A stretch of DNA of 64,000 bases from Owenia fusiformis (taxonomy: Eukaryota; Annelida; Polychaeta; Sabellida; Oweniidae): the NCBI GenBank assembly GCA_903813345.2, contig CAIIXF020000005.1:35839375-35903374 (forward strand), in the 5' to 3' direction. Within the stretch, counting starts at the first letter, position 1. Every line of letters starts with the position of its first letter. Positions 1 through 64,000 of this stretch are shown in pieces. A model generated the notes under the pieces. It was not told the DNA's origin. It ran no database searches and saw only the letters and a list, made by a program, of their open reading frames with translations. The position numbers and the translations under genes were made by a program.

Positions 1-470
1 ACTGATTGTTCAAATATTTTTCCTTTAAGTATGGTTAAGATCAACCTGAAATCAACATCTGTCAAACAAGCAATTAAAAATGTTTCCTTTCAGGCTTAAC
101 CCCTGACACTCCTCCCTCAATATTAAAGGTTCCTGTTGATTTGTGAATGTCAAAATAGTCTTAACTCTGATTTGACTTTAATATCTCATAAAAACATGAA
201 ATGTTTCCTTGAAAAGCTTTGCTTGTAATACTTGTGATACTTATGGTATATGACATGAATTCCCAATTTATACCACCCATATAGTGACCTGTTTCATGGC
301 CTTAAATGAGCATGATTAACACCACTGGACAAAATACTAAATCATAGTAATTTTTTATGATATTGGAGCCACCACTGAACTATGACTCTTCAACTCTGTA
401 TGGGGGAACACTATCTTAACATATGAAATATCTAGATTGGTCAATTTTCTTGACAGCCATAGAGGGCATG
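1..470. other. non-coding, presumed INPP5F-like intron
   Basis: AT-rich sequence with no exon-like block, no SAC-domain phrase on the minus strand and no repeat I could recognise. Confidence 0.4.
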
Positions 471-477
471 ACCAATA

Positions 478-1228
478 GTTCCTCAAAGGATAGGTATCGA
501 TATGGTGAACTGAATTCAACAATGTTTTTCTCTTAAACCAATTATTTAAAAAATTCTGTAAAAAACATGGTCGTTTAAATTTAATGTTGACTGATTGGCA
601 ACAATTTAATGTGACAATCATTTAGAAATATTTTATATAACTGTTTTTGTTACCATTTTTTTTGTTTTTTTTAGTGCAATTGTCTATGCTCCTTTCTACC
701 AATTCTTGAGAATAAAATGAAATGTCTTTCCGAACCTTGTTTGAACAAAATAGCATATACAACATTTTCTTAGACCTCTCAATATTAAAGTTATACAAAG
801 GAACTTTTGGCTGATTTTAAAAAAGTATTCAAAAAATTAAAACAAAACCCCCCAAAAATAGATAAAAATCAAGATAAACTTTTCATTTTATTAACAAGAT
901 ACATTTTTAGAATCAACCAAAATTTCCTTTGTACAATTACAATATTGAGAGACCTGTTGTATTTATGTCGTTTTGTTCCACTGAGGTTCGGAAAGATGTT
1001 TCATTTCATTCTGAGCATATGATAACAAGAACAAAAGAAGTGTCCGATGTGTTTTCTAATACAATATAGTGAAAAGTATGTTTATTTTTTTCAAATTATA
1101 TTGTTACCATTCAAAAGATGACCATTAAATTGACAATGTTTTAAATCTTTAGAATTTTTTGATCACTGGTTTAAGAGAAATGTGTGTTCAAAAAGTTCAC
1201 CATATCGATACCAATCCTTTGGGGCTGG
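478..1228. mobile_element. old foldback element (imperfect 750-bp inverted repeat)
   Basis: The left arm (478-840) and the right arm (860-1228) pair over their full length. For example, AAAGGATAGGTATCGAT (left) matches the complement of the segment ending ATCCTTTGG (1203-1222), and CTTTCCGAACCT (727-738) pairs with AGGTTCGGAAAG (983-994). The arms differ at perhaps a third of positions, so the insertion is old. The loop near 845-860 is short and C-rich. No coding capacity. Confidence 0.6.
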
Positions 1229-2475
1229 ACTGCAGTGAAAATAAAAGTTAAGCGAGTCAGAGTCCATTACTGTGGCTTCGATAATTTAAATTACTGTATA
1301 AATACAAATATCAGAAATACAAGAAGCCACTAACTAAATTGGCTAATTTTATCTTCAGTACCACTCCCCCTACTCAAAGATACATAAGTATGTCTTGATA
1401 ATTGTCGATATTTAATCCTTCGCATTTAGCGTGAGACAGCACAGAATAATCATGTTTCTCAAATGTTTTCACTAATCTGCCAATAATTAAGTTAGTTTTT
1501 TGCTAGTAAAATCTAAACAATGCCATAAAGACTGAACTTTGAGGCATCAAGAGGGTTGAAAAAGCTCATCTTAACCTGCACAAATATGCACTTTATATCA
1601 TACAATTATCTTATTTACGACAAAAGTCATGCTAAAAAGAACTACTCAACCCAAGGAAGTACAGTATGTTATGTACATTCATAGCACCTTACATAGTTCT
1701 TGCAAAGAGTTTTCATCCTTCTATACTTGTAAATAATGTTCTCAAAATATTTGTATGAGAAACTATTGTAATTAAATGCTTTATACATCCAAAAGGATAT
1801 CAAGCTAATTAGAATATTGTATTAAATGTATGTAATATTACTGTTGAATAATAAAAAAAAGAACGATGATGTTCTATTATTCTGATGAAACTTCATCCCT
1901 TTATCCCTAAAATGTAAGCCAAAGCCTACAGTATGTATAAGGACTGTTTTCTAAATATGAAAAAAGATTCGACTCGTTCTCATGTTTCTTCGTATATTAT
2001 TGTAACCATTTTATCAAAATGTTTCTCAATTGTCATGAAATCAACTAATACACTAGATTGGTAAAATTCCAAAATAACACTTAAATATTTAAATTTCAAG
2101 TAGGGAAAAAAATTTATGTTTAGACTAACTTCTTAAACTAACTTAACACAAGCAAATATAGGTCAATATGACTAAGTTACATAAGTATCTTGATTTCTGG
2201 TTTATATGTGTTTTACTATCAGTTTATTTATTGATTATAGCGCTGTTATGTTTATCTAACAAATCAGAAGTGATTGTGTTCCGCATAATGTGTGATCACG
2301 TTTTAGATAATATGCCTCAAAATTAGATTTAGAAAGATATCAAATAGCAAGAAATGGGAATGAATTCTGAACATGATAAGATGGCACATATGCGAACCAT
2401 GTTTAAATCATATGTTTGAAAGCTCCCAGAGACAGTAAAAATGAATTTCAAAAAATTACCATACTTTGGCTCAAA
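1229..2475. other. non-coding, nothing recognised
   Basis: AT-rich. It includes a T/C-poor stretch near 1850 (AAAAAAAAGAACGATG). I see no exon, RNA gene or repeat relationship to the rest of the window. Confidence 0.35.
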
Positions 2476-2900
2476 ATGTTCAACTCTGAATATACCTTTG
2501 GTACCTCTTAAATGTGTTCCACTTTGGAGGTGTTCCACATATAGAGGTTAATTTAATATTGAGCCAATGGGTCATGAGGCTCTGAAGTGTTCCTCTTACA
2601 GAGGTGTTCCACTTGACAGTTTTTACTATACTCAAAAACATGACAACTATGACATAAGATTCCACATAATTGCTTAAAACATCCAGAAACTATTACCAAG
2701 GGACTCTAAACCTGAATGAATGAAACACATTTGCTACCTTAAAAATAATGTTTCACTTGGGTTGCATCTTACTTTCAGAGATCCATCCCACATACTTTAA
2801 TGGCTAAGTGAATTTGGAAGTATTCCACTTATGGAGTATTTTTCCCTATACAGGTGTTTCACTTACAGAAGTGTTCCTCTTTCTTTACAGGTTACACCAT
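2476..2900. mobile_element. degenerate pogo/Tigger-like MITE fragments
   Basis: Repeated phrases AGGTGTTCCAC and GTTCCACTT(A/G) in several copies, ending in GACAGTTTTTACTATA, resemble the interior and one end of the CAGTAAAACCTGT-type elements found elsewhere in the window (24372, 27478, 39578). Clean ends and a duplicated TA were not seen here. Confidence 0.4.
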
Positions 2901-3015
2901 TTGCGAATGGTAAATCATTGTTCCAAAGAGGTCACATTTTGATAAAATGCTTGCTTCATTAAACTAATGAAGATTCAACCATATTATCACCAAGTGTTTT
3001 GTTCTATTTACTGAC

Positions 3016-3086
3016 CTGTTTGCAGAATTCATGCCATCTTTCATCACACCCGTCAACTCTCTCTTTCCAGTCCTTGTGAAATCACC
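3016..3086 (-). CDS. INPP5F: INPP5F-like exon e (DFTRTGKRELTGVMKDG)
   Basis: The 71-nt exon follows the acceptor tttctag and ends AACAG|gtcagt. It encodes GDFTRTGKRELTGVM then KDGMNSANR, directly continuing TAALK of the preceding exon as in SAC2. The preceding intron is about 6.1 kb and holds several transposable elements. The next expected exon (a YYLNRF-like start) was not found between 1 and 3015. Confidence 0.93.
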
Positions 3087-6000
3087 CTAGAAACAATACA
3101 ACCTATGAATAAATTTTCATATACACAATGTTTGTCTTCACTAATGTTTTTCTTACAATTTATATCTGGAAATTGATAACGGGCGGGCAAAATTTACTTT
3201 GAAAAAAATATGAGCCATTTTGAAAATGTGAAACCCAGATTTAGAAAAATGGTGGGGAAATTGGCAGAAACATTTTATAATTTTTTTTTATGAGAAAAAG
3301 CATAGTCTGGGTCAGGGCATCTTAACCTCTGAACAGCACCATACGCTTATCTCAATCTTACTTTATCACGTTTATTCAAGTTTATCTAAAGCTTTCTCTG
3401 GATGCCAGATATCTGTCATTCTCTTGCAAAACTTGCTTATATCCATTCTTTGAAAATTACTCCATATTTTCCTTGTTAATTTCCCAAACTATACATTAAC
3501 AATGTTAATTACCCCATTTGCTTCTTTTTCTATCTATTCTTTCGTAATATACCAATCTATCCCTTGTTTATTTTCCCCATTTTTAGTTGTTTATTTCCTC
3601 TGGTCTATTCGTTGCTAATGCCACCCCCCCCCCCATCTATACCTTGCCAATTTGCCCATTTTTGGCTAATGCTCCCATTTTTTCCTACCCTATGTATGCC
3701 TGACTCATGTCGAGATATTATTAACTAAACTAATACCTTGACTTTTTCTAAGCTTTTCCATCTTTTCCTAGCTAAAGTCAACATTATTTCCTAACTTATT
3801 TTCCCACCTTTCCCTAGCTAATTGCCCATCTTTTTCACGCTAATATTCCCATCTTTCCCTGCTAATTGCCCATTTTCTTTGCTTATGCCCCCATCTTTTC
3901 CTAACTAATGTCCCCATCTCTTTCTCGCTAATGTACCCATCTTAAAGATGGGGACATTAGCAAGAAAAAGATTGGAAAATTAGCAAAGAAAAGATTGGGA
4001 AATTAGCAAGAAAAAGATTGGGTAATTAGCAAAGAAAAGGTGGGGACATTAGCAAAGAAAAGATGGGGACATTAGCAAGAAAAAAGATGTGCAGCGAATA
4101 GCAAGGAATTTCTTTGCTATTGCCCCCATCTTTTTCTTGCTAATGTCCCCATCTTTTCTTTGCTAATTTCCCAATCTTTTTCTTGCTAATTTCCTTATCT
4201 TTTTCTTGCTAATGTTCCCATCTTCTCTTGCTTATGTCCCCATCTTTTCTTTGCTAATGTCCCCATCTTTTCTAGTCAATGTCCCAATATTTTCTTTGCT
4301 AATGTCCCTATCTTTTTCTAGCTAATGTCCCCATCTACATATTGTTAATTTCACTGATCTGATCAAAACTTCAATCAGGGTATACTACTATACATAGGAA
4401 TAACAAACTATCTTTCATAAATGTCCATTAGCTTAAGGTGCTATGGAACTTAACAGGAAATGACAAAACAGGAAGTGACAATTTTTTTTGCATTTTTAGA
4501 TATTTTTGGAATAAAGATAACAGAGTTCTGGTTTGACCTCCAGTCAATTTAACTATTTCCACATATCATTTACATGACCAGGATCACAATGTGCATGGTC
4601 AGAATGACCCTAAACATGATGAAATAACCTTTTTAGCCCTTTGAAAGTGTGACTGAAAAAAAGCTAAAAGTAGGAGCGTAGGGAAGGTCACTGAACAGAA
4701 TCTTTTGAATTTTTCAGAAAATGTGCCCAATATATTGCTCTAAATGATACAATCTTTGAAAATTTGATATCATTCATAGAAAAAGAAAAAAAAATGAAAA
4801 AACTGATTTGAAAAGCGATCTATTTTCCTTTTTATGACTGCCATTTTTGTTTAAGACAATTTTCTAAAATTTCAAAGATTGTACTAGTTAGAGCATTATA
4901 TTGGGCACATTTTCTGAAAAATTCAAAAGATTCTGTTCAGTGACTATCCCTATGCTCCTACTTTTAGCTTTTTTTCAGTCACACTTTCAAAGGGCTAAAA
5001 AGGTTATTTCATCATGTTAAGGGTCATTCTGACCATGCACATTGTGATCCTGGTCATGTAAATGATATGTGGAAATAGTTAAATTGACTGGAGGTCAAAC
5101 CAGAACTCTGTTATTTTTATTCAAAAAATATCTAAAAATGCAAAAAAACTGTCACTTCCTGTTTTGTCATTTCCTGTTAACTTCCATAGCACCTTAATGA
5201 TCTGGCCATTTATAATGTTAACCACTGGACATCTATCAACAGTTCCAAGTGCTACTCTAGATTAATCTAAATTTTAGGAGATCAGTGATAAGAGACTCAA
5301 AGAATCAAGTTCAGTCTGCAAAACAGAGCGGCAGTTATCTGCAATGATATTCTCTGTTATATGAGTCCTATGTGAACAGAACATGTACAGTGAAACCTGT
5401 CTAATTTAATCTGAAGAGAGCAGCCAAAATTAAAAGTGTTTGGTCAGATAAGCAGTTGTCCACAAGATTTTCCAAGTCATCCTGGGGACTTTGCTTGAAA
5501 GAAAACATATTGTTTGAATAAAAACCACTGTATTTATGGCCAGAAAGTACTCATGGTGATATGATCGGCCAAAATAACAGACGTGCCACTTGGTGAAATC
5601 GATAAAATAATATATAAAAAGATGTTTTATTTTCGGATATTTGTGTAAAAAGATGCGTAATAATACAGTATTTCCATTCAGTATTGTAATTATTATATTA
5701 TATTATGAAGGAAAAAAATATAATCAGCATAATATACTACATTATATAGAGATTAATATAATATAATTAGAAATAAGTGAGATCCAAATATATTATTTGT
5801 ACATATAAACATTTACCAAATCCGATTATCTCAATAAGAATATGTAGCAGAATGTTTTATTCCCGGTATAATATTCTTTTTTAGAATTATTTGCGCCAAT
5901 TTATATTTATTCTGTCTTTCTAAAATATTATTTGGTCATATTTATCAATCCAAACTGATGATTGCAGTCTATTTAGATTTTTTCTATTCTAAAAAATATT

Positions 6001-9000
6001 ATTTTCTAGTATTTTCCAATCTAAGCAGAATATATCAAATTATATTGTATTATTTGGGTTCTAAAAAATATTATACTCGATTATTCTCGTCCAACTTGAT
6101 GTACAATCCATCTGGTTAATTACTTAACCAAACAAAACAAAGAATGCACAGCATGGCACTTAATAGGATTAACCGTTCTACTGGCCTTCTCATCTCTATT
6201 ACTTACACATGTCACACATATTTTATTTTGACTGTTCTATTTATATTTGAAAAATATTAACAAATAAATGTTTAGAAGAAAGAAATTTAATTTGTTTTAA
6301 ATTAATGTTAACAATGGAGTAAAAATGTGAACAAGTCATCAATTAAAAATCAAATAATTAACTTTCCAATGAGTTAATCGATTCAATCCAAATTTTAACA
6401 CAATGTTAATCATAGAAAGAGGGATTTTATACAATTAAACAAATATGAAAAACTTAATTTGCAAATTATTATTTTTGTGGAAAATAAAACAATCGGCTCT
6501 AGATATTAATCCATTCACTCTAACAAACGGATTAACTCTAACAATCGGATTAGTTATCAGTGAACAAAACTCATTTCATAGAAATTGAAAAAACTTAGAG
6601 ATTAAAGTATTACTTATATTGCTCTGTCATCAATACATGTACATGTATGTGAATGGTGAAAATCTTCATGATTTTGAAAGAATTATTGGCCAAGGGGAGG
6701 GGATCGTTACTCGTTAGGTACGGACCTGTATAAAATACGTAATGTTTTTAGCTAAAATTTGAGCAGTTCTGTGTCAAGACTATTTTTGTGGTTGGCAGAG
6801 TGAATACGGGTGGTTATTTGTGCCTGTGTAAGAGTGGCGCTTAAATGTTGTTTGTTGTTAACTTTATATGGCAGAGAAAGAATGGAGTAAAAATGTGAGG
6901 AAACCCATTGATTAAAAATTAACTTTCCGTTGAGTCAATCAATTTAATCCAAATTTTAACACAATGTTAATCATAACATAAGGGACATTATAGAATCAAA
7001 TTAATATGAAAAACTTGGTTTTTAAATTATTTTTTTGTGGAACTTAGAACTGTTGGCTGTAGGAAATTAATCCATTGCCTCTAACAAACGGATTAGCTTT
7101 CAGTGTTAACAAAACTCATATTAAAGAAATTGAACAATTGGGGATTAAAGTTTTACTTATCATATTGCTCTGACATACATGTACTGTATGTCAACATGTT
7201 ATTTACATCAGCTTGTTCTACCATGCACCAATTTGCTCAAAGCGTAATCATCGCTATGTCAGATGAAACATTAGGAATAAATGTAAAATGTGCCCGCTTC
7301 TTTATTTTCATTATCAAACAACTAAACATACCGAATATACATTTGGAAATGGAAAACAAAAAATTAATTAAAACCAGCTTTAATTAAAATGGTCCAATTG
7401 TAGTAGAAACAAATGTATTGCATCATGGACTAATCTGTTGTTTATATCCCCAGTTTATATCTCAGATATATGGATAACAGAAAAAGCATGAATTGTGAAA
7501 TGTGAGAGAATACACGTTTTAATTTTGTTTTAGCATGGCTTAACACCACTTGTATCAGTTAACCTAATGTACCTTTCTTATTTATTATCAGCGATTTGCC
7601 AGAAGAAATCGGAGCAATACATGTACATCCAATATAATACAGGCTCGGAATAAGTTTTAGCCCAGTGGATCAATTTTCAAAACAAACCAAGGGGTCACAC
7701 TTGATAATTTTGGCCCGAAATCACTTAACAGTGCTCAGATTGGTAAAAATGTAGGATTTTGAAAAAATTTTGGCAAGGGGGGGGATTTACTTGAACCCCC
7801 CCCCCTCCCTGGCCATGGACCTATACCAAATTCTTAATGTATTGATATATAGCAGTTTCGTGTCATAAATGTTTTGTGTTGTTTGTGAAATGATTAAAGG
7901 TGTTTGTGTCTGTGTAAGAGGGGGCTTTAAGTGTTGTTTGTTGTAAACTTAATTTGACAGAAAAACAATTGAGTTAAATTGTGAAGAAACCCAATAGAGT
8001 AAAATGTGAGGAAACCCATTGATTAAAAATTAACTTTCCGTTGAGTCAATCAATTAAATCCAAATTTTAACACAATGTTAATCATAACATAAGGGACATT
8101 ATACAATCAAATAAATATGAAAAACTTAATTTGCAATTTATTTTTCAGTTGAAATTAGAACCATTGGCTGTGGAAATTAATCCATTAACTCAAACAAACA
8201 GATTATTTATCAGCGTGAACAGAACTCAAATCATTGAAATTGAATAATTAGGGATTAAAGTTTGACTTATTATATTGCTCTGGAATGTCAATACATATAT
8301 GTGAATGGTGAAAAACTACATGATTTTGACAGAATTGTTGGCCACGGGGAGGGGGTCCTCAGCTACGGGTCTGTATAAAATGCGTAATGTGTTTATTGAA
8401 TATTGAGCAGTTCCCTGTCATGACTGTTTTTCCGGTTGGCAAAGTGAATACAGGTGGTTGTTTGTACCTGTGTAAGAGGGGATCAATTTAAATGTTGTTT
8501 GCTATAAACTTAATGTGACAGAGAAACAATGGATTAAAAATGTGAGGAAAAAAAATTAATTAAAAATTCAAAAAATAACTTTACAATGAATTAATTGGTT
8601 GAATCAAAAATTTAACACAACGTTAATCATAACATGAGGGACATTATACAATCAAATATGTATGTAAAAACTTATTTTGCAAATTATTTTTGTGGAATTA
8701 AGAGCCATCAGCTGTAGAGATTAATCCATTAACGCTAACAAACAGATTAATTATCAGTATGAATGAAACTCATTTCATAGGAATTGAATAATTAGGGATT
8801 AACGGCTCGAAAATAACAGCGTATAATAGGTTTTTGATTGCAAATGCCAACATATTATTTAGTCCTGACATGAATATTATTCTATATTATTTGGCATTAT
8901 ATGTTGTTCCCTTTAAATAATACACGAATAATATTATTAAATCAAAAATAATTCTTAAAAATACGTATTATATTTTTTTCCGTTATAATAAAAGAAATAA

Positions 9001-12000
9001 CTGCCTATTATACAGGAAAAAATATTCTCTACCATTCTCTCTTAATGCAACTTATTTAGCAGTATATTAAACATTTTATTCTATATTATTTTTACTTTTT
9101 TACCAAGTGTGCCTCGGTAACTATATGGCCCTAAACTATGTAGTGGGGACATAAAAAGCATACCTTAAGAGCTGCCGTGCCCGCGTATTGTCGACTTATC
9201 GCATCACCATTGTTTGCCCAGACCTGCTGGTAGATGACTCGACAAGACAGAGGGAGGCTTTCATCTGGTGGGAGGAGCCCTAATTTACGGCACTGAAAAT
9301 AAAAATTATCAAAAAATTACCAGTCGCCCTTGTAGGCAATGTGACATGTCACTTATACAACTGATGGGAAATGTAAGATCAAATAAAATAATTTTGAACT
9401 GATAAAACAATAATAAGCTCAATTGCTCAAACAAAGATTGGTTCCGTTGATTCCGTTGCTTTGTGTATATAAATGGGTGTTTGAACATCAAAATGGATGG
9501 CAGCTTCAGTAAATACTTCTTATTGGATGTAGACCTGGTCTACGAATCCTTTTAAAAAGTTGAGCATTTCCAAATGGTAATTGTACCATTTTAATTTATC
9601 AGAGTCTCTCTTTATCTCAAGCTTGTTCTTCCAAGGGATAGTCGAGACTATGGATCCTACAATGTAATTTCTCAGATGCGAGTAGGTAGTTACCAGTTTC
9701 GCCACCAGGTGGTTGATTCGGGGGAAATAACATGGCAGGGTATTACAAAATCCCTTAAACTTGAATATGCATCAGTTTTAGTGGTTCACTTTTCAAATTA
9801 CCCTTGTGTATGTGATAGTTATACAAATTAAAATATGTCCAGGAAAAGAAAATATTATCTGCTCAACACAAGAAAAGATATTTCACTTTTTGTAGTTTTA
9901 CAACATTGGGTCTCTGGGGAATCTCCCCAACCTATTTTCAAAGAAAATTAAATTTTCAAAGTTGATAAACTCCTTTCAAAACCACATTTTTAGATGTAAT
10001 TTTATATGTAGATTCCAAATATGACACCAGTTTGACTGAATTGTGACGTAAATGACGTAAATCAAGATTATTTCTACTCGCATCTGGGATATTGGACCCA
10101 TGTAATTATACCTGTATTTCCATAACAGTTCTTGCTAGGGCAGTCTGCACTACATTAGTTCTGTCCAAGCAATCAATACAGTTAACTCTGAAGACACTCC
10201 TTTGTTCACATATCATACCCTTCCTGTCAACCCTAAATATAGAAACATCCAATGAAATATACATCTTAATGAATATAGAAACATTCAATGAAATATACAT
10301 CTTAATGAATATAGAAACATCCAATGAAATATACATCTTAATGAATATAGAAACATCCAAAGAATATACATCTTAATGAATATAGAAACATCCAAAGAAA
10401 TATACATCTTAATGAATATAGAAACATCCAAAGAAATATACATCTTAATGAATATAGAAACATCCAATGAAATATACATCTTAATGAATTGAAGAATCCC
10501 AGTTCCTCCACATGCATTGATATGGCATGCCACATACAGTACAACAGGAAAGTGTAATACGAATTTCAAAAATAAGGAGGGATATATTATTTATTAAATC
10601 ATTTATTCTTCTTAATGTGATTTTTATATTTTAAAATCACAATAAATTATTGTACACACCAAAAATACCTCATATGTTATTGTACATATGCTTGTACATA
10701 CCAACAATATCCAATATATTATTGTATATACCAACAATATATCATGTTATTGTACATACCAACAATGTATCATAAGTTATTGTACATACCAACAATATCT
10801 CTTATGTTACTATAAATACCAACAGTATCTCATATTATCCTACACTTAGTGTACTAAATGTATAATAACATTAAAAAATAAATTTGATATTTATGGGCAA
10901 AATGAATATCCGGAGGATATCGTGACGATATACTCCGGAAAACCCAATATGCGGAGGATATTGTGACGATATACTCCGCTTGTTGATTTCCCGCCAAATT
11001 GACTCTATTTGGCATGAAATTCATTTTGCAATGATATTATACATTTAGTACACTCCTTGTAAGTGTAGGATAATAAGAACATCCTATGATTTTTTCAGAA
11101 TATCATTTTAATCTACTCGGTGATATTGATATATGCACTCGTTCGCTTCGCTCTCTCGTGCAGATATCAATACCACCTCGTAGATAAAAATGATATTCCT
11201 CAAAATCATAGGATATCCTATAATTATTGTACGTGCAAACAATATCTCATATATTATTGTACATACCAACAATATCTCATGTTATTGTACATACAAACAA
11301 TATCTCATATATTATTGTACATACCAACAATATCTCATGTTATTGTACATACAAACAATATCTCATATATTATTGTACATACCAACAATATTTCTTTTGT
11401 TACTATAAATACCAACAATATCTCGTGTTATTGTACATACCAACAATATCTCATATATTATTGTACATACCAACAATATCTCATATCTTTAATGACATCA
11501 GGAATGCTTTCAGTCAGGACATCCACATTCTCAAACTTCATACCTCGACTGTAAATAAGAAAACATTAAACTGCAAAAGTCATTAAGCGTTAATTTTGAG
11601 AGGGAAACAAAAGTTGCTGAAAATGCTATTCCCAGTATATAAGTACCGGATTTTGAAATTTTGAAATAAACTGGAATCCATTTCCCCCAAAAATATTCCA
11701 GTCAAATATAAAATCTAAACAATTGGCTCCCTTTACATCTAAATGGTGATGAATAAAATAACGTTAGGCAGATTAATTTTTTCACTTGTCAGGTTGTATC
11801 TTGAGCAAAAGCAATTTTATCCTGCAGGCAAAATAAGTATCTTAACAGAATAGTTGAAAACTTTCATCTGGGCAGTAAAACCACTTACATAAGTCTTTTG
11901 AGACTTTGTGATATCAATTTATACATTCAAAATAGCAACATCAATCTTAATCGATCAACAGACAATTTCAGTGAACCAGAAAGACACACAGCACTTACCA

Positions 12001-12191
12001 GTACTCATGGAAGTCAAATGTAATATAAGTAAGATCTGGGGAGTTGTTTTCCAATATATGATCGAGGTATGCATCTGCGATTACTTTCTCCTTTCCTGAT
12101 TGGTCAACAAGATTTACGATGACACCTTTTTTGTAGGTTTTTAGTTCATCCTTAAAGTGTTGCTTGAAGGCTTCCTGACATTCTCCCATAC
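3016..12191 (-). CDS. INPP5F: INPP5F/SAC2-type phosphoinositide phosphatase, partial (5 internal exons of the SAC domain)
   Basis: Five exons (12191-11999, 11548-11471, 10223-10112, 9292-9164, 3086-3016; 583 nt) join in phase with GT-AG introns into one stretch of SAC phosphatase domain. Diagnostic phrases seen are VNLVDQSGKEK, FDFHEY then CRGMKFENV, the catalytic CX5R loop in VNCIDCLDRTNVVQ, WANNGDAISRQYAGTAALK, and DFTRTGKRELTGVMKDG. Family knowledge: SAC2/INPP5F removes the 4-phosphate from phosphoinositides on endocytic membranes. FDFHEYCRGMKFENV and GVMKDGMNSANR fit SAC2 better than SAC1. The last exon ends in phase 2, so the gene runs off the left edge; its C-terminal SAC end and hSac2/PH-like region are not here. 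No N-terminal exons were recognised to the right, although the first exon seen begins in mid-domain. Introns are packed with mobile and tandem repeats. The coding sequence itself looks intact. Confidence 0.9.
3087..3515. other. non-coding intron sequence
   Basis: First part of the 6.1-kb intron in genomic order. Includes a GGGCGGGCAAAA segment at 3181 and poly-T runs; no element ends were recognised. Confidence 0.35.
3516..4345. repeat. degenerate ~23-bp tandem array with an internally inverted block
   Basis: Units of the type CCCATCTTTTTCTTGCTAATG run from about 3520, become regular after 3780 and continue to about 4335. Between about 3943 and 4095 the units are on the opposite strand (GATGGGGACATTAGCAAG). 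The array therefore switches orientation twice, at about 3942 (CATCTTAAAGATG, a perfect head-to-head junction) and about 4100. A C-run (11 C) lies at 3625. Confidence 0.75.
4437..5193. mobile_element. 757-bp palindromic element flanked by TTAA (piggyBac-type target site)
   Basis: Arms of roughly 330-370 bp are inverted copies with only scattered differences. They start GGTGCTATGGAA and end TTCCATAGCACC, and are flanked on both sides by TTAA (4433-4436, 5194-5197). The loop around 4790-4860 is AT-rich and unrelated. It has no protein-coding capacity. TTAA duplication is characteristic of piggyBac transposases, so this is best read as a non-autonomous foldback member. Arm identity looks above 90%, indicating recent formation or gene conversion. 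Confidence 0.8.
5198..5577. other. intron sequence with one pogo-like MITE end
   Basis: GTACAGTGAAACCTGTC at about 5384-5400 is the left end of the CAGTRAAACCTGT family, preceded by TA. No matching right end was found before 5577, so the copy appears truncated. The rest is unassigned. Confidence 0.4.
7187..7641. other. unique block within the satellite
   Basis: This sequence replaces the expected satellite between the second and third copies. A 94-codon open frame crosses it (7103-7387) but shows no recognisable protein features and starts within repeat sequence; I regard it as chance. Confidence 0.4.
7642..7815 (-). mobile_element. diverged copy of the CAGGCCCGTAGCCAGG MITE inside the satellite
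   Basis: Shares with the complement of 17581-17784 the order: TGGATCAATTTTC-type start, GGGGTCACACTTGA, TTTTGGCCCGAAATCACTT, GTGCTCAGA, GATTTTGAAAAAATTTTGGC, C-run, CCTGGCCATGGACCT. Terminal repeats are degraded. It also holds a 9-G and a 9-C run. Confidence 0.55.
9164..9292 (-). CDS. INPP5F: INPP5F-like exon d (WANNGD...QYAGTAALK)
   Basis: The 129-nt exon (43 codons, phase 0 at both ends) encodes CRKLGLLPPDESLPL, then YQQVWANNGDAISRQYAG and TAALK. The acceptor is attttcag and the donor gtatgc. The WANNGD/QYAGTAALK block is a hallmark of SAC2-type SAC domains just C-terminal of the catalytic loop. Confidence 0.95.
9293..9660. other. INPP5F-like intron between exons c and d, unannotated part
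   Basis: No repeat family or coding block was recognised between the exon d acceptor and the MITE at 9668. Confidence 0.4.
9668..10096. mobile_element. ~425-bp MITE with CAGATGCGAGTAG ends, copy 1
   Basis: Ends are inverted: CAGATGCGAGTAG at 9674 and CTACTCGCATCTG at 10076-10088. The same element, clearly alignable throughout (ATATGTCCAGGAAA, GGGGAATCTCCCC, AAAGTTGATAAAC), recurs at 45806-46240. It contains a hairpin GGGGAATCTCCCC. No coding capacity; a target duplication was not clear. Confidence 0.7.
10112..10223 (-). CDS. INPP5F: INPP5F-like exon c, catalytic CX5R loop
   Basis: The 112-nt exon begins after ttgacag and ends at CAG|gtataa. It encodes KGMICEQRSVFRVN followed by CIDCLDRTNVVQTALARTVM. 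The cysteine-x5-arginine phosphatase signature is complete, so catalytic competence is preserved. A 36-bp minisatellite lies only about 14 bp upstream of its acceptor. Confidence 0.95.
10237..10489 (+). repeat. 36-bp minisatellite, ~7 copies
   Basis: The unit begins ATATAGAAACATCCAATG and ends CATCTTAATGA; copies differ by 1-2 bases. It lies immediately intronic to the catalytic-loop exon (10112-10223). All three minus-strand frames are open because the unit lacks stops, which explains several spurious ORFs here. Confidence 0.9.
10490..10645. other. short intronic spacer
   Basis: Nothing recognised between the 36-bp minisatellite and the donor-type array. Confidence 0.3.
10646..10836 (-). 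repeat. diverged segment of the exon-b donor array (~28-30 bp units, ~7 copies)
   Basis: Units read, on the minus strand, GATATTGTTGGTATGTAC with variants. They are the same repeat as at 11222-11470 but more mutated. A distinctive variant containing TACTATAAATACCAACA is present in both segments, which supports one original array split by the 10837-11214 insertions. Confidence 0.75.
10837..11071. mobile_element. ~235-bp MITE with ~33-bp inverted ends
   Basis: The left end TATCCTACACTTAGTGTAC and the right end (complement of GTACACTCCTTGTAAGTGTAGG) match apart from a 7-base indel. The interior has two tandem near-perfect palindromes, at 10910-10938 (CCGGAG..CTCCGG) and 10951-10979 (GCGGAG..CTCCGC). 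It is inserted in the donor-type minisatellite. Confidence 0.65.
11081..11214. mobile_element. 134-bp hairpin element
   Basis: The left arm ATCCTATGATTTT..GATATTGATAT pairs with the right arm ATATCAATA..AAAATCATAGGAT across a loop containing CTCGTTCGCTTCGCTC, which is itself a small inverted repeat. A similar right end (CTCAAAAATCATAGGATATCC) occurs at about 27223 before carbonic anhydrase exon 3. Confidence 0.6.
11222..11470 (-). repeat. amplified splice-donor minisatellite (28/30-bp units, ~9 copies)
   Basis: On the minus strand each unit carries ATGAGATATTGTTG followed by GTATGTACAATA. This is the 3' end of exon b plus its 5' splice site. 30-bp and 28-bp versions alternate. Reading past the authentic donor gives Trp-Tyr-Val-Gln-stop, so use of any later copy would truncate the protein. 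Confidence 0.9.
11471..11548 (-). CDS. INPP5F: INPP5F-like exon b, with a 3' end made of minisatellite sequence
   Basis: The 78-nt exon encodes RGMKFENVDVLTESIPDVIKDMRYC. Its acceptor is ttacag and its donor gtatgt. The last roughly 18 coding bases plus the donor match the unit of the tandem array that fills the following intron sequence, so the true donor at 11470 is the first of many near-identical donors. Exon phase continues correctly into the next exon (TG|G, Trp). Confidence 0.9.
11549..11998. other. intron between INPP5F-like exons a and b
   Basis: A 450-bp AT-rich intron with clear GT-AG ends; no repeat family recognised. Confidence 0.6.
11999..12191 (-). CDS. INPP5F: INPP5F-like exon a (SAC domain core before the catalytic loop)
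   Basis: The acceptor reads ctccag and the donor gtaagt. The exon is 193 nt and starts two bases before an in-frame ATG codon. It encodes GECQEAFKQHF, VIVNLVDQSGKEK and TYITFDFHEY, all phrases of the SAC2 domain. It ends on TG, and the next exon supplies T to make the Cys of HEYCRGM. The ATG near its start is almost certainly internal, since family members have several hundred residues before this point. Confidence 0.92.
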
Positions 12192-12690
12192 CTGGAGATA
12201 GAGAAATATTAAATCTAATTTAATTTTAATTTATAAAATAGTAATTGAATCACATTCAAGTCACCAAGAAACTGGGGATTAATTTGGCAAAATGTCATCA
12301 CCTGGAAAAGTGTAACAATTGTTACTAATACCAATAATACAAAGAAGTCATAAAAATGGTTGCTATGATGATAAGTCACCACTTCTTGTTACTGAACTGA
12401 TGGAGAATGTTCAGTGAAGTTCTTTTTCCCCTTTTTTATTCCAATTAAATACATTTCATGACAGAACAGCCAATACTTTTGACAATTGTGTATATGTCAA
12501 ACAGTCATGCTGGTATTTTAGACAAATCTGTCAACATAACCTATCACTATTCTTATTTAGTAGCATCCATATTATATTTCTGTATTGTGGGATTGTTTCA
12601 TTCTGTATTTCCTATATAAACAAATGACAATTGATTATCGAATAAATTGTATAATGTACCATCACATATAGAGTATACAATTGTAGACCT
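12192..12690. other. sequence upstream of the first visible INPP5F-like exon; one ATGTCACC repeat copy
   Basis: About 12286-12410 shows the GCAAAATGTCA..GTAACAA..TAAGTCACCACTTCTTG pattern shared with 39175, 40050 and 52476. No preceding SAC exon was found. Confidence 0.35.
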
Positions 12691-12980
12691 CTCTTGAGGT
12701 CAACCGGCAAAATTGTATTCCGATACTGTAAACCTTGTACAGTATTGTTGACCGCGACCGTAGGTAAAAAATTGTGTTCATTTTTTCCCCCAAATTTTTT
12801 TTTCCCAAATTTATAAATAAATTTAAAATCAAAAAAAAAATTGGTAATTTTTCACGAATTTTTGGAAAACTTGAAGACTTTTCAAAATATAAAAAAATAT
12901 TTTTTCAAAAGTACATCAACAGTACCTAGTAGCGGTCAACAGTACATATTGTTGACCTCTAATCAACCAATCAGAATTGA
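12691..12980. mobile_element. possible small inverted-repeat element (GGTCAAC-type ends)
   Basis: TTGAGGTCAACCGG near the left, and GTTGACCTCTAATCAA near the right, are inverted. Between them are ACAGTATTGTTGACCGCGACC and poly-A/T runs. Alignment between the two halves is patchy and no duplication was seen, so the call is tentative. Confidence 0.3.
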
Positions 12981-13019
12981 GTATTTTAATTGAGGTACTA
13001 ACAATAAAACTTGTTTAAG

Positions 13020-13175
13020 GGGAAAACCTTTGAAACCTCGATAAAGAGCTCCATTTGGGAGTTGTTCCACTTATAGAGGTTTATTTAACATAAGTTGATC
13101 TTGAACTCTTAAAGAGTTCTACTAACAGAGGTGTTCTACATCTACAGCTGTTCCACTTCACAGGTTTCATTGTAT
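13020..13175. mobile_element. pogo/Tigger-like MITE, diverged
   Basis: Starts near TGAAACCTCGATAAAG and ends CACAGGTTTCATTGTA. The interior has GTTCCACTTATAGAGG and AGGTGTTCTAC phrases of the family seen at 39578. The terminal TA and CAGT are partly mutated. Confidence 0.5.
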
Positions 13176-14276
13176 ATGTTTATTCCAAATAAGGCAGTGT
13201 GACATTTGATAGAATGGTTGCAAAAATGGATTTGAATACCTGAGTTTAAAGAACAAATGAATTCAGAAGTTGACTGACAAAATAGCATATGTGGTATTCT
13301 ATAACACAAGCTAAAATACATTATAATGATCTGTTCCATTCAATCCTCATGCGTATTCTTGTTTTTACAAGCTATTTTGGATAGATTGAAAAGATAAATG
13401 TTTTTTAAGAATTTCAGGTACTTCAGAACACTCTTCAAACAGCCCTTTGATGAAGTTCCTAACCATTCTTCTTATTTATTACACTTATCCAAAGCTCTGT
13501 ATTTATTTATAAACTAACACTTCTGGTTTACAAAAGGAAATGGGAAAACTATGTTGTTCAAAGAGTCAGTATGTCAATGTCTGAATGTCAAGTTTACTGA
13601 AAAGTAATCCTCCTCAGTAATCCTTTTGATTCCTTTTTGACATTTTAAAAATACCCCAATTTCATGGTATATTTTTGGACATTATAGCTACCCCCTCCAT
13701 ATTAAAGTCATGAAAGTAAACAGCCATCTGGCTTACTTATTAAATTAAAAATCATACTATATAAATGGCCAAACTAAATGTATGAAAATGTCACTACTGG
13801 TGAAAAATGAAAATGAAACTTTCGATCAGTTTCATGTTGAGTCAAAAATTTACATTCAGGAAAATATTCCTCAAACAAAATAGAATTTTCATTATTATTA
13901 CTATATCATTATGTTGTCCATGCCTTCTACAGTGTGAATCAATATACACATAACACATCCTTCCAAATTAGGCTGGGTGAAAGAAGTGAAGAAAATTAAT
14001 CTTTATTATTAAACAAGATCAGGGTCAATACAACACCCCTACTTCTTATATCTTCCAATCTATTTTAAAATAAATCAAAACAACTACAACATTTTGTTTG
14101 TACCAAGCTACACAGGATTAATTATTTTTTGAATTAGTTGCTGAATTATATATAGGTATACACAAATAATTTAGTCATTGATAAATACATAAGTAGATAA
14201 AAAGGGTTTAACTTTAGTAAACTTTTGATGTAGATATAACCTTGGAGTAAGTATAAGACTGAAGCTGAATCAATTC
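13176..14276. other. non-coding, nothing recognised
   Basis: AT-rich. A 65-codon minus-strand frame (13142-13339) begins in the MITE end and has no protein features. No RNA gene seen. Confidence 0.35.
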
Positions 14277-14360
14277 AATTTCAAAATAATTTATTTCAGT
14301 TTTCATTACAAAATTTACAACATTATACGGGCTATGACACCCCAGGGGGTGTGTAACTGC
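14277..14360 (-). mobile_element. possible retroelement 3' end
   Basis: On the minus strand a CACCCCCTGGGGTGTCATAG hairpin is followed by an A/T-rich tail ending in a TTGAATTG-type short repeat. This layout is common in non-LTR 3' ends. Similar to the CCTCAGGGGTGTGAATG tail at 35280. Confidence 0.25.
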
Positions 14361-14778
14361 CAACAATTAAATTTACAATAAACATGATATAACAAATTAA
14401 TATGAAATTTTGGTCAATATGATTATAATAAATAGCCTTAAATACAGAAGCTTGATGCAAAATGCTTGGTTTTCATTAAATTCACAAATCAGGGGATAAA
14501 AACATGTCCAGTAATTTCGAATGGTACCACTGGAAATAGTAGTTTATGGTAGTAGTGTGTTCCTCATGTACCTGGAATCTGATGAGTCTGTTTCTAGATA
14601 TAATAAGGAAACACTGTAAAACGATCACAGGCTACCGAGTAAAATCGAACCTACCTCTCTTTGGATCAAAAAATGGAGGTATGCATCCAGTATCTTTTTC
14701 TAACAATAAAATTAAGCTCAACTACAAATTTTGACATTTGATGTTCCTTTTTACATCTGCAGAATCAGTTATAAGTTT
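14361..14778. other. non-coding
   Basis: A 62-codon plus frame (14546-14734) was examined and not recognised. There is nothing else to report. Confidence 0.3.
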
Positions 14779-14935
14779 TCATTTATTTTTTTTATTTATT
14801 TATTTATATTTATATTATACGACCATGCTAAATAAAACATTCCAACGGAATCTTATCATGGTCTATATAGCAAATACACAAGTTATACAATGAACAATAG
14901 AAATTATCACCCACATATTGTCTCATAATATATAA
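14779..14935 (-). mobile_element. truncated non-LTR retrotransposon 3' end with AAAT tail
   Basis: Read on the minus strand, a unique segment (TTGTATAACTTGTG, GACCATGATAAGATTCC, TTTAGCATGGTCGTATAA) ends in several AAAT repeats. A 5'-truncated body with a short-repeat tail is typical of CR1/L2/RTE-like insertions. The family was not determined. Confidence 0.4.
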
Positions 14936-15157
14936 CCTTTGTTTAGATATTGTACCATTACATGATTACATTTGCCATAATATGTGTTCTTCATAAGGCT
15001 GCATAATGATTTCAAGTACATGTACATGCACAACATACATACTTCAAGTATTCTAGCTATGCAAAGTTATGCAACAGGTTCCCTAGGATGAATATACTAC
15101 CAGTCCATGAGATCATGCAAGCTGAAATGCGGCTTGTTATTGAAAATTATATTAGCC

Positions 15158-15850
15158 CTATTTACACAGCACATGACATTTTAAGACGTCTTGGCTAAAA
15201 CGTTTTAGTAAAATCATGTTGAGTTTACACCACAATTTTCAAGACGTCTTACGAAATATGATTGAGTTTACACTTGTTTTTCTAAAACGTCTTAGAGATA
15301 TGTAGGCATACATGTAAAATGAAAAAAGCAGTTGAGCACTTATTGAAGGACCGTTCAGTCAACATAGCTATTCCTTTCCCGCTTCTATACTTTCTGCAAA
15401 AGAATGCATCAGTTTCAAAAAATATATGTCCTAAAGAAAGCATTTTTAAAGCATGAAAGAGGGCAGGAAGATTTTGTGCATATATTAGGATTATGAAAGA
15501 ACGCTAGGCGAATTAGTTCTTCTCAATATTTTTTGGATGATAGTATTAGAAAAAGAGACGAGACAAGAGAAAGGACCATGCTACACATGTAATCAGGAAG
15601 TTTCAAATTTTTTGTTCAGCGCAACACATAAAACCGGGCTAAAAGCTCTTAGCTAAAACTGATGGATTTACACTCGCTTGTAAAACGTTTAACGCTAAGA
15701 CATCTTGGCTATGACTAGAATCCTGCAATGTTTTAGCTAAGCACTCTTAGCCGAGAGCTCTTGAGAAAATCTGGATTTACATTATATTTGTAAAACGTTT
15801 TGACGCTAAAATGTTTTGGCCAAGATGTCTTAGGGCTCTAGTGTAAATCA
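15158..15850. mobile_element. ~690-bp element built from AACGTT/GACGTC palindromic motifs
   Basis: Left end TATTTACACAGC..TTAAGACGTCTTGGC; right end, inverted, ATTTACACTAGAGCCC..AAGACATCTTGGCC. Inside, TAAAACGTTTTA and AAGACGTCTTG variants recur many times, in both orientations, with the phrase TTTACAC between blocks. Non-coding. Probably a MITE with multi-copy subterminal motifs. Confidence 0.55.
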
Positions 15851-17580
15851 AACAATTGAATATTAAGAATCTTATCTGGTTAAATGTGTGTCAATCAATT
15901 AATCAATGAGTGATTAAAATTTACACCTCTAAATTATTTATATAATAAGCTTGCTGAGGCAGCAAATTAACTGCTTCAATTAAATAAAATACAACTTATA
16001 CAATACTGTCTATCTGAGCTATTTTCCCCCATACCCCTCCCAGCTCAGAAGCCCCTCCCCCCTTTCTAATCTCCACCACTAGAGAGCTCATTATAATGCC
16101 TTCATGGCAGTTAGCACTTGAACATGCTACTATGACAACTACTAACTGTGCATCATTATTGTAAATGAATAAAATAAAATAAAAAAACATTTGTAAAAGG
16201 GTCAACATTATGGATAGGTAACAGGTCGAGGGTACACTGTATTGTTTTTCTGGGTCTCTAACCTGTCAAATCCAAATTTAAATTGCTTGGTAACCATGGC
16301 AACCACTTTACTTTGTATATCATATAATGGTCAAGCAAGCAGTACTGTTGATTAAGTGTTTATTTTTAAAGCTGATCATTGCCATCTGATGTTGATATAG
16401 CAACCTAAATATTTACTCTCTAAATTACAGAAGTGGAAGACCCCCTATTGGATATGTGTATTATCCTACTTTTTCTTTCCCCATACTGTGCATGGAGAAT
16501 ATACTAGTATAGTATATCTAGGAAGCAGGATGGATATTTCTGCAGTACTTCGGGACATACACATATTTCCCTCAGGATACAGCCCATATCCTAAACCGAC
16601 TCAGTACATAACCCTTGTTAATCCAATAACAAGAAATTATTACATTAATTCCTTGAAATCTCATATCCACTACCCTAATATATAAAAAACTAAAACCAAC
16701 ACTTAAAGGTTTTATAAGTAATGTGAAGGAATATTTTATTATGGACAAACGGGTTGGCAGAGGCGATAAGTGGAAAATCATGGAAACAAAATTAAACAAA
16801 TGAAACTGATGATTTTTTCCTTTAAATAAAAAAAATGCCAATGGTGTAACGTCTCTTAAGACGAAATATTTAACCACTGTACTGTATTGTAAAATTGTTA
16901 AATGTAGGTTTACCATGTAACTGTACTGTAATTGTTTTTTGCAGTTGCTTTAACATGCTTATTCTTTGAAATAAAAAAAATTATAAAAAACAAAACAAAA
17001 AACAACAACACAAATTTGATTTTTTAAAAAGCTGCATACCTTGTTAATCTAAAATGCAATCAACCATTGCAGTTTCCATAAATGGAAAAATACTCCCATC
17101 ATAATATACTAATACAGAATAAAATTCTAGAATTTGTTTTGGTTTCATAATAAATTAACTTTGCTATTAAAGAATGACAAGGATTGTATTTTTCTATGAA
17201 AAAGACACATGAGTCTTTAACATATTTACAATGAATATTTTCTGATAACAAGGAGTGGTACATTTACAGGAAGTTAAACTGAAACCAGATTTACCAAATG
17301 ATTTCTCTATTTATCATCCTGATATCAGATCAGATATGATTCAGAAGCTGTATATTTTTATTACTTTTCACTTTCATTTTCCAAATCTTATAATTAAAGA
17401 CTTTATTCAGCTGCCTGTCAAAATGCTTTTATTCTATTTAGGAATCATTTCATTACTGCAGTTTTAAGGTATATAAAGTTCTTAGATGATCACAATGCAC
17501 GATGCATCCTGCTAAAGTGAGCATCTCAATTGCATCACATTGTCCAGAAGAACAGAGGCAGAGTAGGAATGAATTACCAT
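15851..17580. other. non-coding; two weak open frames
   Basis: A plus-strand open stretch at 16488-16800 (MDISAVLRDIHIFPSG; later MDKRVGRGDKWKIM in another frame) and one at 17255-17345, after a ttacag (EVKLKPDLPNDFSIYHPD), have protein-like composition. However, they are interrupted and unrecognised. They may be decayed retroelement or gene fragments. Confidence 0.25.
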
Positions 17581-17784
17581 CAGGCCCGTAGCCAGGGGGG
17601 TCTCATGGGTTCAAGCGAACCACCGCCCTGGCCAAAAATTCTTTCAAAATCATGACGTTTTTCATCATTCTGAGCACTTTTTGAGTGATTTGGGTCATTT
17701 TTGGAACCAAATTGTCAAAAGTGAATTCCCCCTGGAATTTTTCAAAAAGTGAACCCTCCTTGGCAAATCCTGGCTACGGGCCTG
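17581..17784. mobile_element. 204-bp MITE, perfect 16-bp ends, 6-bp target duplication
   Basis: CAGGCCCGTAGCCAGG at the left and its exact complement at the right, flanked by TACCAT on both sides (17575-17580, 17785-17790). The interior is GC-richer, with the phrase CAAAATCATGACG. Related copies: 7642-7815, 35341-35475, and half-copies inside the 555-bp satellite. Confidence 0.85.
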
Positions 17785-20700
17785 TACCATGATGATCATA
17801 ATGCGTCATTAGCTATATACTGGGACATACATTGGTTCTTTAGATGTGCATTATGTATCACCATGTTAACAACTGTTTAATGATAAAGAAACAGTTCAAG
17901 AGTCCAATATAATGTGCTTCAGGCTTGGTTTGCAAGATTGGAACAAGAGAGTTTGACTTTTGTTTGACTTTTCCTTGTAATTCAATTCTCAATTCAATGT
18001 ATTAAATTGTTTGGGTTACTTAAGACTGTAATAATATCTAGAATTTGTGAAGGGATGTCAGCATGACATGACAATATGACGCTGAAACAGATGTTTAGTA
18101 TTGAATAAACTGTTTATTGTTTATACTGCTCTGGGGATGACGCTTACGAGTACAAATAAATAACAAATAAATATGAATAAATACATTGCTTTCAGGATGT
18201 TTTTTCTTAATCTTGTGTATTTTAAAAAATATTTTTCCAATTTTCTTCTATTCTTTGATTTTTATAAATTCTTTTTTTATTTACTCTTCCTATTTCTATT
18301 TGTTAACTATGGTTTCACATGATCTCAAAGAAGTGACCCATGGTATGATAAACAGTTAGGCCCTTGCAAAGTATATGTTTGTTTAGCAGTGCCTTCCTAC
18401 ATTCTAAAATCCCTCAGTCTAGTCTTTTTTCTTGTATTTTTAATATTTGAAATTTTTTTATTTGACATGTGCTTCTCACTTAAAGGCAGAATCAAATCTA
18501 TGGGTGTGACAAAATTACAAGCAACATGTACAATCGACCTACCAATCTATTCCCTACAATCTCAAATACAATATCTACAAAAAGATTCACGATATGTTAT
18601 AAATTGGTGAAGTTATAATAGATTCAAACGGCAAAAATAGGTGGAAAATGTTTATATTCTCCCAAATAATAAGAATTGTAACCATTCTTATCGAAAAATA
18701 ATACATTATTTTAAAAATATTTAGTCTTCCTGATATAAAGTGTGAACTTTGGGGATTTTTAGACATTAGACATGAAAAAGAATGACATAAGCCAGAAATA
18801 TTCTAAAATTGAAACCAACTTTTGTTGGGCTGCTCGCTAGATCTGTTTCTCTTTTTAAGAGCCGGTGGTGTTAGGTTTTACGATTAAATAAAAAAAAGTA
18901 TCGTAAGTCATTATTGTCATTCTGACACTCATCGCATCTTTTTTTTCAATAAAACATGCTCTCGCTGGCATCTCATGGCTGAAGATAAATATGATGCCAT
19001 GGTTTATTACGATGCATTATTGTCACTTTTCACACATTTCAAAAAGAAATCCTGCTAACCTAACAATTAGCCCATAGGGCCTTACTAGAGGTATATCTTT
19101 ACAGGTAGTGTTGAAATACTGATCAAACAATACCAGGTTAGTACAACTGTGATTGTCAATAGAACACAGTCTAGCATTCAGTCTCATATATGACAGACAT
19201 CATTCAACAGAGATAAAGGTAAGAACAACACTTGATTATCTCCTTTAGAGATCTGCTCCTTTCGGAGCACAGCGCAACATATGTACATTTAACTGTATGT
19301 ACTTCAATACATGGTAATTTGTCACACTCATGTACATTTAATTGACTAATGACTCTAATATGAACATGTGCTGTATTTATGATAATGTACATGTACATGT
19401 ATACACAATGAGTCTCATAAAGTAAGACATGTACAAATCAATGATAAAACAATGCATTCAACATTTACTAACTCTTGAGTACTGCATGAGTGTTGATAAT
19501 GACATTGAACTTGAGTATATTCATACTTACAATCTCTTACTACATTCAAATAATAAAAAGAATGACATTTTGATTTGTATGTTGGAATATTCATTTTACA
19601 TTGGAATCAGCTCCTCCTTCCTTATTCCGGGAATTCGGGAGAAAATTCGGGAGTACATAAAATTCAAATAACAGGATATATGGAGGACGGAGGTGTGAAA
19701 TAAAGCAAATAATTTAAGATTAAAGTAGGGTCAATACTCAATACTGGTTATTTTACCACCTACTTCAGGTAGTAGTGTATGTTCAGAAAGTTTAATGGTT
19801 TCCTCACTGGAGTCTTGTTCAAGTCTAGAGTGTATGAAAATTCAGAAAATTCAGAAAATTCAGTGACTGACTTTTTTACTAAACCCTAGGTCAATGATTT
19901 TTCTCTTTTTGTTCATTTAGAATATTTATCCATGCTCACCTAATTATTTAGGTTTATTTATGCATTTTTGGGGCAAAACTGAAAGTTAGAGACCATTTAT
20001 GGAACATCTGGATAAATTGAATGCTGGAGTCAATGAGGGAAAATACATGGGCTTTATGCAAGATTAAAGAACTCAAATTGTTGCATCTGTTATTTCATTG
20101 TTTCATATACAAGCGCATGTTCCATATTTCTGGGAGGGAGAGTCGAACCTTTTAAAAATGTAGATATTTTAATTTGACTCTTTCCTCGAATGCAGTATTG
20201 ATATAGGCAAAACTGTCGGTATGCTTTTCACACCTGCCCCTGCATTTGTTTAACCTAGTAATGTTTGTAATATGTCACTCTAACCTATGTATCTGGGTCT
20301 TGGAGTCACAATGACTCCGATCAGTCACGCATTTTGATAGTTATCAAGTTTCATCTCATCTTTCTACAACGCTATGCATTTGGCATCTTGAGATAGTGAA
20401 GGAATGAGAAGACACATACTGATGACAACACATGTAAATAACTGTATAGTGACCCATGTGTCGGAGAGACTGACATATATAAGAGTCAATAAAAAGAATA
20501 TATATATATCTAGTTTCTTAATATTGTGAATATGTCTGTTAAGGGTGGTTGACATTGTAATTCATTATTTTGTATTTCATTGTACTGAGTAATCTTTTTC
20601 TTAAAAATGGAAAATATAGTATGACACTTTTGGATAAAAACTGGATCAGTGTTTGTATGGAGTTGTTTATTTCAATATTTAGTAGTGGAATTTTATGAAC

Positions 20701-21208
20701 TGGAGAAAGTTACGTGTAAACAAGCTTTATTTAATTTGGTAATTTACGTTAATGAAACCATAGCAACATATAGGTACAGATGTAGTATAATGGTCTGGGA
20801 CAAAAGCAGGTACATTAAATACTACATATGTAACAAGTGATAACACAGTGAAATTGTGATAACAGGAATAGTATTCTGATGCATTCTGATCTATGAAACC
20901 GTCTCTTAAACACTCTTTCGAATAGTTTGATTTTTTGATTTTGCTTCTAAAGGTAGCTCTGTATGTTCATAATTTTTACTAATTTTCATGATAATTAATA
21001 AAATGGGTAATATTGTTTCATACACGTACATGTATTTTATGTTGATATTTACATATTATGGTAGAAAACACATACAAATGAAATAAAATATTACCTCTTT
21101 CATTGATTAACAGTAAGTAAGATTAATAGAAAACTATAGACATACAGATCTACCTTAAAAGAGAGCTTCGTGTACCAATTCCTCAAACATTCAGAGAACC
21201 TCTTAGTT
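17785..21208. other. 3.4 kb non-coding, one possible retroelement tail
   Basis: Near 18110-18180 a phrase CTCTGGGGATGACGC is followed by repeated AATAAATA units, resembling a plus-strand retroelement 3' end. Near 19835-19860 a short ATTCAGAAA triplet repeat occurs. No gene recognised between the two main genes. Confidence 0.3.
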
Positions 21209-21210
21209 TA

Positions 21211-21447
21211 CAGTTGGGGACATAAATAAATGACAGGTGGATTTGCTGAAGTGAGGATTTCCCATGTTAAAAATAAGAGAATTTACAAGAGGCCATAAAT
21301 CAGTGGATGAGATTATACAAAATGTAAAATATACAAATTTTAAGGGATATGTATCTAGACAATATTGGAAATTATGGGCTTTCAGACCACCATAATTAGG
21401 AAATGGTGATCGAAAATCGACCTGTCATTTATTTTTGTCCCCAACTG
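21211..21447. mobile_element. 237-bp Tc1/mariner-type MITE with TA duplication
   Basis: The left end CAGTTGGGGACATAAATAAA and the right end (complement: CAGTTGGGGACAAAAATAAA) match over about 28 bp, and both are flanked by TA. It sits 430 bp upstream of the carbonic anhydrase ATG. Confidence 0.8.
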
Positions 21448-21735
21448 TAGAGTGCAAGTTGTAAATACCATTATGACATAAGTATATATTTGAACAGCTA
21501 ACTTGTATACATGATAAAACACATCATTACTGAACCTTTAAAATATTTCAATTGTTCAAAACACATGTATAAATGAAAATTATTTAACCAATATAAACAA
21601 TTCATACTTGAATAGTATAAACATCCCTATTATTTTACAGTAAAATCTAGTTAAAACAATAAAATTTTAATCGAAAGCAAATGCCATTTCATACAATCAA
21701 AAACAAATCATTGCTGATTTTTTTTGTATTTACAG

Positions 21736-21880
21736 TGCCTAGAGAGACGATAACCAATCAGAAGCATTCATTTGATTTGTGAATTGGATTGAGAGAACAA
21801 GAAGCCACTTGTGAAACCTCAAAGGTTATAACAGTTGAGAGTTCATCTTGGAGCAGGCAGGAATATATTTTTGAGCCAAC
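21736..21880 (+). promoter_or_regulatory. 5' UTR / proximal promoter of the carbonic anhydrase gene
   Basis: Two readings are possible. A T-rich tract ending in tttacag at about 21735 could be an acceptor, making this the 5' part of exon 1 behind an upstream non-coding exon. Alternatively, the ACCAATCAGA at about 21753 is a good CCAAT/NF-Y box and transcription begins between it and the ATG. No convincing TATA box was seen. Confidence 0.35.
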
Positions 21881-21962
21881 ATGGGACAATTCAGAGTAAC
21901 ATTTTATCTCCCGCTGTGCTGCGTAATAGGTGCAGTCTTGGCAGGGGGTACGGATCATGAAG
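21881..21962 (+). CDS. carbonic anhydrase exon 1 (signal peptide)
   Basis: Codes MGQFRVTFYLPLCCV followed by IGAVLAGGTDHE and ends GAAG|gtaaat, phase 1. A positive residue, a hydrophobic core and an AxA-like site form a clear signal peptide. The start is chosen for its Kozak-like context (caacATGG) and because the hydrophobic leader begins there. Confidence 0.9.
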
Positions 21963-24900
21963 GTAAATTTTTCTCATATATATAATAACAAATAAGCAGG
22001 ATGTGTATGTTAATTTTTTATTGTTGTTGTCTTATCAATTTTTGGCACTGTTGCTTGCATATTTTGCAAGTTCATATTTATGTAGTGATTAAACTAAATA
22101 TCCTGAAACAAAAAAGATTGAAAAAATCAAATTAAATTGTCTTTTGGCGCTAGAAGGTAAATATCTGCACCTATTTTTTGTAACTGGCAATTTTGTCTAT
22201 TAGTCAAAGCATGATGATAAAAATATATAAACAATTTGACCACAAAATTTGAAACACAAAGCTATTTATTAAAATCAGTTACAATTTTGTCTATACACTT
22301 TGGAATAATTTGAAAAAAAATGTTTTGATACTATTCAAACTTTTATAGAATGATGATTAAATTTAAAAATGATAAAATTTTAAACACATGTTAATTCTAA
22401 TTTAGGTCAGTCATTAGTCCTGGGTTTCCAGGCTATATTTTGGTTCACCCAAAGGAACATTTGAGTTACAGTTGTTTTGTTCAATCTATGGAGAAGACAT
22501 GAGAACCTAGTAGCTAGAGTATGATAGCGTTGATTTTCTATATCTAGTCTCCTAGTAATCAAGATACACTTGAAGGGCAAGTTAAAGGGCAGTGATATTT
22601 CTATCTAAACAAGAATTTGCCCTTTCTACATATTGTATGTCCGTGTAGAACTAGAAAACAGCAACGCCATGGAGTAGCAAATTCCACCACAAACAAAACA
22701 CTTATCAAATACCTCATCATTTTGGACATTACATGATAGAAATAATAGATTTCAAAATATCTCAATTGCTAGGGTTTTAATAATATATATAATGGTTAAT
22801 AATAACCAAAAAATAGTAGAGCAGCCATAATACCTAACCTTTCAGGACAACAAATGATTTTATAGCTTTGATAATCTTTTAAGCTTTGATAATCTCTTTA
22901 ATGACCTCAATAGTAGCTTTAAGAGTCTTTTATAGGAGTCATGAAATAACAGTCATATGATATCCCAACGTCACTTAGATCAGCCAATACTGAATTTTCA
23001 AAACATAATTGAATCAGGGATTGTATAATTAAATCACCAATTCTGCATATCAACAACAAGCAACAGCAGCCTCATATCATCTGAAAATCGCATTTATTCA
23101 ATTGATTTTAGCTAAAATTTTAGCTAAACTTTTGAAGCCTTTCATATGAATAAGAAAAACCTAGCTAATTTTTAACTTGAACACTGAATAACATAGATTT
23201 ACTATTAAAAAGCTAAAATCTGAAAATGGAGATATGAATACAAGATTGACATAGATATTTTTGTTTTTATAGCAAAAAACAAAACTTTAATGACTTGACC
23301 TTAAAATGCTTAAACAGACTCCACACTTTATTAAAATGATTTGTTTTTTGTCAAACATATTATAGACGAATAAATAAATCTTTAATAAAAGAAAAGAAAA
23401 CTCAGTCAACTATTGAAGGTGAAAAATATAAGTCACTTTTTAAGACTGAATTTTTTAAAAGTCATTAAGTAGGATATTTAATCTGCAAAATATTTAAAGG
23501 ATGGCCATGCCTATAATTTTTAAATTAATGCAACATTCTGTCCTATGATAATTACAATTAATAAATGGAAATAGTCCTAGCTAATATTGACCTACTTTCG
23601 ATTCAAAATGGCTTCTCAAACACCTTTAGCATTTCAGGCATGGTACTTGAGCAAACTATGCCAGACAACATTCTATTAGGACATATGTATCTATAGATCC
23701 TAAAATGTTTGTTGAAGTTAATAATATGTTACAATTTTGAAGTTTGAGGGAATCAAATACAGACACAATATCCTTGCATTGTAAATAGGGTCGCAGTGAC
23801 ATAAATTCAAAATGGCATTCTCCAGTAGCTTTCTTTCTCTCATTTTAACACTATATCAAAATACAAATCTTTATATTAAGTGAAATCAGTATAGTTGTCA
23901 ATGGGAAGTTGAGGCAACACAAATAGATAAAATATTTGAACATACCGCTCCTTTAAAAAGTTAGTGAAAAAATAGATTTAGAAGTCAATGACCTCACTGA
24001 TAAGAAAAGACGCCTTAACAACTTACTATTTAATCACAATTATTCTATTTCTATTTATCCTTACTTGAGATTAATAGAGTTCAAATTGAGATTTTTCACA
24101 ATAAAATTTGAACTGCGTCAATATTATATGTATTTCCTATTTTTGAGAAATTGTGTCTAGGGGGCCAGAAATTTGGGTATTTCAAAAAGGGTTCAGTATG
24201 ATGCCTTTTCACACCTTTATTGAAGATAAACTCGAAACCCTATCTCAAGTAACATTGCAAGTACATAATATACTGCATTTTACTTTTAAAGTTTTTTACC
24301 CCCGTGTGAGCATGTATCATCTGGTAGATAAATCAGATCTCAAAGTAGCTCAGTATATATGTACACATGTACAGTAAAACCTGTCTAATATGAATGCCTC
24401 TGGGACTGGCCAAAAGATTATCAAATGTTCATTTCATGGTTTACAAACAAATGCAATGAGACAAAATAAAGTTGGGATACAGGAAAAGTGTTCACATTGA
24501 GAGGTGTTCAGATTAGAGAGGTGTTCGCATATACAGGTTTCACTGTAGGTACTAGCTTATACAGTTAGGCTGTCAGATCAATCTAATTAATGGTTTTATT
24601 AACCTCTCAGCTAAAATAAGATACATGATTATTGATAAACAATCGGCATAACTTTGTTGTCTTTCTCAAATGGTTTGATTTATATGCATTGAGGTGATTA
24701 CATGTGTATTTTTAAATTTCAGAAGTTCATTTTATCACCCATGTCTATTTATATTCTGTACTATCTATACATTTATTTGTTTATGAGATTTTAATGAAAA
24801 TCCTTTGCCTCACAGAGTGAAATATTTGAAATATTCACATTTTAATTGGTCACTCCAAATCGCTCCTCTATTTAGAGTTTTACTTTGAATTCATATTACA

Positions 24901-27900
24901 AAAAAACAATGTTTTATGACAAAATATTCATATCATATTATCTATTATACCTACTATAAATAGTACATGTGGTTCTCATCAAATGGGTTGATAGAATGAA
25001 CATTCAATGGGTGAAAAGAATGAACACTCAATGGGTGAAAAGAATGAACACTCAAAGGGTTAAAAGAATGAACACTCTATGGGTTAATAGAATGAACACT
25101 CAGTGGGTGAAAATAATGAACACTCAATTGGTGAAAAGAATGAACACTCAATGGGTGAAAAGAATGAACACTCAATGGGTTAAAAGAATGAACACTTAAT
25201 GGGTTTATCAGATGATAACTCAATGGGTTTATCGAATGAACACTCAATACTAAATTAACAAGCTACTTGTGTACTTCAAACACAGAGAGTTCTTAATCGT
25301 ATTATGTTAACTGCATAATAATGATAATACAAGAATAATGTTAAATATAGAATAAACAACACTTGATCTTTGATAGTTTTGCACAATCAAATTAAACTTG
25401 CTCAATTAGGGATAACCTCCTTAAAGTTTTAACCCCCACTGACTTGCCTCCCTGTAATGAATAATATTTCAATTGTCGCATCCCCAGATCTTCAGCCATT
25501 TTGTTAATGTGAATATTTTTTTCAGGTGAACATGGTGATGATGCACACAAACATTGGGGATACCATGGAGATGTGGGTATGTATCATAATTGAGAATACT
25601 ACTCATTTGTAACACCCATGATTATACTGAAATTATTAAATGCCCATGGGCATTACAAATGAAAGAAGAATTTTTGTGCCTTTTTGTGCTACTCTAAAAA
25701 CGTTTGGTTTACACCCAGAGTAACGATCGAGTACCATGAAAATATGGAAATGTCATCGGAGACATTTACATCTTGATTCTCATGGTTTCAATTGCTCCTA
25801 CTTCAACCTTGGAAATCGAAGAAGGGTCTCCATATATTGTTTAAATATATGTCAATCATTCAGGATTTATGGAGACATTTTAATCAGACTGTCAAAAATG
25901 TATACATACAACTGTTATTTATGAAACAATAAAACATATATGAAGGGAAACTGTATATAAAACACTCAAGCTACACTGAGATTATTCAGAAAATATATTT
26001 TTCTTTTGCCTAAAACAAATTGTTACATGCTAAATCCTTACAATGATACAATGCAATTCATGCATGGTTTCACAATTTAAGCATGGGTTTTTATGCATTA
26101 ATCCGTTACTGCTTCATAAACAATAGATCTACATTTTTATTTTATGTCTCCAGTTCATAGGTTTCTGGCATGAAAATGAATTTATTGGGTTTGTAATATG
26201 CACCTTACTTGCCGAGTTCAATGAACCCTCTGCTTTTAGAAATTATAAATATGAATGTAAAACTGAGCTCCAAGAATAAACAAGGTGCGTCTACATGTCT
26301 AAGGGTGTATCGCATATAAAGTTTCCACCTCAATATTTTCACCAAATCATCAAACATTCGCTGGTATTGCTTGAACTATCTATCTTTACATCTTCCATCA
26401 ATAAATAAGTAAGAAGATTTCTACTTGATAACATTTTTTTCTTAAAGTCTACTTTGACTACTTGACTTTTGGGTATTCTACTACCCCAATTTTCTTTATC
26501 AACCATGTTTAAGAATATAATAATTGCATTTTTCAAATTTCAACCTACAACAAACTTTTCTTGCAGAGATAGATAAAAGAGCTTTTTTTTGTTCTTAATC
26601 TGTGATTATACTTGTTTTTCAAAATCCAAAAACTTTAAAGTACAGTACCTAGTTCAAGAAAATGTAGATTTAACATGTTTGTCCCTATAATTCATCAATT
26701 TTGGCAACAGCAAATACACTAATCAATCTCAGTAGGTATCTTACAGATTTCTGCATTTAGAATCATTACCTACTGTTTACCTTTTGGAGATCTTTGCAAT
26801 TTTGAGATACTTAAGAATGATAACTAACATGTTGACATGTGGAGAAACTGAGCAACTACTTGCAATTTTGTCACTTTCTATGTCTGTAATTGTCGCTTAA
26901 GGGTAAGGGTTTCTTATTTTTACTCAATTCTCAGGTTATTCTGACCTTAAGCCTACATGCAGTTTCAACATATGGTAAACATTATTACATGACTGAAGAC
27001 AATGATGTGTATTTGAGACATTAATTCAATCAAAATACCGCAGTCTACTTATAATACAAAAATTGCTTTAACCCTGCTATCAGCGAAACAATTAATAATA
27101 TCATTTTATCTGATGGATACTAAATATGTATGGGGATAACAACAAAAGATAATTTTGGTATGTGCCACTAAAATCGTATCTGACTCATATGACGTCTTAA
27201 AAATAGTATCTGTCCGATCCCTCAAAAATCATAGGATATCCTCTATATATCTGGTTATGTTAAACATATAATTTTCTAGGCCCAAAACACTGGCCTGATT
27301 TGGAAAAGGGAGCAGCATGTGGTAGTGAATACAAGTACCAGTCCCCAATCAACGTTGAGTCAGACAATACAATCTACAGTCCCCATTTGAGGAAGTTCTT
27401 CACATGGTATGACCCACCTAAACCAACAGACAGAATGAGCCTAATCAACAATGGCCATACAGGTAATGTCATAAATACAGTAAAACCTGCATATTATGGA
27501 CATTTTTTACCAAGAAAAACATTCAGTGTTGGTAGGTGTTTGCTATAGAGAGGGTAATTTATATAGAAGTTTGTAGAGTATATGCCGAGGCATGGTGTCC
27601 ACTAAAGACAGGTGTTCACTAGAGAGAGGTGTTCATCAAGACTTACTGTATTAGCTTCTTCGACAATGGTTATATGGGTCATATGCAAAAAGAATAGAAG
27701 CCTTAATACTGGCCTAATTTCAGCTTTGTTATTGGACACCCATATACCTTTTTTCTCAAACAATTTAGTTTGACACAACACAAACCTTTTGAACTCCTTC
27801 AACTTTTCAAATGATCATTTAATAGTCGCTGTATATAATAACAGTATAATAACATGCAATTGAGCGGCAAAACATGATATGGCTTGACACAAGATACAAC

Positions 27901-30895
27901 GGTTGGATTGAGTTCAAAATGTCATGTATGTCTGCAATGGGATGTTCAGGGGCATATTAATGGTGGAAGATATCATTTATAAACTGAACATTAATTGCAA
28001 TATTTTATTCAATTTTAAAAAAAATCAATCAAATTTCACTTTTATAATTCTGTTATGTGTTCATTGTGAACACTCACTTGAATGCAAATCGATTTATTTT
28101 AAGTGACTAACTGAACACTAATCTAGCTAGTAATATAGTATCATCCTATACAAAATTTGAATCAGAAGCATATTATGCAAATCATATAGTAAATACTGTA
28201 TATTAACATGCATCCGTTTTATGCAGAGAAATGTTTATTTTTGCATTGCTTTGATATTTTCTCACATTTAAATGTTAACTTAATTCTTATATTCTTTGCT
28301 TTTTAGTGCAATTAAACATTGATGGTGATTATTTTGTGACCGGTGGGGGCTTGATAGGTGTCTATGAAGCCCTACAGCTTCATTTCCATTGGGGGTCCGT
28401 AGATGCCCAGGGTTCGGAGCATACACTAAATGGCAAAGCCTTCCCCTTAGAGGTATTTATCTAATCCTATAATTTCACACCAAGAGGTACAACTGAACTT
28501 GGCCAAATTTTAAACAAAATTGGCGAGCTAATTCTTAATAATATATGTTTTTTATTAACGTTTTGACACTAAACTGCACGTCTTCCATCTGATGATTGAC
28601 ATGTCTTACCTCAATGACAGCTGGTTGACCATGTAAAAAGGAGACAGCAAAAATTCTCACATTAGGGGGTTGGAAAGTATACTTTTAAACACACTTGACC
28701 TTGACCTGTAAAAACTAATAGTTCAAATCATAGATTATAATTTCTTACTGATTTTTACCAATTTTAAAATTTACGTGACTTTATTCATCACAAAACATTA
28801 AAACTTCAATAATATATTTCATTTTGTTACAGATGCACATCGTGACATATAATACAAAGAAATACCAGAATGCGGGAGAGGCACTTGCCTCAAATGACCA
28901 CAGTGCTTTGGCTGTATTGGGGGTGTGGTTTGAGGTAGGCCTTTAAGACAAACAACACTCACTGATTACTTTCTGAAAGAAGTCAACTCCATTAATACTA
29001 CTACTTATTGATCACCCCTCGTACTTCTACTTATTGATCACCATGTACGAGGGTTGTTCAATAAAAATTCATATAAATGCTCTCATTTTCATGTTCATCT
29101 TCAAATTAAGTTAACATTTTTGAAGGTTATATTTACTTATTATAATGATCTTTTTCTGCAGATGAGTGACACAGATAATGAATATGTTCAAGCAGTTTTG
29201 GATCACCTTGCCGATGTTGAAAATCCAAGTGCTGGTAAAGATTTTCATTTATTTTTGAAATATTATTTTTCCTGGATAACGATTACAAACTTGGAATAGA
29301 AACATAGATCATTGATTCTCAGAATCTCAGCGCCATTGATTTTCATTATTCGAGTAACCTACTCAAACTCTGGGTGATGGGTTGTCATGGTAACCTAGGA
29401 GTAGGGGGTGCAGGGCAGGTGCAGAACAGTTATCTTAAATATGCCCAAAAAGTCTAACAATTCTCTGATTTAATGAAAAACAGCATGGAATATGTGAGAT
29501 ATGCGAAGCTTTCAGGATCTAGCTAAGATGTATGTTAGATAAAACCAGGCTTGAACCTGATTATGTAATCTAAAACGGATATGAACATACCTATTTTTAA
29601 GCCTTCTAATTCATTGAACCCAACCATTCCTTCCATTCTGCACAGTTAGCAGTGTCTTAAACCAGAACCATTCCATTCCCTTCTTAACCATAATATATAT
29701 GATCACCAATGTCTTAACCAAAAGCAACAGAATCTTTTTTTAGAATAAGTTTTGTTAATGATCTGATCTTACTTTTCTCCCTATCTTCATAAGGAAGCAC
29801 TGCAAAGTATCAATACAGTTTAAAAAAGCGTTACATCTACATCTACAGTTCAATCTCACTCCTACTGACTTGCTATTGAACCCCTGGGATGAACATACTT
29901 AAGTTTGTTAATCTTAGCTATGTAGATGGGGGATGTTGATGCAGCATTTGCGAATGATATTTCAACAAACCAGCTTTTTTGGATTGGCCAAGATATTTAA
30001 TATACGTGTATATATGCCTAGAGAAACTATAAGCATGAATATTTATATTTACGGTATACTTATTTATTTCTAGATGCTAGCAGCGAAGTGGCAGCTTTTG
30101 CTCTGAAGCATGTTCTACCGAAGGACATAGAATCTTTCTATCGTTACTATGGTTCCCTAACAACACCTACATGCAACGAAGTTGTAGAATGGACTCTCTT
30201 CAAAGAAACAGTACCAATTTCTGAAGGCCAGGTAAGTTTTTTCTTATTTGTTAGTTGTTTTTTTTTGTATTTGGTTGTTTGTTTCCATGTAAGATTTCAT
30301 ATTTTCTGAGTATACTTCTGTAAATATTGTGATTCATATTGTTTGCACTACATGTATGTAAGTGTTATACCTCTTGTCACTACATAAAATATAGATCACT
30401 GTCTGATAATATACAGTATATTTGCCAGTCAACAATAAGATCATGAATTGTTTCATAATTTTTATATTTTATTGGCCTATATACTGTATACTATATAATT
30501 TCATGCCATTATATTAGAAAACAGAATAATTTGTATTGAAAGTGCTGCCAAGAAATAGTTTTCGCATCAAATCAAAATATTTTTCTAAAAAAAAACATAT
30601 ACCAAAAATTGCTAATTCTAAAAATAATATCTCTTTTAATTTTCAGTTGGTTCAGTTGCGTTCTGTATTCAGCAATGAGATGAATGAAGACGGTAATCCT
30701 ATAGCAATGGGTGACAATTATCGACCAACGCAGCCGTTAAATGGACGCAATGTTCTCCGCAGTTTCTTAACAGAAAAAGAAGCGAAAGAGCATGGAAGAA
30801 AGCCAGTTTTGTATAATGTTGATGGGGCAGCCTCAAACACAGCACTCTCTATATCTTTATTATTAAGTGTTCTTTTAATGAAATTTCTGTTTTGA
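21881..30895 (+). CDS. alpha-carbonic anhydrase, secreted/GPI-anchored type (8 coding exons, 347 aa)
   Basis: Eight exons join without a stop: 21881-21962, 25526-25576, 27280-27462, 28307-28452, 28833-28934, 29162-29234, 30074-30231, 30647-30895 (1044 nt with TGA). The ATG has A at -3 and G at +4. Residues 1-21 form a signal peptide (cleavage likely after VLA). The alpha-CA fold follows, with CA II-equivalent residues His64 (H104), zinc ligands His94/96 (H131, H133 in LHFHWG) and His119 (H156), Glu106 (E143) and Thr199/200 in SLTTPTC (T242-T243). C58 and C246 match the disulfide of extracellular CAs. The protein ends with a small-residue stretch (GAAS, 325-328) and a hydrophobic tail without cytoplasmic residues, as in GPI-anchored CA IV/XV. 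Expected role: reversible CO2 hydration at the outer cell surface (acid-base balance, possibly biomineralisation; inferred). No usable N-glycosylation sequon was seen. CA IV/XV membership is inferred from architecture. Confidence 0.95.
24372..24545. mobile_element. 174-bp pogo/Tigger-like MITE
   Basis: Ends CAGTAAAACCTGT / ACAGGTTTCACTG are inverted with one mismatch and flanked by TA on both sides. The interior includes GAGAGGTGTTC phrases. It belongs to the same family as 27478-27648. Confidence 0.8.
24982..25247 (+). repeat. 24-bp minisatellite in carbonic anhydrase intron 1, ~11 copies
   Basis: The unit contains GAATGAACACTCAATGGG followed by (T/G)(G/T)AAAA. A divisible-by-three unit without stops gives an open frame repeating KRMNTQWV. 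It is intronic, with no splice support, so not a protein. Confidence 0.9.
25526..25576 (+). CDS. carbonic anhydrase exon 2 (HWGY motif)
   Basis: The 51-nt exon lies after tttttcag and ends at GTGG|gtatgt. It encodes GEHGDDAHKHWGYHGDVG. The HWxY element marks the N-terminus of the mature alpha-CA fold. Phase 1 at both ends. Confidence 0.88.
25577..27279 (+). other. carbonic anhydrase intron 2
   Basis: A 1.7-kb intron. The end segment at 27205-27241 (CTCAAAAATCATAGGATATCC) resembles one arm of the hairpin element at 11081. The rest is not recognised. Confidence 0.6.
27280..27462 (+). CDS. carbonic anhydrase exon 3 (first cysteine, QSPIN, proton-shuttle His)
   Basis: The acceptor is ttttctag and the donor gtaatg. 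It encodes PKHWPDLEKG, ACGSEYKYQSPINVE and SLINNGHT. It carries the first disulfide cysteine and the histidine equivalent to His64. A MITE starts 15 bp after its donor. Confidence 0.95.
27478..27648. mobile_element. 171-bp pogo/Tigger-like MITE next to the exon 3 donor
   Basis: CAGTAAAACCTGC at the left and AGACTTACTG at the right, with TA on both sides. GGTGTTCACTAGAGAGAGG phrases lie inside. It begins 15 bp after the exon 3/intron 3 boundary of the carbonic anhydrase gene, so it must leave the donor functional. Confidence 0.75.
27649..28306 (+). other. rest of carbonic anhydrase intron 3
   Basis: No further element ends or coding blocks. Confidence 0.5.
28307..28452 (+). CDS. carbonic anhydrase exon 4 (zinc ligands 1 and 2)
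   Basis: The acceptor is ctttttag and the donor gtattt; length 146 nt. It encodes GLIGVYEALQLHFHWG and SVDAQGSEHTLNGKAF: two zinc histidines and the Glu that orients the catalytic threonine. Confidence 0.96.
28453..28832 (+). other. carbonic anhydrase intron 4
   Basis: A 380-bp intron, nothing recognised. Confidence 0.6.
28833..28934 (+). CDS. carbonic anhydrase exon 5 (zinc ligand 3)
   Basis: A 102-nt phase-0 exon after ttgttacag, ending GAG|gtaggc. It encodes MHIVTYNTKKYQ and then LAVLGVWFE. The His of MHIV is the third zinc ligand; LAVLGVWFE is the conserved central strand. Confidence 0.96.
29162..29234 (+). CDS. carbonic anhydrase exon 6
   Basis: A 73-nt exon after tttctgcag, ending AGTGCTG|gtaaag. 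It encodes MSDTDNEYVQAVLDHL and ADVENPSA, the helix that links the catalytic strand to the C-terminal half. Phases agree with both neighbours. Confidence 0.92.
29235..30073 (+). other. carbonic anhydrase intron 6
   Basis: An 839-bp intron. A short TTATTGATCACC duplication lies just upstream, in intron 5 (about 29006-29042). No element recognised. Confidence 0.55.
30074..30231 (+). CDS. carbonic anhydrase exon 7 (SLTTPTC active-site signature)
   Basis: The acceptor is atttctag and the donor gtaagt; 158 nt. It encodes FALKHVLPKDIESFYRYYG and SLTTPTCNEVVEWTLFKE. It supplies the two active-site threonines, the second disulfide cysteine and the conserved Trp. Confidence 0.96.
30232..30646 (+). 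other. carbonic anhydrase intron 7
   Basis: A 415-bp intron with T-rich runs after the donor; nothing else. Confidence 0.6.
30647..30895 (+). CDS. carbonic anhydrase exon 8 (C-terminus with GPI-type tail)
   Basis: The exon follows aattttcag and ends in TGA at 30893-30895. It encodes the last strands (LRSVFSNEM, NYRPTQPLNGRNVL), an acidic/basic linker (TEKEAKEHGRK), then GAASNTALS and a leucine-rich hydrophobic end. This is the arrangement of a GPI attachment signal; a short plain membrane anchor is the alternative. Confidence 0.93.
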   Translation: MVQLRSVFSNEMNEDGNPIAMGDNYRPTQPLNGRNVLRSFLTEKEAKEHGRKPVLYNVDGAASNTALSISLLLSVLLMKFLF

Positions 30896-31680
30896 TATCT
30901 TAACATAGCATAGGGTATAATAGACTTTGATCATAATGTCTCGATGGATTTATTTTGTTTTGAAACATACATAATGAAAATAAGGTAATAAACTGCCGAT
31001 AATATGGACATTTACAAATGTAGCCAAAGGTTTAGTTATGCATTAAGCATTTGCACTATCACACCCAACATGAGGGAATAGGGAACGGGTGGCCCAAGCC
31101 TTGATACCAGACTATCAATGGTTTATACAGATACGTCAACATTATGGACATTTATATACATATCAATGGGTTGCAACTCTCTCAATATCCCAAAATATGT
31201 CTCAAAATGTAACCTACTTTTAATATGAGAAAATATAATACTTGTTAGGGAGAATAAGTTAATCTTATATATTCAACTATTATATGCTCTCAGGTCAGTA
31301 TATATTTCTCTATAGCAATGCTGTACAGTATACCTTCACTTTCCTTGTAAGTGTTTTTACACATACACTGCCATCTTCAAATATACGAGATCGGTCAGTC
31401 TGTTTTTACATAGAGCATCATTTTGATCAAAGCTACAGTATATTGCATTATTATGTAAAACTTATCATCCATGTATATGTTTATTGTTTAATATACTATG
31501 TAAATTATAACACCATAAATAAGGATTTTATATTTCAACTTACATTCATTATTCTGTATCATAGCATCAGGAATTGCACAGTCAAGTATTTAATGACACT
31601 TGATGTCAAATGACACTTGATGTCATATGACACTCAATGTAATGTCAAAATGTAAAAAAGGTGTTTATATTTTGGTGTAT
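30896..31680 (+). other. 3' flank / 3' UTR of the carbonic anhydrase gene
   Basis: Includes the AATAAA at 30987 and a near-tandem ATGACACTTGATGTCA repeat (31590-31640). A 109-codon plus frame (31284-31613) is AT-driven and unrecognised. Confidence 0.35.
30987..30992 (+). promoter_or_regulatory. possible poly(A) signal of the carbonic anhydrase gene
   Basis: AATAAA lies 92 bp after the stop codon. Other A-rich candidates occur downstream (around 32170-32200 and 33382), so the true 3' end may be farther. Confidence 0.35.
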
Positions 31681-31689
31681 CTGACAGGC

Positions 31690-31945
31690 TGGATTAAGAG
31701 CAAGGTGGGATAATGATTGATGTTGAGGGTGTGATATAAAAGGTTTTGAAAGTGGGGGGTGAGACTTTATGGGTGAGAGGTGACAGAATAGTGGTGAGAA
31801 AGGTCAAAGATGGAGGATGGAGGTCAAAGATGCGAAGGCGAGAAAGGCTGGTGCATTGTGGGTAACAGAGTTATGAGGGGTGGGAGAAGCTGGGGGTTAA
31901 AGACTAAGTGTAAGAGATGGCCAGGATATGAAGGTAAAGCTGAGG
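31690..31945 (+). repeat. ~250-bp purine-rich (G+A) tract
   Basis: A long stretch with few pyrimidines on the plus strand: repeated GGTGAGA, GGTCAAAGATGGAGG and GTGGGAGAAGC phrases. It stands out in base composition from its neighbours. Possibly an ancient degenerate minisatellite in the 3' region of the carbonic anhydrase gene. Confidence 0.5.
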
Positions 31946-33734
31946 AAAGTCTTAATACAAATTAAATTGTGTATGATGTACTTTGTACTTCAAATTACTT
32001 CAAAGATAAATTGTATATTGTAAGTCACATATGTAATGTAAAAACACATGTACAGTATATTAATAGCATTTTAAATCCCTCAAGGACCGGGTCAATATTG
32101 AGATGCTGTCTAAAAAGGAATTAATTACCTCTCAAAAAATATGCAATTGAATTTTATTGATTTCTAACGAATAAAATAAAATAAAAAATAAAAAATGATA
32201 TACAGGGTCCAAAATGTACAAATGAAATAGACTCAACCTACCCATTTTTTAATTTATTAATTATGTTTAATTGTGATCAAAACAGGATAGGTTGCATCAA
32301 TCTATTGACCTTGTCTCTGAGATAGTTTACAAATCAATCAAAAGTAGTTCTATAAATAAATATATATGTTATCAATAGTTTTCAAAATAATAGTATAGTA
32401 AATGATGAATACTGTTATCTTGTTTAAAACATGTTAGTTACAAATCAGTTATTCTGATTAAACTGACATCATGTGATGAAATGTTATTTGTAATGACATT
32501 GAGCATGTCAGTTTTAAACAAGTAAAAGTATAAACTGACATCAAACTAAGCAATAAGTCAATTGTACTCTTAAATCATCAAATAATTACACTTTAAGTTT
32601 ATAAATAAATAAACACTATATAGTATTTTATAAAATAAACTTTTGTTATCATTGTCATAGGACGGTGTATGTAAGTTCAAATGCCCTATTTTGATTATGC
32701 CCTTGATGCTTTAATCCTTGATTTACTATACCCTTCATCTATATGCCCTAAAATGGTCCAGATATGCCCTTGATTTATGTACCCTCTGTTTATATGCCCT
32801 TGTTTGTTTCACAGATTTGATATCATGTCCAACCAACAATCACATACTAACCATGGAAGTCACCCCAATTTTTGCCAATTTGAAGTGATAATTTGCCCAA
32901 GGAGAATCCAACATCTGTCTAAATATGAAAAAACAATAGTCTACATTTTAACTAAGAGCCAGCATGGCTGATTTCTCTAATGTAAGGCCTTACTAAAATT
33001 GATGAAATCTCAGAGAAAATATAAACTATTCACTGGTAGAAAAGATGTCTCTGATACAATAAATGTATAAGTAGTAGTAGTGTAGATGCTGTTTTTGATG
33101 CCACTAATTCAGCCGCATCTGCCATCTTTTTAAGTTTAAACCGAAAGATCATGTCATCATGAAATAGAAAGCATGCAATCTGCATTCTACAGTACAATAC
33201 CCCATCTATAACACACTGCAATATATATAAAATTATTAGAATTGTAAAAATAAACAATTTTTCATTTTTTATGTATATATACTAATTTGATAATTGCAAT
33301 GTCATTTGCTTTTTATAATTTTAATAATTCGATATCATTTTCTCAGCTCACCTTGTATTGATGTCAATGTGTAAATTGAAAAAATAAAAGTCACGAAAGA
33401 CATCCTCTATACAGTATCTGATATTCTTTTAAAATGCTCTATACAGAATATCTGAAAAACATTCATGAACCAGAACATTGCTGTAATACAGAATCAACCT
33501 TTTTTGTTTTCCCTGAAGTAATCAATCTTCATTTTACTTTACATGTTCTTGGGAACAAGGGCTAATAGATATTGATAGTGCACTTTAACACAAACACAAT
33601 GCATTAATATAACACTATAGATACTCAAGTTCAAGGCCAAAAATCTCAGCTCAAGATATGGAGACTTGTCTTATGATGAATTGGACTTACATTCAAGCAT
33701 CTTATAATATATGAATGTTTTCATATGGAATTAA
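31946..33734. other. non-coding
   Basis: Contains A-rich runs (ATAAAATAAAATAAAAA at 32173). Near 32645-32800 are several repeats of TATGCCCT(T/A) phrases, a short degenerate array. No gene seen. Confidence 0.35.
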
Positions 33735-34039
33735 TGGCCTAGTCACATAGCCCGGCCGATGTCCGGCATCGGTAGAGCTCGGTGGATTTTTTTGGTGCCA
33801 CCGAGCTCTCCTCATCGGAGACAGAGCTCGGTGACGTGAACGGACTCCGTCCGGACATCTTCAGGTACTATACTTTCCAAGGCTCTGTCCCACATCGGCC
33901 GGAGCTCGGTCGGAGCTCGGCCGGTGTCCGTTAAAAAAACCTCGTCCTCTGGTTGTCTCAGATGCACGGGACACCGACCGGTGAAAATTGCATCGCTGGC
34001 TCATCGGAACCTCATCGGCCGGGCTATGTGACTAGGCCA
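33735..34039. mobile_element. 305-bp GC-rich PIF/Harbinger-like MITE
   Basis: Perfect 27-bp inverted ends beginning TGGCCTAGTCACATAGCCC, flanked by TAA on both sides (33732-33734, 34040-34042). The three-base TAA/TWA target is typical of PIF/Harbinger. The interior is full of GAGCTCGG and CATCGG(C/A) repeats and is strikingly GC- and CpG-rich against the AT-rich background, so it is young. Confidence 0.85.
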
Positions 34040-34317
34040 TAACACACATTTTTTAGAAGTTAACAAAGAAGAAATATAGCTAGATATGAAGTCTACTTTC
34101 AATTTTTCACAAACAACCAGATAATCAAATCAGTTTAATAACAGCATTGTCAGGTAATTAGAATGCTCCAGACAGCATACAAAAAATGTGTTTTTAATGA
34201 AAAGGTGTCAATGCTCCATCTGAGACACTTTTTGTGGCTGTATACCAGACTAAGATTTGAAGTATGGATATTAACTGCTCAAAGTTACAAACACAAACAG
34301 CATTTATCAATCTGAAA
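34040..34317. other. non-coding spacer
   Basis: Nothing recognised. Confidence 0.3.
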
Positions 34318-34485
34318 TCGTACCATTTGGTACTTTAAGAGTATGGTACCATACAGTACTGTTTCAGTATGGTGCCGTAAAGTATTAACAGTACCATATG
34401 GTACTGTCTATGGTACAGTGCAGTACAATATTTTATGGTTCTGTACAGTACTGTGTAGCCATAATGGTACGATATAGTACTGTTA
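34318..34485. repeat. GTAC-rich cluster of short palindromes
   Basis: Repeats of (A/G)GTAC(C/T), AGTACTG and GGTACCAT in both orientations within 170 bp. They look like degenerate short tandem units of 10-15 bp with internal dyad symmetry. Confidence 0.4.
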
Positions 34486-35165
34486 GAGATTGGCTGTTTA
34501 CAATTCTTTTGATTAATGTCTAATATCAATTTAGAAGTCTTAATGCTCTGACCTCCACAAAGTGATGATTGGCTAAGTTCTAAAATTGGGTTGAACATCA
34601 TTTTTAGAGAGAATAATCATAGGTATAGGAATAAGATATATACTGAAGCAGGCTGCCAACAGCACCAGTCATCCTTTTGAGATCCAAGATAACCTCCTAA
34701 ATTACAGATTTTATAGGGGGATTTATACCCTCTTTGAAAAACTGATATTAAGGAACTTACAATCAAAACAAGACAATTTTTCATTTTACTTATGTCAAAT
34801 AACACTATGAAATGTCAAAGTAAATATCACTATTGAAAAATAGCATCGTCCAATGTTATGTAACTCTAGTTAATCAAAGCAGATTGTCTCAAATGTAGTT
34901 CATATTTTCTCGTAGCTCATATATTATTGATGATGAAGAACATTTCATGATGAAATGTAAAAAATATCAAAATGATTATTACTTCAAACTGAATTATCTG
35001 ATACGGCAAAATCACAAACAAATCAATTTATATACCTCTTAACTTGTTTGAATCAAGATTGCATCAAGGTTGCAAAATATATTAGTGATGCCTTCCGAAT
35101 TTTAGAAAGTAATACTTAATTAAGAACTTAGGCTGAATCCTGCTGCGCAAAAACATTTTGTAGTA
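34486..35165. other. non-coding
   Basis: An 88-codon minus frame (34335-34601) is produced by the GTAC cluster. No element or exon recognised. Confidence 0.3.
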
Positions 35166-35169
35166 ACAC

Positions 35170-35330
35170 ATATTTTACATTTTACAGTTAGGCATATAGT
35201 ATATGTACATGTAGTATACATGTATAGTAGTCTAGTGTTAAATCATATATATTCTTTTTATGTATTACACTTTCTTGTTCCTGACCCTCAGGGGTGTGAA
35301 TGTACTCAATAAATATTCTATTCTATAAGC
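35170..35330 (+). mobile_element. possible retroelement 3' end
   Basis: The phrase CCTGACCCTCAGGGGTGTG is followed by ACTCAATAAATATTCTATTC and TAT repeats, comparable with the minus-strand tail at 14277-14360. Upstream lies TACATGTAG/TACATGTATAG dyads. Family not determined. Confidence 0.3.
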
Positions 35331-35340
35331 TCATATAGAG

Positions 35341-35475
35341 CAGGGCCATATCCAGCCTTTGTCAAAGTGGATCAGTTTTCAAATTATTCCAGGGAGGGGG
35401 TCACATTTGACAACTTTGGCCCAAAATCACTTGATCACAGTACTTAGAATGATGAAAAACTAGTCATTTGGATTT
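35341..35475 (-). mobile_element. partial CAGGCCCGTAGCCAGG-family MITE
   Basis: Starts CAGGGCCATATCCAGCC and continues with AAATTATTCCAGGG, TTTGACAACTTTGG, AAAATCACTTGA and AGAATGATGAAAAAC, in the same order as the complement of 17581-17784. The second half is missing. Confidence 0.55.
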
Positions 35476-35929
35476 AAGACCTAACTAACATGTCTCATTT
35501 ATAACAGAAACATTTGTAGGTGTTTGTTCTTCTTAAGACTTTGGGAATTGTTTGTACCTAAATTTGGATCACCGTGGCAAAGTTTTACCTTTTAATAGGA
35601 TCTTTAGAGATCTCTTAAATATCTAGATTTAACATAATAAAAATCTTCAGATCTTTTTCTGATGACACAATCAAGTCTAATAATAATTCATTTTTATCTA
35701 TCAAGAAGTAAACATATTCAATTCAAACATCAGGTGTAGCATGAGTGACAAGGAGGATTAGTCTGAACGAATTACATTTGCATAAGTTTATTAAATACAA
35801 ACTTGAGATAAGTCCTCATTTATCATATTTATGTCAATTCTAAACCAGTTAAAGGATAAATATCATATTTCATGTGTACTGTAAGCTTGCTATTTATCTC
35901 TGTCTCTGGTACTTGAATTACAACATTTA

Positions 35930-36235
35930 AAAAAGCACTATTCTCTAGTCTCACATTGTGGTTTTCATTTGTCCAAAATTGTTGATGGACAGATAGCCAG
36001 ATGGACAGATGGATGGACAGACACACAAGTGGGCATGTAAAAATAGCCCCATTCTCTAGTCTCACATTGTGTTTGATCCTGATTGTTCTCAACACAAATT
36101 GCAACATATATAACTTCATTTGGGAATAGTATAAATGGTACAGATATGCATTCTATGGGAAAATTTAACAGACAGATAGCCAGATGGACAGGACAGGATG
36201 GACAGACACACAAGTGGGCGATTCCATATGCTCCC
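35930..36235. repeat. duplicated segment pair (TCTCTAGTCTCACATTGTG / GACAGATAGCCAGATGGAC)
   Basis: TTCTCTAGTCTCACATTGTG occurs at 35940 and 36052. CAGATAGCCAGATGGACAG occurs at about 35990 and 36173, each followed by GACACACAAGTGGGC. A local duplication with internal GATGGACA repeats. Confidence 0.6.
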
Positions 36236-36320
36236 AAGCTTACCATGTAAGCCAACATGGGACCAACATGGTTATGATCAAAATAAGACAACTTAAACAC
36301 CTCAATTACCTATTCTAAAA

Positions 36321-36569
36321 GTGCAAATGATAATCACCTTACTGAAAACCACCAAGTTCATTGTTAAGGCAGTTTTTAAACCTAAATCCTTGTTTGACAA
36401 TGATTTGCATAAAATTGAAACACTGACATTTGCTGAACCCCATTTCTCAAAATCTGTCCATCCTCCTTTCATCCCTGGAGTAATCCTTGAAGATTATCAT
36501 CTTCTGGGAGACAAGAGATTATCTGGATTAACAGGTATCTTTGTTGATCCTTACCCTGATATTTCTTGA
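36321..36569 (+). other. unrecognised 82-codon open frame, possible exon
   Basis: The frame has mixed, protein-like composition (FAEPHFSKSVHPPFIPG, EDYHLLGDKRLSGLTG, DPYPDIS before TGA) and an internal AACAG|gtatct that could be a donor at 36534. An acceptor-like TTCTAAAAG precedes the ATG. I recognise no family. It may be an exon of an unseen gene, a decayed gene fragment, or chance. Confidence 0.25.
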
Positions 36570-37170
36570 CTTGCCACACGACCCTCTAGCAACAACATAT
36601 GATTTCAAGAAATCTCAATTGTACATTTCACTGCATTTTATGAAAGATGAAAACTAAATGAATATTACCTATTTACAAGCAGAAATATTTAGTATAGAAA
36701 TTTACTTTTATGAATTTATGAAAATGTTCAATATAATCTTGATCAAGGAATTATTTCTAAATTAGAGAGTGCAGATGAAGCTATTTTTCATGCAAAAGTG
36801 CAGTACTCAATCCATGAGTGTCACCCTGGAAAATGTTAACAGGAAATACATGCATGTAAAATATGAAATTGATGAATAGGAGGTGAGCGAACTTGTAGTA
36901 TATTGTACTATAGAGGATAAAAGTACCTTGCTAATGACTAGGACTACTACATGTTATCATAACTCACTTTTTTCTAATTCCACTTAAGTCATCAGAGATC
37001 AAAAGTAATCTATGGATTAGCAGAACTCGTTAAACACTTCCTTGCTCCACAAATCGTGTCAATAAACTCAGGATTTACACATATGTATACTAGTAGTAGT
37101 AACCCTTGACAAAAATATAAGATTCAGTTCACTATAAAGAAAAATGGCATGACCACATCTGCTAATACAG
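36570..37170. other. non-coding
   Basis: AT-rich. ACTAGTAGTAGTAAC near 37090 is a short triplet run. Confidence 0.3.
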
Positions 37171-38368
37171 AGTTATTCACAAATTCATGAGTTATTCATA
37201 AAATCACACATTATAAATTCATGAGTTACTCACAAATTTACAAATTATTCACAAATCCATGAGTTATTCACAAATTCATGAGTTATTCACAAATTCATGA
37301 GTTATTCACAAATTCATGAGTAATTTACAAATCCATGAGTTATTCAAAAATTCATGAGTAATTCACAAATTCATGAGTAATTCACAAATCCATGAGTTAT
37401 TCACAAATTCATGAGTTATTCACAAATTCATGAGTTATTCACAAATTCATGAGTAATTCACAAATCCATGAGTTATTCACAAATTCATGAGTAATTCACA
37501 AATCCATGAGTTATTCAAAATTCATGAGTAATTCACAAATCCATGAGTTATTCACAAATAAATGAAGTATTCATAAATTCATGAGTTATTCACAAATTCA
37601 TGAGTAATTCACAAATCCATGAGTTATTCATAAATTCATGAGTTATTCACAAATTCATGAGTTATTCACAAATTCATGAGTAATTCACAAATCCATGAGC
37701 TATTCACAAATTCATGAGTTATTCACAAATTCATGAGTAATTCACAAATCTATGAGTTATTCACAAATCCATGAGTTATTCATAAATTCATGAGTTATTC
37801 ACAAATTCATGAGCTATTCACAAATTCATGAGTAATACACAAATCCATGAGTTATTCATAAATTCATGAGTTATTCACAAATTCATGAGCTATTCACAAA
37901 TTCATGAGTAATTCACAAACCCATGAGTTATTCACTAATTCATGAGTAATTCACAAAGCCATGAGTTATTCACAAATTCATGAGTAATTCACAAATTCAT
38001 GAACTATTCACAAATTCATGAGTTATTCACAAATTCATGAGTAATTCACAAATTCATGAGCTATTCACAAATTCATGAGTTATTCACAAATTCATGAGTA
38101 ATTCACAAATCCATGAGTTATTCACAAATTCATGAGTAATTCACAAATCCATGAGTTATTCACAAATTCATGAGTTATTCATAAATCCATGAGTTATTCA
38201 CAAATTCATGAGTTATTCATAAATTCATGAGCTATTCACAAATTCATGAGTTATTCATAAATTCACGAATTATTCACAAATTCATGAGTTATTCATATAT
38301 TCATGAATTATTCACAAATTCATGAGTTATTCATATATTCACGAATTATTCACAAATTCATGAGCTAT
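37171..38368 (+). repeat. 19-bp minisatellite, ~63 copies (1.2 kb)
   Basis: The unit is ATTCACAAATTCATGAGTT, with recurring variants: TTC/TCC at the middle, GTT/GTA/GCT at the end, CAC/CAT. Variants often alternate (TTCATGAGTAA then TCCATGAGTTA), indicating a 38-bp higher-order period. The flanks of the array are more degenerate. Stops in all frames; not coding. Confidence 0.95.
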
Positions 38369-39170
38369 ACCACTCTGCAACATCTTCACATTATTGTTAA
38401 TTTTTGAACCTCGACTAAAAATCAGAATGAAATTAAAATGAATCAATTGAAATTGTAAAATTACATCATATCTATATACTTAAGTTATAAACAATGATAG
38501 GCCATTCAGACATTCCACACTCATCGGACAAAGCCCTAAATGTGACATCACAATACAGTGGCGGATCCAGGGGGGGGGGGAGGGACTCTAACTCCTTAAC
38601 TGGAAATTTCAGATGAGAATGTCAAAGCAACTTGCTCTGAAAGACAAAATATCATGATTTATAGATTATTATAAATGATACAAATTAATAGAGAGTGGGG
38701 GACCTAAGGTTATGCATTACTGGCCTCCCTCCCTCAGAAAGATGTGATGCGTATAGAAATTATGAGTATACAGCACAAGGCTAAAGTAGTAGTAATTTGT
38801 ATTGTAGATGAATTTTCCTCAATAAATGAAAACAAACTTTTGGGAGGAGTAAAATGAAAATATGTGAAAATAGACTCTATCACTTGACATTACGAGAGAG
38901 ATTTAGATAGATTAGATTTTAACCATCATGAACTTTTACAAGCAAAGTAGAGCTTATTAGCTCACTGAAAAGATTTAGAGGCATTTCCGCGATATGAAAG
39001 ATATGATACTTTAATAGACAATACATCATAGAGCCCTGGGAGGTGTCTTCTTGGATAAAACTAAATCTTTCAGCGCTAATCCAACATGCTATCACTACGA
39101 GAGGTTATATTTCACTTTAAAAATTCTTTTATCAACACCCTTCGAAGACATCGGTTATCCTACTGTATTG
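38369..39170. other. non-coding; lone GTGGCGGATCCAGG transposon end
   Basis: CAGTGGCGGATCCAGG followed by a 12-G run at 38556-38580 is a MITE-type terminus. No inverted partner was found within 1 kb. Confidence 0.4.
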
Positions 39171-39171
39171 A

Positions 39172-39365
39172 CACTAACATGTCACCAAAATGTCACAACC
39201 TACCATTTGTTACAGGCATCAAGCACCAAAATACCGAATGCCCACTGCTGACTACCAAATGCTGACCAACATACACTTTCCACAAAAAAATTGAAGACTA
39301 TAACCAGACTGTAACAATATGGCAACACTTATTGTGGTAACGTAGAAATATAAAAACCACACTGT
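39172..39365. repeat. dispersed ATGTCACC repeat, copy A
   Basis: Shares with copy B (40050): AAAATGTCAC.ACC, CATTTGTTACAG, CTGCTGA..ACC, CTTTCCACAAAAAAA(T/G)TGAAGACTATAA, TGTAACAATATG.CA.CACTT.TTGTGGT. Probably a short non-coding mobile element; no ends defined. Confidence 0.5.
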
Positions 39366-39577
39366 AAGATTGAAGATGTGCTCTAGATGTTCTTCATGAT
39401 TGCTTTTATGGTTTCTTGTCTAGTTGTATTCATAATTCTTTCAAGTCACCAAAATGTATGAGAGAGTCAGCCAGATCAGAATCTTTCAAAGGCAGAGTAG
39501 TCTCTAAATACAAATTTATTCTGAAGGTGAAAAAGAAATGTTAGTAAGATGAAAATATAAGCTTGATCCAGAAGTAA

Positions 39578-39664
39578 AGTGAAACCTCTAGAAGTAGAAC
39601 ACCTCTCAAGTGGAACACTCATTAGAGGTACCAAAGGTGTTCCACTTAGACAGGTTTTACTGTA
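39578..39664. mobile_element. short pogo/Tigger-like MITE
   Basis: AGTGAAACCTCTAGAAGT..GTGGAACAC inverted against GTGTTCCACTTAGACAGG..TTTTACTGTA. An 87-bp compact, nearly palindromic member of the family at 24372. Confidence 0.6.
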
Positions 39665-40049
39665 CTGTGGTCATGTCTTTGCGAGAGGGAATGTCAAATA
39701 TGTCTAGACTTTTCAAAATATATGTTTATTAGACCAATGTTATTAACATTTTTCACATTTTAATCATCTTTAGAATGATCATGTCATAAATTTATTAATG
39801 ATACATTCATCAATTATTTCCATATTCATTGGCTTTGATCTCTTGACAAAGATATATTCCAGAATCCTTGGCCAATTAAAAAACATTTTGAAAAAACAAT
39901 CGATAAAAAGTCATTGGTGTTTCAAATGCTTCAGCACTGTGATTCAATTTTTAGAATAGCCATGCTCTCATCATATGTTTGAAATATTCAAGAGAAAATA
40001 ACTAGAGTTTATCACAAAATTGTTATAAAATAAGGCATTAACATGCAAA

Positions 40050-40190
40050 ATGTCACCACCTGCCGTTTGTTACAGATACAAACCACTGAAGACCAACCAC
40101 TGAAAATCAACTGCTGAACACTGTCCACAAAAAAAGTTGGAGACTATAACAATATGTCACCACTTCTTGTGGTGACATAAAAATGTAACA
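40050..40190. repeat. dispersed ATGTCACC repeat, copy B
   Basis: CAAAATGTCACCACCTGCC, GTTTGTTACAGATACAAACC, CCACAAAAAAAGTTGGAG and TATGTCACCACTTCTTGTGG. A shared CACCACTTCTTG motif also appears at 12390. Confidence 0.5.
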
Positions 40191-40469
40191 TGGTGTTCCT
40201 AATGTTGAATGAATATTTTCTAACTTTGAAGAAGGGGTTTGTATTTTTTTCCAGTGATATTTGAATACTTTGTAAATTACTCTATGTAATATTGTGTTAA
40301 GAGACAAATAAGTAATTCAGTATAAAATAGATGGAGCAATAGAGGAGCCTTTCAGTTGCTTTGAAACATCTAGATATTTTCTCTAGCTAAAAATAAACAT
40401 TATATTAGATATAATGTCTTTATTTAAATGAAGTTTTGATCAAGGGAGTTTTCTGTGCCTTTTTACCAA

Positions 40470-40621
40470 TTTTTTGAAAAGACCGCGCTAGACGCCAGCC
40501 AATCAGAGGATGGGAAAGTAGGTCAGGTAATTGAGCATCCCTAAAAGTTCTGCAAAGGCTCGGTCGTCTACACCGCTGTATTTTATCGCAAAGTGTTCAA
40601 CTTTTAAAGAGAATTTGGGTA
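40470..40621 (+). promoter_or_regulatory. candidate promoter and non-coding first exon
   Basis: A local CpG-rich patch (GACCGCGCTAGACGCC; CTCGGTCGTCTACACCG) holds a consensus CCAATCAGAGG box at 40498. About 110 bp later GAATTTGG|GTAAGTAG is a near-perfect 5' splice site. No ATG-bearing exon is adjacent. The arrangement fits a TATA-less promoter with a 5' UTR exon; the downstream gene is not identified. Direction is inferred from the donor. Confidence 0.35.
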
Positions 40622-43600
40622 AGTAGATTACTTTATCCCTCCATCTCCCCTTTCTTCCTCCAAAAGTAGAGCTGGGGCATTTTTTAAAGCCCCACGTAAA
40701 CTATTAAATCAATTATCTTGATGAAATACTTCAATATATATGCTTGTAATTATTTTCAGCTTTGCCATAGGAAACTCTAATAAAGATTGGAAGGGCACAG
40801 AAGACTAAACTCACATTTAGGCAATACAAACAATATTCTGTGTGACAATCATTAATAGTTTACTAGAAAAAAATTATTAGAAAATAAATGTCATATTTTT
40901 CACAATATCCCTCTCTGTTTGAATAAATTGCCAGATTTCATGATACATCTGATGGAACATTCACTTCATGTCTCTTCACTGTATTCCTTGTTAAAATCAC
41001 AAATTCCACTCTATTTCACATTATAAACATGGCTACAATGCTGTCTGAACCATGAGCCATTGACGACGAGTGAATCTAATGTACCATACATCTCCCCCGC
41101 ACTCATACTGAGATATCAGTTTAATCCGATGCGAAAAGTATCCATCCAAAATTCTTAACATAAAGTTAAATAGAATTGAGTGTGATTCCAAATGATTACA
41201 TGGATATGCATAGAAGATAACAACAATATAAAAATAAACAAACTAAAGATGTGTATCTTATTGGTAAAACAGAGAAAAGATATGGAATATACATCATGAA
41301 AATGACATTGTAAAAATGGGTCTATATTCTAATACTCAATTCTTGTGCTTGATTACTGTTAATATAAAATGATTGCATTCTTCAAGATTAAAAGCGGCAA
41401 GATTTAATGTAGTTTATGGAAATTACGTCGATTGTAATAGGATGGGAAATTAGGTTCTGGTCTTCACTATATTTTACAGAGAGACAAAAGTGTGACGCAT
41501 AAATCGTTTAGCTTCAACTTTTTATTGCATTTCAAGAACATTTATATGAGATAGTATTGCATTAAAAGGTTAATTCTAGGAAAGTTGAAGACGGAGTGTA
41601 CAAACTGACAAAAAAGGAAATAAATAATGACTGACAAATCTTCCTTACGTAAATCTGACACAATTTCTATTCCTTCAAAAATATATGTGATGAATAGCGA
41701 AGTATGGGTATACATGTACGCCATCTTTAAAGTGAAGGAATAAGAATTACCTTTCTTAAATTTTCAGCAACTGTTAATGGGTCACCCTCAACAAATAGGT
41801 TAAGCAGGCTCAGAAAATAAAGAATACTTAAAACTCATTAATTAAGAGGAGCTGAAAGGTAATTATAGAAAACAAATATTGATAAACAATTAATTAAGAT
41901 TTCAATAAAAAGTGGGCGAATGAAGATAAATGATCATATTTTGCATCAAAATCATGACACATTAATTCTCAAAATAAGTTGAAATCGGTAACTGCATATA
42001 GTAGCAAATCCAAAATAAAAAAATATTATTAAATATTATTAGTTTAATGATGCCCACCCACGTAGGTGCCCGTACACCTATTATATCAACATAAGACAAT
42101 GAGAACAAAGCACTTTTTAGCTCATTTAAAGTGCCATAACAATTGGAAAACAAAATGTCATGCTTGTTATCAAGTTTTATAATTATAAAATCATGATAAA
42201 TCTTTTTACTGCCAATAAAGAACAAACACACTTAGATTTCATTTATTAAACTCAAGATTAAAAACAACATCGAAGATATGCAAAATATAATTAATAGTAC
42301 CAATTATGTAATAGCATTACAAATGCCATTCTTTTATCTTCATAATAAAAACGAACTGATATCCCTACTAAGTTGATGAAATTTTAATTCGAATAATGAC
42401 AGCTCCTTTTATGAAATTAACAATAAATCTGACGTGATTGCCAAAGGAAAACATTCTCACGACTGATGACACAAAAAGTCAGAGAGACCCTGTCAATGAA
42501 AAAAGGTATTCTGAATTAAATCAACTTAAGGATGGATGAATATGTCAATTATTACAGATTTTGAAATCAATAACATGAATTTCATCAATCATTCATACAT
42601 CCTCATGATAGAACAAATGAGAACGATCAAAAATGAACAAATGGAAAAATCTGATTTGGAAGTACTTCTTTCCGCAGAATCAGAATTTATCATTTGCCTG
42701 TGGAATAGCTATATGTCAACGCTACACTTAACAGAAATAAATGAAAAACTTGGCCTTGACCTTGAAAATATGGAAACATCGCAAGAATGTCTGTAATATA
42801 CTTGTATAATTGAAAAGCTACTTCAAGATGATGGTTCTCACCTTTTTAGCATCTCAACTGAAATCTTGGCAGATTGAATCAGAGAAAATGTCTTTGAAGC
42901 CAAAGTGATCAATCTTCTAATGATGAAAATATTCAGGTATATTTCAAACAAGCTTGGAACTCACAGAGCTTATGGAATGAGGGATATGAACAATCATGGA
43001 AAACAGCACTACTGTACTTGAAAAACAAATCTGTTCGTCATTTTTACTAGGTGTAGTTCTTTATCCCAAGTTTGAATGAAATGACATACTTTCCTGCATT
43101 TCTATACAATTGACTACAATTTACTAAAGTATGCATGTGTATGACTGGGATGTATGAAGGAAGAAAGGGTATGGATAGGTAGGAATGTATGGTGTGAAAG
43201 GAAGAACATTTGAAGGTTGCTTCAAAATGTAAAATATAAGAAGTTAAACTGAAATAAAATAAATATTACAAAAAAAAATAAAAATTGAAAATACTAGTTT
43301 TTAGAAGTATTGAATCTTCTTTCTCATTCCACTCTTTTAACACAGTAATTTTATCATTTTAAACCTAAGCCATTATGACTTACATGTACAATAAAGAGGA
43401 AACTATTAATCTCCCTGACAAATTACAGCTCACCTAAGTGAGAATATTTCAAATATAGAACTTTTCCCAGACCATGAGCTTTAATGTTTCTAATTTCATA
43501 CTTTTGTTACTTTAGTTCGTGGCGTAGCACATGCATCATATCACAACTACTTGATGATGTAATCCTAAGGGTTCTATCTTATTGTGCTCGATCAAAGTTT

Positions 43601-45800
43601 GTACCTCTCCTCAATAGAACATAGTGATTGAGGATGGGTTTAACACCTCCCAAAAGCATCAAATTCTACGTTGCAATATTCAAAAGTACAATCATTACAT
43701 CTTACTCATGGGTGACATTCATATTAATTTCACGGCCAATCTCTTAGATGATCAACCCATCAATTTATACATCTCTCACTTATCTATGGATTACTGTATC
43801 TGCGAAGAAGTGAAGAAATAAGTCAATTCGTAAAAGATTGCAACCGTTCAACATTTCATTATCTAAAAGTAATGAAATTGAATGACAATCTAGAATGTGA
43901 TGAGAGTAATGATAAACAAACCACTAAAAAATTATACACACGTGAGTAGTTGCCAAGCCAATAATCGCCAACTCTCAGAAAATATTCTTTGAATCAAAAA
44001 TGAGTACATGTACAGTAAATTTAATAAAAAGGTACAAGAATTATGTAAAATTTATGAATCATTTGACAAATTTTCAGTAAAAAGATTTTTGTAAATATTC
44101 AGGGTTCTATTATGTTACGTATTTGATAATTTCTTGATCTCGTTTCATCTCGCCATAGCTTTTTAATCATTGCGTTTTATCCCAGCATCAATGCAATCAT
44201 CATCAACAGCAAGTTCATTAACATACTAGTCGCCAGTTTAACAGCTGGTCGTGTCTGGTTCATTCATATAAAAATCTTCATTAAACGAATACTTGATCAT
44301 CCAAGTGCTATCACATTCAGGTACGATGTACATGGGGATAATATCTAGAGATTAATTCCCGATCTGAAAAATTATTTTAATCATACTTTACATATTCAAA
44401 TCATTTTGTCTGGATTAATTAATGGATTATTGTACATTTCAATACATAGCCATCTATGTCATAAATGTGTACTTTAATCATTGCAAACTCCACTACCAAT
44501 CAATTTAATTTGCATTTAAAGCATGACGTATCTGTTTAATTTCTTCATGGGCTGCATCTATAGTTTGCATGTCTTTATCATTTACAATGGGCATATCAGG
44601 TTTTGTGTCGCCATTGTCATATTATAGGAACCAGTTTCCAGACTTTCCTCCGAGATGGTTACCCTAGAAGGAATATGCAATTTAACTAATGCGTCTCTAA
44701 TACAATACCCTCTTTAAGAGTTTGACCTAATGTCCCCTCTTTACTGAGAAATTGCTTTTTTAATGTATATGATGTAGCTTATGTCCAATCAGGGTATGAA
44801 TGGAGAAAAACATAACACTGCAATTCCTACTGCTCTTAAGTAGCTACATTTGTATTCATTTCACATTAAACACACACTGAAAGCTCCATTGGAGATTATT
44901 AAGATCTTAACAGCATCAAAATGGCAAAATCAATTAGTTGTCAGAGGGCAGAGTAATTTGCTGATAGGGATACAGGGTAATATTAAATCAAAGTACCAGC
45001 CATACTTTTCAGATAACTTCAAACTGGGAAATGTTGTTTATTTGATGGAGTTTATATTCAAATGTGTTAAACTGCACAGAAAAATCAAAAAGTGAACTTC
45101 ATCGAAACCATTCAAAATGAGAAAAAAATAACTTGTTATATACATTTAGAGAGATATAATATAAAATGAACATGTTTTGTCAGTGGAATTTTTTGCATGG
45201 GATGTTGTTTATAATTTCTCCTTAATGTGATACAAATTAATTGTTAGAAAAATTGAATGATTCATTAATGTGGAGTTGATTAACCAGACAAACCAAGGTC
45301 TATCATATTCTAGTCTCCAATTTACTACTTTTCGCAGATCATTCAATTAGAATTCCCTAAATAATTAATACAGCACAAAATATGATCTTGTGTATGTAAT
45401 ATATCACGACTGAATCACATTCATTATGTGATACAGAAAGAAAAATCACAAAAAATTCCTTTACAGATACAATGTTAAGAGTATTAAGGGATTGTGGCCT
45501 ATTATCAACAGTTTCGTTAGGGGAAGGGGGTAAATGGTTTCGTTTAATTACCGAAAATTAGCTTCATATTCCTCTAATTCTATCAACTTTTATGTGATAT
45601 TTTATTACAAAACTGCAAAGTTTTTTCTTTTTCTGAGCAACGGGAATCTATACTGGACGAAATGACCATGATGAAAATTCCCAGGAATTCAATGATCGAT
45701 GTTGGAAGAACTTAACTATTCAACATATTTATACCTTCTCGCTAACTATCAAAATTTAGTTAATTCTCCGACATCGATCTTTTGCACAACCGTTGTTAAT
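40622..45800. other. 5.2 kb without recognised genes
   Basis: Plus-strand open frames at 42536-42796 (acidic, KSDLEVLLSAESEFIICLWN), 43624-43821 and 44850-45095 have varied composition but no splice-bounded structure or family resemblance. No repeats of note. Confidence 0.3.
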
Positions 45801-45805
45801 TACCC

Positions 45806-46240
45806 AAATGCGAGTAGGTAGTTACCAGTTTCACCACCAGGTGGCTGATTCGGGTCAATTAACATGGCAGGTAGATAAGAAAGTTCCCTTAAACTTGAAT
45901 ATTATCAATTTAAGTGGCTCAATTGTCATATAACCCTTATGTGTCTGATACTTATACTCATGAAAATATGTCCAGGAAAGCAAAATATTATCTGTCCACT
46001 AAAAGAAAAGATATTTCTTTTTTTGTGATTTTATAGCATGGGGTCTATGGGGAATCTCCCCGAGCTAGAAGTCATATTTTCAAAGAAAATTAATTTTTCA
46101 AAGTTGATAAACACTTTTTAAAACCACATTTCTAGATGTAATTTTACATGTAGATTTCAAATATGATATTACTTTGACTGAATTTTGTATTTTTAATGAC
46201 GTGAATCAAGATTATTTCTACTCGCATCTGGGTTATTGGA
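45806..46240. mobile_element. ~430-bp MITE with AGATGCGAGTAG ends, copy 2
   Basis: CAAATGCGAGTAGGTAG at the left and CTACTCGCATCTGGG at the right, inverted. It aligns along its whole length with 9668-10096 (shared GGTAGTTACCAGTTTC.CCACC). Flanks are similar only within the ends. Confidence 0.7.
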
Positions 46241-47404
46241 CACCATCTAGGGTCGAACTTGAAAATAAAAACATTTTTCATCAATGAAGGAAAGTTTGAA
46301 ACTAATGTATTGGAAATAGTAATTCTTCACATTTCTGCATAATTTAGAATAGAATTGAATTATTATAACCAATTTACTCTACTCATTTCAAATACCCACA
46401 TCCTCTTTTTTCTAAAGTAAGAAGGAAATAGAAAATTCACTGCAATCACATTCAAGTTAATTTAAACACATTCTTGGTAAAATTAGGTATTCTAGATTTC
46501 AGTGCAATTTTTTCATAAAAATCTCATAATATAGAGCCTTAGATAATGAGAGTGACAGACTATTGAAATTTTCAAATGAGCCAAAATTTGACCCAAATCT
46601 ATTAAATTAAAGGAGCATTGCGATTTATAGAGGATAAAATGGTTTAAAATAACACTTCTGGCTATAGACATGATTTCCTGGTCTAATACCTTCTTTGGTA
46701 AACCTATTTTCAAAATATGCATGAAGAGCAATTCAAAGTTGATGTTTGACCCTTTAAAAAGCCAAATTTAGACTGAAGATTGAAAAAGTTCGAAGGACTT
46801 TTATTTTTCTCAGTAAATCAGAAGTAAAACAAGTCGAGTAAATGGTGATAATGTTCTTTTTATGAAGCGGGAAGTCAAAACAGTACTATTAAAATTCATA
46901 GTAAGCATTCGAGGATCATTTAGAAGCATTTAAAATCAAATCCACTGCAAATTGAAATAACTGAAATCTGTATCTGTCTTCTTCTTCGTCTTCTTTGTGG
47001 ACGTCACAGGCCACACTTCCGGTTTATTAATCGATGATTTTATTGATCAAAGAATTTTTTTATGAATATGTCCGATTTCTGCTTAAGTATGGTATGTATA
47101 TTTGTGTTGATTGTTAAATTACAAAATAGATAGAGTAAAGAATGTGTCAAAGTCATTTGATCTCGTCCCAAAAGCAATATTTTGTCATTTCTGTCGCCAA
47201 GAATTCCTTTAAGTCAAAACTTTTTGCCCTAAATATCTCATTTTTATTGTTAGGTTATATTAGGTTGTAGATCGGAGTCAATCTGTATGACGCCTAAAGA
47301 ACTCAATGGATTGTAATCATAGAAATATTGATCTGTTACATGGCTGTAAAGGCTCTCGTTTTATATCCATACTTAAAGGCACGGTTTTAACTTTAATGAG
47401 CTAT
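46241..47404. other. non-coding
   Basis: A 72-codon minus frame (46513-46731) is unrecognised. Contains CTTCTTCTTCGTCTTC (46978), a short pyrimidine run. Confidence 0.3.
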
Positions 47405-47409
47405 CCTTT

Positions 47410-48545
47410 GCTAAGGGACTTTTATTGCTCATTGGCAAAGATTGCTCTTTGATTTTGTTTGCTCACTGGCTATGACTGCTCACTGGCTATGATTGCTCAA
47501 TGACTATAATTGCTTATGTTTATTTACTGGCTATGTTTGCTCACTGGCTATTATTGCTTATGTTTGCTCACTGGCTATGATTGCACACTGGCTATGTTTG
47601 CACAATGGCTATAATTGTTTACTGGCTATGATTGCTTATGTTTGCTCACTGGCTATAATTGCTTATGTTTGCTCACTGGCTATGATTGCACAATGGCTAT
47701 TATTGCTTATGTTTGCTCACTGGCTATAATTACTTATGTTTGCTTACTGGCTATGTTTGCACAATGGCTATGATAGCACAATGGCTATAATTGTTTACTG
47801 GCTATAATTGCTCAATAGCTATAATTGCACACAGGCTATGATTGCTCACTGGCTATAATTGCTCAATGGCTTTGATTGCTCACTGGCTATAATTGCTTAA
47901 TGGCTTTGATTGCTTTTTGGCTATAATTGTTCACTGGCTATGATTGCTTATGTTTGCTCACTGGCTATGATTGCACACTGGGCATGATTGCTCAATGGTT
48001 ATGATTATTCACTGGCTATGATTGAACACTGGCTATGCTTGCTCAATGGCTATAATTGCTCACTGGTTATGATTGCTCAATGGCTATGATTGCTCAATGG
48101 CTATAATTGCTCACTACCTATGATTGCACACTGGCTATTATTGCTTATGTTTGCTCACTGGCTATTATTGCTTATGTTTGCTCACTGGCTATTATTGCTT
48201 ATGTTTGCTCACTGGCTATGATTGCACACTGGTTATGATTGCTCAATGGCTGTGATTGCTCATTAGTTATAATTGCTCACTGCCTATGATTGCACACTGG
48301 CTATTATTGCTTATGTTTGCTCACTGGCTATGATTGCACAATGGCTATGCTTGCTCAATGGCCATAATTGCTCACTGGTTATGATTGCTCAATGGCTGTG
48401 ATTGCTCAATGGCTATAATTGCTCACTGGTCATGATTGAACACTGGCTATGCTTGCTCAATGGCTATAATTGCTCACTGGTTATGATTGCTCAATGGCTG
48501 TGATTGCTCATTGGTTATAATTGCTTCCTCGCTATGATTGCTCAA
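47410..48545 (+). repeat. 17-bp minisatellite, ~65 copies (1.1 kb)
   Basis: Base unit TGCTCACTGGCTATGAT with CAC/CAA, GAT/AAT/GTT variants, plus an extended 26-bp form that inserts TGCTTATGT before TGCTCACTGG. Longer composite blocks repeat within 48020-48540, indicating segmental duplication inside the array. Confidence 0.95.
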
Positions 48546-49090
48546 TAACTTTTTCAACTCTTGTCTCATGTCTCGCATGTCATTGAACTTCAAATTCAAG
48601 TTGATATGAGTTATTTATGTAATGAAAAGTGATGAGAAGTCATAAAGACTAGATAGAATGTGGGAAACTGTAATAATCCTGTCGACCCCTCCAGGGTTCT
48701 ATTAGTGAAAGGAGACAGTGACATTACTCGTGCATGAAATATCAATTTGGGCATGCATATTTCACACAATTCCGCACTACCAACTGAATGAAATATTAAA
48801 TTTATGGCATTTTATATTATTCAAAGTTCGTGTATATACTCATTACCAACTTCTTGATTATCTTGATCATTTCAATACTTTCACTCTCGATCAAATGAAA
48901 TATTATTTCTAGAATGATTGATCAGAGGTGTTAATTTAAGATTGAAACATGGTACAATTGCAATCATTTTTCAAAAGACCAGACAAAAGTCACTAAAAGT
49001 CTCATTTTGAGACATCCTAATAAGCACCTACAGACCTTTAGCTTTAATTTAATCAAGATGTTAATATCCGTTAGGGTTCAGTTAAATGAT
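48546..49090. other. non-coding
   Basis: No exon or repeat recognised. Confidence 0.3.
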
Positions 49091-49297
49091 TCAATTTTCA
49101 CAAATCGTCTTATATAATTTGTAGCTAGAGCCGTCATGATTGGGCAAATGGGGAGGAAAAAATCCCAGAAAGGCGATAATCACAGGAAGAATGACAATGA
49201 AGAATGCGGCATTGAAAAAGTGGAAAATGTTACGTTTGAAGTTTGCAATTACATTTGTGAATGCCAATGTCCATTGCATAACAGTATAATGCACGCC
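49091..49297 (-). other. possible minus-strand exon with one membrane segment
   Basis: An open frame ending in TGA encodes NVIANFKRNIFHFF, a hydrophobic stretch (FFIVILPVIIAFLGFF) and a polar tail (HDGSSYKLYKTICEN). A T-rich strand gives hydrophobic codons by chance, so this is weak; no acceptor is compelling. Confidence 0.2.
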
Positions 49298-49376
49298 TCA
49301 ACTGACTGAAGCTAATTGTGTACATATACCAATGTAATAAAAAAAATCCTTCTGATTTATCAATCTCACTGTAACC

Positions 49377-49607
49377 ATGGGCTTTCAACTAGAGCTGTAA
49401 CTTATTCTGATTCTCATAGCATCTCTTTCTTGCGTCAACGGAGAGAGATGGAAAAGTTGTGGCTTACCACGATATCCTTTACAATCAGGCTTTGCTGGTA
49501 TCCCAGCTCAGGAAAGAAGTGAAATACCCTTGGACCAAGGATGTACCACGATGTTGTATCTTAGTTGTGGGAGAGAGGAGGCTGTGGATCCCACATTAAA
49601 TAATAAT
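49377..49607 (+). pseudogene. candidate secreted cysteine-containing protein exon, stop codon in the leader
   Basis: An ATG in ideal context (accATGG) opens a leader-like frame, but codon 8 is TAA (49398-49400). After it the same frame stays open for about 100 codons: a hydrophobic core (LILILIASLSCVNG), then a polar region with spaced cysteines (WKSCGLP, DQGCTT, YLSCGREE). It reaches AATAATAAT|gtatgt, a good donor. The pattern resembles a signal peptide plus a small disulfide-bonded domain; CGLP..P..G loosely recalls a sushi domain, but I cannot assign a family. The stop may mean a pseudogene, a null allele, an assembly error, or a leader encoded by another exon (acceptor-like ttctcatag at 49419). 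Two other plus frames are also partly open here, which lowers confidence. Confidence 0.35.
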
Positions 49608-52470
49608 GTATGTTTACAGTTCAACAATTTTATTAAGGAAGATGTATGGTTACATTACAATCTGATTGCTGGGGCACAACATTGGAATGACATACATATA
49701 TTTTGACAGTTGATTTGTGTGTAAACCATTGAACTCTTATATTAAATCTCTCTAGGTTAAAAATTTTCATCTATTTTACAAACTTCATAGAAGTTGCACT
49801 TGAATAATAAATATGGGTAGGATCCCAAAAGAGAAAAATCATACTTTATCTAACACGATTGAGTGTCAAGGGAATTGGTGAGTAATGAAATATCTCTGAC
49901 GTAACATCACCAGATCTCAAATAGTACAAATTAGGGTGACGAGTAATAGGGATTATTTAAATTTGAGGTACACAAGAAAGGAATCAATACTTTAAATCAT
50001 TTTGAGATTTCAGAAATTCTTTTCATTATTTGGTAAGGCAATATATGAAATCTGCATGATAAGTTGGATTTACAGGAGTGTAGCACTGGTTATCATTAGG
50101 CTTCAATCATGCGTGAAGACTGTAAGACTGTAACATTCTGCTTGAATTTCTTAAGGGAATCATACCGTATGATATATCGTCAATTGATACTCCTGGCTTA
50201 TGCTTATATAAATGGTCTCTATGGTCAAGTCAAAGCCTTACTACGCTAACTGAGGTGACAGCTTCCTATTTGATCTAACAGTAACCCGAGAATTAATTTT
50301 CTTAGAAAGCTCTAGTTTAAAATATTACGGAATCCTTTTAGGACCTCAATGAATGAATATGGACTTTAACAGCAGTGATCTCTTTCACGGAATCACAATA
50401 GATAAATATCTTTTACTTGGAAAATCCATTCAAGGCTTTGATGGTGAACGGAATCAAAAGAAACATCTTAAATGGTTAAGCCATCATTATTCACGCCTCT
50501 AACACGCTCTTTAATGGCTCATAAAGAACAGTAATCATCGAAGCGATCTTTTCAAGGAAATGTCACATGACATTACTTAACTTCCTGTTGATTGAGAAAA
50601 ACAGTAAATATCTTCGACAAGAATGAGAAGCATGTTATAATTCTCTCCATAAATCAATCTCCAGATACTGAGTATCCAAGTTTTCTAGATACAAATAGAG
50701 TTTAACAAAACTGAATCAAAAAGGAAAAAAATAAACATATCTGATGTCAACATGAGGCGGGAATATGAGACACTTCCATACATATAAGAGTGAAAAGAAG
50801 ATGACCCTGACCAGAGTACAAAATGAAATCCAAATGCCCAATCACAGTATTAGGTATTACTGGAGTAGAAGTCCGTCCTTATGGCTGATTACTTATTGAT
50901 GACATGCATCTCTAGCAAGGTCTAAGAGCAAAGCTTACAAGATTTGCAAAGGATCAAAACATCAATGTTATCAAAGTACACTTGTCCCCTCCATCCATCC
51001 TGTTACAAGAAAAGGCTATTGACCAATAACCTTAATAGTACACTTCTGTGCGGACTCGTCAATTATTAATCCTGAAAGGCCAAAGACATATTTTAGAGAA
51101 TGGGGTGTTTGCAGCGTGGTACTACAAGGTCTACCCTGTCTTGAATTAAATAATAAAGTGGGACTCCAGATGTTTGGATAATTAGTAAGTGAAAGGTTAA
51201 GTGAATACAATCATGTTGAAGGCATAAGAGGCAAGATTAAAAAGTGTATGGCACAGGGTATAGAGGACTATTTTCTCTGTATTCTTCCTTAAATTATATC
51301 ATACACAGTGTGCATACACTCTACATATAGTTTTTATCATAACTTTAAATAGTAAAGTATTTCCAGGTTGTACCATTTATAATTGTTTCTCAACATACAC
51401 CCTCATCTGGTGCAATGAGAATAAAGGATGAGATCATAATATATAATATTATATATATTATATTATATATTATAATATTTGTATATCTACCAGTTAAATC
51501 AGGAAGCATGAAAGCATATGCAGTGACCATTACTTAGAAAATGATAAGGCCTCTCCCACTATATTTCCTAATCAGAGAACTTTAATCCATGACACACTGT
51601 GATTTCCAAAACCACAAAAACATAAGGGTGTGTTTGATGAAAAATTGTGTCAATGAAACGTCGATGAAATGTATCCAATGTATAAATATTAATACTTTCG
51701 AAATATAAAATAAGTAGAAAAGAGAGAAGTTATTAGCAAATACATACAACTCAAACTCATTTGCAAACAAAATGCAAAACAAACAAACAAATCATCAATT
51801 GTTAAAGAGAAGTGGAATGAGATATTATGGGCAGATGGAACCTTTAATATAGGGATGTTCAGTAGGGAACATTCAGTAGCATAACTATCGAGGTGTGCTT
51901 CATTATTGTTCTCCTTCATTTAAGATGCATGATCTTGTTGAACAAATATTTTGCACCCACACACCCACACATCTAGGTGTAGTTAAAATAGGAATCAAAC
52001 TGATATCGCAAAAATTACGAAACATATCTCTGTGGTATTGTTTTTCATGGTGTGTATATTGGGTAAGTAGAAGATGAGAAATCAATAGGGAATCAAGAGA
52101 ATCAAAGATTTCATCATGGCATTGCCATTCATGTGTGTGTTGAAGGTTAAGAGTGTCATATGACATACAGCCTACTGGGAACATTATAAAATAACTTATT
52201 CCAGTAATTGCATTGAAACCACTACGATTGACTTCATTCAATATTACTGACGTTCCCATAGGCCAACTGCACTCCCTCTAGTAATTAGGATTAATAGATA
52301 CAATCACAGCAAAAGTAGGAACACAACCAATGGTGTAAATTAACAGTTTAAATAAAACTGAGTATTGGTGCAGACAAATGGAAGTTTAAATTTATAAAAA
52401 AAATTGTTGAAGGCCAGACAGGTGAACAGTCAAATTGAAAAAAATCTACAGCATTGCAAACAAGGCACTG
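49608..52470. other. non-coding / putative intron
   Basis: Contains an ATAATATATAATATTATAT dyad at 51436-51480. A 64-codon minus frame at 51016-51210 and frames near 51582-52259 were inspected and not recognised. Confidence 0.3.
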
Positions 52471-52475
52471 ATAAG

Positions 52476-52600
52476 CAAAATGTCACTATTGCCAGATGCC
52501 GCCATGCTGTTACAGAAACCAAACACTGTTACAGACACCAATGGTCTATAACAGTATGTCAGCACTAATGGTGATGACATAAAAAATGCCAAAACACCCC
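52476..52600. repeat. dispersed ATGTCACC repeat, copy C
   Basis: GCAAAATGTCACTATTGCC, GCTGTTACAGAAACCAAAC, TATAACAGTATGTCAGCAC and TGATGACATAAAAAATG parallel copies A and B with more divergence. Confidence 0.4.
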
Positions 52601-53011
52601 CTCCACCCACCATTCAGAAGCTGTACCCAAAACCACAAGATAATGGGGAATTTCATTCATAATGAACTCACACAAGTTGCTGAGCATGTTCATTGACTTA
52701 TGACAGGTTGGTTTGATTCATGTACGATTTGTGCTGCTCTAATCATTTGTACTGAACTAACATCCTTTTACTACCCAAAGGACTGGCACACACAAGTAGT
52801 TTGCTATAATTGTCTGTCTAATATACTTGATAAAAGCGTCACCATTCAGATTAGAAATGACTCAAGATAGATGTCAAAATAATTTTCCACTTTTTGGGTT
52901 TTGAGTGTGCTAAGAATATCAATGTGGTAACATTATTTCTATCACATTTCTATCAAATTGTAGATTCTACTAAATTCTAATAGCATCTAATAATATTTTT
53001 CCTTTTTTCAG

Positions 53012-53156
53012 GGAACCAAATGCTTTGAAGATTACCTCCTTTGCTAAAGCAATTTATGCACATTGGAAAATCACCCACAGGCGAAATCATCAATTCTTTT
53101 CAAAATGTCTTCCCTTTTCTCACACTTCTCTGAGCAGTCAGCAATATGGTACATAA
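53012..53156 (+). other. possible downstream exon after a strong acceptor
   Basis: A long pyrimidine tract (TTTTTCCTTTTTTCAG) is a textbook acceptor. In phase 0, which matches the donor at 49608, it adds 11 codons with two cysteines (GTKCFEDYLLC) and a TAA. In phase 1 a 47-codon frame stays open (EPNALKITSF, AIYAHWKITHRR). Either could be a terminal exon. No family recognised. Confidence 0.25.
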
Positions 53157-54378
53157 AATGATTTTTGCTCGGGTAGAATTTGGGCTCTAGGTTTGGGCCT
53201 GTCTACATATTATGTGACGATTTATTCATTTCTTTGATAAAGTTGACATTTAGTATTGGTTTAATATGGCTCATATAACTTATCAGGTTAATGATATTTT
53301 GTTCTTCAATGTTGTCTTTTGCCCCTCTTATCATCAATGCATTCTAGTTCTGAGACATCCAGCAATGCTAAGTCTATCATTACATAGAGAAGTACCAAAT
53401 ATATCAAAACATTTTTTCAGAAACATTCTAATCTAATAAAAAGGACGCCAAAAGTACATCTGAAATTGTGCTAGCAGACATAGCAATGGGCAGTTCAAGA
53501 TAAAATGAATGTAAGCATCAGAGAACATCTGAGAGGAACGTTAAAATAAATGAGGCTATAGAATGTAAAGGTCAAACATGTTGCCATGACCTTGACATTG
53601 AAATCATTTCATCTTAAATTGCCAAGAGAAGCTGAAAACTAGATCTCTTGGAAAACTTATGTTCATGTTTGGTACATACTAGTATCTATTCATCATTCCT
53701 ATTCCACAAATCGAGTGTTTATGTTCAGAGCAATATGCAAACACACAAAAACACATAAAACTCAATAAATTAAAATTACTGATAAAATCAAAAGATCTTA
53801 TTATATCCCAACAAAGTACTAACATAGCATAAACCCTTATGGTAATGGGAGTCTGCGCTACATACACTAAATTCAAAGACCAATCTTTCATTGGTTTAAT
53901 GGGTGCACATTGACCATTCTGATCAGTGTCTGGAGGACCAAGATGAAAGCAGTTATAGGTTCAGTCTGCCTTTGAGAAGATCAGCCCAGAAATGAAGCAT
54001 CGTGGCAATTATGTTAATAACGAAAAAAGAAAGTACTAAAGATCAAAGGACTAAGAAATTAATGAAATATGAAAGGAGATCAACACTCGAGGCTGACCCA
54101 AAAAATTAATAAAAATCTGATCTATAATTTCAGTATTGTAATGGAGATATAGATAATCAGGTAGACAATTTGTATCCAGGAAAATAATGGCCAATACAGG
54201 ATTAGGGCTGCTTCAGTTAAAGAGAACATCTAAACAAAACATTAAACATGTTAAGGAATACAAATACGAATTCAAGATCAAGTGTTTTAACAGGTTCAGT
54301 CAATAGTGCTTTAAATGAATGACTGCCTAGATAACCTTCAACTTCTACATCTTCAGCAGTGATGTAAGAAATCCCCTA
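53157..54378. other. non-coding
   Basis: Nothing recognised; a 70-codon minus frame (53679-53891) looks incidental. Confidence 0.3.
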
Positions 54379-54390
54379 ATGAGTGAAAGT

Positions 54391-54514
54391 CTAAGGGAGT
54401 TGGTTGGCATCTTCTCCGAACATAGAACTCATACTTCCTTCTCCTTCTTGGAAGAAGGAATAACCGTAGTGGATGATTTCTGGAGCCCTGCGTTCGGAGG
54501 ATGGTTTGCATGCC
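54391..54514 (-). other. possible terminal exon (minus), overlapping a 51-codon plus ORF
   Basis: A GC-richer island, near half G+C, in AT-rich DNA. On the minus strand, after an aatttgag acceptor-like site, it encodes ACKPSSERRAPEIIHYGY then FFQEGEGSMSSMFGEDANQ, LP, stop. On the plus strand 54379-54534 is an ATG-to-TGA frame of 51 codons (MSESLRELVG..). Composition favours the minus reading as a C-terminal tail, but neither is recognised. Confidence 0.25.
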
Positions 54515-54534
54515 CTCAAATTAATTATGGATGA

Positions 54535-57500
54535 AATTAATTGTCAGCATATGTGTTGAATTGTATGTGATTTCTGAATGGCAGGAAGAGGTGTTAGACA
54601 GTATTTATTAGGTCATTGACTTATGTCCAATTGTTCTTTTAAATATTGCTCTCCTAACTGTGGTTTTAATACTTTTTGGTCGACAAAATTTATATGCTTC
54701 CATATTTTTATAACTGTACAAAATATATCTTCAAAACTATATATCCAAACAACCAACATACATCAGCTTTCATGGTAAATCGGATGTCAAGTAAATCAGA
54801 AATGATGGTGGTGACAGATGAAACCAACGAGGGTGAACAACCTAAATAATTGGATGATTGGTATGCTCTACTCGTGTTTCTACCTCCATTATGTCTTATA
54901 GTGCAAATTCTGTACTTTTATTCCTAATTGTTTGGTCAATTGGAAAATTAATCCAGATCACATGACTGGGTAATTGACTGACTGAAGGGCAGGTTATTGG
55001 AAGGAATATAAAACACGTTCCAGAGTTATTGATATGTACACATAAGTGCCACGGATCTATGAAACGGCCAAAAAATTGTTACAGAACCCAACAAGGAAAA
55101 GAAAACAATTTCTGTAAGTGTACGTACACCAGTCATTAGGAAAACAAACCCTGAATATTGCAGATATTGTCAAGATAAATATAGCTAATATCAAGAAGAA
55201 AATAAGGTTAATTTGCATGACATAATTCAACAATTATATGTATGCATCACTGTATTGCTACATAAATGAAGTTTCCATGTACACGGCATACTTATACATG
55301 TATTCAGAAAAAGAGTGATCTGATTCTTACCTCTAGTAGGGTTAAAGACATAGATAGTGATTCTCAATTACTTGTGACATGAAACTTATGACTTTCATAC
55401 AAACCATAATCAAGAGCAAAAATTGTTGTGACACAAAGTCATAATTGTGTGAAAAATTGTGACACAATGTCAGGATTATATGAATTGTTGTGACACAATG
55501 CTGTCACTTGACAAAAAAGGTAATACTGTAACCATTTCATGAAAGAAACCCAACATTGCTTGATATTTAAAATGTAATTTCTATATACATGCATTCTGGG
55601 AATATTTTAATGATACATCAAATTTACAAGGCAATCAATTGGCTAGTCACGACCAAATAAACCAAAATTACTCATGCATCATACACAATCTTACATAATC
55701 TTCAAAGAAAGCTTTCACCACTATGATTTAACACTGTAACCTTCTGTAGGAATTACGTCCACTGTGGCCCCCTCTTGAGTGATGGGGATATAACAATTAA
55801 GGCTATCAACAAACATCAAAGAAATGAGGCAATCAAACTGGGTCCCGAGAAAGATCCTAATGGAATCCAACATTAAAACATATTTGCAGAGTGAAATGAA
55901 TCGAGGACGACTATTGGTAAAGCTTGTTAGTTGGGCTTAAGGTCTAGGTTCAGTCATAACAGCTAATAACATTCACTTGGCAAGTTCTTCATTATGGGTT
56001 AGCGTACACATTTTTGAAGTTCATATAATTGTACTTAAACCGTCAGCATGGAAAATGTATAGGAAAGAGCAAAGTACCAACGAAGCATTATATCCAAGGG
56101 ACAATCAAACGAGACATTGGAAAAAGGTGAGAAATTTTACTTTATTTTTTGTTTATTTTTTATTTAATTCATTACAATACAGACCTGCATTTTTGCACCA
56201 ATCAACTTTGTTCACATTATAATTTGAAGAGCTCAACAAGTGATTATGAATATAGCCTATCATTATTGTCATGATTTTCTAGGTTTATAGTATTATATTG
56301 TGAATTAAATGTGGTAATAACCTTCATGGTCATGTTCAATAAACTGATGATAGCGCAAACAATGTCAGCAGGTATACAAAATCTTCCAGTTGTAGTCTTG
56401 TTCAAAATAGGCAGCAATAGTGTCATTGGGGTCACTCTACTATATGTTACTTTTACAGAAGAAAAACACAAAAATGCCAGTTCGCAAAGTAATTTACCTT
56501 TCAGGAACTTCAACGTTTTAACGTCATGATCAATCATCCATAAACATGAATAGAAAAACAAAACAAATATTTACATCCATCCTGTTGCCCTATCAGCTAT
56601 ATAGAAATATCAATTCTAAAAGTGCTACAGGTATTTATAAAAACAGAAAGAAATACATCTACATAATACAATTGATTCCCGAAGATGTTTCCCCAAGCAC
56701 TTCTAGACAATGTTGTCCCAAAGTGTGAGTCCAACATGTTTTCTCACATCTATGTTATATGGCCTTTTGGAAATATTTACATTTATATTCAGTTGATGGA
56801 ATAAGAAACCTTATTAAAATGGATGGTTGTAATATGATGTCGTAAAATGCCACGATTGTGTTCATGATTGTGACACTCAGTATGCCAACACACGTGATGT
56901 ATTCAAGTTTATTTAAACGAGATAACGAGCCCAAACAGAGAGGAAGGAATTTGTGTGACAGAAAGTCATATTAATTGATATAATTTGTTAACATTGTGAC
57001 TCAGTTCTTGTATTATCTGAACTATCTACTTTTATTTTGTGACTGGTCAAACATCTTTACTTTTATGTCAGCTCTTTCTGATGTATTCATGTAAAACATT
57101 TCAACGTGTACATCATGTATATCACAGAAAATAAACTAAGAACTGTACATTGACTGTCTGTCTGTATTATGACAGAACAACAGTTCGTACTGTACATGTA
57201 ATTGTCGCATACATATTTGAACTAGATATAGTATTAGTTATGACTTACCTGTTCATAAAGGAGATGATACAGAAATCAATGTGGTTGACAATAAACAAGG
57301 TTTTCAGGTTACAGCACATGAAAAAGAAGAAAATCAAAACAAAATGTTAATTTTTAATTATTGTAACCAATGCTGATTTCATAATCCAGGCCTGTTGGGG
57401 AATTCCAGTTCTTTTAAAAGCATGCAGTGTTTCATCTATTTGTGCACTTTTCAAATTTGAATCCCCTTAGCAAAAAGTTCCCACTTGATTTGTAGATGTA

Positions 57501-57633
57501 CCATGGTCATGTTCACCTCCAGAAATACCTATGCTAATTCATCAATCAGGTCAATTTGTGAGACTTATAAAAAAGACCTAAAAGCAAGGGAATTTGTAGG
57601 CAAAAAAAAACATTCTGGGTGTGCTATCATGTA
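54535..57633. other. 3.1 kb without recognised genes
   Basis: Near 55425-55505 a GTGACACAATGTCA-type phrase repeats three to four times. Frames at 55977-56222 and 56244-56561 (both strands) are unrecognised. Confidence 0.3.
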
Positions 57634-57977
57634 AACAGTATAATACAGCCTTCAGATTTTATATACAGTGTGACAAAGCCTTCAAGTTTTATATAAACAG
57701 TGTGACAAAGCCTCCAGGTTTCATATAAACAGTGTGACAAATCCTTCAGGCTTCATCCAACCAGTGTGATAGCCTTCAGGCTTTATACAAATAGTATGAT
57801 ACAGTCTTCAGGTTTTATATAAACAGTGTGATGAAGCCCTCAGGTTTTATATAAACAGTGTGGCAAAGCCTTCGGGTTTTATGCAAACAGTGTGACAAAG
57901 CATTCAGGTTTTATTCAAATAGTAAGATACAGCATTGTTGCTTTATGAAAACTATGATACAGCCTTCCAAGTTTTCT
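57634..57977 (+). repeat. 32-bp minisatellite, ~10 copies
   Basis: Unit core GTGTGACAAAGCCTTCAGG followed by TTTTATATAAACA. Copies vary by several bases and single-base indels; the last two are degenerate. Confidence 0.9.
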
Positions 57978-59173
57978 TCACCATCATCAATGTCAAAATG
58001 ACTTAAATGGAATGACATCCACAAATTGAATAAATGCACATAATCTAATGGAATCTAAGGCTGAATAGAGAACAGAATCGTCTTCAGAAGACAAATCACA
58101 CCAAGCTAAATTGGCATAAAAATGTAACAATGTAGATATAAACCTAATGATATCAAACAAAGGAATGCCAGTATGATTTATTAAATCATGAGAAAATATT
58201 TTTCAATTTGCTGATTAAGAGTGAATTCAATAGAATGAATTTAGTGAAATCACTGGTGTATAAGGAATGACATTTAGGTAAATTCTTTAACCTTCCAGAA
58301 GTGTTTCTCTGAGACAGTTTAGCTTTGAAATGCAAAAATAATGAAGGAAATTAAACTGTCAATTCATAAAGTTAAAAATGTGAACTCTAAATCACTTAAA
58401 GTGTGCAACAATGTTGTAAAAAATATGAAATTTTCATGTTCTATTGAAAAATTGCATGAAATGGACGTGAACAGAATGATATGCTAGGTAGGGGTCCGCT
58501 GAGAAAAACAAGTCAGATTTATGAGAGCAAACCAATGGTTCATTTCATCCGCAAACAGTTAACCCGATGCCCTAATATGGCATATTTAGTAACTCTCCCA
58601 AAACTTGATCATTTGATGTTGTCTAACAATCACTTTACGCTTACGTTTGCTTATAAGTTATCTTGGTGTTTTGTGATACCTTAAGGGTCTCATTATTTTC
58701 TAATATTGCCCCTTGTACTTTTCGCTGAATACAGCTGTTGTATTTGTTGTACTTCCTCCAGTCTCATTGTCTTGCTCTTGTAACTCAATCTAATAAGGTA
58801 TGACTTTGATCCCTATCTTCTAAATAGCATTTGGCGGGTACAACCCATTTTGACATTCAATGTGTCATATCCATACAACTTTACCCCATTGTCATACATG
58901 TCATACAGTGATCTGCATTTTACTTTGTGTGATAACCATAATGACATTTTTAATGTAATGTCCTCGAAATTGCTTATTTCTTCTTAATCTTGTAAGCCTC
59001 CAATTTGATCTAATCGTAATGTAAATCAGGCCCATTAACCTTGTTTTCCTATCTTATATATCAACCCTAATTTGGTCATCCAGATGAGATATTGTTCGTT
59101 ATAGTTTTCATAGTCACGGGGATTCGAGTAGAATCCTATTGCAGAATGTAAGTAAAACATACAAATTTTAGAA
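57978..59173. other. non-coding
   Basis: A 67-codon frame (58481-58684) is unrecognised. Nothing else. Confidence 0.3.
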
Positions 59174-61309
59174 CAAACAACAATTTGGGTGCTTCAATGT
59201 CAATGAGTCAAGGTTAAACTGAAATAACCTTTTATTCATGCCCATATTTGGGCAAAAGAATTGAATAACATACCCCTTGAGTATATGAACTTCACTGCCA
59301 GTGTCAAAAAGCAAATGAGATAATGGTAACATGACATCACTTTGAGTTCATGCAGTTCAATGCCAGAATCAAGGCAAGTTCAAATCAATCAGCGTACAGT
59401 AGCATGACATAATCTACCCTTGGGATATATTTAATTCACTTTCAGAGTCAAGGTAAACTAAATTCAATACAAAAGATAGTCATGGTGAATTCAGGAATAA
59501 CTTGGCATGGTTCAATTGGAATACATGTCAAGGTGATATGGGACAATTGTGATGGTGATGTAAGTTGATGAAGTTGCATTAACACAGGTACATGAATATT
59601 GTTTGGTCAGTTAAATAGCAAACATTCCGAAAAAGGGAATGATGTCTGTGATACTGTGTAGCAAGAAATATATATCAAACTAAAGAAAAAAGCTTTGCTA
59701 ATTACTAGTTCCTAGGTTAGTTTAGTCATGGGCTTTCAATCTTTCTGTTGAGAGCCCATGGTTTAGTTCAGTTTTATTTGTCTTTTATAGTGGTTAATAA
59801 CATATTTACCCAGTCCACCTGGGTTTATCAACCAATGTCAAAAAGCAACATGGCAAAAGTTATAGTCTAACAAGTTGGAGAGTATACACCCCAAAATCTG
59901 GATATTGAACCCAAAATAATTCATACAGTGTAGTTAAAAGCAAAGTTGGCAGAAAGTATACAAAGACTAAACATTAACTTTCCACAAAATATGAATGAAT
60001 TGGCAAGGTCTATGCACATTACAGTAAGTTTAATATCACCTGACATTGGGAGATAACAATAAAAAATAGTCCCAGGAGTTAAAAGCTGTGCCTATTTTTG
60101 ACTTTTTATTGCATAACATAATAAACAAAAGAAAAATGTTAATTGTGGCTCATAATAAACCCCCTTGGGAAAGATCTATCCATTTACAGAACTGAAACAA
60201 CAATTTGAGTGTTTCAATGCCAATGATTCAAGGTAAAGCTGAAATAACCTTTTATGGTTAATTCATGGATGTATTTGCCCATATTTGGGCAAAATAATTG
60301 AATGACATACCCCTTGAGTATATGAACTTCACTGCCAGTGTCAAAAAGCAAATGAGATAATGGTAACATGACATCACTTTGAGTACATGCAGTTCAATGC
60401 CAGAATCAAGGCAAGTTCAAATCAATCAGGATACAGTAGCATGACATAATCACCCTTGGGATATATTTAATTCACTTTCAGAGTCAAGGTAAACTAAAAT
60501 CAATACGAAAGATAGTCATGGTGAATTCAGGAATAACTTGGCATGGTTCAATTGGAATACATATATGTCAAGGTGATATGGGACAATGTGATAAGATGTA
60601 TGTGTGTAAGTCAAAGTTTTTATTTAGATTGTTTGAGACACAAACCTCATATGATGAAGTTGTATTATCACAGGCAATATTGTTTGGTGAGTTAAATAGC
60701 AAAGATTCCGAACAAGGTAATGATGTCTATGATACTGTGTAACAAGAAATAAATAACAAACTAAAGAAAAATTACTAGTTTATAGGTTAGTTTAGTTCAG
60801 TTTTATTCATTATTTATAGTGTTTAATCACATATTTACCCAGTCCACCTTGGGTTTATCAACCACTGTCAAAAACCAACATGGCAAAAGTTGTAGCCTTA
60901 GTCAGGGAGTATACACCCCTGCCATTTCACATGTATATCAACAGGAATTAGGGGTTCTATACATTTCATGTGAAATATGTCGTGGTCATTCTGATTTCTG
61001 ATGCTTGGAAGTCAAATTCTTGATGAGGAACCCAAAAAATGAATCCTAGTTAAAAGCAAAGTTGGCAGAACTTATTACAGAGACTAAACATTAACATTTC
61101 CACAAAATATGAACGAATTGTCAAGGTCTATGCACATTACAGTAAGTTTAATATCAGCTGACATTGGGAGATAACAATAAAAAATAGTCCCAGGAGTTAA
61201 AAGCTGTGCCTATTTTTGACTTTTTATTGCATAACATAATAAACAAAAGAAAAATGTTAATTTTGGCTCATAATAAACCCCCTTGGGAAAGATCTATCCA
61301 TTTACAGAA
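59174..61309 (+). repeat. ~1.0-1.1-kb tandem duplication
   Basis: 59174-60191 and 60192-61309 align throughout. Examples: ACCCCTTGAGTATATGAAC at 59272 and 60309; GGGATATATTTAATTCACTT at 59421 and 60457; CCCTTGGGAAAGATCTATCC at 60162 and 61281. The second copy carries extra blocks at about 60590-60650 and about 60917-61020. Each copy contains a retroelement-like tail (minus strand GGTGGACTGGGTAAATATG..AAAACTGAACTAAAC). Confidence 0.9.
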
Positions 61310-62400
61310 TTTTGAGATATGAGTACAATACAGTTGGTACAATAAACTTAAAACAGCAGCGAAAGATGTAAAAATGGAATTTCGACTTTTGATCTTTCGT
61401 CACATGGCTCACATTTAGGCTATAAAAATATGGGTTATTTCATTCATCAAAGTTATTCTTTTAGATAATCTTTAGCGAATCCTGTGGTCATAAAAAATAT
61501 TTTAGCAATTCTGGAGGAGAATAGTAACAGAAACTGCTGACCTATACTTTTAGAGGCTATAAATAATCATAACATCATCATATAATAGCTCTAAAATTCA
61601 AAGAACTCAAAAAGATGTTCTGATACAGCCCTATACTAAGAGAAATGGTAGTTTAAATAGGAGTTAAAGCTTACAATCAATGCTCAGATATTTTTAATTT
61701 CTAGATTCTTTATTTCAAGCTTGTAGTGCATAGAATTCATTTTTGAATGTAAGGACCTAAAATGCAATATAAAAAAGGTTTTCATGCCAAAAGATGTTCT
61801 GACCAGGTTTCAGGGTTGCCTTTTACCAAATGTTGTTATTTAGTGTTTTTCCTTTGAACCTAATGTTTATATGGTCCTCAATATTTTGGGATATTTGAGG
61901 ATTTCTAAATACTATATTTCATAATTAATCTTATTAATAGATCTGCTTCTTTGATGCTATTATTGAACTAGATTACTTTTGGAGTGCTCTACTCTGTTAA
62001 ATGTGAAGAACCGGAATTGCTTTTGACTATATGCATATTTTAAATATTGATTATCAATTGTCTCATACTGGTTTTATGACCTGGTTCTCAATTCAAGTTT
62101 TTTCCAGGAAACCATATGGTGTATATCAGGTTGCACACAATTTCCATGTGGGTAAATGTCATGAAACTATAATGTAAGATTTATTTCATCGTGATCATTA
62201 TCAACCTCAGAATATCAAATCATTATGGCATTAAAAACCAATGTTTAACGTAAAAGACATTTATGTAAAACTGGTGGCAGTAAAACGTGTAACATATCAA
62301 GTGAAAGGGAAGTGAGAAACAGAACTCACGAAAAAAATTCACGAATAATTTAATTTATCAATTTGATCACATAAAAGTAAATCAAGCAATAATTTATCAC
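61310..62400. other. non-coding
   Basis: AT-rich with no recognised element. Confidence 0.3.
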
Positions 62401-63184
62401 AAAGGACGATTCTCGGTTTGGAGAACAGTCTCCTGGGCTAATAATTTTTTTCATGAAAAATATAGAAATATTACCCAAATTAAACTATGAATATTCAAAA
62501 GGGGACATTTAAATCTACAAGATGTAAAAATAACAAATTGGTCTGAAGCAGGGATAACGCTCAATTAGACCGATTCACTAAAATACAAGTCTCGATTTGG
62601 GGAAAGAAGTTCATCAGTGTACTGCGCTAATATTTTTTTTGCGAAAAATCTAGAAATATTACCCAAATTAAATTATGGCTATTCAAAAGAAGACATTCAA
62701 ATCTATATTATGTAAAAATATCAAAGGACGATTCTCGGTTTGGAGAACAGTCTCCTGGGCTGATAATTTTTTTTATGAAAAATATAGAAATATTACCCAA
62801 ATTAAACTATGAATATTCAAAAGAGGACATTAAAATCTACAAGATGTAAAAATAACAAATTGGTCTGAAGCAGGGATAACGCTCAATTAGACAGATTTAA
62901 TAAAATACAAGTCTCGATTTGGGGAAAGAAGTTCATCAGTGTACTGCGCTAATATTTTTTTGCGAAAAATTTAGAAATATTACCCAAATTAAATTATGAC
63001 AATTCAAAAGAAGACATTCAAATCTATATTATGTAAAAAAATCAAATTTGTCCAAAGCAGGGATAATGCTCATTTAGATTGATGAACTTCGTTCTCCAAA
63101 CCGAGAATCGTCCTTTGTCCGAAGCAGGGATAATGCTCATTTAGATTGATGAACTTCGTTCTCCAAACCGAGAATCGTCCTTTA
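62401..63184. mobile_element. element with inverted ends around ~160/321-bp core repeats
   Basis: The left end AAAGGACGATTCTCGG (62401) recurs directly at 62722 and in inverted form at about 63090-63116 and 63158-63184. Each 321-bp unit consists of two related ~160-bp halves (TCTCGGTTTGGAGAA and TCTCGATTTGGGGAA), both with GAAATATTACCCAAATTAAA and GAAGCAGGGATAA.GCTCA. The right side ends in two 68-bp direct repeats. The design recalls the bivalve Pearl / Helitron-related elements with ~160-bp cores (analogy only). Confidence 0.7.
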
Positions 63185-64000
63185 AAGAGAGCTGACATAA
63201 TTTGTATGACCCAAATGTATTTGACCAATAGATGGCAGAAGTATTGAGACATTCCCAAAATGAAAACCTTTTGGGACATAATGTGTGATAGAACAAGGCT
63301 TCAACAAAACAAAATGTCACATGTCAAAATGTAAATTTTTGCAAATGGTTTCAAAAGTGTAACAATCAATACAGATGCCAACTACGAACAACTGAATGTT
63401 GGTCATCAAAATGCAGACTGCAATAATATCAAAAAATGAAGAGAATATAACTACTCAGTACTTACTCAAAGAGTCCTTCGTGGGACAAAAAAAACATCAA
63501 TTGCATATATAGATCTAGATGATATCTAAATAAAGTACAATATATGCACTTGTCTCAAGAATATGTTTGTACACCTGAATCTCCATAATGTATACATAAG
63601 GTTCCAAAAATAATGTTTGGGTATTCAATAGCAATTACACAGCATGCCCACTTTTGAGCTACTTAAATGATCCCACAAACTTTATGGAGCCTGAAGCCTA
63701 GAAAAACCTGGTAAAACAGCTGAGAAATGAAACCGAACAAGGTCATCTAATGATGTATAAGTAGATTTGGCAGTGGAAATGAGATGTTAAAAAGGTCAAG
63801 TAGCACATTGAAACCATTGTAGTCATTCTTAACATAGCTGGAACAGACACAACAACAAGATGAGCAATTCATCAATGTCTGATTTTCTTTTTATAACTAT
63901 GTTTGCCATTCCCAGTGCCCCACCACCCATCAGGATCAAGGCAAGTCTAATTTCACCTGGAATTTTCTAGATCTTTATCTTGAAGTTTTGTAATTGGCAT
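63185..64000. other. non-coding; distant ATGTCACC repeat relative
   Basis: About 63308-63430 has CAAAATGTCACATG, GTGTAACAATCAATACAG and AACTGAATGTTGG, weakly like copies A-C. No gene. Confidence 0.3.

Follow-up and report, generated by a model that had tools for sequence, protein, structure and literature searches.

Tandem copies of a predicted 5′ splice site in an intron of a probable phosphatase gene of Owenia fusiformis

A locus of the annelid Owenia fusiformis poses the question of how a 5′ splice site would be chosen when it is followed by many copies of itself, of which the first would have to be picked for the enzyme to be made. In the stretch of DNA analysed here (64 kb; the window), the predicted authentic donor of one exon, exon b, belongs to a tandem array and lies in its first unit. 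We ask what gene this is, how the array is built and what its copies would do if used, and whether the array is better regarded as a regulator of the gene or as a passenger tolerated by it.

The gene and its exons

Five exons (a to e; Table 1) can be placed on the minus strand, and from its sequence the gene that they form is probably a phosphatase gene. Exons a to d, when spliced, give a single open frame of 173 codons, which includes the sequence RVNCIDCLDRTN in exon c, a Sac-domain catalytic motif of the C-x5-R kind. Residues 4-65 of the spliced protein match Pfam Syja_N (5.1e-14), yeast SAC1 is matched by the protein of exons a to d (E 1e-27), and the PDB matches at E values up to 1 comprise three distinct sequences, two of them SAC1 and one Fig4. 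We also used as a probe a sequence that we presume to be human INPP5F; it matches exons a to d and exon e, with significant matches limited to probe residues 358-554 and E values of at least 1 for the remaining hits. The exon a-d matches to SAC1, to Syja_N and to this probe liken the gene to INPP5F and other Sac-domain phosphoinositide phosphatases, but the N-terminal and C-terminal parts of INPP5F were not found within the window. A second C-terminal piece of the presumed human probe gave its best E value (0.081) at 55580-55521, which is out of order, and the C-terminal hSac2 region may lie beyond the window end. The authentic donor of exon b was assigned by reading frame; skipping of exon b also stays in frame, at a cost of 26 codons.

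Table 1. Features of the exon a-e gene and of its exon b-c intron (window coordinates)
Feature	Positions	Strand	Description
Exon a	11999..12191	-	Sac domain, ends ...FDFHEY; frame open into exon b
Exon b	11471..11548	-	78 nt; final residues ...DMRYCW, with exon c supplying the rest of the last codon
Predicted authentic 5′ splice site	11465..11470	-	GTATGT; joined to exon c gives ...RYCWVDRKG, open frame
Proximal array	11223..11486	-	Nine units of 28 or 30 bp, among them the one that overlaps exon b (TRF and unit list)
Inverted-repeat insertion splitting the array	10837..11222		386 bp; MITE-like, probably two elements
Distal part of the same array	10646..10836	-	Six recognisable units
36-bp array	10236..10489	-	7.1 copies, 97% matches (TRF); ends 3 nt before exon c
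Exon c	10112..10232	-	Carries catalytic motif RVNCIDCLDRTN
Exon d	9164..9292	-	Open frame; SAC1 match and match to presumed human INPP5F probe
Exon e	3016..3086	-	GDFTRTG...NSANR; tblastn with presumed human probe, and sequence inspection

Searches of 12192-64000 with pieces of the presumed human probe found no N-terminal Sac exons (best E 0.29), which calls for caution as to whether a complete phosphatase is made from this copy. The same result would be expected if the locus were a Sac2 pseudogene or partial duplicate, where arrays at splice sites would be free to grow. However, all five exons are open in frame with splice sites that could be used, and the catalytic motif has been kept intact. 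The same appearance would also result from an intron of great length, from divergence of the 5′ part or from a break in the assembly; we consider a pseudogene or partial copy unlikely, if still to be reckoned with. Upstream of exon a and on the opposite strand, a carbonic anhydrase gene is present in pieces (27264-30895, plus strand), and Pfam searches of 10 window proteins place Carb_anhydrase above the cut-off in two and just below it in one. Together with the introns and the long arrays, this gene suggests that the DNA is that of an animal. There were no matches in the window to Rfam (at the gathering threshold) or with ARAGORN.

The donor array and the products of its decoys

An earlier note on this DNA proposed that the end of exon b had been amplified, together with its donor, into a tandem array, and this is borne out: the junction sequence is itself unit one, which on the minus strand takes 16 coding bases from the end of exon b and 14 bases from the start of the intron. 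The exonic contribution, given in that note as about 18 bases, is indeed part of the array, although the exact match (ATATGAGATATTGTTG) is 16 nt long, ending at the junction and stopping upstream of these 16 nt. Taken together, the 14 intronic units give a consensus that agrees with the exon copy at 16 of 16 exonic positions. The count of about nine repeats downstream needs a similar adjustment, in that the units do have the described 28/30-bp lengths but the nine contiguous ones include the exonic unit, leaving eight decoys. In the far half of this proximal block, TTGGTATGT units alternate with TTTGTATGT units, and the TRF period there is 58 bp.

A 22-bp core of the unit occurs 14 times in the window when up to 3 mismatches are allowed and the exon copy is counted, where shuffles (n = 100) expect none; all 14 occurrences are on the minus strand, and each is either inside the exon b-c intron or straddles its border with the exon. 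When as many as 7 mismatches are allowed, 15 units are recovered, again counting the exon copy, with core starts running from 11480 to 11246 for nine units and from 10829 to 10669 for six, in steps of 28 or 30 bp except for the gap across the insert and a single step of 42 bp. When exon b was mononucleotide-shuffled 200,000 times with its last G kept, junction-anchored matches reached at most 10 nt. Chance similarity between the exon end and the array is thus rejected on both the core counts and the exon b shuffles. Exact core matches numbered 0 in viral_contigs; protein searches for orthologues gave one stretch matching the pattern in viral_contigs, which was not confirmed, and 19 in genome_contigs, none of which was confirmed.

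The predicted consequences of using a later copy also hold. All 14 intronic copies yield KDMRYCWYVQ-stop, adding Trp-Tyr-Val-Gln and then terminating as had been proposed, and the stop codon is formed by intron bases 11-13, so that it precedes the catalytic exon c in a decoy-spliced mRNA. Among the 15 copies only the first donor gives an open frame, the other 14 stopping at the same codon, and a retained exon b-c intron meets that stop as well. If decoys are occasionally used, the resulting transcripts would be expected to undergo nonsense-mediated decay. Of the decoys, described in that note as near-identical, half match the authentic donor motif exactly: seven of 14 carry an identical 9-mer, and the other seven are weaker. 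The predicted U1 duplex energy is -6.7 kcal/mol for the authentic donor and equally for these seven decoys (the gene's four remaining donors range from -5.7 to -10.2), and motif strength therefore cannot single out the first donor. GT is kept in 13 of the 14 decoys, which is compatible both with neutrality and with retention by selection. There is no sign of selection on the donor columns across the 14 copies, with mean changes per column of 1.0 for the donor, 1.1 for exonic columns without the first two of them (1.3 with them) and 1.6 for the remaining columns.

A comparable arrangement is known from human F7 intron 7, which contains 37-bp repeats and in which the first-transcribed donor is used, an oriented-scanning account being given in PMC6627357. 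The F7 array varies from four to seven repeats, and mRNA level is reported to correlate directly with how many there are (PMC3492156, which cites O'Hara and Grant 1988, Marchetti 1992 and Pinotti 2000). Like F7 intron 7, the exon b-c intron has its authentic donor in the first array unit and has downstream units with donors of equal strength (7/14 here). It differs in unit length (28/30 bp versus 37 bp), in the number of units (15 versus four to seven), in the splitting of its array by a mobile-element-like insert, and in belonging to a different gene and organism; the second, unrelated array at its acceptor end may be a further difference. In addition, F7 is known from splicing, whereas the present case is known from sequence. 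As far as sequence can show, the present case would work like F7 intron 7. Tandem alternative 5′ splice sites lie a few bases apart, whereas the donors here are copied as a minisatellite at 28/30-bp steps. What is shared with such sites is that adjacent donors compete (PMC2423196). We found no cases beyond F7, an absence that is weakly supported because the subscription literature is mostly outside the search; the accessible portions of reports on earthworm metallothionein intron-1 minisatellites (PMC12783039) and on chicken MUC2 (PMC3549977) describe no donor array, and that of PMC3778950 contains nothing on F7 intron 7.

The explanation that we favor, with a probability of about two in three, is a junction array expanded by slippage and tolerated through use of the first donor. 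Where exon b meets its intron, a 30-bp stretch (the donor, with 16 coding bases before it and 8 intron bases after it) would have been duplicated in tandem, and the array would have grown by slippage or unequal exchange, outward from the exon as we infer, before being split by a transposon-like inverted-repeat insertion. The spliceosome would commit to the first-transcribed, exon-adjacent donor and ignore the downstream copies, as in F7 intron 7, and function would be kept because of that commitment. By this analogy the first donor would be used exclusively, and a strict spliceosomal preference of this kind matches the oriented-scanning account of F7. The F7 arrangement would then have another natural example, here in a gene unrelated to F7, with a higher copy number and with arrays at both intron ends. 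The principle of a donor array is already known from F7; the presence of arrays at both ends of one intron is unusual. Because seven downstream donors share the core motif of the presumed real one, the locus offers a natural test of 5′ splice site choice by position or time. Should individuals differ in copy number, the effect of intronic junction minisatellites on gene output could be tested here as well.

The acceptor-side array and predicted RNA structure

The array at the acceptor end of the exon b-c intron was absent from the earlier note. Its 36-bp units include ATTAAG seven times, providing seven AAG acceptor-like decoys, and the use of these decoys with the true donor would create a stop at the junction codon in seven of seven cases; there is no AG between the last decoy acceptor, 32 nt upstream, and the true AG. 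Four copies contain TTCATTG, a sequence similar to the YTNAY branch-point motif, and three have TCTTTGG instead. In a Monte-Carlo analysis, the probability of an array edge falling within 15 nt of two of ten splice sites was 0.007, but this value is only a guide because the analysis was set up after the case was seen, included 12 arrays (TRF score of at least 100) with the halves of the donor array counted apart, and took the exon e end as 3018 (3016 on later reading).

At the donor end, the authentic site is predicted to form a local hairpin with the exon end (-9.2 kcal/mol, 46 nt, z -2.0, with 6/200 shuffles as good), and folds of the exon plus proximal array RNA (z -2.2; 4/100 shuffles equal) and of a 76-nt stretch (z -2.0; 7/200 equal) give similar scores. 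A 149-nt stretch (z -0.65, 50/200) and a single unit (z -0.76, 44/200) are unremarkable relative to shuffles. When 80-nt stretches are folded locally, unpaired values are 0.15 for the authentic donor and 0.13-0.83 for the decoys. Thirteen of the 14 decoys are less paired than the authentic donor, which ranks last but one in accessibility among the 15 copies, and structure alone thus does not favor it. When the exon and the proximal array are folded together, the corresponding values are 0.18 for the authentic donor and 0.09-0.45 for the eight decoys, with a mean of 0.29 for array 9-mers. We can therefore reject a model in which the decoys are hidden by structure and the authentic donor is open, as in the predicted folds it is as paired as they are.

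Folding of partial transcripts adds a temporal aspect. The first donor is predicted to be 0.67 unpaired at both 95 and 110 nt, with copy 2 about half made at 110 nt, and 0.10 unpaired at 125 nt, by which length copy 2 has been fully made; in longer partial transcripts it stays at 0.13-0.18. A value of 0.10 was reached in 1/200 shuffles and an equal drop in 0/200. The energies behind these figures are modeled, and the shuffling was by mononucleotide over 38 nt. Predicted exposure of the first donor before copy 2 is completed would suit its use on a first-come basis.

The predicted masking of the first donor by transcribed copy 2 would also suit a different role for the array, as a splicing regulator tunable by copy number, in which decoys recruit U1 or fold onto the authentic donor and so set the productive fraction of the mRNA. 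All 14 decoy donors and all seven decoy acceptors lead to a stop, and the correlation reported between F7 repeat number and mRNA level (PMC3492156) makes tuning by copy number plausible, although not new in kind; the amount of enzyme might be tuned through copy number or copy choice. Nonetheless, the donor columns show no sign of being better kept than others, and the decoy stops are weak evidence because a retained AT-rich intron soon meets a stop. We regard such a regulator as distinctly improbable, and the array is most likely tolerated rather than selected for this role. It is less probable still that the intron, with splice signals or their look-alikes in the arrays at its two ends, acts as a kinetic gate, with the first donor exposed for a few dozen transcribed bases and then paired by copy 2, although if this were true productive splicing would be set by transcription speed and copy number together.

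History of the array

The segment at 10646-10836 had been described as a second, older one. It is somewhat more diverged, with a mean identity to the exon copy over 28 columns of 88.7% for distal units and 93.3% for proximal units, but it is not separate, being the distal part of one array that has been split. Inverted repeats in the insert responsible comprise two pairs with arms of 48 nt and two shorter pairs, of 18-19 nt. Flank joins were scored for their fit to a strict 30-bp period, and the eight top-scoring joins among those tried each removed 387 bp, with a top identity of 0.85; this removal restores the register of the array, indicating that the array came first and the insertion later. 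Two independent arrays are rejected on the same ground, since the 387-bp removal rejoins both segments in register. A 29-bp stretch at 27217-27245 shares 90% identity with one of the insert's ends, and is perhaps the end of another copy.

As to the source of the unit, the repeated part of exon b encodes DMRYCW where human INPP5F presumably has DMKWCW. The resemblance makes it plausible that the coding sequence predates the array and that the exon is the likelier source, a direction of copying that depends on the presumed human protein sequence; yeast SAC1 differs at this position and cannot confirm it. Insertion of a dispersed minisatellite or a repeat-carrying mobile element that then became the end of exon b might be suggested by the richness of the window in tandem arrays and by the inverted-repeat element inside the donor array, but it is very unlikely given that the unit was found only at this array within the 64-kb window, that the exon end retains the INPP5F-like DMRYCW (as judged with the presumed human probe), and that the insert interrupts the array in register and so is later than it.

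Other tandem repeats in the window include a 23-bp repeat at 3758-4336, arranged as three adjacent blocks of alternating orientation, in which GCTAAT occurs 4, 0 and 7 times and ATTAGC 0, 6 and 0 times in order. A 19-bp array of 63 copies is present at 37170-38368, and a 17-bp array of about 70 copies at 47424-48544 (both TRF).
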